64,000 bases of DNA, taken from the NCBI RefSeq assembly GCF_017751145.1, contig NZ_CP046640.1, positions 1,158,137 to 1,222,136 on the forward strand. The letters run 5' to 3'. This DNA is from Iocasia fonsfrigidae. Its GTDB lineage: Bacteria > Bacillota > Halanaerobiia > Halanaerobiales > DTU029. Position 1 is the stretch's first letter, and every line of letters starts with the position of its first letter. Below, piece by piece: positions 1-64,000 of this stretch. A program made the translations under genes and the position numbers. A model generated the notes under the pieces. It was not told the DNA's origin, made no database searches, and saw nothing but the letters and a program-made list of their open reading frames with translations.

Positions 1-428
1 TATTGATATTGACAAGAATTAGGGATAGTATGTAAAAAAACAAAAAGAGTAGGATTTTTATAATTTAATTTGAATAATACACACAATTTTTACGAGTTAA
101 GAAAAGAACATTAATCTAATCTTTTTGATCCAAAAAATACCTAGATTTTAATTCATAAAAATAATAGCTAGCTAAAAAAATGGAATAAATTTTTTCTGAA
201 ATATTTTTATATAAGGAATAAGCAATAATTTTTCTTTAATGTGATGAAAAATAGAGATAATATCACAAATGTTCAATGAATATCCCCTTATATTTCATTG
301 AAATATAAATAATATTGTCGATAATAAAGGATATAAAATATTTTTGTATAACTTTTATATTAAAGAATATTTCGGTAGTGCTATTTATATATAAAATAAT
401 TTGAAGAATAATAATTGAGGTTGGTATT
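1..428. other. AT-rich upstream region of the ligase-HamA operon
   Basis: No gene is visible in these 428 bases. The only clear structure is a hairpin: TTCAATGAA at 272-280 pairs with TTCATTGAA at 294-302 around a 13-base loop. No T-run follows, so it is more likely an operator or 5'-UTR structure than a terminator. A TTGACA occurs at 9-14, but I could not pair it with a well-spaced -10 box, so I call no promoter. Confidence 0.5.
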
Positions 429-3002
429 ATGTATGAAGCAATTAAAATTAAAATGAAAAAATTAAGAGAAAAAGTTCGTCATCATGAATATAAATACTAT
501 GTTCTAGACTCACCTGAAATATCTGATGCAGAGTTCGATCAATTGGTGAGAGAGTTACAAAATTTTGAGGAAGAATATCCAGAATTAATAACCCCAAATT
601 CACCTACTCAACGAGTGGGAGGAGAACTGCTTGATAGCTTTGAGAAGGTGGAACATACAGTACCCATGCTCAGCTTGAGCAATGCCTTTAATGATGGCGA
701 ACTAAGGGAATTTGCATACAGGGTTTATAAATTAGTCGGAACAAAGGATATTGAATTTGTAATTGAACATAAAATAGATGGATTATCAGTAATACTTACA
801 TATGAGAAAGGATTACTTACAGTAGGGGCTACCCGTGGTAATGGTGTTATTGGGGGAAATGTCACCGAGAATATAAAGACCATCAGGTCTATACCATTGA
901 GTCTTCCTGAAGAACTTTCCGCTGAAATAAGAGGAGAAGTCTATATCAGTAAGTCTGATTTTGAGTATATCAACAATAAGAGATTTGATGAAGGAGAAGA
1001 GCCTTTTGCCAATCCCAGAAATGCTGCAGCTGGTTCCATCAGACAACTGGATCCGCGTATTGCTGCAGAAAGATCATTATCAATGCTTGCCTATGATTTG
1101 GTCAGTATTGAAGGACAGGAGTTTGATACACATACTGATGCAATGGAATTTCTCAAGGGAATGGGGTTTAAGGTAAACTGGTATCACAAATGTAAGAATA
1201 TTGATGATGTTATTGAATTATGTAATCAATGGACAGAGGAGAGGGATAATCTTCCCTATGAAATCGATGGACTTGTTATAAAAGTAAATAATCTCGACTT
1301 AAGAGAACAGCTTGGTACTACTGCCAAGAGTCCGTGCTGGGCAATAGCTTTTAAGTTCTCTTTTCATCAGAAGACCACAGTTGTCAAGGATATTATCATT
1401 TCTGTAGGGCGTACTGGAGAATTGACCCCTATTGCAATTCTGGGTCCTGTTTGTCTGGAAGGATTTACAGTCAGCAGGGCAACTTTACATAATGAAGATG
1501 AGATAAAAAGAAAAGATGTCAGGATTGGTGATCATGTTTTGGTGCGGAAAGCTGGAGGAGTTATCCCAGAGGTAGTAAAGATTATAGAAGAAAAAAGGAA
1601 TGGAAGTGAAGAGGTCTTTAAAATGCCGGATAGGTGTCCTGAGTGTGGTGCTATGGTTTTAAGACAGGGAGAAGGACCCTTTATCTGGTGTATTAATAAT
1701 TCTTGTATTGCTCAGCGTCGGGATTGTATTTTACATTTTATATCACGGAAGGCTATGAATATTAAAGGAGTTGAATACGAATTAATTGATCAACTTATAG
1801 AAGGAAGTATAATTGAGGATTATGCAGATCTTTACTTACTAACTATTAATGATCTTATAAATATTGGAAATTTGAATTACCAGTTAGCGATAAATATTAT
1901 TAATGCTATAGAAAAAAGTAAAACGAGACCACTACAGAATCTTGTATTTGCTTTGGGAATAAAACAAGTTGGAGTAGGGATTGCCAGAATTTTGGCAACA
2001 AAATTTAATTCAGTTGAAGAATTATCTCAGGCTAAGTTAGCCGACCTAGAGTCAATAGATGGAGTTCATCCAACTTTAGCCAATAATATTATTAATTTCT
2101 TTTCTCTACCTCAAAATCAGAGAGTTATAGAAAAATTAAAAGATGCTGGAGTTATCATGAATAATAAGTTAAGAAGAAAAAATAATGAAAAATCCTCTAA
2201 ATTAGAAAATATATTTAAATATGAAATAAAAGAAGTGAAATACAAATTTATTAGAGTTCATATAGAGTTATTATTAGATGATAATAACTATAGTATTTTT
2301 TATAAAGAGTTTAAATACTACTTATTAAGAAATACATTAACAGAGGATGGGTATAATTGGATTACTAAATTATTAGAAGGTAAAAAGATTGATGATAAAA
2401 AGCGTAACTATTTAAAAAATTCATTAAAAAGGATTTTTACTAATGAAGATCATTTAAAAGGATTAATTGGAGAATATATCCTAAGTTTTTATTATAGAAA
2501 TATTGAAGAAAATTATTTGTGGGATTATGGACCTAAAGGAAGGAGTTCAGCTGAACCAGGGATTGATTATATTGTATTTACTGGGGCAGAAAATAATATC
2601 AAAGATATAAGATTTACTGTTTGGGAAACTAAAACAACAGAAAGTAATGTAAATAATAGAGCAAGTGAAATTTATTCTTTTTTCGGTAAGAATGGTAGTT
2701 TTGATGAGAATATTGATTATGAAATTAAAGCAATCCAGGAGTTGTTTAAAAACAAGGAGAAGAGTAATTTGAAGAAAGTAGTAGCAAAACTTCCTTATTA
2801 TGTATTAAATAGAGATAAAAACCTCAGAATAGGAGCATCTATTATATTAAAGGAAGATACAACTACTCTTAATACTTTAAAATCTTTTGAAAAATGTTTT
2901 CCTGAATTAACTAAGGAACAAAGAATAGTAAAATTTATATTTTTTTTGTTGTTAAATAAGGTTATGAAAGATTTGGTGAGAGACATATGGAAAACATTAT
3001 AA
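429..3002 (+). CDS. NAD+-dependent DNA ligase fused to a HamA-like (DUF1837) nuclease
   Basis: The first ~580 residues are a LigA-type ligase. In order they are domain Ia (YYVLDSPEISDAEFD, about 24-38), the adenylation domain with nucleophile K115 in EHKIDG, E170 in RGEVY, K285 in EIDGLVIK and K309 in WAIAFKF, then an OB fold, a four-cysteine zinc finger (C403, C406, C421, C426) and helix-hairpin-helix repeats (about 500-570). Where LigA normally has a BRCT domain, residues ~590-857 instead resemble HamA: GEY (E682), GID (D713) and WETK (E733, K735) form a PD-(D/E)XK signature. Housekeeping LigA is about 670 aa, so this is a real C-terminal exchange. Two ligase positions are unusual: the RGDG motif reads RGNG (N138) and the following GED reads GGN. 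The start is ATG with GAGG at 416-419. It overlaps the helicase gene by 16 bp. Inferred role: nuclease subunit of a Hachiman system carrying a nick-sensing or nick-sealing module. Confidence 0.8.
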   Translation: MYEAIKIKMKKLREKVRHHEYKYYVLDSPEISDAEFDQLVRELQNFEEEYPELITPNSPTQRVGGELLDSFEKVEHTVPMLSLSNAFNDGELREFAYRVYKLVGTKDIEFVIEHKIDGLSVILTYEKGLLTVGATRGNGVIGGNVTENIKTIRSIPLSLPEELSAEIRGEVYISKSDFEYINNKRFDEGEEPFANPRNAAAGSIRQLDPRIAAERSLSMLAYDLVSIEGQEFDTHTDAMEFLKGMGFKVNWYHKCKNIDDVIELCNQWTEERDNLPYEIDGLVIKVNNLDLREQLGTTAKSPCWAIAFKFSFHQKTTVVKDIIISVGRTGELTPIAILGPVCLEGFTVSRATLHNEDEIKRKDVRIGDHVLVRKAGGVIPEVVKIIEEKRNGSEEVFKMPDRCPECGAMVLRQGEGPFIWCINNSCIAQRRDCILHFISRKAMNIKGVEYELIDQLIEGSIIEDYADLYLLTINDLINIGNLNYQLAINIINAIEKSKTRPLQNLVFALGIKQVGVGIARILATKFNSVEELSQAKLADLESIDGVHPTLANNIINFFSLPQNQRVIEKLKDAGVIMNNKLRRKNNEKSSKLENIFKYEIKEVKYKFIRVHIELLLDDNNYSIFYKEFKYYLLRNTLTEDGYNWITKLLEGKKIDDKKRNYLKNSLKRIFTNEDHLKGLIGEYILSFYYRNIEENYLWDYGPKGRSSAEPGIDYIVFTGAENNIKDIRFTVWETKTTESNVNNRASEIYSFFGKNGSFDENIDYEIKAIQELFKNKEKSNLKKVVAKLPYYVLNRDKNLRIGASIILKEDTTTLNTLKSFEKCFPELTKEQRIVKFIFFLLLNKVMKDLVRDIWKTL

Positions 3003-6000
3003 ATAATCATAATATTGATAAAATATTATCTGAAATTAATAATCGTAATGATTTTTTAGAGTTAATAGAATATATTTTTTACTATGACATGGAATTACTT
3101 ATAAAAGATATATCTATTAAAGAAAGTGAACTTAAAGATGATATTAATAAGTTAAAATTACTTGAGAAAATATCAATATATATTTATTCCAATTATACAA
3201 ACGAATTATTTAATAAAAATCAGGATTTAAGGGATAAGGCCTTGGAACTAGTTGCGTTAACATTTGAAAGAGCATCCATATATTTTAAACATATGGATTT
3301 AAATATTATTGATGGGCGAGATATAGTTTTAAAAAGATTAAAATATTGCTTTAGGTCTTCAATTGCATATTCTCTAGCGGGTAATTCTCCTAATAGTATT
3401 TTTATGGCAAATAAAATAATAAAATTATTTAAATATATAGATAAACATGAGGGGTATTATGATAAAGATTTGATCACATTGTATCGTTTTTCAAGTTATA
3501 TTCTAAATAGAAAATTTTCTCTTAGCACTTCCAAATTGTCTAAAAAACAATCATCGATACTTTTTAGCTTAACAAGATATATTAATACTGGAAATCAAGA
3601 TCATTATTTTATGGCAATTAATGATTTGCAAAGTTTAATTAGTAGTAAATTAGAAAAGTGTCAGAGTGAACAGTTTTGGATATTAAGAAATATATATCTT
3701 GTCTTACAAAAATTTTATGATAATTGTGTTTGGACTGTATTATATAATATATTTGATAATAATTATATAAAACAACTAATTAAATCACGACCGCCAATCC
3801 TTGAATTATGGCCAAATCAACTCAAAATAGTAAATAACCCGAATAGTTTTTTGAATGTTGATTTTAAAAATAGGATATTAATAAACTTACCAACTAGCGG
3901 AGGAAAGAGTTTGTTAGCTGAGTTTGCATTGATAAAGGAACTAGAGAAAAACAATAATAAAAAGTGTATATATATAGTCCCAACAAATGCTCTGGTATAT
4001 GAAGTATATAAACGGTTACAGGAAAGATTTAGAAGACTAGAATATAATGTGCTTAACATACCTGGTGGATATGAAGATCACGGGGAAAAATTATTTCAAG
4101 AATATAGTGTTTTAATAACTACACCAGAAAAAATGGACACAATAATTAGAAACAATATACGAAATAATTTTCTGGATGATGTTTCTTTGGTTATATTTGA
4201 TGAATTTCATAAAATAAGTGACAAAAATAGAGGATGGGTTATTGAAAGTTCTTTATGGTATCTTATAAATAGCGATAGTTATAAAGACATAAAAATAATG
4301 TTGCTATCTGCAATTATAGATAATGGAGAAGTGATATTAGATTGGGTTAAAGAAACTGAAGATTTAAATGAAAACATATGTGATAATTGGAAACCGACTT
4401 TACAGATAAAAGGTATTGCTAAATATGAATATATTAAAAATAAATATGGTCAATGGGTGTCCGTACCCAAAAAACATAAGTATTATAAAGAAGCTTATAA
4501 GTGTCATATAGCTACTGGATTTTTAAAATATTTTCAGAAAGATTTAGAAAAGAGAACAATAAAATTATTTGATTTTCCAAGATATCATTATAAATCTAGT
4601 AATAAATTGGTTAAAAAAGAAAATATAAATTATGAAAGCTTTGTGATGGGCATATCACAAAAATTGGAAAATACAGGGGGTAATCTGATATTTTTTAATA
4701 CAAAAGGTGATGTAGAATCGTTTGTAAGAAGTTATGAGCCTTATGTACCAGAAAAAGTTAAAATAAGTCAAGAAATTAATAGGCTAATTAATTATTTTGA
4801 AAAAAGGTTAGGAAAAGAGCATTTATTAATAAAGGGATTAAAAAAGGGTATTGCATATCATCATGGTAGTTTGCCAATTGATATGAGAGAGGCCTTAGAA
4901 GATTATTATTCAAAGGGGTATATAAAAACATTAGCAGCTACAACTACACTAGCAGAGGGTGTTAATTTTCCTATTCAAAACTTTATTTATAGTGGTTTAA
5001 AATATGTTGGTCAAAAGACTATAGACATAGCTGACTTTAAAAATATTGCTGGTAGAGCTGGAAGGGCTTATCAAAGTACATATGGGCAAATTATTTTTGT
5101 TAAATTTTATCCTTATAGTGTAAAAGAAGATTATCTAGAATACGAAAATTATGATAATAATGTAACAAGCTCTTTACTTAGTGATGAAAAAATTTTTGAA
5201 ATTATAGATGAAATGAACAAAAAAAATAGTGAAGATATCGAGGACTTTATAGACCAAGCAAGTAATAACGGGTTTATAAAAACATTATTACTTTTTTATA
5301 ATTCTATATCTGAGAATGAAAATTTGTTGGATAGAATATTTAGCAATGCTTTATTCTCCAAACAATTACAACAAGATAAGCTAAAAAATCTTTTACATTC
5401 AAGTAAAAAAGTATATCATTATTTTGATAAAAAACCGTTAAGAATCAGGGAAAAAGTGCAGATTAGTGGATTGTCTTTCTATTCTTACTATATTGTGCAA
5501 AAATTAGCCAAAGATATAGTTGATAATTTAGATTATAATATCCGTAATAATCTAAAAATGGAAATGTTAATAAAACAAGAGGCATTTATACAAATACTTA
5601 GTTTAAAAGAGTTTAATAAAATGAAAGTAAGAAGAAGTACACCTGCTTCGAAAAAAATTGTTATTGATGATTATAGTTTATTTTTAGACTGGACTCAGAC
5701 AAATATTAATGTACCTCAACTTAGTGAAAAATATTTTTTTAAGGTTAAACAACCTTATAGAATAAGTAGAATTACAGAATATATAAAGGAGATGTATGAA
5801 TATAAACTATCATGGGCATTAAGTATATTATCAAGAATAATAAATGAAAATTTAAGTCTGGATATATCATCAAACATAATTAACTTTATTAATAAATTAA
5901 GTCAATTTGTCAAATATGGTTTATATTCTACTACTGCACTAGACCTTGTGAAACTTGGTTTTAATTCTCGTGATACAATAAATGAATTAGCTGAATTCAT

Positions 6001-6487
6001 AGATAATAATTATGAATATTTCAAATTAAAAGAATTAGGAAATATAATTAGTACCCTTGATCATAACATTTTATCAGACAAATTAGATAGTATTACTGAT
6101 TATGAGTTAAGAAAGTTCATAACAATAACCAACAATTTAAAAATTATTTCTAAACAAATTGAAAAAGACAAAAAGGTAAAAACTAAAATTGCAGGCACAA
6201 AATATCATTTGTGTAGACTAGAAGAAAAACAAAATATATTAGATAAAATAAAAAAAAATTCCAAAAGAATTGTATTAATTCCTGAACCAGATAATTACTA
6301 TGATAAATATGCTGTTGAAGTTTATTATAACCAAACAAAGATTGGTTATCTTTCTAGAAATATAAATGAAGAGGTGGCATATTATCTAAGTATTTATACA
6401 CCTTATACAATTGATTTAATAAATATTAATGTAGTTAATTTAAATAAGTATATTGAAATTAAAGTAAAGATAAATTTTGAAGTCTAA
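2987..6487 (+). CDS. hamB: HamB-like superfamily 2 helicase with C-terminal HIRAN domain
   Basis: An 1166-aa helicase whose start lies inside the end of the ligase-nuclease gene, indicating translational coupling. Visible motifs are Walker A (LPTSGGKS, near residue 302), the DEFH box (near 405), LSA (motif III), TTTLAEGVNFP and the arginine-finger motif GRAGRAYQ (near 688), the pattern of Ski2/HamB-type helicases. The N-terminal ~280 residues show no motif I recognise. Residues ~1067-1166 (AGTKYH, then PEPDNYYDKYAVEV and IGYLSR) match a HIRAN domain, a fold known in HLTF/Rad5 to bind single-stranded 3' DNA ends. In Hachiman, HamB scans DNA and releases the HamA nuclease on damaged or phage DNA. 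The gene is extremely AT-rich (8 G+C in bases 3001-3060), unlike the ligase half of its partner. Confidence 0.8.
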   Translation: MENIINNHNIDKILSEINNRNDFLELIEYIFYYDMELLIKDISIKESELKDDINKLKLLEKISIYIYSNYTNELFNKNQDLRDKALELVALTFERASIYFKHMDLNIIDGRDIVLKRLKYCFRSSIAYSLAGNSPNSIFMANKIIKLFKYIDKHEGYYDKDLITLYRFSSYILNRKFSLSTSKLSKKQSSILFSLTRYINTGNQDHYFMAINDLQSLISSKLEKCQSEQFWILRNIYLVLQKFYDNCVWTVLYNIFDNNYIKQLIKSRPPILELWPNQLKIVNNPNSFLNVDFKNRILINLPTSGGKSLLAEFALIKELEKNNNKKCIYIVPTNALVYEVYKRLQERFRRLEYNVLNIPGGYEDHGEKLFQEYSVLITTPEKMDTIIRNNIRNNFLDDVSLVIFDEFHKISDKNRGWVIESSLWYLINSDSYKDIKIMLLSAIIDNGEVILDWVKETEDLNENICDNWKPTLQIKGIAKYEYIKNKYGQWVSVPKKHKYYKEAYKCHIATGFLKYFQKDLEKRTIKLFDFPRYHYKSSNKLVKKENINYESFVMGISQKLENTGGNLIFFNTKGDVESFVRSYEPYVPEKVKISQEINRLINYFEKRLGKEHLLIKGLKKGIAYHHGSLPIDMREALEDYYSKGYIKTLAATTTLAEGVNFPIQNFIYSGLKYVGQKTIDIADFKNIAGRAGRAYQSTYGQIIFVKFYPYSVKEDYLEYENYDNNVTSSLLSDEKIFEIIDEMNKKNSEDIEDFIDQASNNGFIKTLLLFYNSISENENLLDRIFSNALFSKQLQQDKLKNLLHSSKKVYHYFDKKPLRIREKVQISGLSFYSYYIVQKLAKDIVDNLDYNIRNNLKMEMLIKQEAFIQILSLKEFNKMKVRRSTPASKKIVIDDYSLFLDWTQTNINVPQLSEKYFFKVKQPYRISRITEYIKEMYEYKLSWALSILSRIINENLSLDISSNIINFINKLSQFVKYGLYSTTALDLVKLGFNSRDTINELAEFIDNNYEYFKLKELGNIISTLDHNILSDKLDSITDYELRKFITITNNLKIISKQIEKDKKVKTKIAGTKYHLCRLEEKQNILDKIKKNSKRIVLIPEPDNYYDKYAVEVYYNQTKIGYLSRNINEEVAYYLSIYTPYTIDLININVVNLNKYIEIKVKINFEV

Positions 6488-6639
6488 TTTTTAGTATTGT
6501 ATAATTTGACAGCAATGACATCTAAATTAGATAATATAGGACTATACTGGATATCCTATATGTTAGGATAGTTGTAGTAGGGAGTAAAATCTGTGTATAA
6601 ATAAAAGTTACGACAATAAATCCTAAGAGTAGAATTCAT
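6488..6639. other. Short intergenic region with hairpin
   Basis: TATCCTA at 6552-6558 pairs with TAGGATA at 6564-6570. No U-tract follows, so terminator function is doubtful. Confidence 0.3.
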
Positions 6640-7196
6640 ATGCCCAAGAAAGTATACCCCAAGAAATTAAAAGAATCTGTTCTTAAAAGACTTGCTCCAC
6701 CAAATGCTGAAAAAGCATCTGATCTTTATTATATTAAAACTATTGGTGAGCCTCAATTTAAAATAAATATAAATCTTAATAAAGAAATATTTTTTTCAGA
6801 AGAAAGAAGGGACTATTATATTATAAATAATGGTGAAAATGTTTACATCAGTATTACCAGAGGTAATAGTTGGCAACTATTAATGAATTTAGTAAAAATA
6901 ATAGAGGTACTATAGTATTTTCTGTAGATAGTTTTTATTATTCAAAACATACTATAGTAGCACATCATTTAGTTTTTGTTTCTTTTGATGATAAAGTACA
7001 GGCGAAAAGAATATATGGTATTGTTAAAGAAATGGAGTGGGTTGATAATAAAACACTTAAAGTTAATGTTGATCCTATTAAAAATGGAGAGAGTATTACA
7101 TATATAAAAGATCCCTTTAATTTAACTATGTTTGAAAGAATCATAGAAGAGGGAAAAGAACTCATTGAATGGCTTAATAACAAAGGGTGGAAATAA
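6640..7196 (+). pseudogene. Frameshifted hypothetical gene with a transposase-like N-terminus
   Basis: Two overlapping reading frames (6640-6915, 91 aa; 6870-7196, 107 aa from TTG) look like one gene split by a frameshift near 6870: the first turns nonsensical after ITRGNS and the second continues with sensible sequence. The first ~28 residues (YPKKLKESVLKRLAPPN) resemble the N-terminus of an IS3/IS66-type transposase orfA, but the rest does not. This suggests an insertion-element end joined to another gene. The remainder is an alpha/beta protein of unknown function. It lies just 3' of the Hachiman-like operon and could be a decayed accessory gene. A genuine second gene with TTG start and AGAGGT ribosome site is the alternative. 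Confidence 0.4.
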
Positions 7197-7282
7197 TAGA
7201 TAATAAGCATTGAGTTATCGAAAGATAAAGAAAGATGATCAAATTTAATATAATTTAGTTTGTGATAAAATAAGATATAATT

Positions 7283-7774
7283 CTACTCTTCCTTTTTATT
7301 CATTGTGTTTTCAATATATTCCTCATATTCAGGAAAAGCCTTTTTAAGTTTAATAGTAAGATAACCTCGCATGTCCTGGTCACCTTTCTTATATTGTTCT
7401 TTTAAAAAGTCCAGAATTTTATATAATGTAGCTTTATCGTCTTCCTCTGGTTTACTAGGATTAAATCTATCATTTAACTTATTTAAAGCAGCTTTAATTT
7501 CTACATCAGATAAATATTTTACTGCTTCCATAATTATATTTTCAGGAGATTTCCTCATTTCACCTTTTCCTTTTTTAATCCATTCTTCTCTAATCCCATA
7601 TTCTTTAGATATATTATGTATGAGTTGATCTGATATAGTATTTGTGCCATTCTCAATATTACCTATAGTAGAACGGCTTATTTTAATTCTATTTGAAAAT
7701 TCTTTTTGAGTTAATTCTAATGTCTTTCTTAAATACTTTATTCGACTTGGTATTGAGTTTTTTATCTTATTCAT
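7283..7774 (-). CDS. XRE-family transcriptional regulator (copy 1)
   Basis: A 163-aa DNA-binding protein. Residues ~9-65 form a Cro/C1-type helix-turn-helix (LTQKEFSNRIKISRSTIGNIENG). The C-terminal ~90 residues are helical and charged, with no enzyme motif. The start is supported by AAGGTGAT six bases upstream of ATG. It is a paralog of the regulator at 27757-28209: both share the WxKxGKGxM segment after the HTH and an LxxL..KKxF end. Both are read away from a divergent promoter that leads into a duplicated leader cassette. It probably represses that promoter, and likely itself, through the inverted repeat at 7808-7854. This is an inference from position. Confidence 0.85.
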   Translation of the reverse strand: MNKIKNSIPSRIKYLRKTLELTQKEFSNRIKISRSTIGNIENGTNTISDQLIHNISKEYGIREEWIKKGKGEMRKSPENIIMEAVKYLSDVEIKAALNKLNDRFNPSKPEEDDKATLYKILDFLKEQYKKGDQDMRGYLTIKLKKAFPEYEEYIENTMNKKEE

Positions 7775-7807
7775 TTTAAAATCACCTTATTTAAGCACTT
7801 TATTTAC

Positions 7808-7854
7808 TAAAAAAGACAAAAAATAAATAATAAGCCTTGACAATGTCTTTTTTA
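7808..7854. promoter_or_regulatory. Candidate XRE operator (inverted repeat)
   Basis: TAAAAAAGACA at 7808-7818 is repeated inverted as TGTCTTTTTTA at 7844-7854, an 11-bp perfect dyad whose right arm lies in the -35/-10 spacer of the forward promoter. Position and symmetry suggest binding by the divergent XRE protein. Confidence 0.5.
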
Positions 7855-7865
7855 AGCATTATAAT
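7837..7865 (+). promoter_or_regulatory. Sigma-A type promoter of the leader cassette / sugar operon
   Basis: TTGACA at 7837-7842 and TATAAT at 7860-7865 are both perfect consensus boxes with a 17-base spacer. They point rightward into the leader cassette and the ABC transporter operon. The second cassette has the same arrangement. Confidence 0.75.
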
Positions 7866-8036
7866 ATACTTGTAATATAAGCTAAATAGAAGTAGTATAT
7901 CTGATCTTCAAAAAAGTATTAAGTAAAAATCATTGCAAAACGAGTCATTATAAAAATGTATTCTGATTTAACAAAACAACAAAGCTAATTATTTCTACAA
8001 TTAATTTTAGTTCCTACAAGATAATAACATAAAATG

Positions 8037-8390
8037 ATAGAAAGGAGGTATCCATCTATTAATCCAGGGTAAAAAGAGAACAGCTGCCAGCTGTTCTGTT
8101 AGCTTATTCCATTAATAATTATACCATATGGACAGGTTTTTGTAAATTTGTGGTAGAGGTGTTTTGCTGGAGTATGGTTCCCGGGAGGGGTTGCTGTGCA
8201 AAGAGGAGAGGAACGACAGGAAGGTTTACCAGAATATCAACCGGGAGATAAGATCTACAAGTTATTTAATCACGATATAGTAATGATAAGGGGAAAAGAT
8301 GAGGAGTTTATTATAAGAATTGCTAAATTGAAAAAGAATAGAAGTGTTTAACCTGGGGCCCTGGGCCGGGAATTTATTTTTCCGGTCCAT
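8037..8390 (+). repeat. Duplicated leader cassette, copy 1 (direct repeat of 28362-28713)
   Basis: About 350 bp almost identical to 28362-28713. In order it holds an isolated extended Shine-Dalgarno (TAGAAAGGAGGT), a hairpin (AGAACAGC 8077-8084 with GCTGTTCT 8090-8097), a GTG-initiated 51-codon reading frame, and a GC-rich terminator-like hairpin (GGGCCGG 8363-8369 with CCGGTCC 8382-8388). The two copies differ mostly by synonymous changes, one whole-codon indel, and loop or G-U changes in the hairpins, so both peptide and RNA structure appear constrained. Confidence 0.85.
8196..8351 (+). CDS. Conserved 51-aa leader-cassette peptide (copy 1)
   Basis: GTG start preceded by GGGAGGGG at 8183-8190. 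The peptide starts MQRGEERQEG and contains LPEYQPGDKIYKLFNHD, IRGKDEEF and a basic KLKKNRSV tail. I recognise no family. The copy at 28522 encodes the same protein one residue shorter; differences are conservative (M/I, R/K, A/V) or synonymous, which is the mark of a translated frame. No membrane segment or signal peptide is visible. It lies between an XRE-linked promoter and a terminator-like hairpin ahead of the ABC operon, so a regulatory role is plausible but unproven. Confidence 0.65.
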   Translation: MQRGEERQEGLPEYQPGDKIYKLFNHDIVMIRGKDEEFIIRIAKLKKNRSV

Positions 8391-8454
8391 TTTTAATATG
8401 GAGATATTGCCGTCTAGCGATATTATTTTTAAAAAAAGAAGGAGGATGTTTTTG

Positions 8455-9720
8455 ATGAGAAAGTATTTAGAAAGGTTTTATTCAATTACTATCTTTAGTC
8501 TTGTGTTTATGCTAATAGGTGCTGTATTTTCTTTAAATGTATATGCTAAACCAGTAGAGGTTTCTCTCTGGCATTATTTTGAACACGAGGCGGAGGCGCT
8601 GGAAAAGGTAGTAGCTGATTATAATGCTATGCAGGATGAGATAGAAGTTATTCCTACCTTTGTTTCTCGTGAAGAGTTAATGAATCAGTATACAATCGGG
8701 GCAATCTCCGGTGAATTACCTGATATCGGTATGGTAGACTCACCCAATATGGCTTCATTTGTTGCTTTAGATGTTTTTGCTGATATTACTGAATATGTAG
8801 AAGAATGGGATGATCTTCAGTATTTTTACGATGGTCCCTTAAATAGTACTATGGATGTTGAAGGCAAGATCCACGGGCTGCCAAATAACTCAAACTGTTT
8901 AGCTTTATTGGTAAACATGGATATTTTGGAAGCGGCCGGGTTTGACGAACCGCCTACTACTTGGGATGAATTCTATGAAATAGCAGCAGCTACTACAGAT
9001 CCGTCTAATTCTATTTATGGTTTTTCCATGAGTGCAGTAGGTAATGAAGAGGGGACCTTCCAGTTTATACCCTGGCTATATTCCTCTGGGGCTTCTGTCA
9101 GCTCTTTAGTTTCTGAAAAAGCCATTAGTTCATTAGAATTATTGACCAATTTAGTTAAAGAGGGCTATATGAGCAGAGAGGTCATTAACTGGGGACAGGC
9201 TGATGCCTATAATGCTTTTGTAGCTGGTAAAGCAGCTATGCTGGAATCAGGAACATGGCAAATTGCAACAATGGATGAAGATATAGATGATGCCTTTGAT
9301 TATCAATATACCCTTCTCCCTAAGGGTGAGGAGTATGCCTCTGTTATAGGTGGAGAAAATTTTGGGGTTACTGTTGCTGCCAGTGATGTTGAGGCCTGTA
9401 CAGATTTTATAAAATTCATGCAGACAGCAGAGAATAATGCCAACTGGTGTGAAATAGCAGGCAAATTACCTGTTCGAAGTGATGCTGCTGAATTGAAAGA
9501 CTTCTGGACAGAAGATGAAAGATATGCAGTATTTACTGATGCAATGAACTATGCTGTAGCCAGAGGCCCACACCCAGAGTGGCCTATTATCTCTGAAGCA
9601 ATCTATTCAGCCGTACAGGCGGCCTTGATTGGGGAAAAGACTCCAGAACAGGCAATGAAAGATGCAGCAGCAATTATTAATCCAATTCTAGCAGAGATAC
9701 CTGTTGCTGGAAGTAATTAG
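8455..9720 (+). CDS. Sugar ABC transporter substrate-binding protein
   Basis: A 421-aa extracellular solute-binding protein of family 1 (MalE/UgpB type). It has an N-terminal signal peptide (basic MRKYLERF, hydrophobic stretch, cleavage near VYA-KP) and the usual early motif of the family (VEVSLWHYFEHEAEALEKVV). The start at 8455 is preferred because GGAGG lies 9 bases upstream; an in-frame ATG at 8446 is too close. The open frame back to 8344 has no ribosome site and overlaps the leader cassette. It is first in an operon with two permeases and a GH31 glycosidase, so the substrate is probably an oligosaccharide. No ATPase gene is present, so a shared MsmX-type ATPase is likely, possibly the one at 33097. 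Confidence 0.85.
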   Translation: MRKYLERFYSITIFSLVFMLIGAVFSLNVYAKPVEVSLWHYFEHEAEALEKVVADYNAMQDEIEVIPTFVSREELMNQYTIGAISGELPDIGMVDSPNMASFVALDVFADITEYVEEWDDLQYFYDGPLNSTMDVEGKIHGLPNNSNCLALLVNMDILEAAGFDEPPTTWDEFYEIAAATTDPSNSIYGFSMSAVGNEEGTFQFIPWLYSSGASVSSLVSEKAISSLELLTNLVKEGYMSREVINWGQADAYNAFVAGKAAMLESGTWQIATMDEDIDDAFDYQYTLLPKGEEYASVIGGENFGVTVAASDVEACTDFIKFMQTAENNANWCEIAGKLPVRSDAAELKDFWTEDERYAVFTDAMNYAVARGPHPEWPIISEAIYSAVQAALIGEKTPEQAMKDAAAIINPILAEIPVAGSN

Positions 9721-9779
9721 ATTTGGGTAAGTTATACTACTCTCGGTGATTTATCTTATTGCAAAGGGGTGTGTAAAAG

Positions 9780-10664
9780 ATGAAAATAGCTGCTAAAAAA
9801 TTTGAAGGATATATATTTGCTCTCCCTGGTTTTATATATACAGTAGTGGTACTGGGCTATCCGCTTATTTATAATCTTATTTTAAGTTTTAAAGATTTGA
9901 ATATAAGAAACTTAAGGAGTGGAAATGCTGTATTGGTAGGTCTGGCTAATTATAAGCAGTTATTTACTGATTCAACTTTTCAACTGATATTGAGAAATAC
10001 TTTTATATTTACCATTGGATCATTGGTTTTTCAGTTTACTATCGGCTTTATCCTGGCTTTGTTCTTTTCAAAGAAGTTTAAGCTAGCAGGTCCTATCAGG
10101 GGTTTGTTGTTAATTGCCTATATGATGCCGATAGCAGTAACAGCTATGTTGGGTAAAAATATTTTTGGTGTATCAGAGGGTTTGATTAATGATCTTTTAT
10201 TAAAAATGGGGTTTATTAGTGAGCCTGTCCAGTGGCTGGTTAGTACCAGTACTGCTCTTATTGCAGTAATTGCAGTTAATTGTTGGATTGGTATTCCCTT
10301 TAATATGCTGATCTTAACATCTGGTTTAACGAATATTCCCCAAAGGGTATATGATAGTGCAGCTGTAGATGGAGCTAATGCCTGGCAAAGATTTTACCAT
10401 ATTACCCTGCCATTAATGCGTCCAGCTATCATGGCTGTACTGATGTTAGGCTTTATCTACACCTTTAAGGCCTTTGATTTGATGTTTATTATGACAAGGG
10501 GTGGTCCACTTAATTCTACTGATGTACTGGGAACCTATGCCTATAAGCTTTCTTTTACTAAATATCAATTTTCTATGGGTGCAGCAACCGGTATGGTACT
10601 TTTTTGTTGTTTATTAGTAATAGGTCTGTTTTATTTAAGGCTAATAGCTGGAGAGGAGGATTAA
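9780..10664 (+). CDS. Sugar ABC transporter permease, MalF type
   Basis: A 294-aa inner-membrane protein with about six transmembrane segments. The cytoplasmic EAA loop is visible around residues 195-215 (YDSAAVDGANAWQRFYHITLPLMRPA), which couples to the ATPase. It is followed after one base by the second permease, and preceded by the binding protein. Substrate is not shown by the sequence; the downstream GH31 enzyme points to alpha-linked oligosaccharides such as xyloglucan fragments. Confidence 0.9.
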   Translation: MKIAAKKFEGYIFALPGFIYTVVVLGYPLIYNLILSFKDLNIRNLRSGNAVLVGLANYKQLFTDSTFQLILRNTFIFTIGSLVFQFTIGFILALFFSKKFKLAGPIRGLLLIAYMMPIAVTAMLGKNIFGVSEGLINDLLLKMGFISEPVQWLVSTSTALIAVIAVNCWIGIPFNMLILTSGLTNIPQRVYDSAAVDGANAWQRFYHITLPLMRPAIMAVLMLGFIYTFKAFDLMFIMTRGGPLNSTDVLGTYAYKLSFTKYQFSMGAATGMVLFCCLLVIGLFYLRLIAGEED

Positions 10665-10665
10665 T

Positions 10666-11523
10666 ATGTTGGAAAAAATTAAATTCACTTTAAATTCCAG
10701 GAGGGGCAGAAAAAATATAATTTTTTCTTTCCTGGCTATGTTAATAGCAGTGATATTTTTATTTCCAATCTACTGGTTGTTAATGATGTCTTTTAAACCT
10801 GACATTGAAATATTTGCTAAAGTACTGACATATTATCCTCATGAATTTACGATTCAACCCTGGTTAGAGAACTTGCAGAATCAGGAGTTCCTGTGTTCAC
10901 TGAGGAATAGTTTTATGATTGCTACTACTTCCATGTTGCTTTCAATTATTTTTGGTGTTCCGGCAGCATATGGTATGGGGAGGTATAAGGTTTCAGGCAG
11001 GAAAATTATTCTGCTAACTTTTTTAGTTACCCAGATGTTACCACCTTCTCTAATGCTGACACCAATGTATTTAATTTTTAATAATTTGGGGTTACTGGGT
11101 ACTTATCTGGCACCGGCAATTGCTATTTCCTCAGGTGCCGTTCCCTTTATAGTAATAATTCTAAGGCCCTATTTTAAGAGCATTCCCAGATCTTTGGATG
11201 ATGCGGCCCGGATTGATGGCTGTAATCTATTCCAATCTTTCTTTAGAATAATGATTCCGGCAATAAAGACGGGTATTATCGTTGTTGTAGTAATTTCTTT
11301 TTTAAGTGGTTGGAATGATCTGGCCTATTCGATGACTTTCAATGTTAAGGCAGAAATGCGTCCTCTGACAGCAAATATTTATAAGTTTCAAAGTAAATAT
11401 GGGACAAGATGGAATGCTATTATGGCATATGGGGCAATTCTGGTAATACCTGTTATATTGGTTTTTGTATTCTTACAGAAATATATTGTCGGGGGGCTGA
11501 CTGCTGGGGCAGTTAAAGAATAG
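10666..11523 (+). CDS. Sugar ABC transporter permease, MalG type
   Basis: A 285-aa membrane protein of the MalG/CUT1 family. The N-terminal segment FLFPIYWLLMMSFKP is typical, and the EAA loop is seen as SLDDAARIDGCNLFQSFFRIMIPA (around residues 180-205). It pairs with the MalF-type protein directly upstream. A long stem-loop separates it from the GH31 gene, which could set different transcript levels for transport and hydrolysis. Confidence 0.9.
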   Translation: MLEKIKFTLNSRRGRKNIIFSFLAMLIAVIFLFPIYWLLMMSFKPDIEIFAKVLTYYPHEFTIQPWLENLQNQEFLCSLRNSFMIATTSMLLSIIFGVPAAYGMGRYKVSGRKIILLTFLVTQMLPPSLMLTPMYLIFNNLGLLGTYLAPAIAISSGAVPFIVIILRPYFKSIPRSLDDAARIDGCNLFQSFFRIMIPAIKTGIIVVVVISFLSGWNDLAYSMTFNVKAEMRPLTANIYKFQSKYGTRWNAIMAYGAILVIPVILVFVFLQKYIVGGLTAGAVKE

Positions 11524-11541
11524 AGATTCTAGTATTAAAAT

Positions 11542-11606
11542 AAATAGAGGAATAATGATATGGCTGTGTTTATGTTAAGGTAGCTATTGATGAAATTCCT
11601 CTATTT
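11542..11606 (+). promoter_or_regulatory. Intercistronic stem-loop
   Basis: AAATAGAGGAAT (11542-11553) is the exact reverse complement of ATTCCTCTATTT (11595-11606), a 12-bp perfect stem with a 41-base loop and no U-tract. Such a structure between transporter and enzyme genes may stabilise or process the mRNA. This is an inference. Confidence 0.5.
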
Positions 11607-11650
11607 ACAAGAGATGATTTTGAACTAAAATTTTAAGAGGAGGATTATAG

Positions 11651-13645
11651 ATGATAAAACAGAGTGGGAACAGAGTAGTAAGGCGATATGATCAGGAACT
11701 GCTTTCTATTGAACCTTGGGGTCCTAATAGCCTTCGGATTCGTGCTACACAACGCCATCAGTTTCAGGATGATACATATTCTGCCTTACTGGAGGTAGAA
11801 GAGACTGAGGTTGAAATTGAAGTTGATGGAGAAAGTGCTAAAATTACTAATGGTAAGATCAGGTGTGAAATAATGGAAACAGGCAAATTAAAGTTTTATA
11901 ATCAAAAGGGTGAGCTTCTTTTAGAGGAATATGACCGCAATCGGATGAGGGATAATATTGCAGGGGAGTTTAATAGTGCTTTAGAGATTGATCCCCGCAG
12001 TTTTGAACCACATCTGGGTACAGATAATTATAGGTTAACGGTAAGATTTGAAGCATCAGAGGGGGAGAGATTCTACGGTATGGGACAGTATCAACAGCCA
12101 TTTCTGGATCTAAAGGGTTGCAACTTAGAGTTAGCCCATAGAAATTCTCAGGCCAGTGTACCCTTTGTGCTTTCAAATAAGGGGTATGGATTACTCTGGA
12201 ATAATCCGGCTATCGGCAAGGTATCTTTCGCTAAAAACATAACAGAATGGACGGCTTATTCTAGTAAAGAGATGGACTACTGGATTACAGCTGGTGATAG
12301 TCCGGCCGAAATTGAGGAGGCTTATGCTGATACTACTGGTAAGGTTCCAATGATGCCTGATTATGGTACAGGTTTCTGGCAGTGTAAACTACGCTATCAG
12401 ACTCAGGATGAGATAATGGAGGTGGCCAGGGGTTATAAAGAACGGGGCCTACCGATCTCAGTAATAGTAGTTGACTTTTTTCACTGGCCTTTCCAGGGTG
12501 ATTGGAAATTTGATACTGATTACTGGCCTAAGCCTGAAAAGATGGTCAAAGAGCTAAAAGAGATGGGTATTGAATTGATGGTTTCTATCTGGCCGACTGT
12601 GGAAAAGGGAAGTGAAAACTATCAGGAGATGAAAGAACTGGGATATCTGACCCGTTCTGAGACAGGTAAGCGGATTGGGCAACTGGGGAATGCCTGTTTT
12701 ATTGATGTTACAAATCCTGATGCTAGAAAATATGTCTGGAGTAAACTAAAAGAAAATTATTATGATAAAGGTATTAAGATCTTCTGGCTGGATGAAGCCG
12801 AACCGGAATTTACCAAATATGAATTTAGTAATTATCGATATTTCCTGGGGTCTGACCTGGAGGTAGGAAACCTATATCCGAAGTTGTATGCACAGATGGC
12901 TTATCAGGGAATGGAGGTAGAAGGTCAGGAAAATATAGTGAATCTTTTGCGCTGTGCCTGGGCAGGTTCACAGAAGTATGGTGCCCTGGTCTGGTCCGGG
13001 GATATCGACTCAAGTTTTCGTTCACTGCGAAATCAATTATCTGCTGGTCTTAATATGGGTCTTTCTGGTATTCCCTGGTGGACAACTGATATAGGGGGAT
13101 TTCATGGTGGTAATATCCATTCAGAACAATTTAAAGAATGTCTGGTTAGATGGTTTGAATTTGCTGCCTTCTGTCCAGTTATGAGATTGCATGGATTACG
13201 TGAACCATTTAAAGAACCCCTGGCTGAGACTGGGGGAGGTAAGGTGCACAGTGGAGCAGATAATGAAGTTTGGAGTTATGGTCCGGAGGTATATAAGATC
13301 TGCAAAAAATATCTGGAGCTGCGTGAAAAGTTGCGCCCCTATATTAAAGGGTTAATGCAGGAAGCCCACCAGAAAGGAACTCCACTAATGAGACCGCTTT
13401 TCTATGATTTTTTTGATGATGAAAACGTCTGGGAAATTGAAGATCAATATATGTTCGGTAGTGATATACTTGTCTGCCCGATTCTTTATGAAGATAGGCG
13501 GGAAAGGGAAGTTTATTTGCCTGCTGGTAGGTGGAGGAATATCAATAATAATAAGGTCTATCAAGGTAGTAAAAAGTATTTATGTGAGGCCCCTCTGGAT
13601 TCTATTCCGGTCTTTGTTAGGGAAGGCAAACTGGAAGAGCTGTAA
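11651..13645 (+). CDS. Glycoside hydrolase family 31 (alpha-xylosidase/alpha-glucosidase)
   Basis: A 664-aa cytoplasmic enzyme (no signal peptide). The GH31 N-terminal beta-sandwich is followed by a TIM barrel with the catalytic nucleophile D381 in IFWLDEAEPE and the acid/base D451 in WSGDIDSSF. The segment GIPWWTTDIGGF is typical of the family, as is the C-terminal MFGSDILVCPI. RBS GAGGAGG is 5-6 bases upstream. Family members release alpha-linked glucose, xylose or galactose from oligosaccharide ends. Co-transcription with an ABC importer, and a secreted GH12 glucanase elsewhere in the window (44212), make xyloglucan oligosaccharides an attractive substrate, but the specificity cannot be read from sequence. 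Confidence 0.9.
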   Translation: MIKQSGNRVVRRYDQELLSIEPWGPNSLRIRATQRHQFQDDTYSALLEVEETEVEIEVDGESAKITNGKIRCEIMETGKLKFYNQKGELLLEEYDRNRMRDNIAGEFNSALEIDPRSFEPHLGTDNYRLTVRFEASEGERFYGMGQYQQPFLDLKGCNLELAHRNSQASVPFVLSNKGYGLLWNNPAIGKVSFAKNITEWTAYSSKEMDYWITAGDSPAEIEEAYADTTGKVPMMPDYGTGFWQCKLRYQTQDEIMEVARGYKERGLPISVIVVDFFHWPFQGDWKFDTDYWPKPEKMVKELKEMGIELMVSIWPTVEKGSENYQEMKELGYLTRSETGKRIGQLGNACFIDVTNPDARKYVWSKLKENYYDKGIKIFWLDEAEPEFTKYEFSNYRYFLGSDLEVGNLYPKLYAQMAYQGMEVEGQENIVNLLRCAWAGSQKYGALVWSGDIDSSFRSLRNQLSAGLNMGLSGIPWWTTDIGGFHGGNIHSEQFKECLVRWFEFAAFCPVMRLHGLREPFKEPLAETGGGKVHSGADNEVWSYGPEVYKICKKYLELREKLRPYIKGLMQEAHQKGTPLMRPLFYDFFDDENVWEIEDQYMFGSDILVCPILYEDRREREVYLPAGRWRNINNNKVYQGSKKYLCEAPLDSIPVFVREGKLEEL

Positions 13646-13772
13646 TACTATAATTACAAAAGATACTTGCATCATAAAGAAAAGTAGGATGTAAAATTGA
13701 TTAGAAGCCATTATTAAAAAGTTGGGATAAATGTTCAGGTGAATAATAAAAAGAAAGGAGTGGTGAAGGCTG

Positions 13773-14399
13773 ATGAAAACACAGATTGACACACAGGGGT
13801 TATTTGATTATGATGGTGGTTTTTATGGGAAAATAGCCATGGTATTTGATTGTTTTATGTTAAATGTCTTGTGGATAGTCTTCAGCCTTCCCATTGTTAC
13901 TTTTGGTGCAGCAAGCACTGCCTTTTATTATACAGCAGTTAAAGTTATCAAAAAGGATAGGGGTAATATACTGGAACAATTTTTAAATGCTTTTAAAATA
14001 AACTTTAAAGATGCTACAATACTATGGCTGCTTATTGTAGTACTCAGCTTTATTTTCCAGCTAAATGTGGGGATATTGTCCTCGCTAACAGAAGGAAATG
14101 TCAGTTTATTCTTTAGGTGTTTCTATATTTTCCTTTCAGTCTTTATCATAGGAATAGCAATGTATGCCTTTCCGGCCCTTTCTCGTTTTGATATGAGTAC
14201 TAGCTGGATTTTAAAGCTATCAATCTATATGACAGTACGCTATTTTCCGATAACATTAATATTGTTTGTGATATTATTATTATCAGCTCTCTTATTATAT
14301 TTACTTCCTATATTTGTAATTATACTACCGACTGGCTCTATTATTGTATATTCATATTTTATGGAGAAGGTTCTCCTAAAACATACACCTGGAGTATAA
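13773..14399 (+). CDS. DUF624 (YesL-type) membrane protein
   Basis: A 208-aa membrane protein with about five hydrophobic segments. The N-terminal pattern (FDYDGGFYGKIAMVFDCFMLNVLWIVFSLPIVTFGAASTA, around residues 11-50) is characteristic of DUF624/YesL, a family regularly found next to CUT1 sugar transporters and glycosidases. It is the last gene of the sugar operon. Function is unknown; a role in carbohydrate uptake or sensing is assumed from context. RBS GAAAGGAG is upstream of the ATG. Confidence 0.8.
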   Translation: MKTQIDTQGLFDYDGGFYGKIAMVFDCFMLNVLWIVFSLPIVTFGAASTAFYYTAVKVIKKDRGNILEQFLNAFKINFKDATILWLLIVVLSFIFQLNVGILSSLTEGNVSLFFRCFYIFLSVFIIGIAMYAFPALSRFDMSTSWILKLSIYMTVRYFPITLILFVILLLSALLLYLLPIFVIILPTGSIIVYSYFMEKVLLKHTPGV

Positions 14400-14470
14400 T
14401 AGTTTCACCATAGGACGAAATGAGATGTTATTGCTGTGTAATTTATTGCAGAAGTAGTGCTGTATCTTTT

Positions 14471-14516
14471 ACCCTTATCCGAAGGTAGTTCCTTTGGGTG
14501 GGGATTTTTTATTTTT
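14471..14516 (+). terminator. Rho-independent terminator of the sugar operon
   Basis: CCGAAGG pairs with CCTTTGG (one G-U) around TAGTT, with outer CCC/GGG pairing, followed by ATTTTTTATTTTT. It closes the GH31/DUF624 operon. Confidence 0.8.
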
Positions 14517-14868
14517 AGCGTCCAGGAATATTCAATATTTGCTTAATTATTTACAATTTCTTGCAGGAAATTTATGTATTTTGTTGAAGTTTATAATATA
14601 ACAAATCAATATTGGAATTATTTTAGATACTAATGTTTTATATATGGAAGTTGAGAAGCAAAGGATACGGTAACTTTTTATGAAAAAAGCTATGGTGTGG
14701 ATGGATAAGAATCAGAAGGTATTTGTTAAGATGATGAATGACGAAGATTTCCAGGCTGTACTAAAGGTATATTTTGTCGGAACGGGCGTATGAAGGGCTA
14801 CAGGCGAGGATTTGGGGTTCTAGAGATTCTTTATTAGGGAACAGGATTTTTGAAAGTGAGGTATTATA
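14517..14868 (+). other. Upstream region of the cmr operon
   Basis: Contains a short open frame (14680-14793, 37 codons, MKKAMVWMDKNQK) with no convincing ribosome site, probably a gene remnant. A TATAAT lies at 14592 but its -35 is poor, so I cannot fix the CRISPR operon promoter. Confidence 0.3.
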
Positions 14869-16083
14869 GTGGAAAAGGTTATAGTTACATGCCAGTTGGT
14901 TACACCTTTATTTATGTATGGAGCGAATAATAATCTTGAAATAAGAGCTAGTTCTATTAAAGGTTTGTTAAGATATTGGTGGCGAACATTTAATTATGCA
15001 GATGATCATAGAGAACTAAAAAAGAGGGAAGATGAGATTTTTGGTAGTACAGAAAAAAGGTCTTTGATTAATATAAGAATTAGGAATAAAAAAATAGATC
15101 CAGTTAGTATTAACGAAATATTAAGCAATGAAAAGAAAGAAGATAAAAATGAAGATGTAAGCTATTTATTTTATTCATTAAAATTGGATAAAAATAATAA
15201 AGAAGCATTTAAAGCGGGAGGAAAATTTGATATTGAATTTAGTTATAAGGGTGTTTACTCTGATGAGATAGAAGAAAAAAATCAAACTATAACCACCCTT
15301 AATGAATATCTAAAATCATTAAATGTTCTACAATTATTAGGGGGAATGGGTAGTCGAAGTAGGCGTGGGGGAGGAAATTTTCGTATTACAGAGGTAAATG
15401 TAGAAGGTAATGACTCTTTAAATGAGCGGATTGAACAGAACTTAGTTTTTAAACCTACATTAAATAATTATAAAAATGAATTGAAAAAAAGTATAGAATT
15501 AATTTTAATTGAAAAAAATATAAACCCAAAAAATACCCAATTAAACAGTTATCCCAATATAATAGGGAATGAATTTACTATTTATACTGTTTTCGATGGA
15601 AATACAAATGATAAAGATAAAGAAAAAAAAATAAGGACTTTTGATACCTGGAAAAAAGCACTTGCAAGGTTTAATGATAATTATTGTAGTTTTAGAAAAG
15701 AAAATTATAAAGATTATAATTTTGGAAAAAAGTCAACAACAAAAGCAATTTTTGGGTTACCTTTAACAAATGATAAATCTTCAAAACCATTTAATTTTCA
15801 GATTCAAAAAGGAGAAAATAAGAAAAAATTTGATATAAATAGGTTACCTTCATCACTTATTTTTAAAATACATAAGACATCAGAAGATAAGTATATTCCT
15901 ATAATGGTTAGGCTGAGTGGAAATATTCTAAATCGAGATGATTATTGTAGACTATATCTTAAGAATAAAGATGAACCAGAAAAACTCAAAGATGATGCTA
16001 ACGAGAGTCTTATTGATAAATTTATAGAGGAGAATAATTATATTGAAATATATAATAACCGAAAAAAGAAGGGGGAGGTGTAG
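14869..16083 (+). CDS. cmr1: Type III-B CRISPR RAMP protein Cmr1
   Basis: A 404-aa RAMP. The first 75 residues (VTCQLVTPLFMYGAN, then IRASSIKGLLRYWWR and EIFGST) are the Cmr1 signature, and the glycine-rich loop LGGMGSRSRRGGGNF (near residue 158) is the canonical RAMP G-loop. Cmr1 caps the complex at the crRNA 3' side. The GTG start has GTGAGG upstream. It is the first gene of the effector operon, with cmr2 following after 5 bases. AT content is far higher than in the preceding sugar operon, consistent with transfer as a unit. Confidence 0.93.
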   Translation: MEKVIVTCQLVTPLFMYGANNNLEIRASSIKGLLRYWWRTFNYADDHRELKKREDEIFGSTEKRSLINIRIRNKKIDPVSINEILSNEKKEDKNEDVSYLFYSLKLDKNNKEAFKAGGKFDIEFSYKGVYSDEIEEKNQTITTLNEYLKSLNVLQLLGGMGSRSRRGGGNFRITEVNVEGNDSLNERIEQNLVFKPTLNNYKNELKKSIELILIEKNINPKNTQLNSYPNIIGNEFTIYTVFDGNTNDKDKEKKIRTFDTWKKALARFNDNYCSFRKENYKDYNFGKKSTTKAIFGLPLTNDKSSKPFNFQIQKGENKKKFDINRLPSSLIFKIHKTSEDKYIPIMVRLSGNILNRDDYCRLYLKNKDEPEKLKDDANESLIDKFIEENNYIEIYNNRKKKGEV

Positions 16084-16088
16084 AATTT

Positions 16089-17951
16089 ATGGCAAAAATA
16101 TTACTATTCACACTCGGGTCTGTACAAGATTATATTTTAGAATCCAGAAGAGTTATTGATCTAGTTAATAGCAGTAAAATTATTTCAGAATTAATGAAAA
16201 CAATTAAAGATAAATCCGGTTGTGAATTATTATTACCTAATGTTGAAAAAAATCAAAATTCTTTTAATTCTACTCTTCCTAATTATTTAATATTCAGCTA
16301 TGATAGTCCTGAAAGCAGAGGTAGAGAAATAGAAAAATATATTCATGATGAATATATCAAAGAATATTTAATGAAGCGGATAGGTTTAGAAAAATATAAT
16401 TTAAGTAAAAAACTTCAAGAACAGATTAAAGAACATATCTCTTCAATTTTTGATATCTATTGGGTAGAAACAGAGGTAAATGATGAAGTCTGGGATGATG
16501 AAGAAAAATATAAAGAATTATATGAGGACTTATATAAAAATTTAGAGGCAGTTAAATATGTTAAAAAATTTTCTGGAAATAAAGAACAAGGCAGAAAATG
16601 TTCAATCTGTGGAAAACGAAATGCTATTTTCTATAGGCGGAAAGATGAAGAAAAAAAACGCCCATTTGATATTCAGAAGGACAGTAAAGAAATAAAGGAT
16701 AATACTTTTCAGAATATAATTTTTAAGAAAGGTGAATGCCTTTGTGGGGCTTGCTATATGAAGAGAGTTTTAGGCAATGACAAGAATAAAAATAAAGAAA
16801 AAGATATTGAGATAAAATCTACTGCTGCTATTGCTTTAAGTAATTGGAAAAAGATAAATCAAGAAAAATACCCAGAAGAATATAAAGAATATAGAAAGAT
16901 GATTGAAGATAGGTATAGCCAGGACAGTAAATATGGGGAAGAACAGTTATTATATAAAGAAAAACTTCTTAATGTTAATAGAAAAATCCTGGAAGATGGA
17001 GTAAGTGAACAACTACAGACTGATAAAGATAGAGTGGAAAAATTATTCGCAGAGGTATTTAAAGGAAAACAGGAAGAGTATTATTCTATTTATCGGGCAG
17101 ATATAGATGATCTGGGTAAATGGATGAGTGGGGAATATAAAAGTGATAATGCAATGGGACTACTGGAATATCAGCAGCAGCTATCAAATAAAATAGATGG
17201 TTTTTTAAAAGAGGTGCGTAAGTTTTTCAATGAAAATAAAGATTGTCTGTTAGTTTATGCTGGTGGTGATGATATTCTGGCTTTATTGCCTGTTAGAAAA
17301 TCTATTGAATTAGCTGAAAAAGTATATGATTGTTTTAATAAAAAAGTAAAAAACGAAGAAGTATTTAAGGAAATTACTTTATCCCAGGGTATTTTTATAC
17401 TTCATTATAAAGATACTCTAAGTGAAAGTCTTCAGGTATCTAAGGAAAGAATTGACTATCTCAAGAAAAAGTATAAAAATATCAGCCGTAATGGAGAAAA
17501 AAATGGTTTTATTATAGCGGTATTGACAGAGGGTTATTCCTATCAGGAGTTTTATGCTAAAAATATATTGAATGATGATTATATTGTTGAAATTCTTAAA
17601 GAACTATATACATATTTTGCAGAAAAATCAAGTCATTTTTATCGGGAATTAAGTGAAATATTTTTGAGTATGGATAGTAACGATCTATATCTTGAGCAAA
17701 AAAGAGATTTAATAGAAATGTTTCTTATACAGCAGAAACGATTGCTGAAAAGGAGTTTGAAGGAAAAAGAAAAAGAAGAGAACAAGGAAGCTCTTGAAAA
17801 AACAGAGAAATTACTTAAAATGTTACTGCAAAATAATAATTATGAATATGGTTCTGCTGGTTTGAAAAATTATTTGAATCTGTTTTATATAATAGATAAG
17901 ATTTCAGTTATTTTAAGGGATGATAAGCAAAATGAAAATGCTAAAAATTAA
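16089..17951 (+). CDS. cmr2: Cas10/Cmr2, cyclic-oligoadenylate synthase subunit without HD domain
   Basis: A 620-aa large subunit of the III-B complex. It starts directly with the first palm region (FTLGSVQDYILESRRVIDLV), so the N-terminal HD nuclease domain of many Cas10 proteins is missing. A zinc-binding region follows (C171xxC174, second pair near 217-222). The second palm domain has YRADIDDLG and the cyclase motif GGDD (392-395). The sequence therefore predicts an enzyme that makes cyclic oligoadenylate on target RNA binding but does not cut DNA through an HD site. The CARF nuclease encoded three genes downstream is the expected receiver of the signal. It overlaps cmr3 by about 20 bases. 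Confidence 0.93.
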   Translation: MAKILLFTLGSVQDYILESRRVIDLVNSSKIISELMKTIKDKSGCELLLPNVEKNQNSFNSTLPNYLIFSYDSPESRGREIEKYIHDEYIKEYLMKRIGLEKYNLSKKLQEQIKEHISSIFDIYWVETEVNDEVWDDEEKYKELYEDLYKNLEAVKYVKKFSGNKEQGRKCSICGKRNAIFYRRKDEEKKRPFDIQKDSKEIKDNTFQNIIFKKGECLCGACYMKRVLGNDKNKNKEKDIEIKSTAAIALSNWKKINQEKYPEEYKEYRKMIEDRYSQDSKYGEEQLLYKEKLLNVNRKILEDGVSEQLQTDKDRVEKLFAEVFKGKQEEYYSIYRADIDDLGKWMSGEYKSDNAMGLLEYQQQLSNKIDGFLKEVRKFFNENKDCLLVYAGGDDILALLPVRKSIELAEKVYDCFNKKVKNEEVFKEITLSQGIFILHYKDTLSESLQVSKERIDYLKKKYKNISRNGEKNGFIIAVLTEGYSYQEFYAKNILNDDYIVEILKELYTYFAEKSSHFYRELSEIFLSMDSNDLYLEQKRDLIEMFLIQQKRLLKRSLKEKEKEENKEALEKTEKLLKMLLQNNNYEYGSAGLKNYLNLFYIIDKISVILRDDKQNENAKN

Positions 17952-19079
17952 ACCTAATGATAATTTGTTTTTTGGAGATGGTAAACGATTTGACAAAGGA
18001 GAAAGTGCCTGGTTGCATAGTAAATTATTACCTTATCCATCGGCATTTAAGGGTGCTATAGCTTCTGTAATGTTAAAATTAAATAAAATTAGAAGAGATA
18101 ACTATATTGGAAAGCAATATGATGCAAAGAATGATCCCCGAAAATATTTGCGGATTGGTAGAGTGTTTTTATATGATGAAAAAAATTATGACCTTTATAT
18201 GCCAGCACCGTTAGACCTTTTTATAAATAAAAAGAATAAATGTAAATATGGTTTATTTAGCAAAATTACTAAGAATTATACATCATCTTTAAACGAGCTT
18301 GAGTATTTATTATATTCACCGGGAAAACAATTTGAAAGAGTTGAAGATAGTTACATAAATCACAGGAGTTTTTACAACTCATACCTAAATACTTATGATA
18401 GTATAGGTTTTATAAGCCGGGAACAAATAATAAGTTCTGCTTATAAAGTCGGTATTCAAAAGGACAGAAAAAAGGGTAATGCTCAAGAAGATCATCTTTA
18501 TCGAATAGATTTAACCGAGTTTAAAGGTGATAGTTGGTCTTATCTTGTTGAATATGATATTAAAGATAAATGGTGGGAAGGTAGCAAAATTAACAGTTTA
18601 GGAGATGGATATTTAAAACTGGGAGGCGAAAATAAGTCTTGTAAATATTATGAGCTTTCAGCAGAAAAAATAATAAATCATTATTCAAAGATGGATAGGC
18701 TTATAAATGAAACAGAGTTTGTCAAACTATATTTTATGTCACCAGTCATTTTTAATAATGGATCATTTAAGCCTTCTTTTACGGATCTTAAGATTGATAT
18801 TACTGTTGTTGGAGCTTCTACTGTTAAGCCATATTATATAGGTGGTTTTGATATGAAGAAAAAAAATCAAAACCTATGTGTAAGGCTGTGCCAGAAGGAG
18901 CAGTGTATTTACTAAAAAGTGCTTCCTTTAAAAATAAGAGTTTGGCCGATATTAAAAAATGTATTTTAGAACCATTAATTAAAAACTGTCAGGATAATGA
19001 AATAGATTTTTGTGAAAGTGGTTTTGCTCAGTATGAGATAATACCTCTATCAAAAAAGCAGCTAAAGGAGGCAGAATAA
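17932..19079 (+). CDS. cmr3: Type III-B RAMP protein Cmr3, split by a -1 frameshift
   Basis: Two frames together make one Cmr3. The first (17932-18915) has the N-terminal FFGDGKRFDKGESAWLHS and the ILPYPSAFKGAI-like region of Cmr3. At an A8 run (18859-18866, just after GGFDMK) the frame is lost, while the -1 frame reads on with KSKPMCKAVPEGAVYLL, exactly the conserved Cmr3 C-terminal motif, to the stop at 19079. The first frame ends uselessly 50 bases later. Either the gene is mutated, the assembly has one A too many or too few, or full-length Cmr3 (about 380 aa) is made by ribosomal or transcriptional slippage on the A-run. The downstream gene starts 2 bases after the -1 frame stop, which favours that frame being used. 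The start at 17932 has AAGGGATG upstream. Confidence 0.85.
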
Positions 19080-19080
19080 A

Positions 19081-20400
19081 ATGGCAGGACAAAAATTTGA
19101 TACCATGATTATTTGTTCTACATTGAACCAGATGGTCAATTATCTGGCTATTATGGAACACGGTATAAAAAAAATATTTAATATTACCTTTGATGATAAG
19201 CAAGATGATAAAAATATTAACTTAAATAAAAAATTTCCTTATCAAAAATGGGATGAGAATCTTTATTCTGTTATTAAATCTAGAAGTATCAAGATAGAAG
19301 AAATACAATTTAAGTCAAATGAAATAGCTACTCATGATAATATAATTGACAAGTTGCAAGTTTTTTTTAAGAATAATCCTTATGACAAATCAATACTATG
19401 GAATATTACTGGCGGTCAAAGACATTTTGTAATGGCTATTACGGAATATGTTAAGGAATATAGACCAGATAAAGATTGTCTTTTGTATTATGAAGGTGAT
19501 ACTGAAAAATTCATACCTTATTATTTTGATAGCTTAGTAAAAAATAAAGTAAAACCCTATGGAATTATTGGTCAAGGTTATCCTTTAACACTTAATATTG
19601 CACTTAAGTTAATGGGTTTCAATATTAAGGATAGTGTTTTAGGTGACAAATCTAAGTATTATCAGTATTTTTTTGGTGAAGCAACAATAAATGATAAAAA
19701 TCTTGAAGGTGAGTACAATTATTATAAGGAACTTTATGATTTATACACCGAACATGTAGATCTAATAAAAATAATGATTGAATCAAATAAAAATAAAACA
19801 GATAAAGAATCTTCGAAAACTCGTTTAGATAGTATGATTGAAGATATTAATAAAAGCAACAAAAAAATACCAGATAAAATATTTAAAGGTAATAATTTAA
19901 AAAAATTAGAGAAAAGTTTAGGTAAATACAAAAACAGTATGGTCTTTGGTTACATTTTAGAAAAAATGACTTTTTATAGAATGATATCTATTCTTGATGA
20001 CAACAAAGAATTGCTGGATAAAGTTGCTGATATTAGTCTGGGTATTGATATTGAGGATGCTTTTTCAGAAGTGAATACTTCTGTTGATCAATTTGATATT
20101 CTTTTATTGACTAAAGCTGGTAAACTAATAGTCTTTGAATGCAAATCTGGTAGAATGACTGGGGATAATGCTAAAAGTACTAATTACTCTACTTACCGAA
20201 TAGCTGGAGTATATGGAGCGCCAGTTTTAATTGATCCATTGACTGATGGTTGTGATATTGAGGAGAATGTATTTAAAAATATAAAAAGTGCAGAACATGC
20301 TGCTAATCGAGCAGATTTAACTATTTGTAGAGTTTGTTCTAAAAATAATAATGACTATTATGATTTGAAATATTACATAGAAAACATTTTGGGGGGTTGA
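19081..20400 (+). CDS. CARF-domain nuclease, Card1/Can2 type
   Basis: A 439-aa type III ancillary effector. The N-terminal ~165 residues are a CARF (Rossmann-like) sensor with the ligand loop WNITGGQRHF (107-116), as in DUF1887/Card1/Can2 proteins. A linker helix region follows. The C-terminal ~120 residues are a PD-(D/E)XK nuclease with D339 (FDILLL), E353 and K355 (FECKSG). Family members are activated by cyclic tetra-adenylate and nick or degrade DNA and RNA. The gene sits inside the operon between cmr3 and cmr4, 2 bases after the restored cmr3 frame, so it is co-expressed with the Cas10 cyclase that would make its activator. Confidence 0.9.
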   Translation: MAGQKFDTMIICSTLNQMVNYLAIMEHGIKKIFNITFDDKQDDKNINLNKKFPYQKWDENLYSVIKSRSIKIEEIQFKSNEIATHDNIIDKLQVFFKNNPYDKSILWNITGGQRHFVMAITEYVKEYRPDKDCLLYYEGDTEKFIPYYFDSLVKNKVKPYGIIGQGYPLTLNIALKLMGFNIKDSVLGDKSKYYQYFFGEATINDKNLEGEYNYYKELYDLYTEHVDLIKIMIESNKNKTDKESSKTRLDSMIEDINKSNKKIPDKIFKGNNLKKLEKSLGKYKNSMVFGYILEKMTFYRMISILDDNKELLDKVADISLGIDIEDAFSEVNTSVDQFDILLLTKAGKLIVFECKSGRMTGDNAKSTNYSTYRIAGVYGAPVLIDPLTDGCDIEENVFKNIKSAEHAANRADLTICRVCSKNNNDYYDLKYYIENILGG

Positions 20401-20403
20401 AAT

Positions 20404-21306
20404 ATGTTTGAAAATGTTACAGCACTTATTATCAAAGCAGTTACACCTGTTCATGCAGGTAGTGGTAGAGAACTTGGTTTTATAGACATGCCTATCCAGA
20501 AAGAAAGTCATACTGATATACCTAAGATAGAGGGGTCAAGTGTAAAAGGAGCATTGCGTGAAGAATATAGATTAAAAAATGAAGAAAAAATATACGATTT
20601 ATTTGGATCGGATAATGGTAATCGGGCAGGTCTAATTGGATTTTCAGATGCTAAATTATTATTCTATCCGATAAAATCTATACACAATTTATTTTCATAT
20701 GTCAGCTGTCCATATTTAATTAATAGATTTATTGAGGATTTACAAATGATAACTAAGGATAGAGGTGAAGAAAAAAATAATTTGCAGTCAAATAATAAGG
20801 AAGGTATTAATCTTGGTCTAAATAATTTAAGTAAGATTGATCCTAATTCAATAGTGGAGGGTAAGGCTATTTTCACTGATGAAGAGAAAGATGAGCTTAT
20901 TTTAGATGTTTTTAGTTTTACAAATAAAAAAAACCATGAGTATGATGAGTTACTAGAATTTCTCCATAATAAATTTAAATTGCACAGAGACCTGGTAATT
21001 TTATCTGATGAAGATTTTATTGAGCTAATAAGTTTAAATAGGGAAATAGTTACTAGAAATAGAATAGGAGATGATGGTATAACCAAAGAAGGTGATTTGT
21101 TTACTGAAGAATACCTTCCTGCTGAATCTATCCTCTATACTTTATTACTTGTTAATGGAATTATTAATGATAAACAGAATTTAATTAAGAAATATAAAAG
21201 TGATTTCCCTAAAATTTTACAAATGGGTGGGGATAGTACTATTGGAAAGGGAATTGTAAAAATGAAAATTTGTGATCCTTCTAATGGAGGGGTAAAGGAT
21301 GAATAA
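20404..21306 (+). CDS. cmr4: Type III-B backbone RAMP protein Cmr4
   Basis: A 300-aa RAMP. The N-terminus (ALIIKAVTPVHAGSGRELGFIDMPIQKES) and the segment IPKIEGSSVKGALREEY are diagnostic for Cmr4, the repeated backbone subunit that cleaves target RNA. The glycine-rich stretch near the C-terminus (MGGDSTIGKGIVK) is also typical. It overlaps cmr5 by 8 bases and follows the CARF nuclease by 3 bases. Confidence 0.93.
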   Translation: MFENVTALIIKAVTPVHAGSGRELGFIDMPIQKESHTDIPKIEGSSVKGALREEYRLKNEEKIYDLFGSDNGNRAGLIGFSDAKLLFYPIKSIHNLFSYVSCPYLINRFIEDLQMITKDRGEEKNNLQSNNKEGINLGLNNLSKIDPNSIVEGKAIFTDEEKDELILDVFSFTNKKNHEYDELLEFLHNKFKLHRDLVILSDEDFIELISLNREIVTRNRIGDDGITKEGDLFTEEYLPAESILYTLLLVNGIINDKQNLIKKYKSDFPKILQMGGDSTIGKGIVKMKICDPSNGGVKDE

Positions 21307-21730
21307 GCTCAAAGATATGGAAAGAGAACGAGCCAGGCTGGGTTTTTATATAGTTAAAGAAATTATTAAACAGGATAATGAAACTGCCAAAAAATTTAAA
21401 ACACATATTAAGAATATTCCAATGTATATCTATGCAAATGGTCTTATTGCCACTCTAGCTTTTATATTAAAAAAATCGAATCAAAATAATTCAAATAAGC
21501 TTAATCTAGAAGAAAAAAGTTATAATTATATTAGCAAAATATTAGTGGATTACTTTGAACAGTATACAATATTAAAAAAAATAGAGGTGCAAGAACAAAA
21601 ATTAGAAAACCTAATTCAAGAGATTATTAATCTTAGTAGTGAAAAGGAATATAGGCAATACACCTTGGAAGTATTATTTTTTTTGGAATGGGCAGTTAAA
21701 TTTTCAGAGGGAATGATTGGAAATGAGTAA
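21299..21730 (+). CDS. cmr5: Type III-B small subunit Cmr5
   Basis: A 143-aa all-helical protein matching Cmr5 (MERERARLGFYIVKEI at the start, then KNIPMYIYANGLIATLAFI), slightly longer than usual. It lines the target-RNA side of the complex. Its start overlaps cmr4 and its end overlaps cmr6, as in a tight operon. Confidence 0.9.
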   Translation: MNKLKDMERERARLGFYIVKEIIKQDNETAKKFKTHIKNIPMYIYANGLIATLAFILKKSNQNNSNKLNLEEKSYNYISKILVDYFEQYTILKKIEVQEQKLENLIQEIINLSSEKEYRQYTLEVLFFLEWAVKFSEGMIGNE

Positions 21731-22658
21731 AGTGAGTAAAAATACCTTCTATTGGAAATATAAAGACAATTGTAAATATAATAATAAAACTTATGAGTTT
21801 ATGTTTTTGCAGAATATTGATTATGATCAAATTGAAAAGGCAAATATTGAAGATTTAAATTTTAATTATAGGTTAAATAGTATATTATTGAGTAGGACTG
21901 AATTAAATAATAAATCACTAGATATACAGTCTTTAGAGGATTTAATATACGACAGTAAGACATATTGCAATCATTTAACGGCAGAACGCAAAATTCCAAA
22001 AGAATTATGCAATTATTCGTGTATTGTAAAAGAGTATTGCGAAAATATGAATTTAGAGTTAATAAGTGATAATATGGATATGAGGGTTGATGATAAGTTG
22101 ATTATTGGACTGGGTAACCCAAGTGTATTAGAAACTTCAATGACTATTCATCATGTATATGGCGTTCCATATCTACCAGGTCAAGCTTTAAAAGGTATTT
22201 TTAGAAAATATTTTGTTGATGAAGTTATAGAAAATAAAGGGAGAGATGAGATTGATTTGAAAGACGGTATTAGCAAAGATTTGTATAGTAAGTTATTTGG
22301 AGATGATTTTGAAAGTGAAAATGAGGGAAAAGTGAAAAAGTCAGGTATAGTATTTTTTGATGCTTTTCCTATTGAAAATTATAAAATAGATCAAGATATT
22401 ATAAATGTTCATTATAACAATTATTATCAGGAAAATAAATTTCCTGATGGTACTGATGATCCAAATCTTGTGAATTTTTATGTAGTTAAAGATACTACAT
22501 TTAAAGTTTTATTTGCTTTAGATAAAAATATATTTAAAGGTTATGAATTTCTATTTGGTAAACTTAAAAAATATATAAAAATGGCATTAGAAGACTATGG
22601 AATTGGTGCTAAAACTGCTATTGGTTATGGGTATTTGCAGTCTATTAATAATAATTGA
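21723..22658 (+). CDS. cmr6: Type III-B RAMP protein Cmr6
   Basis: A 311-aa RAMP. The core motif GLGNPSVLETSMTIHHVYGVPYLPGQALKGIFR (about residues 122-154) is the Cmr6 signature (GxG..s.......h...G.PyipGSsLKG), and FFDAFP and GIGAKTAIGYG follow. An additional ~110-residue N-terminal part is charged and less conserved. The ATG at 21723 is preferred over the TTG at 21717 because AGAGGG lies upstream at a better distance. Confidence 0.9.
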   Translation: MSKVSKNTFYWKYKDNCKYNNKTYEFMFLQNIDYDQIEKANIEDLNFNYRLNSILLSRTELNNKSLDIQSLEDLIYDSKTYCNHLTAERKIPKELCNYSCIVKEYCENMNLELISDNMDMRVDDKLIIGLGNPSVLETSMTIHHVYGVPYLPGQALKGIFRKYFVDEVIENKGRDEIDLKDGISKDLYSKLFGDDFESENEGKVKKSGIVFFDAFPIENYKIDQDIINVHYNNYYQENKFPDGTDDPNLVNFYVVKDTTFKVLFALDKNIFKGYEFLFGKLKKYIKMALEDYGIGAKTAIGYGYLQSINNN

Positions 22659-22755
22659 GTTATTTTAAGAAAAAAATATGTGATTAAATAAGAAGGTCTC
22701 AAGATATATTTCTAGAATATATATTGATCGAAGGTAACTTTTAGGAGTGATATTT

Positions 22756-23445
22756 TTGCCGGAAATTCAAGTAGTATCTTTAAGATATGAGATTGAAGAT
22801 GACCTATCATTGCGCTATGGACATAAATTACGGGGATATTTTGCTAATAATTTCAAAGAGATATTATTTCATAATCATCATGATAATGGAAGTCTCCGTT
22901 ATGGTTATCCCCTTATTCAATATAAAATTGTAAATAAAAAACCATTTATTCTGGGAATCAATAAAGGTGGAGAGTTAATAACTGAGCATTTTCTTTCTAT
23001 TGAAAAACTAGTACTGGATAATAAAGAATATCTCTCTCCTGGTGGCAAATTATCTGTTGATAGGGAATTAATAGAAGTTGATAATGATTATGATATGCCA
23101 GTCTATAAATATAATTTTATTACTCCCTGGCTAGGACTAAGCCAGGATAATTATAGAGTTTATAGAAGCAAATATATAAAAGCTCCACAAGAAGATAAGA
23201 TGAATTTTTATAAATCTGTAATCACTGGAAATATTCTCAGTTTTGCTAAAGGAATAGACTGGTGGGTTGAAGAAGAAATTAAAGTAGTACCATCTTTATC
23301 TGATATTACAGTAAAATTTAAAGGTGAAGAGATGCTAGGATTTACTGGCTATTTCTTCTCCAATGTATATTTACCAGAATATATAGGATTGGGTAAATCT
23401 ACTAGTCGAGGGTTTGGTACAATTATAAGGGAAAAAGTAATTTAA
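22756..23445 (+). CDS. cas6: Cas6 family CRISPR RNA endonuclease
   Basis: A 229-aa RAMP-fold protein of the divergent Cas6 group found beside type III arrays. The N-terminal part (GHKLRGYFANNF, then YPLIQYKIVNKKPFILGINKG) and the C-terminal glycine-rich loop (GLGKSTSRGFGTI) are the recognisable marks. It would cut the repeat transcripts into crRNAs. The TTG at 22756 is chosen because AGGAGTG lies 6-7 bases before it; the alternative GTG at 22747 overlaps that ribosome site. It stands 97 bases after cmr6 and about 210 bases before the array. Catalytic residues cannot be assigned confidently by eye. Confidence 0.8.
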   Translation: MPEIQVVSLRYEIEDDLSLRYGHKLRGYFANNFKEILFHNHHDNGSLRYGYPLIQYKIVNKKPFILGINKGGELITEHFLSIEKLVLDNKEYLSPGGKLSVDRELIEVDNDYDMPVYKYNFITPWLGLSQDNYRVYRSKYIKAPQEDKMNFYKSVITGNILSFAKGIDWWVEEEIKVVPSLSDITVKFKGEEMLGFTGYFFSNVYLPEYIGLGKSTSRGFGTIIREKVI

Positions 23446-23654
23446 AGAAACAATTCTGAAGGAAAATTATTGATGAATAAATATACAGTAGTCGATGATT
23501 GCAGTTATATTAGTATCTAGTTGGTGATTAAATTTTGCGGCAAAACTATCAAAACAGGGGTAAAATTTATAAATATACGGTAAAAAAAGAGAGGGTTATC
23601 TTCTCAAAAATTGCTGATGATTGCTGTTATATAAACAATCTTGCTCCGTGACGG
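23446..23654 (+). promoter_or_regulatory. CRISPR leader with internal repeats
   Basis: An AT-rich 209-base region between cas6 and the first repeat. It is placed as the leader because the degenerate repeat is at the other end of the array. It contains two diverged direct repeats: ATAAATATAC(A/G)GTA at about 23478 and 23571, and GATGATTGC(A/T)GTTATAT at 23494-23510 and 23616-23632. I cannot assign a promoter box with confidence. Confidence 0.6.
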
Positions 23655-24432
23655 GTTTAAATAATAAATCCATTATAAGAAGGATTGAAACGATAAGCTA
23701 TTTCTGCCTGGTTAGAAGTCTCATATCGTTTAAATAATAAATCCATTATAAGAAGGATTGAAACGACACTATTAGAAGCAGATTACTAGCAGCCTTTTTC
23801 GTTTAAATAATAAATCCATTATAAGAAGGATTGAAACCAATAATAGTCATCTTGGATTTTTTCTAATTTTTTCAGTTTAAATAATAAATCCATTATAAGA
23901 AGGATTGAAACGCGTTGTGGAGTTGACCTCTCCGCAATGGAGGGCCACCGTTTAAATAATAAATCCATTATAAGAAGGATTGAAACTTACTGATTTGGCG
24001 GCTTATAACGAAGGGATACTAGGTTTAAATAATAAATCCATTATAAGAAGGATTGAAACGAAATTAATATCTTATCTTATTATTGGATGATATTAGGTTT
24101 AAATAATAAATCCATTATAAGAAGGATTGAAACACCTCTATTTTCCTCATTTCCTCAAGCAATATATTTTTGTTTAAATAATAAATCTATTATAAGAAGG
24201 ATTGAAACACCTCTATTTTCCTCATTTCCTCAAGCAATATATTTTTGTTTAAATAATAAATCTATTATAAGAAGGATTGAAACACCTCTATTTTCCTCAT
24301 TTCCTCAAGCAATATATTTTTGTTTAAATAATAAATCTATTATAAGAAGGATTGAAACATTGATGTCTCTATACCCTCCGCTTCAGCCAACTTTTGTTTA
24401 AATAATAAATCCACTATAAGAAGGATTGAATG
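23655..24432 (+). CRISPR. CRISPR array, 11 repeats and 10 spacers
   Basis: The 37-nt repeat begins GTTTAAATAATAAATCC and ends AGAAGGATTGAAAC. Repeat starts are 23655, 23728, 23801, 23875, 23950, 24023, 24097, 24172, 24247, 24322 and 24396. Spacers are 36-38 nt. The last repeat is degenerate (CCACT for CCATT and an altered 3' end), marking the leader-distal end. Spacers 7, 8 and 9 (24134-24171, 24209-24246, 24284-24321) are identical, and the repeats following each of them share a private C-to-T change (AATCTATT), so a spacer-repeat unit has been triplicated by recombination. No cas1 or cas2 lies in the window, so new spacers would depend on a system elsewhere. Confidence 0.98.
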
Positions 24433-24527
24433 TAACATTAATTTTTGCTTTATGGACAAAACTAATATTTATAGTAAAAAATAACTAAAAAATAGAAAAA
24501 ATCAAGAAAAAACAAGGAAATGATGCC

Positions 24528-24574
24528 CTCCTGTTGAAATATATGTTTAAAGTAAATATATAAAATAACAGGAG
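24528..24574 (+). promoter_or_regulatory. Ribosome-site-masking hairpin
   Basis: CTCCTGTT (24528-24535) is the exact complement of AACAGGAG (24567-24574), the Shine-Dalgarno of the gene at 24583. The AU-rich interior (ATATAT arms) can extend the stem. This would keep translation off until the hairpin is opened by temperature, protein or another RNA. Which of these applies is not shown. Confidence 0.55.
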
Positions 24575-24582
24575 TGTAAAAT

Positions 24583-26376
24583 GTGAAAGGTATATTATCT
24601 TATGGTTGCCGCTTTAATAAATTAGAAACAGAAATAACTATTAAGCCTCTAGATGATGATTTAGCAGGTTTTGAAACAACACTTAAAAAGGAATTTATCA
24701 GGAAGATTTTTTTTGATTACTATAGTAATATCTATGTTATTAAAGGTTATTATCCTAATAATGACGTTGATGAATGTTTTAAAGGAGTAGAACTAGAAAG
24801 ATGGGCGAGTTTGAAAAATAGTCATAAAGATGCTGTAAAAAAAGTAAGGATCAGATGGGTTAGGGGAGAACATGTTGACAGAGAAATAAGTTTTAATGCA
24901 TGTGCTATAAAATATAAAGAAGAAATAGATACTATGAACCATCATTTTTATTTATTATTAATAGATGTAGATAGGGAAAGAGAAATTGGCTATAATAATA
25001 CAATAACAGTTAATAACAGTAATCTTTTATATATTACCATCAAACCCTATATAGAAAATAAGTCTCTTAATTCCGTACTGAGAAAATTAGATAATAAATA
25101 TACATCTATAAGTGACCTAAAAAGTAATTATGCTTTAATAAATGACTTGCCTACAACTGGTATAGCAAGCACAAGGAGCATTGTAGAAGAAGATTATTGG
25201 GAAATGAAATTACTAGTATTTTCTTTAAGCACAGAATTCAAGTCGGTCTCCTTTGAACTAAATATAAACTTTAATAAAAATGGTTATGATGGGCTAGTTA
25301 ACAATGGTAGACCTTTGAATATATTGAGGAGAATAATATCAGTACTAACTAGGCATATAAGTAGCGAGGCAATAAAAGATGTAGAAAACATAAAGAAAAA
25401 TTTTGATATAGAAAAGGTGCTTTTGTCCAGGCAACTAAAGGAAAAGGTGAAAGAAATAATCAAAAGAGAAGACCTGATTATACAGCCCAGCCTTAATTCT
25501 ATACGTCTTTGTAAGAATAATAATGGTATTGGAATAGGTATGAGCATGAACCAAGAATTAAATTCTCGAATGAACTGGTATCAAAAAGTAAATTTAAAAC
25601 CACCTAAAAAAGATTTCACATTAGGTAATTATCAACTGAGTTTACCAGATTACGATTATGAATCTTATGATTATTCCAGCTGGAGAACTTTTAAGTATAA
25701 TTCTAATAAAATGATGAAAGGTGAAGACATAAAGCAGTTACAAATGATCCTTAATCAATTTGGTGCTAATCTTGAAGTGGATGGGTATTATGGTTCTTCA
25801 ACTAGGAAAGCTGTCATAGGATTTCAAAAGAGTAGTGGTTTATCAACTGATGGTGTAGTTGGACCAAATACTAGGGAAGAGATAAAAAAAGGCCTGGGGA
25901 TGGAAATTGATAAATTTGAGATTGTCATTACAAGAAATGAAGAAACAGAGAAAACAACTGTAGGACAAATAAATGTTGAAGGAGAAGATATTGGATATAC
26001 TTTAGAAAGGGCCTGGAAAAATAACCAAAATAATGAAAGTAGAATTCCTGCTGGAGAATATGAGGCTTTTATTAGGAAAGCTGGAACAAGTAAATGGAAA
26101 TATGATGTAATCCAATTAAAGAATGTACCTGGCCGAACAGCTATACAAATTCATAGGGGTAATATCTATCCACATACAGTGGGTTGTATATTAGTTGGAA
26201 AGTATAAAAGGGAAGTGATAGAAAAAATTTATATAAGAGATTATGCAGATGATTATAGCAAAGATATTATAGGTACAGATATGGTTTTGGATAGCAGAGT
26301 GGCACTTAATGAAATTATGGATAAATATAAAGAAAAGGGAGGAAAAATTGTTGTAACAATAAAAGACAATTTTTAG
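24583..26376 (+). CDS. Peptidoglycan-binding and DUF5675 domain protein
   Basis: A 597-aa protein without signal peptide or membrane segment. Residues 1 to ~350 match nothing I recognise. Residues ~373-438 are a PG_binding_1 domain (GEDIKQLQMILNQFG, VDGYYGSSTRKAVIGFQ, DGVVGPNT). Residues ~450-560 are DUF5675 (IPAGEYEAF near 488, then VPGRTAIQIHRGN and GCILVG near 523-541). DUF5675 occurs in phage-like particles, contractile systems and predicted wall-active proteins. The GTG start has AGGAG 8 bases upstream, inside a masking hairpin. It lies directly after the CRISPR array and before a leucine-rich-repeat gene. It may be a cell-wall-targeting protein released by lysis or a non-classical route; no function is proven. 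Confidence 0.65.
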   Translation: MKGILSYGCRFNKLETEITIKPLDDDLAGFETTLKKEFIRKIFFDYYSNIYVIKGYYPNNDVDECFKGVELERWASLKNSHKDAVKKVRIRWVRGEHVDREISFNACAIKYKEEIDTMNHHFYLLLIDVDREREIGYNNTITVNNSNLLYITIKPYIENKSLNSVLRKLDNKYTSISDLKSNYALINDLPTTGIASTRSIVEEDYWEMKLLVFSLSTEFKSVSFELNINFNKNGYDGLVNNGRPLNILRRIISVLTRHISSEAIKDVENIKKNFDIEKVLLSRQLKEKVKEIIKREDLIIQPSLNSIRLCKNNNGIGIGMSMNQELNSRMNWYQKVNLKPPKKDFTLGNYQLSLPDYDYESYDYSSWRTFKYNSNKMMKGEDIKQLQMILNQFGANLEVDGYYGSSTRKAVIGFQKSSGLSTDGVVGPNTREEIKKGLGMEIDKFEIVITRNEETEKTTVGQINVEGEDIGYTLERAWKNNQNNESRIPAGEYEAFIRKAGTSKWKYDVIQLKNVPGRTAIQIHRGNIYPHTVGCILVGKYKREVIEKIYIRDYADDYSKDIIGTDMVLDSRVALNEIMDKYKEKGGKIVVTIKDNF

Positions 26377-26447
26377 ATATAATTTAGGCGTAGTAATTCT
26401 AAATGACTTTGAAAAAATATAAAATTTTTAATAGAAGGAGAAAGATA

Positions 26448-27521
26448 ATGAAGTTAAAGGGACGATTGTTTTGGCTTTTTATTATAATTATAATTTTAAT
26501 AGTTTGTTTTATTAGTTTAGATGTAGGGTTGGAAGTTCTGGGAATTAAACAAGAAGAAGTAATAAATTTTACAGATGGAAATTTAGAGCAGATAATTCGA
26601 AAGGAGCTTCAAAAAGACTCAGGAGTCATAACAATAAGTGAGGTTAAAGATATAAGAAAATTAGATGCCAGTGATAGTTCAATAACCTCCATAGAAGGGA
26701 TTAAACACTTAACTAATTTAACTAAGTTAAATCTATCAAGAAATAAAATTGAAGATATTGATGAATTGAAGTATTTAACTAAATTAAGTAGCCTTGATTT
26801 AAGTGTTCTTCCCTTATATAAGGAGGGTGATTTAAGTCCATTATCTAAGCTAACAAATTTAAAGTCTTTGAAGCTCTCTAGAAATTATATTGCTGATTTA
26901 AGTTCATTACAGAATCTTACTAATTTAACTTATTTAAGACTTTGTTTTAATCAAATAAGTGATATCAGTCCACTAAGAAATCTTACTAATTTAACCGAGT
27001 TATATCTTCAAACTAATTACATTGAAAATATAGATCCGTTAGCAAATTTAACTAATTTAAGGATTTTAAATCTAGATATTGAAAATACAATAAATAATGT
27101 TGAAGTATTATTGAATTTAAATAAATTAGAAGAATTACATTTATCCAATGTGTATATTGCGAAAGAAGATATAGGGTTGTTGGGAAAACTTAAAAATCTA
27201 AATTTAACTGCCCTAAGTTTAGGAGGAAATAATATTGAAGATATAAGTCTACTAAAAGACTTTACTAATTTAATTTATTTAGCTCTTGACGGGAATGAGA
27301 TAACAGATATATCTCCACTTATTCATATAAAAAAGCTGGAAACACTTTGTATAACCCAAAATAAAATAAAGGATATAGAACCTTTATTGGAGTTAAAAAA
27401 CTTATCATATGTTGATTTAAGTGATAATGAATTTGATAAAAGCAAAGGTTCAGAAGCAATGAAAATAGTAAATAAATTAAGAGATAGGGGGTCAAAAGTT
27501 ATTTTAGATTATGATTATTAA
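26448..27521 (+). CDS. Internalin-like leucine-rich-repeat protein
   Basis: A 357-aa protein with an N-terminal hydrophobic segment (residues ~8-32) that anchors it or exports it. A short alpha/beta region follows, then about ten 22-residue leucine-rich repeats of the internalin type (LTNLTKLNLSRNKIEDI, LTNLTYLRLCFNQISDISPL and similar). Such repeats form a curved protein-binding surface on the cell exterior. There is no LPXTG motif. ATG at 26448 is chosen because AGAAGGAGAAAG lies just upstream; the open frame from 26403 has no ribosome site. It may be co-transcribed with the preceding DUF5675 gene, 71 bases upstream. Confidence 0.8.
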   Translation: MKLKGRLFWLFIIIIILIVCFISLDVGLEVLGIKQEEVINFTDGNLEQIIRKELQKDSGVITISEVKDIRKLDASDSSITSIEGIKHLTNLTKLNLSRNKIEDIDELKYLTKLSSLDLSVLPLYKEGDLSPLSKLTNLKSLKLSRNYIADLSSLQNLTNLTYLRLCFNQISDISPLRNLTNLTELYLQTNYIENIDPLANLTNLRILNLDIENTINNVEVLLNLNKLEELHLSNVYIAKEDIGLLGKLKNLNLTALSLGGNNIEDISLLKDFTNLIYLALDGNEITDISPLIHIKKLETLCITQNKIKDIEPLLELKNLSYVDLSDNEFDKSKGSEAMKIVNKLRDRGSKVILDYDY

Positions 27522-27674
27522 GTAGTGTACAGAAGTAAGGTAAAATTAATTAAATGTTGTATAATATTGCTTTAGAAAAAAGCATATATCTAAGAAAATT
27601 AGAGTGTCAATTAATTTTATAAATTTGTCCTAGCTTAATTATAAAAATATAAAGGTTGATTTTAATATTAGATA

Positions 27675-27713
27675 ACCCTATTTCAACAAGAAAATTTCTG
27701 AAATAGGGTATTT
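27675..27713. terminator. Bidirectional terminator
   Basis: ACCCTATTTCA (27675-27685) and TGAAATAGGGT (27699-27709) form a perfect 11-bp stem followed by ATTTTAATTT. It lies between the converging LRR gene and the XRE copy 2 gene and can serve both. Confidence 0.75.
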
Positions 27714-27756
27714 TAATTTCAGGATAGTTATTTAGACTGAGAGAGTATAATATAAA

Positions 27757-28209
27757 TTATTCTTCCAGCAATTCACTAAAAGACTTTCTTAACTGAATAA
27801 TTATATAGCCCTGAGTATCTCGGTCAGCCTGCTGATAGGTTTCCAGTAGTGAATGTAATAAACGGTAAAATGTTGCTTTTTCCTTATTTTGATCTTGTAA
27901 TTTATTTTCCATCAATTCCAAAAAAGCTTTTTCTGTTGCAGGAAGATCATTTATAAGATTAATTGCTTGCTCAAGAATTTCTTTATTATTTTTCTTCATA
28001 GGCCCTTTCCCTGTTTCCAACCATTTTTTATTAATGCCGAAAACAAGTGAAATAGCATTTAATAATTGACTTGTCGGATTACTATGTCCACTTTCTATTT
28101 GTCCTATTGTGGACCGTCCAAAAGAAATTTTATCTGCTAAATCCTGTTGGGTTAAATCATAAATTTTTCTTAATTGCTTGATATTACTTATTATTATGTC
28201 GTTATTCAT
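27757..28209 (-). CDS. XRE-family transcriptional regulator (copy 2)
   Basis: A 150-aa paralog of the regulator at 7283-7774. The helix-turn-helix is LTQQDLADKISFGRSTIGQIESG (about residues 18-40), followed by the shared WLETGKGPMKK segment and a helical C-terminal part. The start is set at 28209 because AAAGGAGCTC lies before this ATG; the longer open frame to 28272 runs through the divergent promoter. It is divergent to promoter 28250-28278 and the second leader cassette, mirroring copy 1. It probably binds the 14-bp inverted repeat at 28257-28312. Confidence 0.85.
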   Translation of the reverse strand: MNNDIIISNIKQLRKIYDLTQQDLADKISFGRSTIGQIESGHSNPTSQLLNAISLVFGINKKWLETGKGPMKKNNKEILEQAINLINDLPATEKAFLELMENKLQDQNKEKATFYRLLHSLLETYQQADRDTQGYIIIQLRKSFSELLEE

Positions 28210-28249
28210 AATTTGAGCTCCTTTATATAAAAAGAGGTAAAAATTTTCC

Positions 28250-28278
28250 TTGACAATGTTAAATATAAACAATATAAT
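28250..28278 (+). promoter_or_regulatory. Sigma-A type promoter of leader cassette 2
   Basis: TTGACA (28250-28255), 17-base spacer, TATAAT (28273-28278): perfect boxes, as in copy 1. Both promoters also share the TTGACAATGT context. Confidence 0.75.
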
Positions 28279-28312
28279 ATAAATAAAGGAGGATTAAAGT
28301 TTATATTTAACA
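28257..28312. promoter_or_regulatory. Candidate XRE operator (14-bp inverted repeat)
   Basis: TGTTAAATATAAAC (28257-28270) is the exact reverse complement of GTTTATATTTAACA (28299-28312). The arms flank the -10 box and the first transcribed bases, a position suited to repression or looping by the divergent XRE protein. Confidence 0.55.
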
Positions 28313-28361
28313 AAATGATTTGAATTAAAAAAAGCTAGAGTTATCCCTGGCTCTTTCTAAA

Positions 28362-28713
28362 ATAGAAAGGAGGTATCCATCTATTAATCCAGGGTAAAAA
28401 GAGAACAGCCGCCAGCTGTTCTGTTAGCTTATTCCATTAATAATTATACCATATGGACAGGTTTTTGTAAATTTGTGGTAGGGGGTGTTTTGCTGGAGTA
28501 TGGTTCCCGGGAGGGGTTGCTGTGCAAAGAGAAGAGAAATTGCAAGGTCTACCAGAATATCAACCGGGAGATAAGATCTACAAGTTGTTTAATCACGATA
28601 TAGTAATAATAAGGGGAAAAGATGAGGAGTTTATCATTAAAATTGTCAAGTTGAAAAAGAATAGAAGTGTTTGACCTGGGGCCCTGGGCCGGGAATTTAT
28701 TTTCTCGGTCCAT
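28362..28713 (+). repeat. Duplicated leader cassette, copy 2 (direct repeat of 8037-8390)
   Basis: It has the same order as copy 1: extended Shine-Dalgarno TAGAAAGGAGGT, the AGAACAGC/GCTGTTCT hairpin with the base change confined to its loop, a 50-codon GTG frame, then a GC-rich hairpin (GGGCCGGG 28686-28693 with CTCGGTCC 28704-28711, held by G-U pairs). It separates an XRE-linked promoter from a catabolic operon, as in copy 1. The two direct repeats could recombine and delete the ~20 kb between them, including the whole CRISPR locus. Confidence 0.85.
28522..28674 (+). CDS. Conserved 50-aa leader-cassette peptide (copy 2)
   Basis: GTG start with GGGAGGGG upstream. It begins MQREEKLQGLPEYQPGD and ends KLKKNRSV. 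Nearly identical to the 51-aa peptide at 8196. The single length difference is a whole codon and most base changes are synonymous or conservative, supporting translation. The family is not recognised. Confidence 0.65.
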   Translation: MQREEKLQGLPEYQPGDKIYKLFNHDIVIIRGKDEEFIIKIVKLKKNRSV

Positions 28714-28771
28714 TTCTTATGCCTAGAAAATATTCTGTTGGTTATTGTATTTAACAAAGGGGGTTTTTATT

Positions 28772-29962
28772 ATGAAAATAACAAAGGTTGATGTAATGCA
28801 GGTAGTGACTACAGAGTCAGATGGTTCTGTACGAGAAGATTGGCGGCCGGTAATTTGCCGGATTTATACTGACGAAGGAATATATGGCGATGGTGAGGCA
28901 GCACTAGCTTACGGGATTGGGGCACCAGCGGCTTATGGAATGGTCAAGGATTTAGCCAGACTTATTATAGGGATGGATCCCTTAGACAATGAAGTTATTT
29001 GGGATAAACTATATAAAAGAACATTTTGGGGACAAAATGGCGGTCCGGTAGTATTTGCTGGTATATCAGCTTTAGATATTGCACTCTGGGATATTAAAGG
29101 AAAGTATTTTGATGTTCCCGTTTATAAAATTTTAGGCGGCAAACGTCGTGATAACTTGCGTACATATGCAAGTCAGCTGCAATTTGGCTGGGGGCCAGAA
29201 TTTCAAGAACTAAGTAAAACTGAAGATTATGTTAAGGCCAGTAAAAAGGCGGTAGAAGAAGGTTATGATTGTATAAAAATAGACTTTTTCACTTATGACC
29301 GTGATGGTCGAGCTTTCACTGATGAAGATATGACTCGTTTACGTCCTCAATATTATATCAATCTGGTTGAGGAACGTATAGCAGCTGTTCGTGAAGCTAT
29401 TGGTCCAGATGTTGATATAATTATGGAGAATCACTCTAATCCTGATGCTAATAGTGCAGTGCAGCTTGGTAGAGTAGCTCAACAATATAATATTTTTTAT
29501 TTTGAAGAACCAAACACCCCTACACCCAAGAAAGCAAAATATATATGTGATAAGTTAGAAATGCCAATTGCACATGGAGAAAGAGTTTATTCCCGCTGGC
29601 AGTATGCACCATATTTTGAAAATCAGTCTGTTCAAGTTATCCAACCCGATCTTGGAAATACCGGTGGTCTGACTGAAGGCAAGAAAATTTGTGATATGGC
29701 CTATACTTATGATGTTTCTGTCCAGGCGCATGTCTGTGCAAGTCCAATCTCAACAGTTGCGGCATTGCATCTTGAAAGTGTGATACCAAACTTTGTGATT
29801 CATGAACACCATAGAATTAATCTTTGTGATTATAATAAAAAATTGTGTATACATGATTATCAACCTAAAGATGGTAAATATAAAGTGCCAGAACTACCAG
29901 GTTTAGGTAATGAGTTTTCGGAATTTGCCTTAACTCATTGTGAAAAAGTTACAGTTGAGTAA
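28772..29962 (+). CDS. Mandelate racemase/muconate lactonizing family acid-sugar dehydratase
   Basis: A 396-aa enolase-superfamily enzyme. The N-terminal capping domain is followed by the barrel with the metal ligands in IMENHSN (near residue 218), YFEEPN (near 244) and AHGERVY (near 269), and a general base region QAHVCASPI (near 315). The length and the N-terminal pattern GEAALAYGIGAPAAYGMVKDLA resemble acid-sugar dehydratases of the gluconate/galactonate/RspA group. The exact substrate is not deducible. ATG at 28772 is used, with AAAGGGGG upstream. It follows leader cassette 2 and precedes an APC permease that could import its substrate or a linked amino acid. Confidence 0.85.
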   Translation: MKITKVDVMQVVTTESDGSVREDWRPVICRIYTDEGIYGDGEAALAYGIGAPAAYGMVKDLARLIIGMDPLDNEVIWDKLYKRTFWGQNGGPVVFAGISALDIALWDIKGKYFDVPVYKILGGKRRDNLRTYASQLQFGWGPEFQELSKTEDYVKASKKAVEEGYDCIKIDFFTYDRDGRAFTDEDMTRLRPQYYINLVEERIAAVREAIGPDVDIIMENHSNPDANSAVQLGRVAQQYNIFYFEEPNTPTPKKAKYICDKLEMPIAHGERVYSRWQYAPYFENQSVQVIQPDLGNTGGLTEGKKICDMAYTYDVSVQAHVCASPISTVAALHLESVIPNFVIHEHHRINLCDYNKKLCIHDYQPKDGKYKVPELPGLGNEFSEFALTHCEKVTVE

Positions 29963-30013
29963 AGTCAACTAATTGTAGATTTATTGTGGATGAAGAATTT
30001 TAAAAAATAGTCT

Positions 30014-30154
30014 GGTTTAATCTCTGAACAATGTCAATTCAATAGTTTTATGTCTGAAATTGCTTATAAAATATTAAGATATTTATTATTTATCTAAGTA
30101 CACAAAGAATTAAAGCATAGATCACTTTTTATATCATTGCTCAGGGATTAAACC
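30014..30154. repeat. 141-bp element with 19-bp imperfect terminal inverted repeats
   Basis: GGTTTAATCTCTGAACAAT (30014-30032) pairs with ATTGCTCAGGGATTAAACC (30136-30154); only two positions differ and both can form G-U pairs. No gene lies inside. It may be a MITE-like element or a long 5'-UTR hairpin of the permease gene. No clear target-site duplication was seen. It occupies most of the 331-base gap before the permease. Confidence 0.5.
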
Positions 30155-30293
30155 TAAACTTAAATTAAATAAGAAATTCAATAAATTATGGATATGATGT
30201 TGCTAATAAAAAGTAAAGATATGCTTTATATATTTTATGCCAATATTAAGATTAAGTAAATTGTTATTAATTTAATTAAAAGGGGGAGATATA

Positions 30294-31718
30294 ATGAGTA
30301 TTAAAGTAATAGAAGAACCTGCACCTAAACCTGGGGTATTAAAAAAACCTGAATTATTTGCACTTTCAATTGGACAGGTTATTGGTGCTGGAGTCATAAC
30401 ACTTATAGTTCCCGCTATGAAAATGACGGGGTACTCTGCCTGGCTGGCCTATTTTATAGCTATTTTTTTTGGTTTTATTACCCTTGCACCTGTAGTTTTT
30501 GTAGCTTCAACTGTAAGGCTTGGTGGAGGTTTTTACTCACTTATCTGTGATATGGCAGGGCCTACAGTGTCAGGGATTTATGCCTTTGGTTATCTGGCGC
30601 AAACAATCTCACTTTCTTTATTTGGAGTAGCTGCCGCTGAATACATGAGTGATACTTTTCCAGTTTTTTCAGGTTCATTTTCAAAGATCGTAATTGGGAT
30701 ATTTTTGCTCACATTATTTTATTTAGTTAATTTGATGGGTATCAATATCATGGCTACAATACAGAAATATATGACCTGGCTCCTTATTGTTGCTTTATTA
30801 ATGTTTACTGCTTTTGGCATAGCAAATATTAAGCTTCCAATTTTTGAATTTACTAACCCGGGTTTTCTGGCTAATGGTTGGATCCAATTTACAAAAGGCG
30901 GCCTGCTGGAAGCATTGAAAAGTGAGAGCGGGCTGTTGAAAGCTGGTTTTATTCCAGCTATATTGCTATATGTATATTCTACTCAGGGATATATGATGAC
31001 CATTGCTTATGGTCGTGAATCCAAAAATGCTACTCATGATATTCCTTTTGCAATATTAATGTCAGTTCCTGCTTTGATTGTTTTGTATGTAGGTGTTGCG
31101 ATTGCTGCAACTGGCAGTTTTTCGATTGCAGAATTTGGCAATTCAACTTCCCTTACTTATGCAGCAAAGGCTATCATGCCTAATTTTTTATTTTATGTTT
31201 TTATTATAGCTGGACCAATAATGTGTCTTTTATCAACTCTTAACTCTTCGTTTGCATTTAGTGCTATAACTATTGGTCAAAGCTGTGAAGATGGCTGGCT
31301 GCCTAAGAAATTTGGAGAAAGAAATAGCAGAGGTGCTCGCAAATATGTTTTAACATTTATGTATATAATTGGTGTTCTTCCGATTATATTTCAACTTCGA
31401 ATTACAACGATTACTAACCTAATACAGCTGGTTGTAGCGGCACTAACTTTTTTATATTTTGTGGCCTATTTTAAAATGCCCAGAAAATATCCAGAAGCAT
31501 GGAACAAATCACATCTTAATATTCCTAACTGGATATATTATACAATTGTTGTTATAAGTCTGCTAGCTAATTTAATAATATTTCTTAAGTCAATAATTAG
31601 CATCAGTTTCATACTTGCTATGAGTTTAATAGTAGCTCTGGCTATTGCTATAGCTATTGGAATATGGCGCTCTAGAACAGGAGATATTAATATTCACACT
31701 TCAGTCTGGGTTAAATAA
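30294..31718 (+). CDS. APC-superfamily amino acid permease
   Basis: A 474-aa membrane protein with about 12 hydrophobic segments. The first membrane helix carries SIGQVIGAGVITLI, the conserved substrate-binding break of APC transporters (G-x-G near residues 27-34). RBS AAAGGGGGAG precedes the ATG. It lies 331 bases after the acid-sugar dehydratase. The substrate cannot be predicted; amino acids or acidic organic anions are possible. Confidence 0.85.
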   Translation: MSIKVIEEPAPKPGVLKKPELFALSIGQVIGAGVITLIVPAMKMTGYSAWLAYFIAIFFGFITLAPVVFVASTVRLGGGFYSLICDMAGPTVSGIYAFGYLAQTISLSLFGVAAAEYMSDTFPVFSGSFSKIVIGIFLLTLFYLVNLMGINIMATIQKYMTWLLIVALLMFTAFGIANIKLPIFEFTNPGFLANGWIQFTKGGLLEALKSESGLLKAGFIPAILLYVYSTQGYMMTIAYGRESKNATHDIPFAILMSVPALIVLYVGVAIAATGSFSIAEFGNSTSLTYAAKAIMPNFLFYVFIIAGPIMCLLSTLNSSFAFSAITIGQSCEDGWLPKKFGERNSRGARKYVLTFMYIIGVLPIIFQLRITTITNLIQLVVAALTFLYFVAYFKMPRKYPEAWNKSHLNIPNWIYYTIVVISLLANLIIFLKSIISISFILAMSLIVALAIAIAIGIWRSRTGDINIHTSVWVK

Positions 31719-31912
31719 AGAATAACTGATTTGGTATTGGTCCTTTAATACCTTGCTAATTCATATTTGATTTGACCTCTCCAAATTTAGCCTGGACAAT
31801 TATGAATTTAATGGAATTCCTATATATTGTTGCAAAGTTATTATTTTTATTTCATAATCCAGATATGATTATAGATTTCTTTGAAATATAAGTATCTATA
31901 AAGGGGTATATT

Positions 31913-32008
31913 ATGGATAGTCAAGCGTTAAAGAAAAAGATAGTATCCATATTTGAAACTGTCCACAGAGCATTTATTTCTGTTGGTGGAGGGTGGCTTG
32001 CCAGTTAA
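31913..32008 (+). CDS. Candidate 31-aa small protein
   Basis: ATG preceded by AAGGGGTA. The peptide begins MDSQALKKKIVSIFETVHRA and ends SVGGGWLAS; it is basic then hydrophobic, possibly amphipathic. It is followed 21 bases later by a good terminator, which gives it a gene-like setting, but there is no homology I recognise. Confidence 0.35.
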   Translation: MDSQALKKKIVSIFETVHRAFISVGGGWLAS

Positions 32009-32029
32009 TTGACAAATAAATTGTTATTT

Positions 32030-32062
32030 TAGGGGAAGATTATAAAAGTCTTCCTCTTTTTT
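32030..32062 (+). terminator. Rho-independent terminator
   Basis: AGGGGAAGA pairs with TCTTCCTCT (one G-U) and is followed by a run of seven T. Confidence 0.8.
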
Positions 32063-32293
32063 TATTTAATAATATGATTTTACCATAAAACAAAATATAA
32101 TCTTCCTTTGTGAGATTATAAAAACTTTAAATATTTGAATTTTAACAAAGTATTAACAGTTTATTAATATCGTTGAAATAAGAATCTGTTATTATACATA
32201 TTAGTGCACAGAAATTAAGCAGATATGTAATTTTATATTCTATTTATCAACAAAGAATATTTTGCCTGGATAATACTTAGGAGGGAAGGAAAT

Positions 32294-33025
32294 ATGTTGA
32301 AATGCTGTGCTCACCGCGGTTATTCTTCCAGAGCGCCTGAAAATACTATGGCTGCTATAGAAATGGCCTTACATACATCAGGAATTACTGGAGTAGAGAT
32401 TGATATTCAACTTACAAAAGACTTAGTTCCGGTAGTAATACATGATTTTTTTATTGATAGAACTACCAATGGACAAGGCTTTGTCAGAGATAAAGATTAT
32501 CAACAATTAAGTAAATTTGATGCTGGCAGCTGGTTTAAAGCTGAATATAAAGGAGAGAAGATACCAGCGCTAGAGGAAGTATTACAGCTTTTTAAGGAAA
32601 CAGAGAGTAAAGATGATTTAATAATAGAGATAAAGTCTGACGGACATGATTCTCCTGAAATTGAGAAGAGGGTAATTGAGCTGATAAAACAATTTAATTT
32701 GACCTCTCAGGTTTATATAAAATCATTCAATCATGAGATTATAAAATCTATTAATGAGATTGATCCAGGGTTTAACACTGGCTTATTGATAAGTGGTCGC
32801 TCTACACTAATACTGGAACAACTTGAGTATACTAGGGCTAGTTTTATATCTATTTCTCATTATTATCTAGACCAGAATATAATTGATCTGATGGAGAGTA
32901 ATGGGATAGGAATCATGAGTTGGACTGTAAATAAAAGTAGCAATATTAATAGAATTACTGATCTGAGTGATAATATTGTAATAATTACTAATTATCCTGA
33001 AAAGGTTTTAGCTAGCAAAATTTAA
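32294..33025 (+). CDS. ugpQ: Glycerophosphodiester phosphodiesterase
   Basis: A 243-aa GDPD enzyme. The catalytic HRGYSSRAPENT (H8, R9, E16) and the metal/base segment EIDIQLTKDLVPVVIHD (around residues 35-51) are intact, as is EIKSD near 116. It hydrolyses glycerophosphodiesters to glycerol-3-phosphate and an alcohol, in the cytoplasm since no signal peptide is seen. It heads an operon for a ugp-like ABC transporter, which fits uptake and use of phospholipid head-group diesters. RBS TAGGAGGGAAGG lies upstream. Confidence 0.9.
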   Translation: MLKCCAHRGYSSRAPENTMAAIEMALHTSGITGVEIDIQLTKDLVPVVIHDFFIDRTTNGQGFVRDKDYQQLSKFDAGSWFKAEYKGEKIPALEEVLQLFKETESKDDLIIEIKSDGHDSPEIEKRVIELIKQFNLTSQVYIKSFNHEIIKSINEIDPGFNTGLLISGRSTLILEQLEYTRASFISISHYYLDQNIIDLMESNGIGIMSWTVNKSSNINRITDLSDNIVIITNYPEKVLASKI

Positions 33026-33096
33026 GACGGTGCTTAATAGTAAAAAATCTGTAATAGAAGAGATATTTAAAGTTGAAAGAAAGGAGAAATTACAAA

Positions 33097-34173
33097 TTGG
33101 CTAATATTATCTTGAAAAATGTAAGCAAGAAATATGGTAACAATACCATTATCAAAAATTTAAATCTTGAGATAGAGGATGGTTCATTTACAGTACTTGT
33201 AGGACCATCGGGATGTGGCAAGTCAACAATATTAAGAATGATTGCCGGTCTAGAGCAAGTAAATGGTGGAATCATATGCATTGGAAACAGGGAAGTAACA
33301 GATGTTCAGCCAGGCAAAAGGGAAATATCAATGGTATTTCAAAATTATGCGTTGTATCCTACTATGACGGTTAAACAGAATATAGAATTTGGTTTAAAGA
33401 ATAAAAAGGTTGAGAGAAAAGACAGAGAAAAAGTGATCCAAGAAATATGTGAAATTGTTGGATTGTCAGAATGTTTAAATCGAAAACCCGCACATTTATC
33501 CGGAGGGCAAAGACAAAGAGTAGCTTTAGCGAGGGCTATGGTTAAAAAGCCTAAGGTATTTTTGATGGATGAGCCCTTATCTAACTTAGATGCAAAGCTT
33601 AGAATTCAAATGAGGACTGAACTTATTCAATTACATAAAAGGTTAGGAACGACTTTTCTATATGTTACCCATGATCAGGTAGAGGCTATGTCTATGGGAG
33701 ACAAGATAGTGGTAATGAACGAAGGAGAAATTAAGCAAGCAGCTAATCCCGTTGAGCTATATAGAGAGCCTGAGAATTTATTTACAGCACAATTTGTTGG
33801 AGCGCCACCAATGAACATTATAACATTTGAAAATCCTTCACACGGTTTTACAAGAATTGGGTTTAGACCTGAAAAATCAATTATATCCCAGGATAAATCT
33901 GATAATAGTTTTTCTATTCAGGGCAAGATTGTTACGAGGGAGATATTAGGATCAGAAACTATATATCATATTAAAACTAATTTTGGGGGAATAAATGTAA
34001 AGTCATATTCTGAAGTTTTTAATGAAAATATAGATATATTTGTAAATATAGATTATTCTAATATTTATTTCTTTGATGAAGAAGGAAAGCGTCTGCAGGG
34101 CCGCAATGAGCTATTCTCTATACTTAAAAATAAAGAAAATTGTTTAAAGACAAATATGAGAGGGGTAGGGTAG
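33097..34173 (+). CDS. ugpC: CUT1 ABC transporter ATPase (UgpC/MsmX type)
   Basis: A 358-aa ATPase. Walker A is GPSGCGKST, the signature LSGGQRQRVALARA, Walker B VFLMDEP and the H-loop YVTHDQ; the C-terminal ~120 residues are the regulatory OB-type domain of MalK-like proteins, somewhat divergent. A TTG start at 33097 is preferred since AAAGGAGAAA lies directly before it. It is followed without gap by two permeases and a binding protein. It could also energise the ATPase-less sugar transporter at 8455-11523. Confidence 0.88.
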   Translation: MANIILKNVSKKYGNNTIIKNLNLEIEDGSFTVLVGPSGCGKSTILRMIAGLEQVNGGIICIGNREVTDVQPGKREISMVFQNYALYPTMTVKQNIEFGLKNKKVERKDREKVIQEICEIVGLSECLNRKPAHLSGGQRQRVALARAMVKKPKVFLMDEPLSNLDAKLRIQMRTELIQLHKRLGTTFLYVTHDQVEAMSMGDKIVVMNEGEIKQAANPVELYREPENLFTAQFVGAPPMNIITFENPSHGFTRIGFRPEKSIISQDKSDNSFSIQGKIVTREILGSETIYHIKTNFGGINVKSYSEVFNENIDIFVNIDYSNIYFFDEEGKRLQGRNELFSILKNKENCLKTNMRGVG

Positions 34174-35046
34174 ATGATTCGCCTGAGCAAACTAAAACCC
34201 TACGTTATGGTTGCACCAGCTTTGAGCTTTTTTCTTATGTTTTTTATATATCCAATATTTTATATGATTCGCTTAAGCGTTACTTCGTGGAATTTTATTA
34301 GCCCCCAAAAGGAATTTATAGGGTTTAATAATTATATAGAGCTGTTTACATCGGAAGAGTTTTATCAAGTTTTGTATAATACTCTGATTTATACGGTTTT
34401 AACCGTTGGTTTTTCTTTAGTATTAGCAGTACTTTTAGCATTGTGGCTGAATAAGCAGGGTACATTATATAACATTGTTCAAGGTGCAATTTTCAGTCCC
34501 TATATTATTTCATTAGTATCAGTAGCTTTGCTCTGGCTATGGATGATGGATCCTCAATATGGATTGCTCAATGTAGTTCTTGAACTAATGGGTTTGCCTA
34601 AATCCCTTTGGTTAACTCATCCCAATACAGCGTTATTTTCTTTGGTTATTGTAGGTGTATGGAAAGTTCTTGGATATAATACCTTAATTGTAATGGCTGG
34701 ACTTCAAAGTATCCCAAAGGATATTTATGAAGCAGCGGAGTTAGATGAATCTAACAAGTGGACAACTTTTTATAAAATTACTCTGCCGATGCTTTCACCG
34801 ACAATATTTTTCTTGTTAATAGTAAGCACCATATCATCATTTCAGGTATTTGATACTGTGCAGGTTATGACGCAGGGGGGGCCTATTAATTCCACCAACA
34901 TGCTGGTTTATTATATTTTTCAATATGGATTTGATTTCTTTAAAATAGGATATGCTTCAGCTGCAGGAGTAGTTTTGTTAGTAATTGTAGGCATAATGAC
35001 GATATTTCATTTCATGTTTTTATCTAAACATGTTTACTACAGATAG
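34174..35046 (+). CDS. ugpA: ABC transporter permease, UgpA type
   Basis: A 290-aa membrane protein with six predicted segments. The EAA loop is at about residues 187-215 (IYEAAELDESNKWTTFYKITLPML). It starts immediately after the ATPase stop codon. Together with the neighbouring phosphodiesterase it suggests import of glycerol-3-phosphate or its diesters, but CUT1 permeases for sugars look the same. Confidence 0.85.
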   Translation: MIRLSKLKPYVMVAPALSFFLMFFIYPIFYMIRLSVTSWNFISPQKEFIGFNNYIELFTSEEFYQVLYNTLIYTVLTVGFSLVLAVLLALWLNKQGTLYNIVQGAIFSPYIISLVSVALLWLWMMDPQYGLLNVVLELMGLPKSLWLTHPNTALFSLVIVGVWKVLGYNTLIVMAGLQSIPKDIYEAAELDESNKWTTFYKITLPMLSPTIFFLLIVSTISSFQVFDTVQVMTQGGPINSTNMLVYYIFQYGFDFFKIGYASAAGVVLLVIVGIMTIFHFMFLSKHVYYR

Positions 35047-35070
35047 GAAAGAAAGAAGGAGCGACTGACG

Positions 35071-35889
35071 TTGAAAAAGATTTTATATGTATTGGATAAG
35101 TTAGCCCTGATACTTTTGGCGTTGATATTTGTATTTCCATTTGTATGGATGGTATCTACATCTTTTAAATCTTTGCAGGAGGTTTTGATTTTTCCTCCTA
35201 AGTGGATACCAGACAAATTAATGTTTCAAAATTTTGTTAAGGCCTGGTCATCGGGGCCATTTGTAACCTATTTTATAAATAGTGTATTGGTTTCAGTAAG
35301 TATATTAGCCCTTCAATTTGCAACGATGGTTCCTGCTGCATATGCCTTTGCAAGATACAAATTTAAAGGCTATAAGCTTGTATTTGGTATAACAATTGCT
35401 GCATTGATGATTCCTCCACAGATCACTTTTTTACCGGTTTATTTACAGATGAGTGCCTGGAGTGCATTAAAAACACATATTCCACTTATTATTCCATTCG
35501 GAGCAAGTGCATTTGGTATTTTTCTTTTAAGACAGTCTTTTATGCAGGTACCCGATGAAATCATTGAAGCTGCAAAGCTGGATGATGCCAGCGAATGGAA
35601 GATTATGTGGAATATAATGGTACCAATGGCCAGGCCTGTGTTTATTACATTTGGGTTATTTAGTTTTATATACCATTGGAATGATTACTTTTGGCCGTTA
35701 GTTATGACAAATAGTGAAGCTATTAGAACCTTACCCATAGGAATTGCAATGTTAAAGGATGCTGAAGGGGGGATTAATTGGAACATCGTGATGGCAGGAA
35801 ATATGATTCTTGTTGCGCCTATTTTGCTTGTGTTTTTCTTTGCCCGAAGGCAGATTATTAAAGCCTTTGTTTATTCAGGAATTAAATAA
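35071..35889 (+). CDS. ugpE: ABC transporter permease, UgpE type
   Basis: A 272-aa MalG/UgpE-like permease. Membrane segment LIFVFPFVWMVSTSFK near the N-terminus and the EAA loop IIEAAKLDDASEWKIMWNIMVPMA (about residues 167-190) are visible. TTG start with GAAGGAG upstream. It pairs with the UgpA-type protein. Confidence 0.85.
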   Translation: MKKILYVLDKLALILLALIFVFPFVWMVSTSFKSLQEVLIFPPKWIPDKLMFQNFVKAWSSGPFVTYFINSVLVSVSILALQFATMVPAAYAFARYKFKGYKLVFGITIAALMIPPQITFLPVYLQMSAWSALKTHIPLIIPFGASAFGIFLLRQSFMQVPDEIIEAAKLDDASEWKIMWNIMVPMARPVFITFGLFSFIYHWNDYFWPLVMTNSEAIRTLPIGIAMLKDAEGGINWNIVMAGNMILVAPILLVFFFARRQIIKAFVYSGIK

Positions 35890-35917
35890 TAATTGTTAAC
35901 TGGGAGGTACTTATAAA

Positions 35918-37201
35918 ATGATTTATAAAATGAAAAGATTATTAACAATTTGTTTGTGCTTTATGATGGTAGTATTATTGGCAGCATGTGGTAATCAGAC
36001 AAATGAAACAGAGACAAATAGTCCAGAGGAAATAGAGTTTTGGTATTCATTAGGTGGTAAAAGTGGAAAGATTATTGAAGGAATGGTAGAAGATTTTAAT
36101 AAGTCTCAAGATGAAATCGTAGTAAAGGCAACTTATCAAGGTGATTATTATGCAAACCATGCAAAGGTACTTTCTGCTTTAGCTTCTGGAACACAACCTG
36201 ATGTTACGATGATTGAGATTGCTTCTATAGGTACTTTTGCAGAAAATGGAGCTTTAGAAGACCTTGGCCCTTATGCTGATGGCAAGAGTGGATTGGATCT
36301 AAATGAATTTATTCCCGGTTTAATGGGGAATTCTTACTGGAAAGATACATTATATGCCATTCCATTTAATAGAAGCACACCATTATTATACGTCAATAAA
36401 GATATGTTGAGCAATGCAAATCTTGATCCGGCCGGACCAAAAACTTGGGATGAGCTTAGAGAATATGCACGTAAGCTGACTAAAAATGGAGAAGTATATG
36501 GATTTTCTACTCCAATAGATATTTGGTTCTATGAGGCTTTGGTCTTTGAAAACGGTGGTAAAATCCTAACTGATGATGGAACAAAGCCGGCCTTCAACTC
36601 TCAGAAAGGCATAGAGCCAGTTGTGTTCTGGAAGGATATGATTGAAGAAGGAGTTATGAGAATGCCTCCAGGAGAAAAATACAACGCATGGGATGTTGCT
36701 GTCCAGGATTTTATTAATCAAAAAGTTGCTATGATTTTTACATCAACCGGTAGTTTGAACAATCTTATTTCTCAAGCCCGATTTGAAGTAGGGACTGCAT
36801 TTTTACCAGCTAAAAAAGAGTACGGTGTACCTACTGGCGGTACTAACCTGGTAATTCTTTCAAAATCATCTGCTGATGAGAAAAAAGCAGCCTGGGAATT
36901 CATAAAATATATGACGGACAAGGATCAAACTATAAATTGGAGTAAGGGCACTGGATATATGCCGGTAAAAGTTTCAGCAGTAAATAGCGAAGAAATGAAA
37001 AAGCTTTATGAAGAAAAGCCTCAATTCAAGGTGGCAATTGACCAGTTAGAGTATGCAAAGCCGCGTCCTATGGTTCCGGGATATAAGGAGTTACAGGAAA
37101 TCATTATGACTGAAATACAAAGAGCAGTTATAGATGATAACGTATCTGTGCAAGAAGCTTTAGACAATGCTGCTAAAAAAGCGGAAAAATTATTAAAATA
37201 A
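35918..37201 (+). CDS. ugpB: ABC transporter substrate-binding lipoprotein, UgpB type
   Basis: A 427-aa binding protein with a lipoprotein signal peptide ending LAAC (cysteine near residue 24). The family 1 features IEFWYSLGGKSGKIIEGMVEDFN and YAIPFNRSTPLLYVNKDML resemble glycerol-3-phosphate-binding UgpB. GGGAGG precedes the start by about 11 bases. Last gene of the operon; a strong terminator follows. Confidence 0.85.
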   Translation: MIYKMKRLLTICLCFMMVVLLAACGNQTNETETNSPEEIEFWYSLGGKSGKIIEGMVEDFNKSQDEIVVKATYQGDYYANHAKVLSALASGTQPDVTMIEIASIGTFAENGALEDLGPYADGKSGLDLNEFIPGLMGNSYWKDTLYAIPFNRSTPLLYVNKDMLSNANLDPAGPKTWDELREYARKLTKNGEVYGFSTPIDIWFYEALVFENGGKILTDDGTKPAFNSQKGIEPVVFWKDMIEEGVMRMPPGEKYNAWDVAVQDFINQKVAMIFTSTGSLNNLISQARFEVGTAFLPAKKEYGVPTGGTNLVILSKSSADEKKAAWEFIKYMTDKDQTINWSKGTGYMPVKVSAVNSEEMKKLYEEKPQFKVAIDQLEYAKPRPMVPGYKELQEIIMTEIQRAVIDDNVSVQEALDNAAKKAEKLLK

Positions 37202-37231
37202 AGAGAGGAACATAAAATAGAATAGTTGTGG

Positions 37232-37283
37232 AAAGCAGATAGCCGTTAATCTTAAAATATTAAATCCGGCTATCTGCTTTTGC
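37232..37283 (+). terminator. Rho-independent terminator of the ugp-like operon
   Basis: AAAGCAGATAGCCG (37232-37245) and CGGCTATCTGCTTT (37267-37280) form a 14-bp perfect stem ending in T residues. The remaining bases up to 37610 show no gene. Confidence 0.85.
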
Positions 37284-37610
37284 ATTGTGTAAAAATCAAT
37301 AGGAAATGAATAGTTATGGCAACTTTTGATTCGATGAGGTTTTACTAGGTTTTAAGAAAGCACCTGTTTTGGATATATGAAATATACCGGATTTAAATCC
37401 TGAAGCCAATGTGAAATAGATGGTGGATATGAAGGAATTAACAAAATTATGTTAATTGAGGCTAAAAATTCTATGTCTGATGATTTTTTAATTGCAAGTT
37501 GAAATTAATTTGTAAAATAATTATAATTGAAGTAAGTTCTCAGGAAAGGGTAAAATTCTCTATCTATTTAGCAAAACCAGCAGATTCAAAAACTTAGGAG
37601 GGAACATTAA

Positions 37611-38315
37611 ATGAAAACAATAGGTTTAATTGGTGGAATGAGTTGGGAATCATCACTTGAATATTATCGGATTATAAATGAGGCTGTCAAGAAAAAATTG
37701 GGGGAACCACACTCCTGTAAAAGTGTAATGTATTCAGTTGATTTTGCAGAATATGAAAAATTACAGCATAAGGGGAAATGGGAGCTATTAACGAGTAAGA
37801 TGATTGATGTTGCAAGAAAATTAGAAAAAGCAGGAGTAGATTTAATATTAATATGTACAAATACAATGCATAAAATGGCTGCAGATGTTCAAAAAAGTAT
37901 AACAGTTCCTTTATTACATATAGCTGATGCAGCTGCTGAAGAAATTAAGGCTAAAAATATGAATAAAGTTGGTCTTTTGGGAACTAAGTTTACTATGGAG
38001 GAAAATTTTTATAAAGAAAGATTAAAAGAAAAATATGGAATAGATGTTGTTATACCTGATGCCCAAGAAAGGGAAGTTGTCCATAATGTCATTTATAAAG
38101 AATTGATATCAGGAATTATAAAAGAAGAGTCTAGAGATAAATTTAGAAAAATAATAAAAAATCTCAAGAAAAATGGTGGAGAAGGAGTTATTTTAGGCTG
38201 TACAGAAATTCCATTGCTAATAAAGAATGAAGACAGTGAGATTCCGATCTTTGATACTACAATGCTACATGCCAAAAAAGCTGTTGATTTTGCATTAGAA
38301 CAAAATAATTTATAA
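37611..38315 (+). CDS. Aspartate/glutamate racemase family protein
   Basis: A 234-aa enzyme with both catalytic cysteine regions: LICTNTMHK (near residue 82) and GVILGCTEIPLL (near 190). The N-terminal IGLIGGMSWESSLEYYRIIN is typical of the aspartate racemase (YgeA) group. It interconverts L- and D-forms of an acidic amino acid or a related substrate. The gene downstream codes for an ABM-like small protein, 19 bases away. Confidence 0.88.
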   Translation: MKTIGLIGGMSWESSLEYYRIINEAVKKKLGEPHSCKSVMYSVDFAEYEKLQHKGKWELLTSKMIDVARKLEKAGVDLILICTNTMHKMAADVQKSITVPLLHIADAAAEEIKAKNMNKVGLLGTKFTMEENFYKERLKEKYGIDVVIPDAQEREVVHNVIYKELISGIIKEESRDKFRKIIKNLKKNGGEGVILGCTEIPLLIKNEDSEIPIFDTTMLHAKKAVDFALEQNNL

Positions 38316-38334
38316 TATAAGAGGTGTATGAATA

Positions 38335-38652
38335 ATGATATCAAGAACATGGCATGGTATAGTGCCAATTCATATGAAGGATGCATTTGAAAAATATGAA
38401 TATGAAACAGGTGTAAAAGATACTATAGCATTAAAAGGAAACAGAGGGGCCTATTTGAAAATTGTTGAACAAGGGGAATATGCTCATTTCTTCCTATGCA
38501 CAAAATGGGATTCAATGGAAAGTGTTAGAGCATATGCAAGTGATAATCCAACACTTGCTGTGACATATCCAGAAGATGATAAATATGGACTGATATCAGA
38601 CCCCATTGTAATTATACAAGATGTTTTAGATGATAAGAATCCTTTTCTATGA
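38335..38652 (+). CDS. ABM-like small protein
   Basis: A 105-aa protein resembling the antibiotic-biosynthesis-monooxygenase-like dimeric alpha-beta barrel (WHGIVPIHMKDAFEKYE at the start, then FFLCTKWDSMESVRAYA). No cofactor residues can be assigned. It is probably co-transcribed with the racemase. Function unknown. Confidence 0.6.
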   Translation: MISRTWHGIVPIHMKDAFEKYEYETGVKDTIALKGNRGAYLKIVEQGEYAHFFLCTKWDSMESVRAYASDNPTLAVTYPEDDKYGLISDPIVIIQDVLDDKNPFL

Positions 38653-39355
38653 TTTATTGCCTTTGAAACAGCAGAGAAAAATAATGCCCGACTAAAAGGC
38701 TTGTTGGGGTATTAAGCCAGTATCATGATCAACTTGGTCAAGTAATATAAAAGATCTACCTGTAAACATGAGTGCAGCCAGTAGTTCTCCCAGATTAATT
38801 ACTGAGCTGGAATGGTTTTTTTCTACTCAAGAATTATGTCAATTAATATATGATTTGCGGGATGCAGATGAAATAAGGATTAATCCGGGGCTGGCAGTAA
38901 AGATTGGATGATTGATCCTAGCCAGTTCAAGCTGATGAGTAATATAATTATCAATCTCATCTTTATTCAGAGGAGCGAGAAATGTTAAATAATAAGGTAT
39001 GAGGCGAAAGTGAGAGAAATGAAAAAATAATAATTGCTATTTAATATAGTTTGGAGCCAATTTAATCATTCTTCTGAATGAAATATAGTAGGTAGAGTAA
39101 AGGAGGAAATAAATATTGTGGATTATTGTTCCATCCAAATTTATTTATCAAGGCAGCCGGCCTAAGGTTCAGGCTATATAGTCGGCTGCTTGTCCAATTA
39201 CGCTAGGGGGCGTAACAACACTTTCTAAAACATAAAATAATTCGTGTAAAAGCTCACCTGGTACTGGTACATGATGCATTTTAATATAGAATATATACTA
39301 TAATTATGTTAATATTATAACAGAGTTATTTTCTAAAGATTTTAAGAGGTGGATT
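38653..39355 (+). other. Gene-poor stretch with coding remnants
   Basis: About 700 bases. They contain a 47-codon remnant (from 38769, MSAASSSPRLITELEWF), a strong ribosome site (AAAGGAGG, about 39099-39106) leading only to a 15-22 codon frame, and a hairpin formed by GCAGCCGGC (39153-39161) and GTCGGCTGC (39181-39189). The hairpin has no U-tract. The look is of decayed genes or an unrecognised leader RNA. Confidence 0.35.
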
Positions 39356-40135
39356 ATGATATCAGTTAAGAACAAGAAAATTCAATTTGCTTTAAAAGTG
39401 GGAGAGATATTGCTAAAAAACGGAGCTGAAACCAACCGGGTTGAACGGATCGTTAAGGATATATTAATAGCAAAAAACGTGGCTGAGGTGGAAGTTTTTG
39501 CAACACCAACAGTAATCATGTTAAATGTTAGAGAAGGAGAACTGGATGATACTATTACTTTGATCAGAAGAATTTATGATCGGGGTATTAGATTAGATAA
39601 GGTTGCTCTGGTCTGGAAACTGGCCTTGTTATTTATTGCAGGTGATCAGAGTGATGATCAGTTCTTTGATGAATTAGTAGAGATAATTAACCTGGCTCCA
39701 TATATCTTTTTGGTTAGAATTTTAGCGACTGGGCTAATGTCGGCCTTTTTTACAATTATGTTTCAGGGAAATCAAACAGATTTCTGGGTAGCGGCTGTGG
39801 TTGGGGGAATGCTGGGAGTTATTGATTATGGATTTAGACAGTTGCCTCTCTCAGATTTTATTATTAAACTATTGGATTCAAGTTTGATTACAGTTGTAAC
39901 ACTGCTTTTAAGTATGGAAGTTACAACACTGCATATAGATAAGGTTATCTTTGCGGCTATCATGCCGCTGGTACCAGGTGTAGCGATTACCAATGCAGTT
40001 CTTGATATTATTAGAGGAGATCTGTTAGCTGGTCTTTCCAGGGGAATTGAGGCTGTCTTTGTAGCAGTATCTATTGCTACTGGTGTCGGTATCACACTTA
40101 AATTAGGGGCCTTGCTGGGGGTAGTGTATTTGTGA
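39356..40135 (+). CDS. ThrE-family threonine/serine exporter, soluble plus membrane half (YjjP type)
   Basis: A 259-aa protein. The N-terminal ~120 residues carry the conserved LLKNGAETNRVERIV and FATPTVIMLNVRE, and the rest has about five membrane segments ending in MPLVPGVAITNAVLDIIRGDLLAGLSRGIEA, the DUF1212/ThrE signature. It forms an exporter with the small second subunit, whose gene overlaps its stop codon. Confidence 0.88.
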   Translation: MISVKNKKIQFALKVGEILLKNGAETNRVERIVKDILIAKNVAEVEVFATPTVIMLNVREGELDDTITLIRRIYDRGIRLDKVALVWKLALLFIAGDQSDDQFFDELVEIINLAPYIFLVRILATGLMSAFFTIMFQGNQTDFWVAAVVGGMLGVIDYGFRQLPLSDFIIKLLDSSLITVVTLLLSMEVTTLHIDKVIFAAIMPLVPGVAITNAVLDIIRGDLLAGLSRGIEAVFVAVSIATGVGITLKLGALLGVVYL

Positions 40136-40569
40136 TTATTCAATTTATTAGTGCCTTTATGGCTACATTATTTTTTGCTATAATCCTGAATATTTTTAGG
40201 GAGGAATTGTTTTATTGCAGCTTGATTGGGGGATTGGGCTGGATTGTTTTTCTGTTTATTAAAGATTACAGCGGTTCTATTATTTTAGCTAGCTTTATCT
40301 CTGCTTTAATGATTAGTTCTCTGGCAAGATTATTATCTTATCTCAGGAATTTACCTGAGACTAATTACTTGATTCCTGGTATAGTTGCAATTGTTCCTGG
40401 TGCTGGTATGTATCAGACTATGTCAGCTATGATTTATGGAGACCTTAAGTCAATGGTTTATTATGGTCTGCAGACTATTCAGGTTGCTGGTGTTATAGCA
40501 ATTGCTGTGGTAATTATCTCTGCTATAAAATCCAAAAGAAAAACAGCTGGGAGCAGCAATAAGTATTAA
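40132..40569 (+). CDS. ThrE-family exporter small subunit (YjjB type, DUF3815)
   Basis: A 145-aa membrane protein with about four segments and the ThrE_2 motif YLIPGIVAIVPGAGMYQTM. The GTG start overlaps the stop of the partner gene (GTGA), indicating coupled translation. Together they rebuild the single-chain ThrE exporter. Confidence 0.88.
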   Translation: MIIQFISAFMATLFFAIILNIFREELFYCSLIGGLGWIVFLFIKDYSGSIILASFISALMISSLARLLSYLRNLPETNYLIPGIVAIVPGAGMYQTMSAMIYGDLKSMVYYGLQTIQVAGVIAIAVVIISAIKSKRKTAGSSNKY

Positions 40570-40882
40570 AGAAAATGCTAGCTTTGTAACCGTTAATTGG
40601 AGATAATTTGCGAGATGTTGTAGGAGAAATTAAGGCTTCCTATTTTTTCGTGGTCTAGATTACCAGCTATTGATAATCGTTGTTGGAGAGTGTCAAGCAT
40701 TACTTTTGAATTCTGATGACTTTTTGACTGATAAATTTACAGAATATTATGCTATTAAAGAATATCTTTCAGTACCTTCAGACTGCATCAACAAGAAATA
40801 TAGACCAGATAGATGAAATTAAAAAATTTCAAGGAAAACAATATAGTTTATTACTAACTTTGCATTAATTTCAAAAATAGTA
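40570..40882. other. Intergenic stretch
   Basis: 313 bases without a convincing gene, terminator or repeat. The promoter of the GntR/ABC operon begins right after it. Confidence 0.4.
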
Positions 40883-40940
40883 TTGACAGAATAAAGAAAA
40901 TTCGATATAATCATAGTGCAATAGTAAACTAGTTCACTAT
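40883..40940 (+). promoter_or_regulatory. Promoter and GntR operator of the small ABC operon
   Basis: TTGACA (40883-40888), 17-base spacer, TATAAT (40906-40911). ATAGTAAACTAGTTCACTAT (40921-40940) is a near-perfect palindrome centred on ACTAGT, placed over the transcription start. It resembles YtrA-type GntR operators, and the YtrA-like regulator gene is in the same operon, so autorepression is likely. Confidence 0.75.
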
Positions 40941-40967
40941 TTAATAGAAGATGATTATTTTGAAGAA

Positions 40968-41117
40968 ATGGAAGAGAGAGATAAAACGAAACATAAAGGA
41001 AGGGTATTAACTGGTTTTATATTAGTATTAAGTTTGGTTTTTATTATAATGGTTGTATTGGCAGCTAAAGACTTACAGGAAGTTAACCGAGGTAATGAAA
41101 AAGTATGTAATTGTTAA
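40968..41117 (+). CDS. Candidate 49-aa single-pass membrane protein
   Basis: A reading frame between operator and regulator. The peptide has a basic start (MEERDKTKHKGR), one strong transmembrane segment (VLTGFILVLSLVFIIMVVLA) and a short polar tail ending CNC. The ribosome site is weak, so translation is uncertain, but its position as first gene of a GntR/ABC operon and its membrane character make it plausible. Confidence 0.45.
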   Translation: MEERDKTKHKGRVLTGFILVLSLVFIIMVVLAAKDLQEVNRGNEKVCNC

Positions 41118-41171
41118 TAACTTTAAAATTGACAAAATATGAGTTATTTATTGATTGAGAGAGGGTTAATA

Positions 41172-41555
41172 ATGAACATAAATTTTGATGCATCAAAACC
41201 AATCTATGAACAAATTATAGATCAAATTAAACAGATGCTAGTCAGAGGCGAATTAAATCCAGGAGATAAGCTTCCTTCTCAAAGGGATATGGCTAAAAAA
41301 ATTGAGGTGAATCCTAATACTATTCAGCGAGCCTACCGGGAGATGGAGACACTGGAACTGGTCGAAACACAGAGGGGAAGGGGAACTTTTATCAAGGAGG
41401 ATAAAAACATGGTGCTTGAAATAAAAAAAGAAATGGCCAGAAATGCTACCTTCAGGTTTCTCCAGGAAATGACGGCAATTGGTTTTTCTACTGAAGAAAT
41501 TATTAATCTGGTAGAAAAGGGGCTTATCAATTTTAAAGTTAATAAAGAGAATTAA
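41172..41555 (+). CDS. GntR-family regulator, YtrA type
   Basis: A 127-aa regulator with the winged helix of GntR proteins (IYEQIIDQIKQMLVRGELNPGDKLPSQRDMAKKIEVNPNTIQRAYREME) and a short helical tail instead of a ligand domain, as in the YtrA subgroup that controls ABC transporters. The ATG at 41172 has GAGAGAGGG upstream. It probably represses its own promoter at 40883-40940. Confidence 0.9.
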   Translation: MNINFDASKPIYEQIIDQIKQMLVRGELNPGDKLPSQRDMAKKIEVNPNTIQRAYREMETLELVETQRGRGTFIKEDKNMVLEIKKEMARNATFRFLQEMTAIGFSTEEIINLVEKGLINFKVNKEN

Positions 41556-41569
41556 AGGGGGTTTTTATA

Positions 41570-42274
41570 TTGATAGATGGAAATGCTGTAGAAATAAAAA
41601 ATCTTGTAAAAAAATATCCTGGGGTTGAAGCATTACAGGGGGTAGATATAAATTTTCCTGCTGGAAGAATTACTGGGTTAATTGGTCCTAATGGTAGTGG
41701 AAAATCTACAATCTTGAAATCAATAGTAGGTCTAGTTAAGCCATCCAGAGGAGAGCTGCTGGTCTTTGGGCAAAAACTAGATCGACGGCTAAAAGAGAAG
41801 GTTGCTTTTCTACCTGAAATAAATCATTTATATAAAAACATGAAGATAGTTCAGATTATTGATTTTTTTCAAAGTCAGTTTTCAACCTTTGAGAGGAAAA
41901 GGGCTTTGGAAATTCTAGACTTTATGAATTTAAAACCAGAAATGAGAATCAAGAGTCTTTCAAAGGGAATGGCAGGAAGGGTTAAACTTGTGTTGACAAT
42001 GGCCAGAAATGTCCCCTTAATTGTTATGGATGAACCTCTGGCAGGGATTGACCCTCAATCCAGAGCTAGAATATTAGAAGGGTTAATTAATGAATACGAT
42101 GCAGAGAAGCAGACTATTATTCTGTCAACACATGAGGTTTTGGAAGCAGAAAGATTTTTCGATTATGTAGTTTTTCTGGAATATGGTACTGTGAAATTGC
42201 AGGGAAATGCTGATGACTTAAGAAGTGAACATGGAATGTCTATTCAGGACCTAGTGAAGGAGGTATTTATATGA
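41570..42274 (+). CDS. ABC transporter ATPase (YtrB/BcrA type)
   Basis: A 234-aa ATPase with Walker A GPNGSGKST, a signature SLSKGMAGRVKL (degenerate LSGGQ, common in this subgroup), Walker B LIVMDEP and H-loop STHE. TTG start after AAAGGGGG. It overlaps the permease gene by 4 bases. Such GntR-ATPase-permease operons respond to cell-envelope stress or export peptides or antibiotics. Confidence 0.88.
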   Translation: MIDGNAVEIKNLVKKYPGVEALQGVDINFPAGRITGLIGPNGSGKSTILKSIVGLVKPSRGELLVFGQKLDRRLKEKVAFLPEINHLYKNMKIVQIIDFFQSQFSTFERKRALEILDFMNLKPEMRIKSLSKGMAGRVKLVLTMARNVPLIVMDEPLAGIDPQSRARILEGLINEYDAEKQTIILSTHEVLEAERFFDYVVFLEYGTVKLQGNADDLRSEHGMSIQDLVKEVFI

Positions 42275-43032
42275 AAGCCTGGTGGAAACTTTATAAAAAA
42301 GAAATCTATAATATCTCATTTTTTATGCTGGTATCATTATTAATAACCTTATCCTGGGAATTGTTCTTGTTTTATAAAATTCATTCCTGGCCTTTAGGAA
42401 TGCCATTTGGCTTAAGTTTCCTACCATTTAGTATTTTCCCATTACTGGTATTATGGCTTGGCTATAATTCCTTTCGTCAGGAATGGAAAGATGACACGAT
42501 CTATTTAACCTTATCGCTGCCAAAGGCAGGCTGGCAGATAAATCTAGCTAAGTTAACTGCGAGCATGACTTTTTATCTAGCAATTGTAATTCTAACCACC
42601 CTGATGATTTATCTCTTTCAGCAGGGATTTATTATTACTATTCTTCAGGGCTCACCTGATCCTATTGTTATTTCCTGGATAAATAGTACTATCTTAAAGA
42701 TTTGCTTTGTATATTGGATTAGTGGAATAGGTATATTTATAATAAGCCAGTTTTCTCAACTGATTAGCCTTTTTTTTGATAGATTTCGGGGGTTGATTTC
42801 TATTGTAGTATTTATTCTAAGTAATTATCTTTTATTCAGGTTGTCCATATTTTTAGCACCTCTTTTAAAATTCTTACCTGATATACAGGTTGATGTTATT
42901 AAAGAATTAAATGGAAGTCTAAATTGTATACCTATCTATCTGGATAGTGGGCTGATTATAGCCGTTGCAATCATCACTATGGGTTTCTTTTTTGGAGGCT
43001 CCTGGTTATTAGAAAATTATCTGGAAGTATAG
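42271..43032 (+). CDS. ABC-2 type transporter permease
   Basis: A 253-aa membrane protein with about six hydrophobic segments and no enzymatic motif. ATGA overlap with the ATPase gene shows coupling. It forms the membrane part of the GntR-controlled exporter. The terminator at 43065-43098 ends the operon. Confidence 0.8.
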   Translation: MKAWWKLYKKEIYNISFFMLVSLLITLSWELFLFYKIHSWPLGMPFGLSFLPFSIFPLLVLWLGYNSFRQEWKDDTIYLTLSLPKAGWQINLAKLTASMTFYLAIVILTTLMIYLFQQGFIITILQGSPDPIVISWINSTILKICFVYWISGIGIFIISQFSQLISLFFDRFRGLISIVVFILSNYLLFRLSIFLAPLLKFLPDIQVDVIKELNGSLNCIPIYLDSGLIIAVAIITMGFFFGGSWLLENYLEV

Positions 43033-43064
43033 GTGAGGGTATCAATAAGTTATTTGAATTATTT

Positions 43065-43098
43065 ACAGGCATTCTGTGATCTATGAATGCCTGTTTTT
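43065..43098 (+). terminator. Rho-independent terminator
   Basis: ACAGGCATTC (43065-43074) pairs with GAATGCCTGT (43085-43094), followed by T residues. Confidence 0.85.
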
Positions 43099-43169
43099 CT
43101 TTTATGTTTAAATCAAAAATGGCGTTTGCTATTATTTATCCACTAAATCATTTTGGTAAGCGAGTTAGA

Positions 43170-43256
43170 GTTTATGTTTTAGATATAAATAACGAATTAT
43201 TAGAAAGCTCTAAAGGATTGAGCAGAAGTAAAGTTAAAAAATACAAAAATTTATAA
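43170..43256 (+). pseudogene. Methyltransferase fragment (remnant)
   Basis: Reads VYVLDINNELLESSKGLSRS to a stop. The DNA is nearly identical for about 27 bases (ttagatataaataacgaat and flanks) to the SAM-binding strand of the methyltransferase gene at 54523-55074 (VYALDINNELL). It is a broken copy without start or catalytic parts, lying in an otherwise empty 290-base stretch. Confidence 0.55.
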
Positions 43257-43390
43257 ATACTTATCCAAGAATGAAAAATGAATAAATCGATATTAGTATT
43301 AATTTTGAGATGGGTTTTTTAGAGTCGTTCAGTAAAGTTTGCCTCTATTATCTTTGATTTAATTCAAATAATTCTCATTTTTTACTATTT

Positions 43391-44212
43391 TTATTGTTTA
43401 TTTTTAATAACAATCGCATAATTACTGATTTCTGTGATTCCCTTTCCGGTGACAATTTCATTTCCAAGTTCGATACTAGTGATATAATTTGCGCTTGTTA
43501 ATATTTCTTGATCGATGAGATAATCAATGAAAGCGCTGATATCCAGTGGCCCTTTGAAGATTGATTTTCGAGGGGAAAACGCAATATAAGTCCAAATATT
43601 GGCGTTTGCTCCCGAATCGTCACCATGACTGTTTTTTACATAAACATCGAAAACGTGCCCACTAACCGTAATAGTCTCTTTCCTTTGGCCCGCGGGTGTC
43701 ATATTATGATTGACATTCCAGATCATGATTTCATGGCTGATGGTTTTTTTCGGATTAGCAGGATCGGTGATTGCCCACAGTGAAAAAGCCATATTATAAG
43801 TACCGGTAGCTTGTATCTTAATATCAAAATCAGCAGTCACTTGCTTAGAACCGGCTTTAAATGGAAAGTCTGCCACCAGTCCCAGTGACTTGTCCCAAGG
43901 CTTATCGCCATAAATAACCTCTGGATAAGCAACTACATTAACACTATACGGCCATTGCCATTGCCAGCCAATTGCTGGTTTGCCATTGATGTTCTCTTGA
44001 AAGATTCTTTGCTGGTAAACGCCGGAGGCAGCCTCTTTATTCCAGACGTTATTCATTAAAAAGTAATCGTCATTCAGCATGATCATTCCCCAATCAGCCG
44101 TATTTTCCTGAATAGTGGTGCCGCTTTGCGGAAAATTTGAAGCCGCCAGGCAATTGCCGACCAGAATAAATAATAAAACTGCCAATAAACATTGTAACCA
44201 TACTTTTTTCAA
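43391..44212 (-). CDS. Secreted glycoside hydrolase family 12 beta-glucanase/xyloglucanase
   Basis: A 273-aa protein with a classical signal peptide (MKKVWLQCLLAVLLFILVGNCLAA). GH12 features are MNNVWNKEA, GWQWQWP, the nucleophile glutamate in HEIMIWN (near residue 166) and the acid/base glutamate in SIELGNEI (near 249). The family hydrolyses internal beta-1,4-glucan bonds of cellulose or xyloglucan outside the cell. Its base composition is visibly richer in G+C than the neighbourhood, suggesting separate acquisition. It is transcribed alone, facing away from the TRAP operon. Confidence 0.85.
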   Translation of the reverse strand: MKKVWLQCLLAVLLFILVGNCLAASNFPQSGTTIQENTADWGMIMLNDDYFLMNNVWNKEAASGVYQQRIFQENINGKPAIGWQWQWPYSVNVVAYPEVIYGDKPWDKSLGLVADFPFKAGSKQVTADFDIKIQATGTYNMAFSLWAITDPANPKKTISHEIMIWNVNHNMTPAGQRKETITVSGHVFDVYVKNSHGDDSGANANIWTYIAFSPRKSIFKGPLDISAFIDYLIDQEILTSANYITSIELGNEIVTGKGITEISNYAIVIKNKQ

Positions 44213-44632
44213 TTGAAACCCTCCCTATTATCTTTGATTTTCATAAAACATCTCACTCAATCTCAGTTTTCACAATTCAACTGAAATGCCCTTGTTGTTA
44301 AGACACAAATTCAAAAAATTTTAGTGAGTATAATTTCCTCCTTGTGTTTAGATTGATTTGTCATTAAAAAATCCCCCTTCTATATTTATTCTTCTTAATT
44401 ATACCAGTTATTAGAAGGAATTCAAACAAAAATTGGTATAAAATGTTTTCAAAGATTTAAAACCCCCACATTTAGAAATATTTGTGGGGGTTTTTGACAT
44501 TTACATATGAATTCAGGTTAAAATATTTAAAGGAGAATAAAGTGATATCAAATTAAATGTAAGGTTTTTCTGTATGTGCGACATAAATAGCTATTAATTT
44601 ATAAAATATGACATTAAACAACAACAAAAACA
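44213..44632. other. Divergent intergenic region
   Basis: Between the GH12 gene and the TRAP operon. On the minus strand TTGAAT and TATAAT with 16-base spacing (44398-44425) may drive GH12. A terminator-like hairpin lies at 44459-44495. No gene is seen. Confidence 0.4.
44459..44495. terminator. Symmetrical terminator hairpin
   Basis: AAAACCCCCACA pairs with TGTGGGGGTTTTT around a short A/T loop, with A-run and T-run on the two sides, so it could act on both strands. No complete gene ends directly before it, so its target is unclear. Confidence 0.65.
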
Positions 44633-44683
44633 TTGACAAATAAATTTATATAGGTTATAATGTTACAAATAAGACAATAACAT
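44633..44683 (+). promoter_or_regulatory. Promoter and dyad of the TRAP operon
   Basis: TTGACA (44633-44638), 17-base spacer, TATAAT (44656-44661). ATGTTA (44660-44665) and TAACAT (44678-44683) form a dyad over the start site, a likely repressor operator. The regulator gene is not adjacent. Confidence 0.65.
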
Positions 44684-44775
44684 AACATATACATTACATG
44701 AAAAGAGAGTCATATGCATATTTGTACAAACTATGTTGTTGCTTTATTAAACCTAATACAAAGGGGTTTTGTTAA

Positions 44776-45804
44776 ATGAATAAATTAAAACTATTTCTTA
44801 TTACTGGTTTAATTGTGGGTTTTATTTTTATCACTGGGGTAGTAAATGCTGGAGATGTCTATGTAATGAAATTTGCTTTCCAGATGGCTAATGATATCTA
44901 TGGAACAAATGAGGCCAGTTTTGCTAATGCTTTTAAAGGTCATGTAGAGTCTGCCTCAAACGGACGTATTAAAGTTGAATTATATCCTGGTGGTGTAATG
45001 GGGAAGGAAAGGGAGAATTTTGTTAATGTAAAAAATAACGTAATTCAGGCTACCCTTTCATCTGTAGGAGGAATAGCTCAGTTTTATAAACCGATTACAG
45101 TTGTTGATATTCCTTTTGCTTTCAAGACACATAATATTGCCTGGCAGGTTTATGACGGCTGGTTTGGAGATGAGCTTAGAGCAGATATATTGGATAAAAC
45201 TGGTGTGCGTTGTCTGGTAACAACAGAAACAGGGGGATTCTTTGCTTTTACAAATAATAAACATGAGGTGAAAACCCCTGAGGATATGAAAGGACTTAAA
45301 TATAGGACAATGGAAAATCAGGGGCACATAAAGATGATCTCTTTATTAGGTGGGTCAGCTGTACCAATTGCCTGGTTAGAGTTATATACTTCCTTGCAAA
45401 CTGGTGTTATTGATGGACAGATGAATCCACTGCCCACCATTTTAAGTGGAAAATTAGAAGAAGTACAGAAATATGTTACTTTGACTAATCATTTATATGG
45501 AACTGACTGGTTTATGGTAAACAACGACTGGTTTGAATCACTTCCAGAAGATTTACAAAAGATAGTGAAAGATGCTGCAGAAGTAGCTAACATAGCTGAC
45601 CGTGGGGCCCAGCGATTACTGGATGTTCAGGCTATACAAAAGCTTAAAGAAGCAGGTTTACAGATTTATACACCTACTGTAGAAGAGAAGGAAATGTTTA
45701 GAAATAAAGTGCAGGATGGTTATATTGACTGGTTAAGTCAGGAAGTTGACCAGCAGTGGATTGATAAGTTTTTAAAGGCAGTGGATGAGGCAGAATCTGA
45801 GTAA
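44776..45804 (+). CDS. dctP: TRAP transporter substrate-binding protein DctP
   Basis: A 342-aa periplasmic-type binding protein with a signal peptide (cleavage near VNAGD). DctP-family marks are VELYPGGVMGKERE, TNNKHEVKTPEDMKGLKYRTMEN and the SLQTGVIDGQ motif near residue 205. The conserved arginine that grips the carboxylate is expected in KYRTM. It feeds the DctQM permease encoded next. The downstream enzymes suggest an N-acyl or D-amino acid as ligand. Confidence 0.9.
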   Translation: MNKLKLFLITGLIVGFIFITGVVNAGDVYVMKFAFQMANDIYGTNEASFANAFKGHVESASNGRIKVELYPGGVMGKERENFVNVKNNVIQATLSSVGGIAQFYKPITVVDIPFAFKTHNIAWQVYDGWFGDELRADILDKTGVRCLVTTETGGFFAFTNNKHEVKTPEDMKGLKYRTMENQGHIKMISLLGGSAVPIAWLELYTSLQTGVIDGQMNPLPTILSGKLEEVQKYVTLTNHLYGTDWFMVNNDWFESLPEDLQKIVKDAAEVANIADRGAQRLLDVQAIQKLKEAGLQIYTPTVEEKEMFRNKVQDGYIDWLSQEVDQQWIDKFLKAVDEAESE

Positions 45805-45882
45805 GCTAAGCCAATATTTGAAGAATTCAATTTAAAAGGCTGAGGCTTAAATGGCCTTGGCCTTTATTAATGAGGTGTAAAT

Positions 45883-46410
45883 ATGGATGGGACAATCTTT
45901 ATCAAATTAAGTGATGGAGTGGACAAAATTGTTTCTTACTTATGTATTGCATTAGGAATATTAATGACAGTTACTACTTTAACCGGAATTATGTTTCGTT
46001 ATGTTATGACAAATCCATTACCCTGGACAGAGGAACTGGCCCGCTATAGTATGATCTGGATGGGTTTGTTAGCAATTAGTATGGGGGTGAAGAGGCAGGA
46101 ACATCTAGGTGTAAATCTTATTGTGAAATTATTACCGGTTACCTTTCAAAAAATCTTAAGAATAATGACACGGGTACTAATTGCCTTTTTTTTAATTGAA
46201 CTAATTAGATATGGTTATGGCATGGCAGTTAATGGAAATACTCAGATAGCACCTGCTTTGCAGATTCCTATGAGCTATGTTTTGAGTTCAGTACCGGTTG
46301 CTGCTTTAGTGAGTCTGATACAACTTTTTTTGATAAGCCTTGATGAGATTCAAAAGATGATTAGCGGGGGTTCTGATAAAGAGTATAGAGAGAAAAGGAG
46401 GAGTATTTAA
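45883..46410 (+). CDS. dctQ: TRAP transporter small permease DctQ
   Basis: A 175-aa protein with four membrane segments and the DctQ motif PWTEELARYSMIWMGLLAISMGVKRQEHLGV (about residues 47-78). It sits directly before dctM with no gap. Confidence 0.9.
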   Translation: MDGTIFIKLSDGVDKIVSYLCIALGILMTVTTLTGIMFRYVMTNPLPWTEELARYSMIWMGLLAISMGVKRQEHLGVNLIVKLLPVTFQKILRIMTRVLIAFFLIELIRYGYGMAVNGNTQIAPALQIPMSYVLSSVPVAALVSLIQLFLISLDEIQKMISGGSDKEYREKRRSI

Positions 46411-47697
46411 ATGCCGTTATTTATAGGAATTGTTTTTGCGATTTTATTAATACTGGGTGTACCAATTGGTTTTTCCCTGGGAATTACATCTTTATTCTCT
46501 ATCATAAAATCAAATATGCCTGTTTTATTTAATATAATGCCACAGCGTTTCTTTTCGGGGATTGATATGTTTCCTATAATGGCAATGCCCTTTTTTATTA
46601 TTGCAGGTGATTTAATGAATCGCTGTAAAATTACAGATAGTCTAATTGAATTTTCAAATGTTCTGGTAGGGCATATTAGAGGTGGTCTGGCTCATGCTAA
46701 TATTGTAGCCAGCATTCTTTTTGCAGGGATTACGGGTGCGGCAGTTGCAGATTCAGCTGCCTTAGGTTCTGTACTTATCCCGGCAATGGAGAAAGATGGT
46801 TATGATAAAGACTTCAGTGCTGCTATTACGGCTGCTTCTTCAATAATCGGACCTATAATTCCTCCCAGCACAATAATGATTATTTATGGTTCAATCATGG
46901 GAGTGTCTATTGCTGGTCTTTTTGCAGCTGGTGTCATGCCGGGAATTTTAATAGGTTTATTTTTAATGCTTATGACTTATTTTATTTCTCTACGGAGAAA
47001 CTATCCTAAAAATAAAAGTAGGGCTTCTTTAAAAGAGATCTGGAATACATTAAAAAAAAGTATCCTGGCCTTGATTTTGCCGGTAATTATTTTAGGTGGT
47101 ATCATAGGGGGTGTTTTTACTCCAACAGAAGCAGCAGCAGTTTCTGTTCTTTATGCCTTTATTATTGGTTTTTTTGTTACCAGGACCTTGAAACTGGCAG
47201 ATTTACCAGCTATTTTTTTGAACTGTGCTAAAAATACAGGGATTATCTTTTTAATTATGTCTGCTGCTTCGATTTTGAGTTTCTTTTTAGCCAGTGAGAG
47301 AATTCCAGAATTATTATCCGGTTTAATGCTTAGTATTTCTAATAATCCCTATGTTGTTTTGTTTTTAATAAATATTTTATTGCTTATTGTTGGTATGTTC
47401 ATGGATATTACTGCAGCTTTATTAATCTTAGCACCGATTTTGCATCCGGTGGCTGTTAATTTAGGTATAAATCCACTGCATTTTGCTATTATCATGATTG
47501 TTAATTTGAATTTAGGTCTAATGACACCACCACTTGGAGCCTGTCTTTTTGTAGTTTGTGGTATTACTGAGCTGAGTTTAGAAGAGGTTGCTAAAGCGAT
47601 CTGGCCTTTTATTGTGATGGAAGTAGCTGTTTTATTTATTATTACATTTGTTCCAGAGATAGTTATGTTTATCCCCAGATTAATAGGTATAGTATAA
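46411..47697 (+). CDS. dctM: TRAP transporter large permease DctM
   Basis: A 428-aa permease with about 12 segments. DctM motifs include FFIIAGDLMNR, GITGAAVADSAALGSVLIPAMEKDGYDKDFSAAITAASSIIGPIIPPS and GVFTPTEAAAVSVLYA. It uses the sodium gradient to import the ligand delivered by DctP. Confidence 0.92.
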   Translation: MPLFIGIVFAILLILGVPIGFSLGITSLFSIIKSNMPVLFNIMPQRFFSGIDMFPIMAMPFFIIAGDLMNRCKITDSLIEFSNVLVGHIRGGLAHANIVASILFAGITGAAVADSAALGSVLIPAMEKDGYDKDFSAAITAASSIIGPIIPPSTIMIIYGSIMGVSIAGLFAAGVMPGILIGLFLMLMTYFISLRRNYPKNKSRASLKEIWNTLKKSILALILPVIILGGIIGGVFTPTEAAAVSVLYAFIIGFFVTRTLKLADLPAIFLNCAKNTGIIFLIMSAASILSFFLASERIPELLSGLMLSISNNPYVVLFLINILLLIVGMFMDITAALLILAPILHPVAVNLGINPLHFAIIMIVNLNLGLMTPPLGACLFVVCGITELSLEEVAKAIWPFIVMEVAVLFIITFVPEIVMFIPRLIGIV

Positions 47698-47724
47698 AGG
47701 AAAATATGTCAGGAGGGATGATAA

Positions 47725-48912
47725 TTGCAGGATAATATATTGGAAAGCTTACTTATAGATTGTCAGGAAATAATTAGATTAAAAAGTGAATCAGGTCAGG
47801 AAGAGAAAGTTGCTAGTTATATAAAAAACGTTATGGACCGCCTTGGTTTTGATAAAAGCTGGATAGATGATTATGGTAATGTCATAGGACAGATTACCGG
47901 TGAGGGTGAGCAATGTATCCTGTTGGAAGGACACATGGATACAGTTGGTGTGGAAAGACCAGAACTATGGAATTATGACCCTTATGGTGGTGAAATTGTA
48001 AATAATAAATTATATGGCCGGGGAGCAAGTGATATGAAAGCAGCATTGATGGCAATGGTCTATGCTGCAGCGGCTTTTATTGAAAATAAAGATAAATTAA
48101 AAGGTAATATTGTAGTTGCCGGTATTGTCTTTGAAGAGGTCTTTGAAGGGGTCGCCCAGGGGAAAATTTTAGATAAGATAGAGCCGGGCCTGGTTGTTAT
48201 TGGTGAGGCCAGTCGTTTGCAACTATGTATCGGTCAGCGGGGGCGGGCCGAGATAAAGGTAACGACTTTTGGTAAAAACGCCCACTCTTCCGGCCCTGAT
48301 GCAGGTATTAATGCTGTTAGTAAAATGATGAGTCTTTTGCAGGAAATAGAGAAAATCAAATTACCTGTCGATGACTTTTTGGGTCCGGCTATTATGGTTT
48401 TAACTGATATCAAATCAGCCCCCTATCCAGGCAAATCTGTAATACCGGACCGCTGTACTGTAACCTTTGACCGTAGATTGCTGCCTGGTGAAACAGAAGA
48501 AACGGTTCTCAAACCAGTTGAGGATATTTTTGAGGTTTTGCAAGAGCAGGATAAGGATTTTCAAGCAGAGGTTGAAATTGTAGAAGCCGAAGCGGAGTGT
48601 TATACTGCTAAGGTGATTGGGGGCAAGAGGTTTTTTCCTGGCTGGTTATTTAAAGAGGAAGATACTTTTGTTAGAAAGGCTTATCAGGAGTTAATTTCTG
48701 CTGGATTTGATGGTCAGCTTTCCCACTATTCATTCTGTACAGATGGCAGTCAATCTGCTGGAATCAGGGGAATACCTACCCTGGGGTTTGGCCCTTCTCT
48801 GGAGGAACTGGCCCATGTAGTAGATGAGTATATTGAAACTGAACAAATATATCAGGCCTACCGGGGCTATCAAGCTATTATAAGGTCTTTCTTTAGGGAA
48901 GGTGAGAGCTAA
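47725..48912 (+). CDS. M20 family metallopeptidase, YgeY type
   Basis: A 395-aa dinuclear zinc hydrolase. Metal ligands lie in LLEGHMDTVG (H75), GRGASDMKAALM and EEVFEG; the dimerisation domain has GKNAHSSGPDAGINAV. YgeY-type enzymes sit next to diaminopropionate ammonia-lyase in enterobacteria, and that gene is also in this operon. The TTG start has AGGAGGG upstream. It probably releases an amino acid from an amide or dipeptide imported by the TRAP system. It meets the next gene with a one-base overlap. Confidence 0.85.
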   Translation: MQDNILESLLIDCQEIIRLKSESGQEEKVASYIKNVMDRLGFDKSWIDDYGNVIGQITGEGEQCILLEGHMDTVGVERPELWNYDPYGGEIVNNKLYGRGASDMKAALMAMVYAAAAFIENKDKLKGNIVVAGIVFEEVFEGVAQGKILDKIEPGLVVIGEASRLQLCIGQRGRAEIKVTTFGKNAHSSGPDAGINAVSKMMSLLQEIEKIKLPVDDFLGPAIMVLTDIKSAPYPGKSVIPDRCTVTFDRRLLPGETEETVLKPVEDIFEVLQEQDKDFQAEVEIVEAEAECYTAKVIGGKRFFPGWLFKEEDTFVRKAYQELISAGFDGQLSHYSFCTDGSQSAGIRGIPTLGFGPSLEELAHVVDEYIETEQIYQAYRGYQAIIRSFFREGES

Positions 48913-50489
48913 TGCTCATTAAAAATGCTTTGCTTATTGATGGTACTGGAAAAGAAAGATTTAAGGCGGATCTCTTAATTGAAAAAGATGGAATTAAAGA
49001 AATTAAACAAGAGATTAGTACTAATGATAAAACAATAATTAATGCTGAAGGGTATATTGTGTGCCCTGGTTTTATTGATACACACAGTCATTCTGACTTG
49101 AAGTTATTTGATGATCCCTATGTTGAACCTAAAATTAGACAGGGTATTACTACAGAAATACTTGGTCAGGATGGTGTTTCTGTTGCTCCTCTGCTCCCTG
49201 AATATCTTGGTGTCTGGCAGAAAAATCTTGCTGGCTTAGATGGGGTTATTAAAAGTATGGATTGGGAGTGGCAGACAGTAGCTGATTACTTTCACTTACT
49301 GGCAAAGAAAAAAATTGCCCCCAATATTGCCTATCTTGTCCCACATGGTAATGTAAGAATGGAAGTTATGGGATTAGAAAATAGAAAAGCCACCTTAGCA
49401 GAACTTGAAGATATGAAAGTAGTTATCAGAAGAGAGATGGAAGCTGGTGCTATAGGTTTTTCTACTGGTTTAATCTATCCCCCCTGTGCATATGCTGATA
49501 CAGAGGAATTGCTTGCATTGTGTAAGGTAGTTAAGGACTGTGATGGGGTGTTTGTTGTCCATCAGAGGAGTGAGGCTGATCAGATAATTGATTCAATGAA
49601 GGAGATTATTTTAATTGCTAAAAAAACTGGTGTTAAGATACATTTTTCTCATTTTAAAATATGTGGACGAAATAACTGGAATAAGATCGACCAGGTAGAA
49701 GAATTATTGGATGAAGCAGGTAAATATACCCAGGTATCTTTTGATCAATATCCCTATATTGCGGGAAGTACTATGTTATCAGTAATATTACCACCCTGGG
49801 TACATGATGGTGGAACAGAAATGGCTATTGAAAGATTAAAAGATGAATCTGTCAGGAAAAGAATTATTAGTGATATTGAGAATGGTCTTCCTGGCTGGGA
49901 TAATTTTATAGAATTTGCTGGTTTTGATGGTATTTACATTACTGATACTAGAACTGAAAAGAATAGTAAATATATCGGAAAAAATTTATTAGAAATAGCT
50001 GAGCTTAGAAAGCAGAAGCCTTTTGAAGCTGTTTTTGATTTTTTGATAGAAGAAGAAATTGCTGTGGGAATGTATGATTATTATGGTAGGGAAGAAGATG
50101 TTGTAAGATTAATGTGCCGGCCTGAGCAAAATGTCTGTACAGATGGTCTGTTAGGTGGTAAACCCCATCCCCGTGTTTATGGGACATATCCCAGAATTCT
50201 GGGGAGATATGTTCGGGAGAAAGGGGTGATAAGTCTGGAGAAAGCTATTTATAAAATGTCCTGTAAACCAGCCCAGGTCTTTAATCTCAAGGATAGAGGG
50301 CTTATAGAGGAAGGTAAAAAAGCTGATTTGCTTATTTTTGATGAAAATAAAATAATAGATAAAGCTACCTTTACAGAGCCCTGTCAGTTTCCAGAAGGAA
50401 TCCAGTTTGTAATAGTAAACGGACAAATTGTGATTTCTAAGGGAATTAAACATAATATTAGGCCGGGTGAAATAATAAAAAGGGGTTGA
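48912..50489 (+). CDS. N-acyl-D-amino-acid deacylase
   Basis: A 525-aa amidohydrolase. The metal-binding GFIDTHSHSD (about residues 53-62), GITTEILGQDG, HQRSEAD and FSHFKICG follow the D-aminoacylase pattern, and the C-terminal GLIEEGKKADLLIFD closes the barrel. The family removes acyl groups from N-acyl-D-amino acids in the cytoplasm. Together with the M20 enzyme and the ammonia-lyase, this supports catabolism of modified or D-amino acids such as cell-wall or Maillard products. The exact substrate is unknown. Confidence 0.88.
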   Translation: MLIKNALLIDGTGKERFKADLLIEKDGIKEIKQEISTNDKTIINAEGYIVCPGFIDTHSHSDLKLFDDPYVEPKIRQGITTEILGQDGVSVAPLLPEYLGVWQKNLAGLDGVIKSMDWEWQTVADYFHLLAKKKIAPNIAYLVPHGNVRMEVMGLENRKATLAELEDMKVVIRREMEAGAIGFSTGLIYPPCAYADTEELLALCKVVKDCDGVFVVHQRSEADQIIDSMKEIILIAKKTGVKIHFSHFKICGRNNWNKIDQVEELLDEAGKYTQVSFDQYPYIAGSTMLSVILPPWVHDGGTEMAIERLKDESVRKRIISDIENGLPGWDNFIEFAGFDGIYITDTRTEKNSKYIGKNLLEIAELRKQKPFEAVFDFLIEEEIAVGMYDYYGREEDVVRLMCRPEQNVCTDGLLGGKPHPRVYGTYPRILGRYVREKGVISLEKAIYKMSCKPAQVFNLKDRGLIEEGKKADLLIFDENKIIDKATFTEPCQFPEGIQFVIVNGQIVISKGIKHNIRPGEIIKRG

Positions 50490-50500
50490 GATGATAGAAA

Positions 50501-51694
50501 ATGAGCAATATAGGAGATCTAAAAATAATATATAATAAAAACAAGGATAATAAAGCCCTGGAAGAGTTGGAGTATTTTTCCGGGGATATTATTAAAGAAG
50601 TAAGGAATTTTCATAATAGTTTTAGTGAATATAAAATTACACCACTTCATGACCTACAAGCACTTGCCAGAGAGTACAATGTTAATAAAATATGGATTAA
50701 GGATGAGTCCTACCGTTTTGGACTGAATGCTTTTAAGGTCCTTGGAGGTAGTTATGCTATAGCCAAATACTTGAGTAAAATTACTGGGACAGGAAAATTA
50801 TCTTTTGATAGTTTAAATAAAGCGCTTAGTGCTAAGGATATTAGCTTTATTACTGCTACTGATGGTAATCATGGTAGAGGTGTTGCCTGGACAGCAAATA
50901 GGTTAGGATATAAAGCTGTTGTTTTTATGCCGGAAGGTTCAGCTGAAGATAGAATAAGTAATATAAGAAGAGAAGGGGCAGAGGTAATCGTTACAGATAA
51001 AAATTATGATGATACTGTTCAACTTGCTCAGGAATATGCTAAAGTCAGTGGTGGTATTATAGTACAGGACACAGCCTGGGAAGGGTATGAAGAAATACCT
51101 CTCTGGATCATGCAGGGATATGCTACAATTATTGATGAAGCCCTGGAACAGGTTCAAAGTAAACCAACACATATATTTTTACAGGCGGGAGTGGGTTCTT
51201 TTGCAGCTTCCATTCAGGCCAGTTTAATAGTACGATTTGGTGATGAAGCACCGAAAGTTATTATTGTTGAACCTCATAATGCTAATTGTATCTATAAATC
51301 TGCCCAGTATAATACGGAAAAGGCCCAAACTGTAAGTGGTAGTTTAAGTACAATTATGGCTGGTTTATCCTGTGGCACACCAAACCCAATAGCCTGGAAG
51401 ATTCTCAGAAGGTATTCTACTGCTTTTGTTTCCTGCCCTGATTATTTTGCTGCCAGAGGCATGAGAATCCTGGCCTCACCTACAGGTGATGATCAAGCAG
51501 TTATTTCAGGAGAATCAGCAGCAGTTGGTCCAGGTCTATTGAGTCTGATAATTGATCATCAAGAATATGGGGATATCCTTGATAATTTAGGTATAAATAG
51601 TGATAGTAAAATATTATTTATAAGCACCGAAGGGGATACAGATCCCCTTATGTATAAAAAGATTGTATGGGATGGTTTATACCCGGTGCTGTAA
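50501..51694 (+). CDS. dpaL: Diaminopropionate ammonia-lyase
   Basis: A 397-aa fold-type II PLP enzyme. The PLP lysine is in RFGLNAFKVLGGSYA (near residue 78), the cofactor loop in TDGNHGRGVAW, and GVGSFAASI binds the phosphate. This is the pattern of YgeX/DpaL, which converts both L- and D-2,3-diaminopropionate to pyruvate and ammonia. Last gene of the TRAP operon. Confidence 0.9.
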   Translation: MSNIGDLKIIYNKNKDNKALEELEYFSGDIIKEVRNFHNSFSEYKITPLHDLQALAREYNVNKIWIKDESYRFGLNAFKVLGGSYAIAKYLSKITGTGKLSFDSLNKALSAKDISFITATDGNHGRGVAWTANRLGYKAVVFMPEGSAEDRISNIRREGAEVIVTDKNYDDTVQLAQEYAKVSGGIIVQDTAWEGYEEIPLWIMQGYATIIDEALEQVQSKPTHIFLQAGVGSFAASIQASLIVRFGDEAPKVIIVEPHNANCIYKSAQYNTEKAQTVSGSLSTIMAGLSCGTPNPIAWKILRRYSTAFVSCPDYFAARGMRILASPTGDDQAVISGESAAVGPGLLSLIIDHQEYGDILDNLGINSDSKILFISTEGDTDPLMYKKIVWDGLYPVL

Positions 51695-51793
51695 ACCCTG
51701 GTATTGAGGTAAAGCTGGTCATTAAAAATAGTAATTTTACGGAAGCCAAGGGTAGTATCAGTAATATTTGATTTCAGTTCCGGCAATAAGTTA

Positions 51794-51826
51794 GAAAAGC
51801 CCCAAGTTAAAAACTTGAGGGCTTAA
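51794..51826 (+). terminator. Rho-independent terminator
   Basis: GCCCCAAGTT pairs with AACTTGAGGGC around AAA (one bulge). It lies 100 bases after dpaL and also just behind the minus-strand YjcZ-like gene, so it may serve both. Confidence 0.65.
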
Positions 51827-51837
51827 TATCATATAAA

Positions 51838-51948
51838 TTACTTCTTATAACCACCGTAACCATATCCGCCTAAAAGTAGTAATATAAGGATTAAGAATAT
51901 CACAAAACTACAACCACCGTAGCCGCCACCACAGTCATAGTCACCCAT
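51838..51948 (-). CDS. YjcZ-like sporulation-associated small membrane protein
   Basis: A 36-aa peptide: MGDYDCGGGYGGC, then a hydrophobic helix FVIFLILILLLLGG, then YGYGGYKK. Glycine-tyrosine ends around a single membrane helix are the mark of the YjcZ family of small proteins in spore formers. GGAGGTG lies just before the ATG. Supports a spore-forming lineage, though the organism itself may not sporulate. Confidence 0.8.
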   Translation of the reverse strand: MGDYDCGGGYGGCSFVIFLILILLLLGGYGYGGYKK

Positions 51949-52216
51949 TATAACACCTCCTTCAGAAATGAATATTGTTATAATAAATTATTAGTTTGAT
52001 ATAGTATATTAATAAGGCAATAAAAATGTGTATATAAATTTATATATTGGTAAGTTTAGTATGTCTAATTCTAAATATAATCTAAAAATTATTCAACATA
52101 AAATTTCACAATTTTTTAATATCTTTAGAAATAAAAACAGAACATAAGTTTATGAGTTTAGCTTTATCTGTCATTTAAAAATCCCCCAGAAAGATTAGCA
52201 GAATATCAGATAAAAA
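51949..52216. other. Intergenic, no gene seen
   Basis: AT-rich and without a convincing reading frame. A 19-base match (ccagaaagattagcagaat, near 52190) to the start of the methyltransferase gene at 54523 may be another small remnant. Confidence 0.35.
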
Positions 52217-52248
52217 AAGGAACTGCCTCATTTTGAGACAGTTCCTTA
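52217..52248 (-). terminator. Terminator of the 52252-52635 gene
   Basis: AAGGAACTGCCTCA and TGAGACAGTTCCTT pair with one mismatch around a T-rich loop; on the minus strand the stem is followed by a T-run. Confidence 0.8.
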
Positions 52249-52251
52249 GAA

Positions 52252-52635
52252 TCATTTTGGAATATCTGAATCATCAGAATTATCATCATTCTCTACTTCT
52301 ACTTCTTTATCTTTACATACCTCCTCCTCAACTTCTTTTTTTTCCCACCTTTTTTCAATTTCATTCCATACCATGATACTAGTTGTAATAACTGCACAAA
52401 TAGTCATAATGATTGTACATATCTCACGTTTTTCATTAGTTTGTTGTTCAAACTTTTCACGAGTTAATTTTGTAGCTTGATTACTTGTTAAAAACCATTT
52501 TTCTTGTTCAGATTCTGAAAGTTTTAATATTTCTTTAAGAAAATTCCTTGCGTTTAAAGATTTTGTTGTTTTTATTTTTTCTTCTAAAGCCTCTTGTAAA
52601 CCAATTACAGATTGCTTCACTATATAACTATTCAT
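52252..52635 (-). CDS. Hypothetical single-pass membrane protein
   Basis: A 127-aa protein not recognised. The N-terminal ~75 residues are helical and charged, followed by one membrane segment (ICTIIMTICAVITTSIMVW, about 72-90) and a very acidic tail with EKKEVEEEV and DDNSDDSD. The ATG at 52635 is used because AAGGGGG lies 7-8 bases before it. It is a solitary gene with its own terminator. Confidence 0.6.
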   Translation of the reverse strand: MNSYIVKQSVIGLQEALEEKIKTTKSLNARNFLKEILKLSESEQEKWFLTSNQATKLTREKFEQQTNEKREICTIIMTICAVITTSIMVWNEIEKRWEKKEVEEEVCKDKEVEVENDDNSDDSDIPK

Positions 52636-52878
52636 TGACAAAACCCCCTTTACTTGTTTTTAACCATATTATAACAATTATTCAGAAAAATAGCAAAACG
52701 CATGATAACTTAGTTTTAGTTAATAACATTTCTATGAAAGATACGGTTTTTGTCAAAAATCTGTGTGGATTAGAGATTGAACTTGCTTATTTTTTCAAGA
52801 AATAAATAGCTAATTATATTTGACAAAATAGCTAATAAGGAATATAATTATAGGTATTAGAGTAGTGAGGTGTTAAAT

Positions 52879-53616
52879 ATGCGGGTGAATAGTACCGATT
52901 TGCAAAATGCTTTCGGCAAGTACCTGTCTCTGGTAAAGAAAGAAGATATTATTGTCATCAAGAACGGGAAAACTGTTGCCAGACTCAGTCATTATCTTGA
53001 ACCAGAAAACTTTTTTATCCATGAAGGAGTAGAGGAATATAAAACCAGAAGAATTAGCTATCAGGAATATCTTTCTTTAGTTGATTCATCAGATCAAAGA
53101 TATGAACTGATCGATGGTGAGGTTTACCTAATGGTTTCCCCTTCTTTTAATCACCAGCTGGTAGTCAATGAAATATCTGGACAGTTTTATAATTATTTTA
53201 GAGATAAATCTTGCCGTTCTTTAACTGCTCCGCTGGATGTCAGGCTTTGCGGGTTTGCGCTTAAGTTTGAAGAAGACCCTAATGTTGTCCAACCAGATGT
53301 ATTGGTAATCTGTGATGAAGATAAAGTTAGTGAGGATAATAAATATGAAGGTGTACCGACTTTGATTGTAGAAGTATTATCACCTTCTACCAGGGGTAAA
53401 GATATGATTACAAAACTAAATCTTTATATGAAGAGTGGTGTTTCAGAATACTGGATTATTGATCTGGAGGAGAAAAAAATAAATCAGTATTCTTTTACCG
53501 GGGAAAGGGATTTAGACAAGATGATATCACTTAAAGAGGATGATATCATAGAATCTATTTACTTCGAAGACTTAAAAATAGCGCTGGCTGATATTTTTAA
53601 GGGAATAAATTATTAA
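52879..53616 (+). CDS. Phd-type antitoxin domain fused to a Uma2-family endonuclease
   Basis: A 245-aa two-domain protein. Residues ~1-45 (STDLQNAFGKYLSLVKKEDIIVIKNGKTVARL) match the DNA-binding Phd/YefM antitoxin fold. Residues ~60-245 match Uma2/DUF820, a PD-(D/E)XK nuclease-like family: YELIDGEVYLM, VQPDVLVICD and TLIVEVLSPSTRGKDMITKLNLY with YWIID. Uma2 proteins have no settled function. The fusion may be a self-controlled nuclease. The ATG at 52879 has GAGGTG upstream. Confidence 0.8.
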   Translation: MRVNSTDLQNAFGKYLSLVKKEDIIVIKNGKTVARLSHYLEPENFFIHEGVEEYKTRRISYQEYLSLVDSSDQRYELIDGEVYLMVSPSFNHQLVVNEISGQFYNYFRDKSCRSLTAPLDVRLCGFALKFEEDPNVVQPDVLVICDEDKVSEDNKYEGVPTLIVEVLSPSTRGKDMITKLNLYMKSGVSEYWIIDLEEKKINQYSFTGERDLDKMISLKEDDIIESIYFEDLKIALADIFKGINY

Positions 53617-53709
53617 TAAATATTACAGGAAACTTCTTGTTAATAAAGAATTATATAGATAAAAATTCTATGCATATTTTAACTTCAATATGGGTTAAGG
53701 AGGATTAGT

Positions 53710-54426
53710 ATGGATATTAATGAAATAAGAGGAATTTTAAATGAATTGAGTGATGAAAAATATAAAAAAAATGTAATTCGTTTGGGAATACCGAAAGATA
53801 AAGCTTTGGGTGTTCGGACAGGTGATATAAGAAAATTGGCCAGAAAAATTCGCACAGATCACAAGTTGGCCTGGGAACTTTGGCAAAGTGGAGTACATGA
53901 GGAGAAAATCTTAGCGGTTTTATTATTTGATAAAAAGGATATTACATATCAAGAAATAGAAAGTTTAATGCATGATGTAAACTCATGGGATTTATGTGAC
54001 CATATTTGTAAAAATTTAATTATCAAAACGAGTTTTGCAGCAGATATCATAAAAAGTTGGAGTAAACAATCATCATTATATTTTAGGCGTGCGGCATTTG
54101 TTCTTATGACAGCCGAAATAGTTAAAAAAAGAGAAAAAATTGAGCCAGAGCAAGTAGAATTATATATAGAAAAAATTAAAGAATGTGCTAATGATACTAG
54201 ACCACATGTTAGAAAAGCAATATCCTGGGCACTTAGAGAAATTGGAAAAATAAATTATGATTATCAGGAAAAAGCGATTTTAGTTGCTTACGAATTAATT
54301 GAAGAGGGAAAAGCCAGTGCCTGGGTGGGAAAGAATGCACTCAAAGAACTGGAAACCCTGGTTAAAGTGGATGAAAGAGGGAGATTATTGTCATCCGATT
54401 CCAAAATGGGAAGAAAGTATAAATGA
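53710..54426 (+). CDS. DNA alkylation repair protein, AlkD type
   Basis: A 238-aa HEAT-repeat DNA glycosylase. The region LGVRTGDIRKLARKI, the EEKILAVLLFDKK segment and the DNA-contacting VNSWDLCDHICKNL (catalytic aspartate region near residue 98) and RRAAFVLM fit AlkD/AlkC, which removes bulky or charged alkylated bases. RBS AAGGAGG lies upstream. It stands alone between the Uma2 fusion and a methyltransferase. Confidence 0.85.
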   Translation: MDINEIRGILNELSDEKYKKNVIRLGIPKDKALGVRTGDIRKLARKIRTDHKLAWELWQSGVHEEKILAVLLFDKKDITYQEIESLMHDVNSWDLCDHICKNLIIKTSFAADIIKSWSKQSSLYFRRAAFVLMTAEIVKKREKIEPEQVELYIEKIKECANDTRPHVRKAISWALREIGKINYDYQEKAILVAYELIEEGKASAWVGKNALKELETLVKVDERGRLLSSDSKMGRKYK

Positions 54427-54522
54427 AAAAGTAATCTTGTCAGTGGCAGTATTATGCCATTTAGATTGGTAATCGGTATTAGAACCAAGTAAAGATTGTA
54501 ATTCAAAAGAAAGAGGTGCCTT

Positions 54523-55074
54523 ATGAGCCATAAACAAAATAAATTAGAAAATCCAGAAAGATTAGCAGAATTAAGCCCCCAAGAAACGTTAAAAAAAATA
54601 GGTATACATGAGAATGAAGTTATCTGCGACATTGGTGCAGGTAGTGGTGTTTTTGCAATCCCTGCAGCAAAAATAACTAATAATACAGTTTATGCTTTAG
54701 ATATAAATAACGAATTATTAGATATTATAAAGGAAAAAGCCAAAAAAGAAGAGTTGTCTAATATTAAAACAATGAAGGTAACAGGAGACCATTATGGTAT
54801 TGAAGCAGATACAGTGGATTGTGTGATTTTAGTTACTGTATTACATGAAATTGAAAACAAAGATCTTATACTTATTGAAATCAAAAGAATTATAAAGAGC
54901 AGAGGTAAGCTTGCAATCATAGAGTTTCAAAAACAACAGACGCCAATGGGACCGCCTGTTTCGCATCGCATTGGTAGAGATGAAGTTATTAGACTTTGCG
55001 GTAGTTTTGGGTTTAGTCAGATAAACGAATTTTATTTAGGTGATAATTTTTATTGTATAGTGTGTAATGCCTAA
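54523..55074 (+). CDS. Class I SAM-dependent methyltransferase
   Basis: A 183-aa Rossmann methyltransferase. Motif I is ICDIGAGSGVFAIPAAK (near residues 34-50), the acidic ribose-binding residue lies in YALDINNELL, and VDCVILVTVLHEIENK follows. It resembles the UbiE/Methyltransf_25 group; the substrate is unknown. RBS AGAAAGAGGTG. A broken copy of its SAM-binding part lies at 43170-43256. Confidence 0.85.
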   Translation: MSHKQNKLENPERLAELSPQETLKKIGIHENEVICDIGAGSGVFAIPAAKITNNTVYALDINNELLDIIKEKAKKEELSNIKTMKVTGDHYGIEADTVDCVILVTVLHEIENKDLILIEIKRIIKSRGKLAIIEFQKQQTPMGPPVSHRIGRDEVIRLCGSFGFSQINEFYLGDNFYCIVCNA

Positions 55075-55080
55075 TATTCC

Positions 55081-55345
55081 AAAATCATAAAGAAATAATT
55101 TTATTTGTCCCGCAGATAATCTGAATTCTCAAAATAAGTCTGCTTATCATAGATCTTTCCAATGCAATTAACCTACCATCAATATCTTCGATGACAAATT
55201 CATAGCTGCCATAATCGGTTTTTGTGGTTTGGATATTATATTTACATCATTAGCAAGGAATTCCTGATAAAGCAGTTTAAAGTTAGTCTTATGCTCTATC
55301 AAGATAATTTTTGAAACCCTCCGCAGACCTTTCAATAATAGTGTA
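55081..55345 (-). pseudogene. Decayed VOC-family (glyoxalase/bleomycin-resistance-like) gene
   Basis: On the minus strand HKTNFKLLYQEFLANDVNIISKPQ in one frame continues, after a frameshift near 55220, as DYGSYEFVIEDIDGRLIALERS in another. The order and the D-x-DG-x-xI-x-L ending are typical of VOC proteins. The N-terminal half is missing. Not functional. Confidence 0.55.
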
Positions 55346-55437
55346 ACGTACAACTTCACTTATTTATTCAAAATTAATAGAAAAAAATTAGTATTACTTC
55401 TAATAAAAGTTATAAAATTTAAGGGTTGGTGATTAAT

Positions 55438-56076
55438 TTGAAAAAAATTTTTAATAATATAACAAAAATACTAATAATTTTGTTATTCATTTATATATGG
55501 AGACTAGTTCAGATTAAAGGATTAAGTGTAAATAAATTCTATATTTATCTATATTTGTTTCTTGTTATATGTAGTTTAATATCAGATAAATATTTTTATA
55601 CCGGACAAAAAACTGAAAATAAAAAAGAACATGAAATAACAAGTTATTATTTATCATTAACTTGGTTTGCCACATTGATAATTCCAATATTAGAATATAT
55701 TTATATAATGAGATACAATCTCTTTTTAACAATATTGGGAACTGTATTAATAGTATCTGGAACAATAATAAGAGGGATAGGAATTAAAGCACTAGGTAAG
55801 TTTTTTTCAAGAGATGTGGAAAATTGGGAAAACCAAAGAATAATTAAAACAGGAATTTATAAATACATTCGGCATCCAGCTTATGCAGGTAATATATTGC
55901 AAATTATTGGATTTCCTTTAGTCTTGAATTCATATTTTAGTTTACTTTTATCATTGATAACAATAAGCGGGTTTCTATGGAGAATAAAAGTAGAGGAAGA
56001 ATTTCTTATGAAAAAATTTCCTGAATATAAAAAGTATATTAAGGAGACAAAGAGAATAATACCCAAAATATGGTGA
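55438..56076 (+). CDS. Isoprenylcysteine carboxyl methyltransferase-like membrane protein
   Basis: A 212-aa protein with about five membrane segments. The C-terminal cofactor region (GIYKYIRHPAYAGNIL, then EEEFLMKKFPEYKKYIKETKR) is the ICMT/phospholipid methyltransferase signature. The target is unknown in bacteria. TTG at 55438 with GGTGA upstream is preferred; GTG at 55426 is an alternative start four residues earlier. Confidence 0.8.
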   Translation: MKKIFNNITKILIILLFIYIWRLVQIKGLSVNKFYIYLYLFLVICSLISDKYFYTGQKTENKKEHEITSYYLSLTWFATLIIPILEYIYIMRYNLFLTILGTVLIVSGTIIRGIGIKALGKFFSRDVENWENQRIIKTGIYKYIRHPAYAGNILQIIGFPLVLNSYFSLLLSLITISGFLWRIKVEEEFLMKKFPEYKKYIKETKRIIPKIW

Positions 56077-56182
56077 TTGTTTTAATTTGTGCAACAGTGG
56101 ACAGTGTAGAATTCTTTCCGCAGCTTCGTTCAACAAGATATTTCCTCAATTGAAGCCGCGGGACGTTATCTGAAAGTGCGGT

Positions 56183-56495
56183 TTACTGTAGATTTTGTAG
56201 GGCTAAAAATTCAGAAGGACTTAATGACTTGACATTGCTATGTTTAAAATCTTTTAAATTTCTGGTTATAATATAATCCATTTCATTTTTAAGAGAGCTG
56301 ATTTCAATAACAGCATCTTCATAGTCATTGATTTTTGAATTAAGTGCTTCTCGTAGTATATTTTCTGTTACGGGAATGGTATTGAAAAGATCAAATAATT
56401 CTCCAAGTACATATTTAACTTTGGATGAATCATTATGGTTTTTCATAAGAAAATAAGCTAGTGTAGTTATTTCATGAGTACATATATATCCTTTG
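56183..56495 (-). pseudogene. N-terminally truncated PIN-domain (VapC-like) toxin
   Basis: The open frame extends upstream of the first ATG (56446) as GYICTHEITTLAYFLMKNH, typical of the middle of PIN proteins, and ends with DYEDAVIEISSLKNEMDYIITRNLKDFKHS and SPSEFLAL. The first ~35 residues with the catalytic aspartate are lost after a stop codon. No antitoxin gene is adjacent. Confidence 0.6.
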
Positions 56496-56627
56496 AAGAT
56501 GTTTTTAATCTATAATTTCTGCACCACATCTTGAAATAGATTTCTTTTTTATTGGCCATAATCATTCCCTGAGGAAAACGATGCTCCATATGCTGCGAGA
56601 TGAAATAATATTTTTACGGAGGCATAT

Positions 56628-56670
56628 GTCAAAAAAGCAGGCACCTCCTCGTACCTCCTACTTTTTTGAC
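56628..56670. repeat. Inverted repeat hairpin
   Basis: GTCAAAAAAGCAGG (56628-56641) and CCTACTTTTTTGAC (56657-56670) pair at 13 of 14 positions. The loop contains CACCTCCTCGTA. It may be an intergenic palindrome or the terminator of a lost gene. Confidence 0.5.
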
Positions 56671-56768
56671 AAAGCATATAAATTTTAAGTATAATTGAGT
56701 GTCGTAAAATATTACGTTGAATATTAAGTAAAATAAGGGTATAATAATTATAAAAGGAGTTGAATATT

Positions 56769-57017
56769 ATGCCTAACATTAAACCAGTTTCAGATTTAAG
56801 AAATTATAATGAAGTGTTAAAAGATATAGCAGAGGGTTCTCCGGTGTTTCTAACGAAAAACGGCAGAGGAAAATTTGCAATCATGGACATTGAAGAGTAT
56901 GAAAAAACTCAAGCTACCATAAAATTGCTTGCAAAATTGATAGAAGCAGAAAACAGAGTTAAATCAAATGATGATTGGATGAACGAAGAGCAGGTGAAAG
57001 ATATACTGGGGGTTTAA
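56769..57017 (+). CDS. Phd/RelB-type antitoxin
   Basis: An 82-aa antitoxin (IKPVSDLRNYNEVLKDIAEGSPVFLTKNGRGKFAIMDIEEYEK). The N-terminal half binds DNA; the charged C-terminal tail wraps the toxin. The ATG at 56769 has AAAGGAG nine bases upstream. The toxin gene follows after 5 bases, so the pair is one operon that represses itself. Confidence 0.88.
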   Translation: MPNIKPVSDLRNYNEVLKDIAEGSPVFLTKNGRGKFAIMDIEEYEKTQATIKLLAKLIEAENRVKSNDDWMNEEQVKDILGV

Positions 57018-57022
57018 ATATA

Positions 57023-57346
57023 ATGCCTAAATTACGAATTAACCCCTTAGCAACAGAAGATTTGATTGGGATTAAAGATCATATTACAAAAGAGTTAGAT
57101 AATCCTACGGCAGCAGTAAAGGTAGTAAGGAAAATTGTCGAGAGCTATGAAAAGTTAAAAGAATTTCCCTTGATGGGAGCAGACTTGTCAGCAAAAGTGA
57201 ATATAAAAACTGACTTTAGATACTTAGTGTCAGCAAATTATATTATATTTTACCGTATTGATGATGAATTTGTATATATATATCGTATTCTATATGCAGG
57301 AAGAGATTATCTTAAGATTTTGTTTCCGAATGAAATTGAAAATTAA
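57023..57346 (+). CDS. RelE/ParE-family toxin
   Basis: A 107-aa toxin. The ParE/RelE fold is seen in LRINPLATEDLIGIKDHIT, FPLMGADLS, DFRYLVSANYIIFYRIDD and VYIYRILYAGRDY. ParE members poison gyrase and RelE members cleave mRNA on the ribosome; the LxxGR-like end does not decide. The ATG at 57023 follows GGGGG. Paired with the antitoxin just upstream. Confidence 0.85.
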   Translation: MPKLRINPLATEDLIGIKDHITKELDNPTAAVKVVRKIVESYEKLKEFPLMGADLSAKVNIKTDFRYLVSANYIIFYRIDDEFVYIYRILYAGRDYLKILFPNEIEN

Positions 57347-57433
57347 TAGGACTGAGAAAACAGTTTGTTTGGTGAGTTCTGTTTAAGATACCTTATTGTA
57401 GATTGAGATACTTAAAAAAACAGGAATAATAAT

Positions 57434-57736
57434 GTGGGAGGAGAAAAATTTGCTGGTGAAGAAGCATTGTGGAGTAATGATGTGCCTTTTTGGTCAATGA
57501 ACTATATTGGGCGTATTATAGGTGATAGTTTTTCAGGAGATTTTCTTAAAGAATGTTTATTATTAGTGCCTAAAGAATATCCATATCGAGGACCACTGGT
57601 ATATCAAAATGGAGATTATAAATATCATTGTGTGATAAATGGTGAATTTGAATGGTTTAATGGTTATGAAGAAATTTTTTGTAATGATATAAAGGTCTAT
57701 GAGTGTGTCTTTCATGGTGGTTGTATTTGTGAATAA
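57434..57736 (+). pseudogene. DUF5680 protein lacking its N-terminus
   Basis: The 100 codons (GGEKFAGEEALWSNDVPFWSMNYIGRI, LLLVPKEYPYRGP, FNGYEEIF, VYECVFHGGCI) correspond to the C-terminal two thirds of DUF5680 proteins. In complete members GGEKFAGEE is preceded by about 45 more residues. These are not found upstream and there is no ribosome site at the GTG. Probably a truncated gene. Confidence 0.6.
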
Positions 57737-57829
57737 ATAACTTAGTTTAATGAATAATCAATAAATAAATTTAATCCTACTAACTTTTAAATAAAATAGT
57801 TTTAATAAATTTTAAGGGAGGATATTGTT

Positions 57830-58297
57830 ATGATTCTTGATTTTGATACACTAAAAGAAGAAATTATAGATTTGCTAGATAAAAAGAGAATAATGGTATT
57901 AGCTACATCTGCAAATGATAGAGTTTCAGCTAGGGCAATGAGTTGTATAAATAAAGGTTTAGACATATTCTTTCAAACGGATAAAAATTTTTTAAAATTT
58001 AAACAATTAGAAAAAAATCCTAATGTAGCACTTTGTGTTGATAATGTTCAGATTGAAGGAATAGCTGTCCAAAAAGGGCATATATTAAATGACGAGAACA
58101 AATATTTTTTAGATTTATATAAAGAAAAACATTATGGTTCATACAAAGCCTATTCTCATTTGGAAGATAATATATTAATAAAAGTGGAACCTAGACTAAT
58201 CACTTTATGGAAATATGAAGGAAATAAAAGTTTAAGAGAATTTCTTTATGTAGAAGATAATAAAGCTGTAAGGGAATATTATAAAATAATTAAATAG
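57830..58297 (+). CDS. Pyridoxamine 5'-phosphate oxidase-like flavin-binding protein
   Basis: A 155-aa split-barrel protein. The FMN-binding pattern KKRIMVLATSANDRVSARAMSC, then IFFQTDKNFLKFKQLEKNPNVALCVDNVQIEG and a C-terminal LITLWKYEG match the PNPOx-like family, which are small flavoproteins, often reductases of unknown substrate. RBS AAGGGAGG. Monocistronic. Confidence 0.8.
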   Translation: MILDFDTLKEEIIDLLDKKRIMVLATSANDRVSARAMSCINKGLDIFFQTDKNFLKFKQLEKNPNVALCVDNVQIEGIAVQKGHILNDENKYFLDLYKEKHYGSYKAYSHLEDNILIKVEPRLITLWKYEGNKSLREFLYVEDNKAVREYYKIIK

Positions 58298-58681
58298 GAT
58301 TTGATTTAGTATGGAGACGAGGTTTCAAACCACCTTAAGCTGCTGTAGTCAAAAGCTATGGTAGTGAGCGTTAAGGAAAAGGCGAAGCTAGACTTTGTCA
58401 GGTAGGTGCTATGGAGACGAATAAAAGAGAACCACTGATAAAGTGTCGAAAGCGTTATGTGCTTATAAGATATTAATTAGTCTTAACAAATAACTTGGGA
58501 AAAATTCAAATAAAGCTATTATAATATTGTTGTTATTTTCTTAGGGCCGTATCTATATCAATTGTTTATGGTCAGAATGAAGATAAGACCAATATGTATG
58601 ACAGCCAGGGGAAGGCCAAAGGGGTATAAATGTTAAAAATGACTTTGGTGACTGGCATAAAGGAGTGTATTCAGATTATAA
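58298..58681 (+). other. Remnant region with possible group II intron fragment
   Basis: About 58310-58470 (blocks like aaccaccttaagctgctg, cagggtaggtgctatggagacgaa-like text and aagtgtcgaaagcgttatg) reminds me of the 5' RNA part of Firmicutes group II introns; no reverse transcriptase follows. From about 58560 a decayed protein tail (YGQNEDKTNMYDSQGKAKGV, then after a frameshift DFGDWHKGVYSDYN) is readable. No intact gene. Confidence 0.35.
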
Positions 58682-59632
58682 TTAGTCCTGGTAATGAGTT
58701 AAAAGATTATAAGCCTGTCTTTTTATATTATCTATTATTTCCTTAGGTTCAATAACTTTTACATCAGCACCTAACTGAAGAAAATAGTTAGTAATATATT
58801 TTATTTCATTTATATCAATCTCTGTTTCTATATAACCATCATATTTATCGTCATTTTCAGTAATTGTAATAGAATTTTCCAGCCATAAATTACTTTTACA
58901 CTGTCTTATTCCCTCCCTTGTTAATTTGACATAGAGGCGGATAGGTGTTTTAATTTTATAACTTTTAAACCAATCCTTTAAATCCATTGTTAATTCATGG
59001 GTTGATTGGGTATTCTCTAAAGACAATATTCTATCAACTCTAAATAACTTTACTTTATTATCTTTGACTTCTAATGCCGGCATATACCAGAAACCATTAT
59101 CTGCATACAGTCCAATTGGTTTAACTTCTTTTCTTTTATCTTTTGTTTTTGAGTAGTATGTAATCTTTATTATCTTGTTTTCCAGAGATGCATCAATAAT
59201 ATCTTTTAAAAAAGGTGAAGGGATATCTCGATCTCGGTCCTGATACCAGAAAGATAGGATTGATTCCAATCGATCTATCTTTTTTTTAATATCATCAGGA
59301 AGACTGAAATATAATTTTCTGGAAGCAGAGCTAATGTCTGTATCAAAGGGTAATGATTTATAGTATTTTAATGACTGAAAGGCAAAGAAAATTGCCAGTG
59401 CCTCGTTTTCATCAAAGGAAATAGGGGGGAGAACCCGATTTTTTAACACACGATACCCCCCATTTCGGCCCCGTTCTGTGTATAAAAAAACCCCCAATTC
59501 ACTAATCTCTGTTAAATACCTATGTGCAGTCCTGATAGATACATTAAATTCATGGGCAATATCCTGAGCAGTAAATTTCCGTTTCTTATTTACATACATA
59601 ATTAAATCGAATAATAACCTGGTTTTTGACAT
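58682..59632 (-). CDS. WYL-domain (YafY/DeoR-like) transcriptional regulator
   Basis: A 316-aa regulator. The N-terminal HTH_11 winged helix is KFTAQDIAHEFNVSIRTAHRYLTEISELG (about residues 18-46), followed by the WYL domain from ~135 (IKITYYSK, GLYADNGFWYMPAL, FRVDRI) and a WCX C-terminal part. WYL domains sense ligands or nucleic acids. It is divergent to the UvrA2-like gene, 173 bases apart, and a GACA-TTTAT-TGTC dyad at 59699-59711 is a possible site of action. Confidence 0.88.
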   Translation of the reverse strand: MSKTRLLFDLIMYVNKKRKFTAQDIAHEFNVSIRTAHRYLTEISELGVFLYTERGRNGGYRVLKNRVLPPISFDENEALAIFFAFQSLKYYKSLPFDTDISSASRKLYFSLPDDIKKKIDRLESILSFWYQDRDRDIPSPFLKDIIDASLENKIIKITYYSKTKDKRKEVKPIGLYADNGFWYMPALEVKDNKVKLFRVDRILSLENTQSTHELTMDLKDWFKSYKIKTPIRLYVKLTREGIRQCKSNLWLENSITITENDDKYDGYIETEIDINEIKYITNYFLQLGADVKVIEPKEIIDNIKRQAYNLLTHYQD

Positions 59633-59698
59633 AAATCCTCCTAAAAATAGATAATGATAATATTTTTAAATTCGAAATCATTTTAATTTAAAAAAGTG

Positions 59699-59711
59699 GA
59701 CATTTATTGTC
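59699..59711. promoter_or_regulatory. Small dyad in the divergent WYL/uvrA2 region
   Basis: GACA (59699-59702) and TGTC (59708-59711) frame TTTAT. It may be an operator, but the arms are short. Confidence 0.3.
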
Positions 59712-59805
59712 ATGTTATTAGTATATACTTTTATATGAAAGCCAGTCAAGTAATATGAAGTCTAGTTTTTAAAGTAATAATTGTAAAGGAGGACTATTAT
59801 AAATA

Positions 59806-62070
59806 ATGAAATCTTTCAAAAATAATATAGAAATAGTCGGAGCAAGGGAGAAAAACTTAAAATCTATTGATATCTCTATTCCTAAGGGAAAAATCACTGT
59901 GGTTACAGGGGTTTCAGGTTCTGGAAAATCAGCCCTTGTTTTTGATACAATTGCAGCTGAATCACAACTACAATTAAATAAAACTTATTCAAGTTTTATC
60001 CGCCATCGCCTGCCTCATTATGGAGAACCTGAAGTAGATGCAATTGAAAATCTATCTGTAGCAATAATAATTGATCAAAAGAGAATTGGCGGTAATGCAA
60101 GGTCAACTGTGGGAACTATTACTGATATATACTCTTTGTTACGTCTATTGTTTTCTAGGCGGGGGAAGCCTTTTGTGGGGTATTCAAAGGTGTTTTCATT
60201 TAATAATCCTGAAGGTATGTGCCCCAAGTGTGATGGTTTAGGGATAATTAACAAAATAGATATTGAACGATTAATCGATCAGCAAAAATCGTTGAATGAA
60301 GGGGCAATTAAATTTCCAACTTTCAGACCAGGACAGTTTAGGTGGAAACGTTATGTTAGTACAGGACTCTTTGATAATGATAAAAAAATTAAAGATTATA
60401 CAGAAGAGGAGTGGGATACCTTACTTTATAAAAAAGGATTTAAACCACCCAATCCAACTGATGAATGGCCTCCTACATCAGAATATGAAGGTATTATTCC
60501 AAGAATTGAACGTAGTTTTTTAAAAAAAGAAACAAAATCTGCTAAAACATATAAGGATGCAATTAATTATGTTGTTACAGAGGGAATTTGTCCACTGTGT
60601 AATGGCGGTCGACTTAATCAGGAAGTACTGGAATGTAAAATAAATGATAAAAATATTGCAGATTGTTCAAAAATGCAGGTTAATAATCTTATTGATTTTA
60701 TCAGTACTATCAATTCTTCTTCTGATACAGTAGAGAAGGCTTTAATTGAAAGATTAGAAGATTTAATCTCGATTGGTTTAGGATATTTAAGTCTCGACCG
60801 GGATACTTCAAGTCTTTCTGGTGGTGAATCCCAAAGGATTAAGATGGTTCGCCAGTTAGGGAGTAGTTTAACTGATATTACTTATATATTAGATGAACCC
60901 AGTATTGGTCTTCATCCACATGATATTTGTAGAATAAAAGATTTTTTAAAAAAACTAAGGGATAAAGGAAATACAGTTATCATAGTTGAACACGATCCAG
61001 ATATCATAAAAATTGCAGATTATATAATTGATATGGGTCCTGAGGCAGGTACAAAGGGCGGCCGGGTAGTATATGAAGGTGATTTAAAGGGGCTTGAAGA
61101 AGCAGATACCTTAACAGCTAAATTTTTAAATCAGAGCTCTGCTTTAAAAGAAAAGGTTAGAAAGCCGGGTGCTTGGTTTAACATAAAAAATGCATCACTG
61201 CACAATTTAAAAGATATTAATGTTAAAATTCCCAAAAAAGTTATGATAGTTGTTACAGGAGTAGCTGGGTCTGGGAAAAGTACTTTGATTAATCAGGTAT
61301 TTACCCGATATTTTCCAGAGACAATAGTTATAGACCAGAAGGGAATACAGGGAACTAAACGTTCTAATATTGCTACTTATTCAGGTATTTTAGATATTAT
61401 AAGAAAACTATTTGCAGACAAAAATAATGTTTCTATTTCCCTTTTTAGTTTTAATTCTGAAGGGGCCTGTCCAGAATGTAATGGACTGGGGAAAATATAT
61501 ACTGATATGGCTTTTATGGACACAGTTACAAGTGTCTGTGAAGCATGCCAGGGAGATAGGTTTAATGATGAGGCTATTCAGTATAAATACCAGGGTAAAA
61601 ATATTGCAGAAGTTTTAAAGATGACAGTTGATGAAGCGATAGTTTTTTTTAGTCATGAAAAAATATTGTCTTCTTTAAAAGCTTTAAGTGATGTGGGGAT
61701 AGGATATATTACTTTAGGTCAAACACTAGATACTTTATCAGGAGGGGAGTTGCAAAGAGTTAAGCTTGCAACTGAGCTGGAGAATAGTGGGAATATCTAT
61801 GTATTAGATGAACCGACAACAGGACTACACATGTCAGATATAGAACAACTAAATCATATTTTTAATCGTCTAGTTGACCAGGGTAATACAGTAATTGTCA
61901 TAGAACATAATCTGGATATCATAAGTAAAGCTGACTGGATTATAGATCTTGGACCAGGTGCCGGAGAAGAAGGGGGCCGGGTTATATTTGAGGGATGTCC
62001 AAGGGAAATAATAAAGAATGGAGAGAGTTCTTTTACCGGGAAGTATTTGAGGGAATATATAAAAACATGA
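59806..62070 (+). CDS. Short UvrA2-type ABC ATPase
   Basis: A 754-aa UvrA paralog (UvrA itself is about 940 aa). First ATPase half: Walker A GVSGSGKS (about residues 35-42), zinc module CPKCDGLG, signature LSGGESQRIKMVRQLG, ILDEPSIGLHP. Second half: GVAGSGKST (near 486), CPECNGLGKIY, LSGGELQRVKLATEL, LDEPTTGLH. The UvrB-binding region is replaced or shortened. Such class II UvrA proteins are linked to resistance to DNA-binding drugs or export rather than general repair. The divergent WYL gene probably regulates it. RBS AAAGGAGG. Confidence 0.85.
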   Translation: MKSFKNNIEIVGAREKNLKSIDISIPKGKITVVTGVSGSGKSALVFDTIAAESQLQLNKTYSSFIRHRLPHYGEPEVDAIENLSVAIIIDQKRIGGNARSTVGTITDIYSLLRLLFSRRGKPFVGYSKVFSFNNPEGMCPKCDGLGIINKIDIERLIDQQKSLNEGAIKFPTFRPGQFRWKRYVSTGLFDNDKKIKDYTEEEWDTLLYKKGFKPPNPTDEWPPTSEYEGIIPRIERSFLKKETKSAKTYKDAINYVVTEGICPLCNGGRLNQEVLECKINDKNIADCSKMQVNNLIDFISTINSSSDTVEKALIERLEDLISIGLGYLSLDRDTSSLSGGESQRIKMVRQLGSSLTDITYILDEPSIGLHPHDICRIKDFLKKLRDKGNTVIIVEHDPDIIKIADYIIDMGPEAGTKGGRVVYEGDLKGLEEADTLTAKFLNQSSALKEKVRKPGAWFNIKNASLHNLKDINVKIPKKVMIVVTGVAGSGKSTLINQVFTRYFPETIVIDQKGIQGTKRSNIATYSGILDIIRKLFADKNNVSISLFSFNSEGACPECNGLGKIYTDMAFMDTVTSVCEACQGDRFNDEAIQYKYQGKNIAEVLKMTVDEAIVFFSHEKILSSLKALSDVGIGYITLGQTLDTLSGGELQRVKLATELENSGNIYVLDEPTTGLHMSDIEQLNHIFNRLVDQGNTVIVIEHNLDIISKADWIIDLGPGAGEEGGRVIFEGCPREIIKNGESSFTGKYLREYIKT

Positions 62071-62452
62071 ATTAACTAAGAATAGCTTATTTTGAGTTGC
62101 TTAAACAGCAGAAAAAATTGATGAACTGTTATTTTGTTTCTGAAGACCAAATGTTGAGATTGGAGAATACACCTATTATAGTGATAATAAAAAATCTCCA
62201 GAAAAATTTTATGAGAATATAGAACATCAATATGAATTCTAGGAAGATAAGTTGATTATCTGGAAATTACTGGGGGTGCTGATAAAGATACTGGAGTGAG
62301 ATTTGTTTATCTTGCAATAATAAATAATCATTTTCAGAGGGATATATATATATCCCTCTGAGGATTATAAAATGAATATAATTAGATTTTACCAAGCATT
62401 TTTTTCAGGGAAATTTAAATACTAAAATTTTATAGTTAACGGTTTTTTATCT
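62071..62452 (+). other. Gap with acetyltransferase remnant and palindrome
   Basis: 382 bases without an intact gene. They contain the Vat/CatB-like remnant (62147-62270) and a 26-bp palindrome (62335-62360, CAGAGGGATATA with TATATCCCTCTG) without a U-tract, which may be a hairpin terminator of the flanking genes. Confidence 0.45.
62147..62270 (+). pseudogene. Remnant of a Vat/CatB-type xenobiotic acetyltransferase
   Basis: Reads PNVEIGEYTYYSDNKKSPEK, FYENIEHQYEF, a stop codon, then EDKLIIWK, which follows the early part of hexapeptide-repeat streptogramin/chloramphenicol acetyltransferases (GxYTYY, then HY.F.GDKLIIGKF). The rest is missing. It adds a further drug-resistance trace beside the UvrA2-like gene. 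Confidence 0.6.
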
Positions 62453-63355
62453 CTAGCTTATTCTTTCTCTTAATATTCTAAAGTAATGGTTAGCCTCACG
62501 CAGTACATGATCTGCTAAAAGGGGAGGAATAATGGATTTGATTTCACAGTCCAGTAAACCTTCTGTGGCAGCTCTTTTAAAACCCCTTATTTTGTCTGTA
62601 GTTGTCAGGCTTCTTTGAAGTATTTCTCTTTCAGCTTCTCTTATACATCTTTCTACCAGTATTTCAAATCTTTCTGCAAACATCCTGGCGGTTTCCTTAA
62701 GATTTTTTTCTGTTGGATCTAGCATTCCATCAATAAACTGGGCATGTTCTCCCATAATGTTATTCCAGAAATTAAGCTTTACACATAGAGTTCTTTCCGG
62801 CATTCTTCTATTCTGAAGGTTTCTTAATGTTTCCCGGTAGTATTCTGTTTCCTGTGTAAGATGCTCTAACAGTTCATCATATAGAGTTATAAATATTTCA
62901 CAACGTGACACTAGATTCATTAATCGCATTTGAAAGGCAATTACTTCTTCAAGGTAGTCTAATGTCCTGGCATTTAGATTCTGCACGTTGTTTTCCAGCT
63001 GTTTTGTATAGTAATAATCTTGAGAATTTAGTAAGTCAAGTTCTCTTCTGGTAATTTCTGTATCAATATTAGCACCGGTTAATTGTGAAGTAAGTCTTTC
63101 TGTTCTTAAGGTATATGGAGTTACAAATTCATTTGAATTTAGGGCTGCTCTTGATAAGGAAATTCTTCTTGCATAGTTTACTGTTTCTGATAAAAGTTGT
63201 TCAAAATTTCTTTTTAATCTACTGGCTTCAGCTATATATTCAGCTTCAGGTGCTTGTAAATTGGTTTCGATTAAAAATAGGTGTTCCTTTATGATTCTTT
63301 GAAAGAAAAGATTTATTTCTAGAGAGTTTCTTATAAACTCCTCTCTTGACAACAA
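62453..63355 (-). CDS. DUF2935 protein
   Basis: A ~300-aa all-helical protein (REEFIRNSLEINLFFQRIIKEHLFLIE at the start; FWNNIMGEHAQFIDGMLDP near 205-225), matching DUF2935, two four-helix repeats common in clostridia and relatives, possibly metal-binding through conserved E and H residues (EHLFLIE, EHAQFID). Function unknown. TTG at 63355 with AAAGGAGGA six bases upstream is preferred; the ATG at 63373 would leave this ribosome site inside the gene. Confidence 0.8.
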   Translation of the reverse strand: MLSREEFIRNSLEINLFFQRIIKEHLFLIETNLQAPEAEYIAEASRLKRNFEQLLSETVNYARRISLSRAALNSNEFVTPYTLRTERLTSQLTGANIDTEITRRELDLLNSQDYYYTKQLENNVQNLNARTLDYLEEVIAFQMRLMNLVSRCEIFITLYDELLEHLTQETEYYRETLRNLQNRRMPERTLCVKLNFWNNIMGEHAQFIDGMLDPTEKNLKETARMFAERFEILVERCIREAEREILQRSLTTTDKIRGFKRAATEGLLDCEIKSIIPPLLADHVLREANHYFRILRERIS

Positions 63356-63579
63356 AAAGATTCCTCCTTTCATAATATTGTCTGGTATATATTATTTTTT
63401 AAAAAGAAAAGTGTGTAATAATTATCTGTATAATTTATTATTAGTAAGAATGAATCAAAAAATATGGTTGTATAATTAATGTTGTGAAGAAAAAACTGTA
63501 AATCAAAATAAAAAGACATTTGCCTGACTCCGTTGAATTAAATAGTTGTGACTAAAATTCAAAAAAGGAGGTCTAGCAA

Positions 63580-63651
63580 ATGCAAAATAATCTTATCATA
63601 AAACTTCTTGATTTACCAGACTTAATTGCAACAGCCAATAGAACTTTATAA
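63580..63651 (+). mobile_element. Transposase remnant (ISL3-like N-terminus)
   Basis: Strong ribosome site AAAAAAGGAGG followed by ATG and 23 codons (MQNNLIIKLLDLPDLIATA), resembling the first residues of ISL3 transposases, then a stop. The rest of the element has been lost, or an insertion has replaced it. Confidence 0.4.
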
Positions 63652-63652
63652 T

Positions 63653-63680
63653 TGACAATTAAACAAGATATTGCTATAAT
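63653..63680 (+). promoter_or_regulatory. Promoter of the attenuator leader
   Basis: TTGACA (63653-63658), 16-base spacer, TATAAT (63675-63680). It starts the leader RNA that carries the 7-codon peptide and the terminator at 63896-63928. Confidence 0.75.
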
Positions 63681-63717
63681 TGTATTGTAGTAATAAATAA
63701 ACAAGGGAAGTGCTTTG

Positions 63718-63741
63718 ATGCAAGTTGGTTTATTAATCTAG
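63718..63741 (+). CDS. Seven-codon attenuator leader peptide MQVGLLI
   Basis: AAGGGAAG (63703-63710) lies 7 bases before ATG, and the frame ends with TAG at 63739-63741. Codons 3-8 overlap the 5' arm of a 13-bp hairpin, so ribosome stalling here would change the RNA fold. Such short leader peptides precede inducible antibiotic-resistance genes. Confidence 0.6.
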   Translation: MQVGLLI

Positions 63742-63852
63742 TAAATTAAATATTCTATTCTTTTTTAAGTTTTTAAAATCCCAGGGATTAGTGGGTTTAT
63801 TTTTTGATACTTAAATTAAGACTTAAGAGAGTATAGTTTTAGATTAATAAAC
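63728..63852 (+). promoter_or_regulatory. Leader RNA hairpin overlapping the leader peptide
   Basis: GTTTATTAATCTA (63728-63740) pairs perfectly with TAGATTAATAAAC (63840-63852). The 3' arm could alternatively pair with GTTTATTA (63905-63912) in the terminator hairpin, giving an antiterminator. This is the two-state arrangement of ribosome-controlled attenuators. Confidence 0.6.
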
Positions 63853-63895
63853 TTTTGTTTATAGATAGCTATATATTATATAGTACGTTATTTTT

Positions 63896-63928
63896 ATGCT
63901 ATGGGTTTATTAGCCCGTAGCATTTTTT
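63896..63928 (+). terminator. Attenuator terminator
   Basis: ATGCTATGGG (63896-63905) and CCCGTAGCAT (63914-63923) form a 10-bp stem (one G-U) with loop TTTATTAG, followed by six T. It ends the leader RNA about 240 bases after the promoter unless antitermination occurs. Confidence 0.85.
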
Positions 63929-63946
63929 ATTAGTTCTATATAATAA

Positions 63947-63988
63947 CCTCTTAAACTGTTTTTGAGAATAATTTTATTGGCTAAGAGG
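63947..63988 (+). promoter_or_regulatory. Masked ribosome site beyond the attenuator
   Basis: CCTCTTA (63947-63953) is the exact complement of TAAGAGG (63982-63988). The latter looks like the Shine-Dalgarno of the gene starting beyond the window, giving a possible second, translational control. Confidence 0.45.
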
Positions 63989-64000
63989 GATCTATTCTGG

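Follow-up and report, generated by a model that had tools for sequence, protein, structure and literature searches.

The locus raises the question of whether an XRE regulator, a perfect promoter and a peptide-coding leader that recur together ahead of two unrelated operons form a reusable regulatory module and, if so, how such a module might work. In the window—that is, the whole 64-kb stretch of DNA analysed here—the arrangement occurs twice, and an XRE gene, a perfect operon promoter, an inverted repeat, a peptide frame and a terminator are found in each copy, as the sequence-only reading had proposed:

7283-7774, minus strand: XRE (HTH_3) regulator of copy 1, 163 aa (PF01381, E 5e-12)
7809-7853, around the -35 box and spacer: inverted repeat AAAAAAGACA (7809-7818)/TGTCTTTTTT (7844-7853), candidate XRE operator on the basis of its sequence
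7837-7865, plus strand: operon promoter of copy 1, TTGACA-N17-TATAAT, 12/12
8037-8394, plus strand: repeated leader cassette, copy 1, ~357 bp
8077-8097, minus strand: terminator-like hairpin followed by CTTTTT, copy 1, just past the minus-strand promoter
8118-8146, minus strand: putative promoter of copy 1 directed toward the XRE gene, TTTACA-N17-TATAAT with an extended -10 (TGG)
8172-8190, plus strand: GGTTCCCGGGAGGGGTT, ribosome-binding region for the leader peptide, which as a candidate antiterminator could pair with the left terminator arm
8196-8351, plus strand: leader protein of copy 1, 51 aa, GTG start, PGDKIYKLF family
8353-8394, plus strand: CCTGGGGCCCTGGGCCGGGAA and intrinsic terminator of copy 1 (terminator itself 8362-8394)
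8446-9720, plus strand: ABC solute-binding protein (PF13416), first gene of operon 1, which runs on to 13645
27757-28211, minus strand: XRE regulator of copy 2
28250-28278, plus strand: operon promoter of copy 2, 12/12
28257-28270/28299-28312: 14-bp perfect inverted repeat, copy 2
28361-28718, plus strand: repeated leader cassette, copy 2
28402-28422, minus strand: terminator-like hairpin, copy 2
28443-28471, minus strand: putative convergent promoter, copy 2
28522-28674, plus strand: leader protein of copy 2, 50 aa
about 28685-28718, plus strand: leader terminator, copy 2
28772-29962, plus strand: mandelate racemase/muconate lactonizing family enzyme (enolase superfamily), first gene of operon 2, with a permease next

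The two cassettes are 94% identical across ~354 bp, a similarity with sharp edges and far above chance. Nine perfect promoters of the TTGACA/TTTACA-N17-TATAAT type lie in the window, four of them within the two modules; the perfect operon promoter had been recognized before, whereas the perfect promoter that the cassette itself carries, directed the opposite way on the minus strand, had been overlooked. The frame of the solute-binding protein, which begins at 8344 in the list of open reading frames, was corrected to a start at 8446 or 8455. Elsewhere in the window (429-6487), two long plus-strand frames encode 857 and 1166 aa; the longer has the look of a DEAD-type helicase (PTSGGKSLLAE, DEFH) and possibly forms a defence pair with the shorter.

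The genome—a single contig of 3.93 Mb—holds seven cassettes (78-100% identity), all of them preceding transport or catabolic genes. Searching related genomes for the cassette and its peptide yielded copies in five further genomes of the same order, with 16 cassettes in the family that contains Halanaerobium (four of the five genomes are named as Halanaerobium); these genomes were retrieved by DNA match, and terminator, peptide and promoter searches added copies within them. Across the resulting 23 loci (six genomes, a single order), the notion of a reusable leader that separates unrelated operons from a promoter under control held up: the orientation is constant, and the cassette precedes a gene or operon, mostly for catabolism or transport, in the same orientation except at L033 and L034, where the contig ends and the downstream sequence is not seen. 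The parts of the module, their order and their co-conservation can be read from the sequences directly. Downstream genes, several of which were named by reading their sequences rather than by family searches, include ABC and TRAP transporters, an alanine:sodium symporter-type carrier, arginine deiminase, aminoacyl-histidine dipeptidase, threonine dehydrogenase and a LacI-led sugar operon. In the window's own family, seven other genomes were without a real cassette copy, and a terminator-motif scan of 84,980 species genomes, the window's own genome left out, returned eight matches, all in Halanaerobium. Matches in two genomes (G004 and G007) lay inside coding genes and were rejected as chance.

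The minus-strand promoter (TTTACA/T-N17-TATAAT, with an extended -10) lies within the leader, opposes the operon promoter and points across it toward the XRE gene. It is present at 18/18 loci with an intact XRE gene and at 0/5 loci where that gene is absent (L025, L031, L034), truncated (L033) or frameshifted (L027, with a spacer of 14), the loci being related and hence not 23 independent trials. Counting TTTACA as a valid -35 box, it scores 12/12 at most intact loci and 11/12 at L032, L066 and L129 (TTTACT); the spacer is constant in length (17 nt) and variable in sequence, and at most loci the XRE start lies 207-420 nt downstream of the promoter. The operon promoter, too, scores 12/12 at most loci. 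Since the minus-strand promoter accompanies every intact XRE gene, we conclude that it is likely the main XRE promoter; and since it lies inside the operon leader, the XRE mRNA and the operon transcript should overlap, by roughly 120-450 nt. Thus—while the XRE gene and the operon promoter are present as described—the earlier view of a divergent promoter does not fit the probable XRE promoter, which is convergent with that of the operon. On this layout the module would be a convergent switch with overlapping transcripts, and not a plain divergent regulator plus leader; the sequence-only interpretation is in this sense partly supported.

An exact motif search of 38 genomes recovered the known loci, an extra half-module at L020, one unrelated promoter and, as a new module, L128; L129, a version with a small XRE, was found with one mismatch. 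L130 was rejected, being the promoter that ordinarily serves a dihydrolipoamide dehydrogenase-like gene. L020 (G000:C1:1136396-1137484) carries two leader 5′ domains in tandem, each with a minus-strand promoter, one for an XRE of ~154 aa and the other for an XRE of 72 aa; the 72-aa XRE has a homologue in L129, where a hydantoinase/permease-like operon is preceded by a similar layout. At L024 (G000:C1, about 3791770-3792000), a ~200-bp insertion separates the leader hairpin hp2 from the minus-strand promoter, and beyond the operon comes a reverse transcriptase/maturase-like gene.

The 5′ half of the leader contains short helices whose arms pair better with their own partners than across loci (96% versus 73% for hp0, 100% versus 62% for hp2, and 90% versus 82% for a loop-to-downstream helix). 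The helix limits behind these covariation counts and the G-U counts were chosen manually on the sense strand; the pair counts make no use of a MAFFT alignment in which the hp2 of the 5′ domain was misplaced. Sense and antisense folding energies are nearly equal; G-U pairs, however, are kept in the sense orientation only, a bias that would favour folding of the sense RNA. Between two H. saccharolyticum genomes, leader/intergenic DNA is 90% identical, versus 67.5% at third codon positions of the gene that follows, which argues that the leader is under selection. The leader had no match to a curated Rfam riboswitch or cis-regulatory RNA family.

Read on the minus strand, hp2 (in copy 1 the very hairpin listed as terminator-like) has CTTTTT behind it in each window copy and is scored as a terminator; the T-run is found in some copies only and is absent from several others. 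Where present, such a terminator would give rise to a countertranscript of about 40 nt, with the XRE mRNA arising as its read-through. On the plus strand, the intrinsic terminator of the leader lies downstream of the peptide frame, and a terminator-like hairpin is found 3′ of the leader at nearly all loci, including L087 and L088, where its sequence differs. A conserved element, CTGGGGCC, precedes the terminator outside its hairpin and is likely, on suggestive folding evidence, to be used in a competing helix with the ribosome-binding region GGTTCCCGGGAGGGGTT of the peptide. In copies of this genome, pairing between the Shine-Dalgarno (SD) region and the terminator is predicted at -22 to -29 kcal/mol, compared with -16 to -18 for the hairpin; its significance reaches no more than z of about -1 to -3, the pairing being weak in several Halanaerobium copies and missing from several copies. 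Both sides of it have changed between L028 and L030, orthologues in two strains. With the overlap region occluded or left free, equilibrium folding gave most leaders a termination probability of about 0.9, and folding therefore does not support countertranscript-driven attenuation.

Further elements were seen in the leader. TAGAAAGGAGGT (8037-8054 and 28361-28378) is nearly complementary to the 3′ end of the 16S rRNA, so that a countertranscript would carry the anti-SD-like CCTCCTTTCTA; it has no start codon behind it. A motif resembling AAAA-GNCNGAATCTTTA recurs in L024, L026-L030 and L066, positioned between the minus-strand promoter and the peptide start or terminator, and is absent from the window copies. 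A second leader frame after the conserved AAAGGAGG of the 5′ domain was considered and rejected, most copies having no proper start codon behind that element.

Taken together, these features lead us to favour, with a probability of about 0.62, a reusable chromosomal switch that would combine XRE repression, mutual interference and countertranscription between convergent promoters, and attenuation at the leader terminator. Promoter activity, interference, attenuation and the role of the protein are what we infer from the layout. An operon-specific XRE would bind the inverted-repeat operator and repress the operon promoter, while its own transcript, begun inside the leader, would run back over the leader and the operon promoter. 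The two facing promoters would interfere mutually, the first 120-450 nt of both RNAs being complementary; the operon leader would fold into its conserved hairpins, encode the 46-51-aa protein and end at the intrinsic terminator. In the off state, XRE and countertranscription would silence the operon, with any leak halted at the terminator. A signal that releases XRE would then allow strong sense transcription to silence the XRE gene and outrun the countertranscript, and part of the RNA would read through the terminator—perhaps when the ribosome-binding region of the peptide pairs with the left terminator arm and not with a ribosome, such that attenuation may be gated by ribosomes at the peptide start.

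The leader protein (46-51 aa) could itself contribute. PGDKIYKL is invariant among 12 intact copies and dN/dS is 0.03-0.3 in most pairs; within this genome, 7/7 frames are intact with values of 0.10-0.27 and one noisy pair at 0.46. By this coding constraint, the leader peptide is a translated protein under purifying selection. Its predicted structure comprises a helix plus a beta hairpin (core pLDDT about 90), and it is charged, without a hydrophobic segment. More than half of the cassettes in the Halanaerobium family have lost the peptide while their promoters and leader RNA stay, and every genome of that family with peptide-less cassettes retains exactly one intact peptide copy elsewhere, a hint of a role in trans; all 13 credible matches of a peptide search across the class lie within cassettes. 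Selection, the single retained copy, the confinement to cassettes and the confidently predicted fold all speak for a trans-acting regulator, binding RNA or XRE, that serves all cassette operons and is leader-encoded for feedback. Against it, searches of Pfam, NCBIfam, PHROGs, PDB sequences and PDB folds gave no credible homolog or fold match (a few weak CBS-domain fold matches were set aside as not credible), and we regard such a regulator as a tentative possibility; it is compatible with the convergent switch and would add to it. Bolder still, and correspondingly speculative, is the proposal of a new class of chromosomal convergent switch, in which a single protein encoded in a leader would govern, in trans, the attenuators of many catabolic operons unrelated to one another, so that each operon would have a private repressor as well as shared RNA-level control.

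Alternatively, the minus-strand promoter might merely express XRE with a long untranslated leader, its overlap with the operon transcript being incidental and the leader alone serving as a translation-gated or ligand- or protein-sensing attenuator. The sense-only G-U pairs, the pairing of SD region and terminator, and the terminators that L031 and L034 retain despite having no XRE would all be expected on those terms. What makes an incidental overlap rather unlikely is that a facing XRE promoter lies in the leader of every intact module (18/18), whereas none was found at three XRE loci that this genome has outside its cassettes.

Sequence comparison of the regulators bears on how the module spread. 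The XRE proteins of the two window copies and L020 are 38-44% identical to each other (16-28% to other XRE types), while their cassettes are 94-95% identical, indicating that the cassette was shared or homogenised separately from the regulator; cassettes also occur with three XRE types and in several copies per genome. This disparity is what a short mobile or repeat element (MITE/REP-like) sitting in promoters by chance would leave, yet at every testable locus the cassette is oriented and placed the same way with respect to XRE and operon, diverged copies retain their functional signals, and the frame is under coding constraint. Neither terminal inverted repeats nor random placement were found for the cassette, viral, phage and plasmid collections held no match to it, and the broken frames expected of a mere repeat were not found among the seven copies of this genome; we therefore rejected this very improbable origin. 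The description of the module as movable accordingly stands in the sense of duplication or recombination only, since hallmarks of a mobile element were not found. A type I toxin-antitoxin pair, suggested by an opposing promoter near a small protein, was rejected as scarcely credible, because the peptide is charged and not a hydrophobic toxin, the antisense transcript begins upstream of the frame and leaves it uncovered, and the peptide is lost while the other parts stay.

We found no description of the cassette module in the part of the literature that was searched and, to our knowledge, switches built on convergent promoters and countertranscripts come mainly from plasmids and phages. Phages 186 and P2, cited in PMC4519249, pair a small repressor with convergent early promoters that cause transcriptional interference; the module shares the small repressor and opposing promoters, but these phages have no leader protein or attenuator, and the module lies outside any prophage. 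Replication genes of pT181/pIP501-type plasmids possess countertranscript-driven attenuators, in which an antisense RNA starts within the leader and a terminator closes that leader, as proposed here, except that here the antisense transcript would double as the regulator mRNA. In attenuators of the trp and erm type, a short translated frame precedes a terminator and the SD region can pair with a terminator arm, as in the module, whose product, however, is conserved as a protein and shows no obvious codon run or stall motif.

The closest parallel is prgX/prgQ of the Enterococcus faecalis plasmid pCF10 (and traA/mD of pAD1), in which an HTH regulator and an operon are expressed from face-to-face promoters, the layout predicted here. 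The convergent pCF10 promoters PQ and PX lie about 220 bp apart (PMC7117660), the leader holds a peptide frame, the Anti-Q countertranscript and a terminator, IRS1, about 380-400 nt in (PMC7117660, PMC8265641, PMC5515443), and the layout works as a switch (PMC7117660, PMC8265641, PMC5515443, PMC4519249). Overlapping transcripts, a leader peptide and a leader terminator downstream of its frame would be common to both systems; the overlap here would be 117-445 bp compared with a promoter distance of ~220 bp. For a short countertranscript with its own U-tract, the window copies offer a terminator-like candidate, the T-run being absent from several others. PrgX is an RRNPP-type regulator with peptide-binding repeats, whereas the XREs here (72-171 aa) have no such domain, and family searches of those of 72-163 aa gave HTH_3-type domains only; the pCF10 leader encodes an exported hydrophobic pheromone, whereas the cassettes encode the conserved charged PGDKIYKLF protein; and in place of a conjugative plasmid we find a single 3.93-Mb contig without a plasmid match, with chromosomal catabolic operons as targets, several copies per genome and three XRE types. 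As XRE type, peptide and targets differ, the module is, by this comparison of layouts, a functional analogue of prgX/prgQ and not a member of that system.

In this order, then, the putative convergent switch is a multi-copy chromosomal part set over carbohydrate, TRAP, amino-acid and arginine operons and combined with three kinds of XRE. If confirmed, the leader protein would represent a new small protein family, and the nutrient operons would be individually repressed, possibly bistable, and joined by a shared attenuator. The intact, peptide-less and XRE-less copies would, in that case, provide a clean natural series for dissecting the mechanism.
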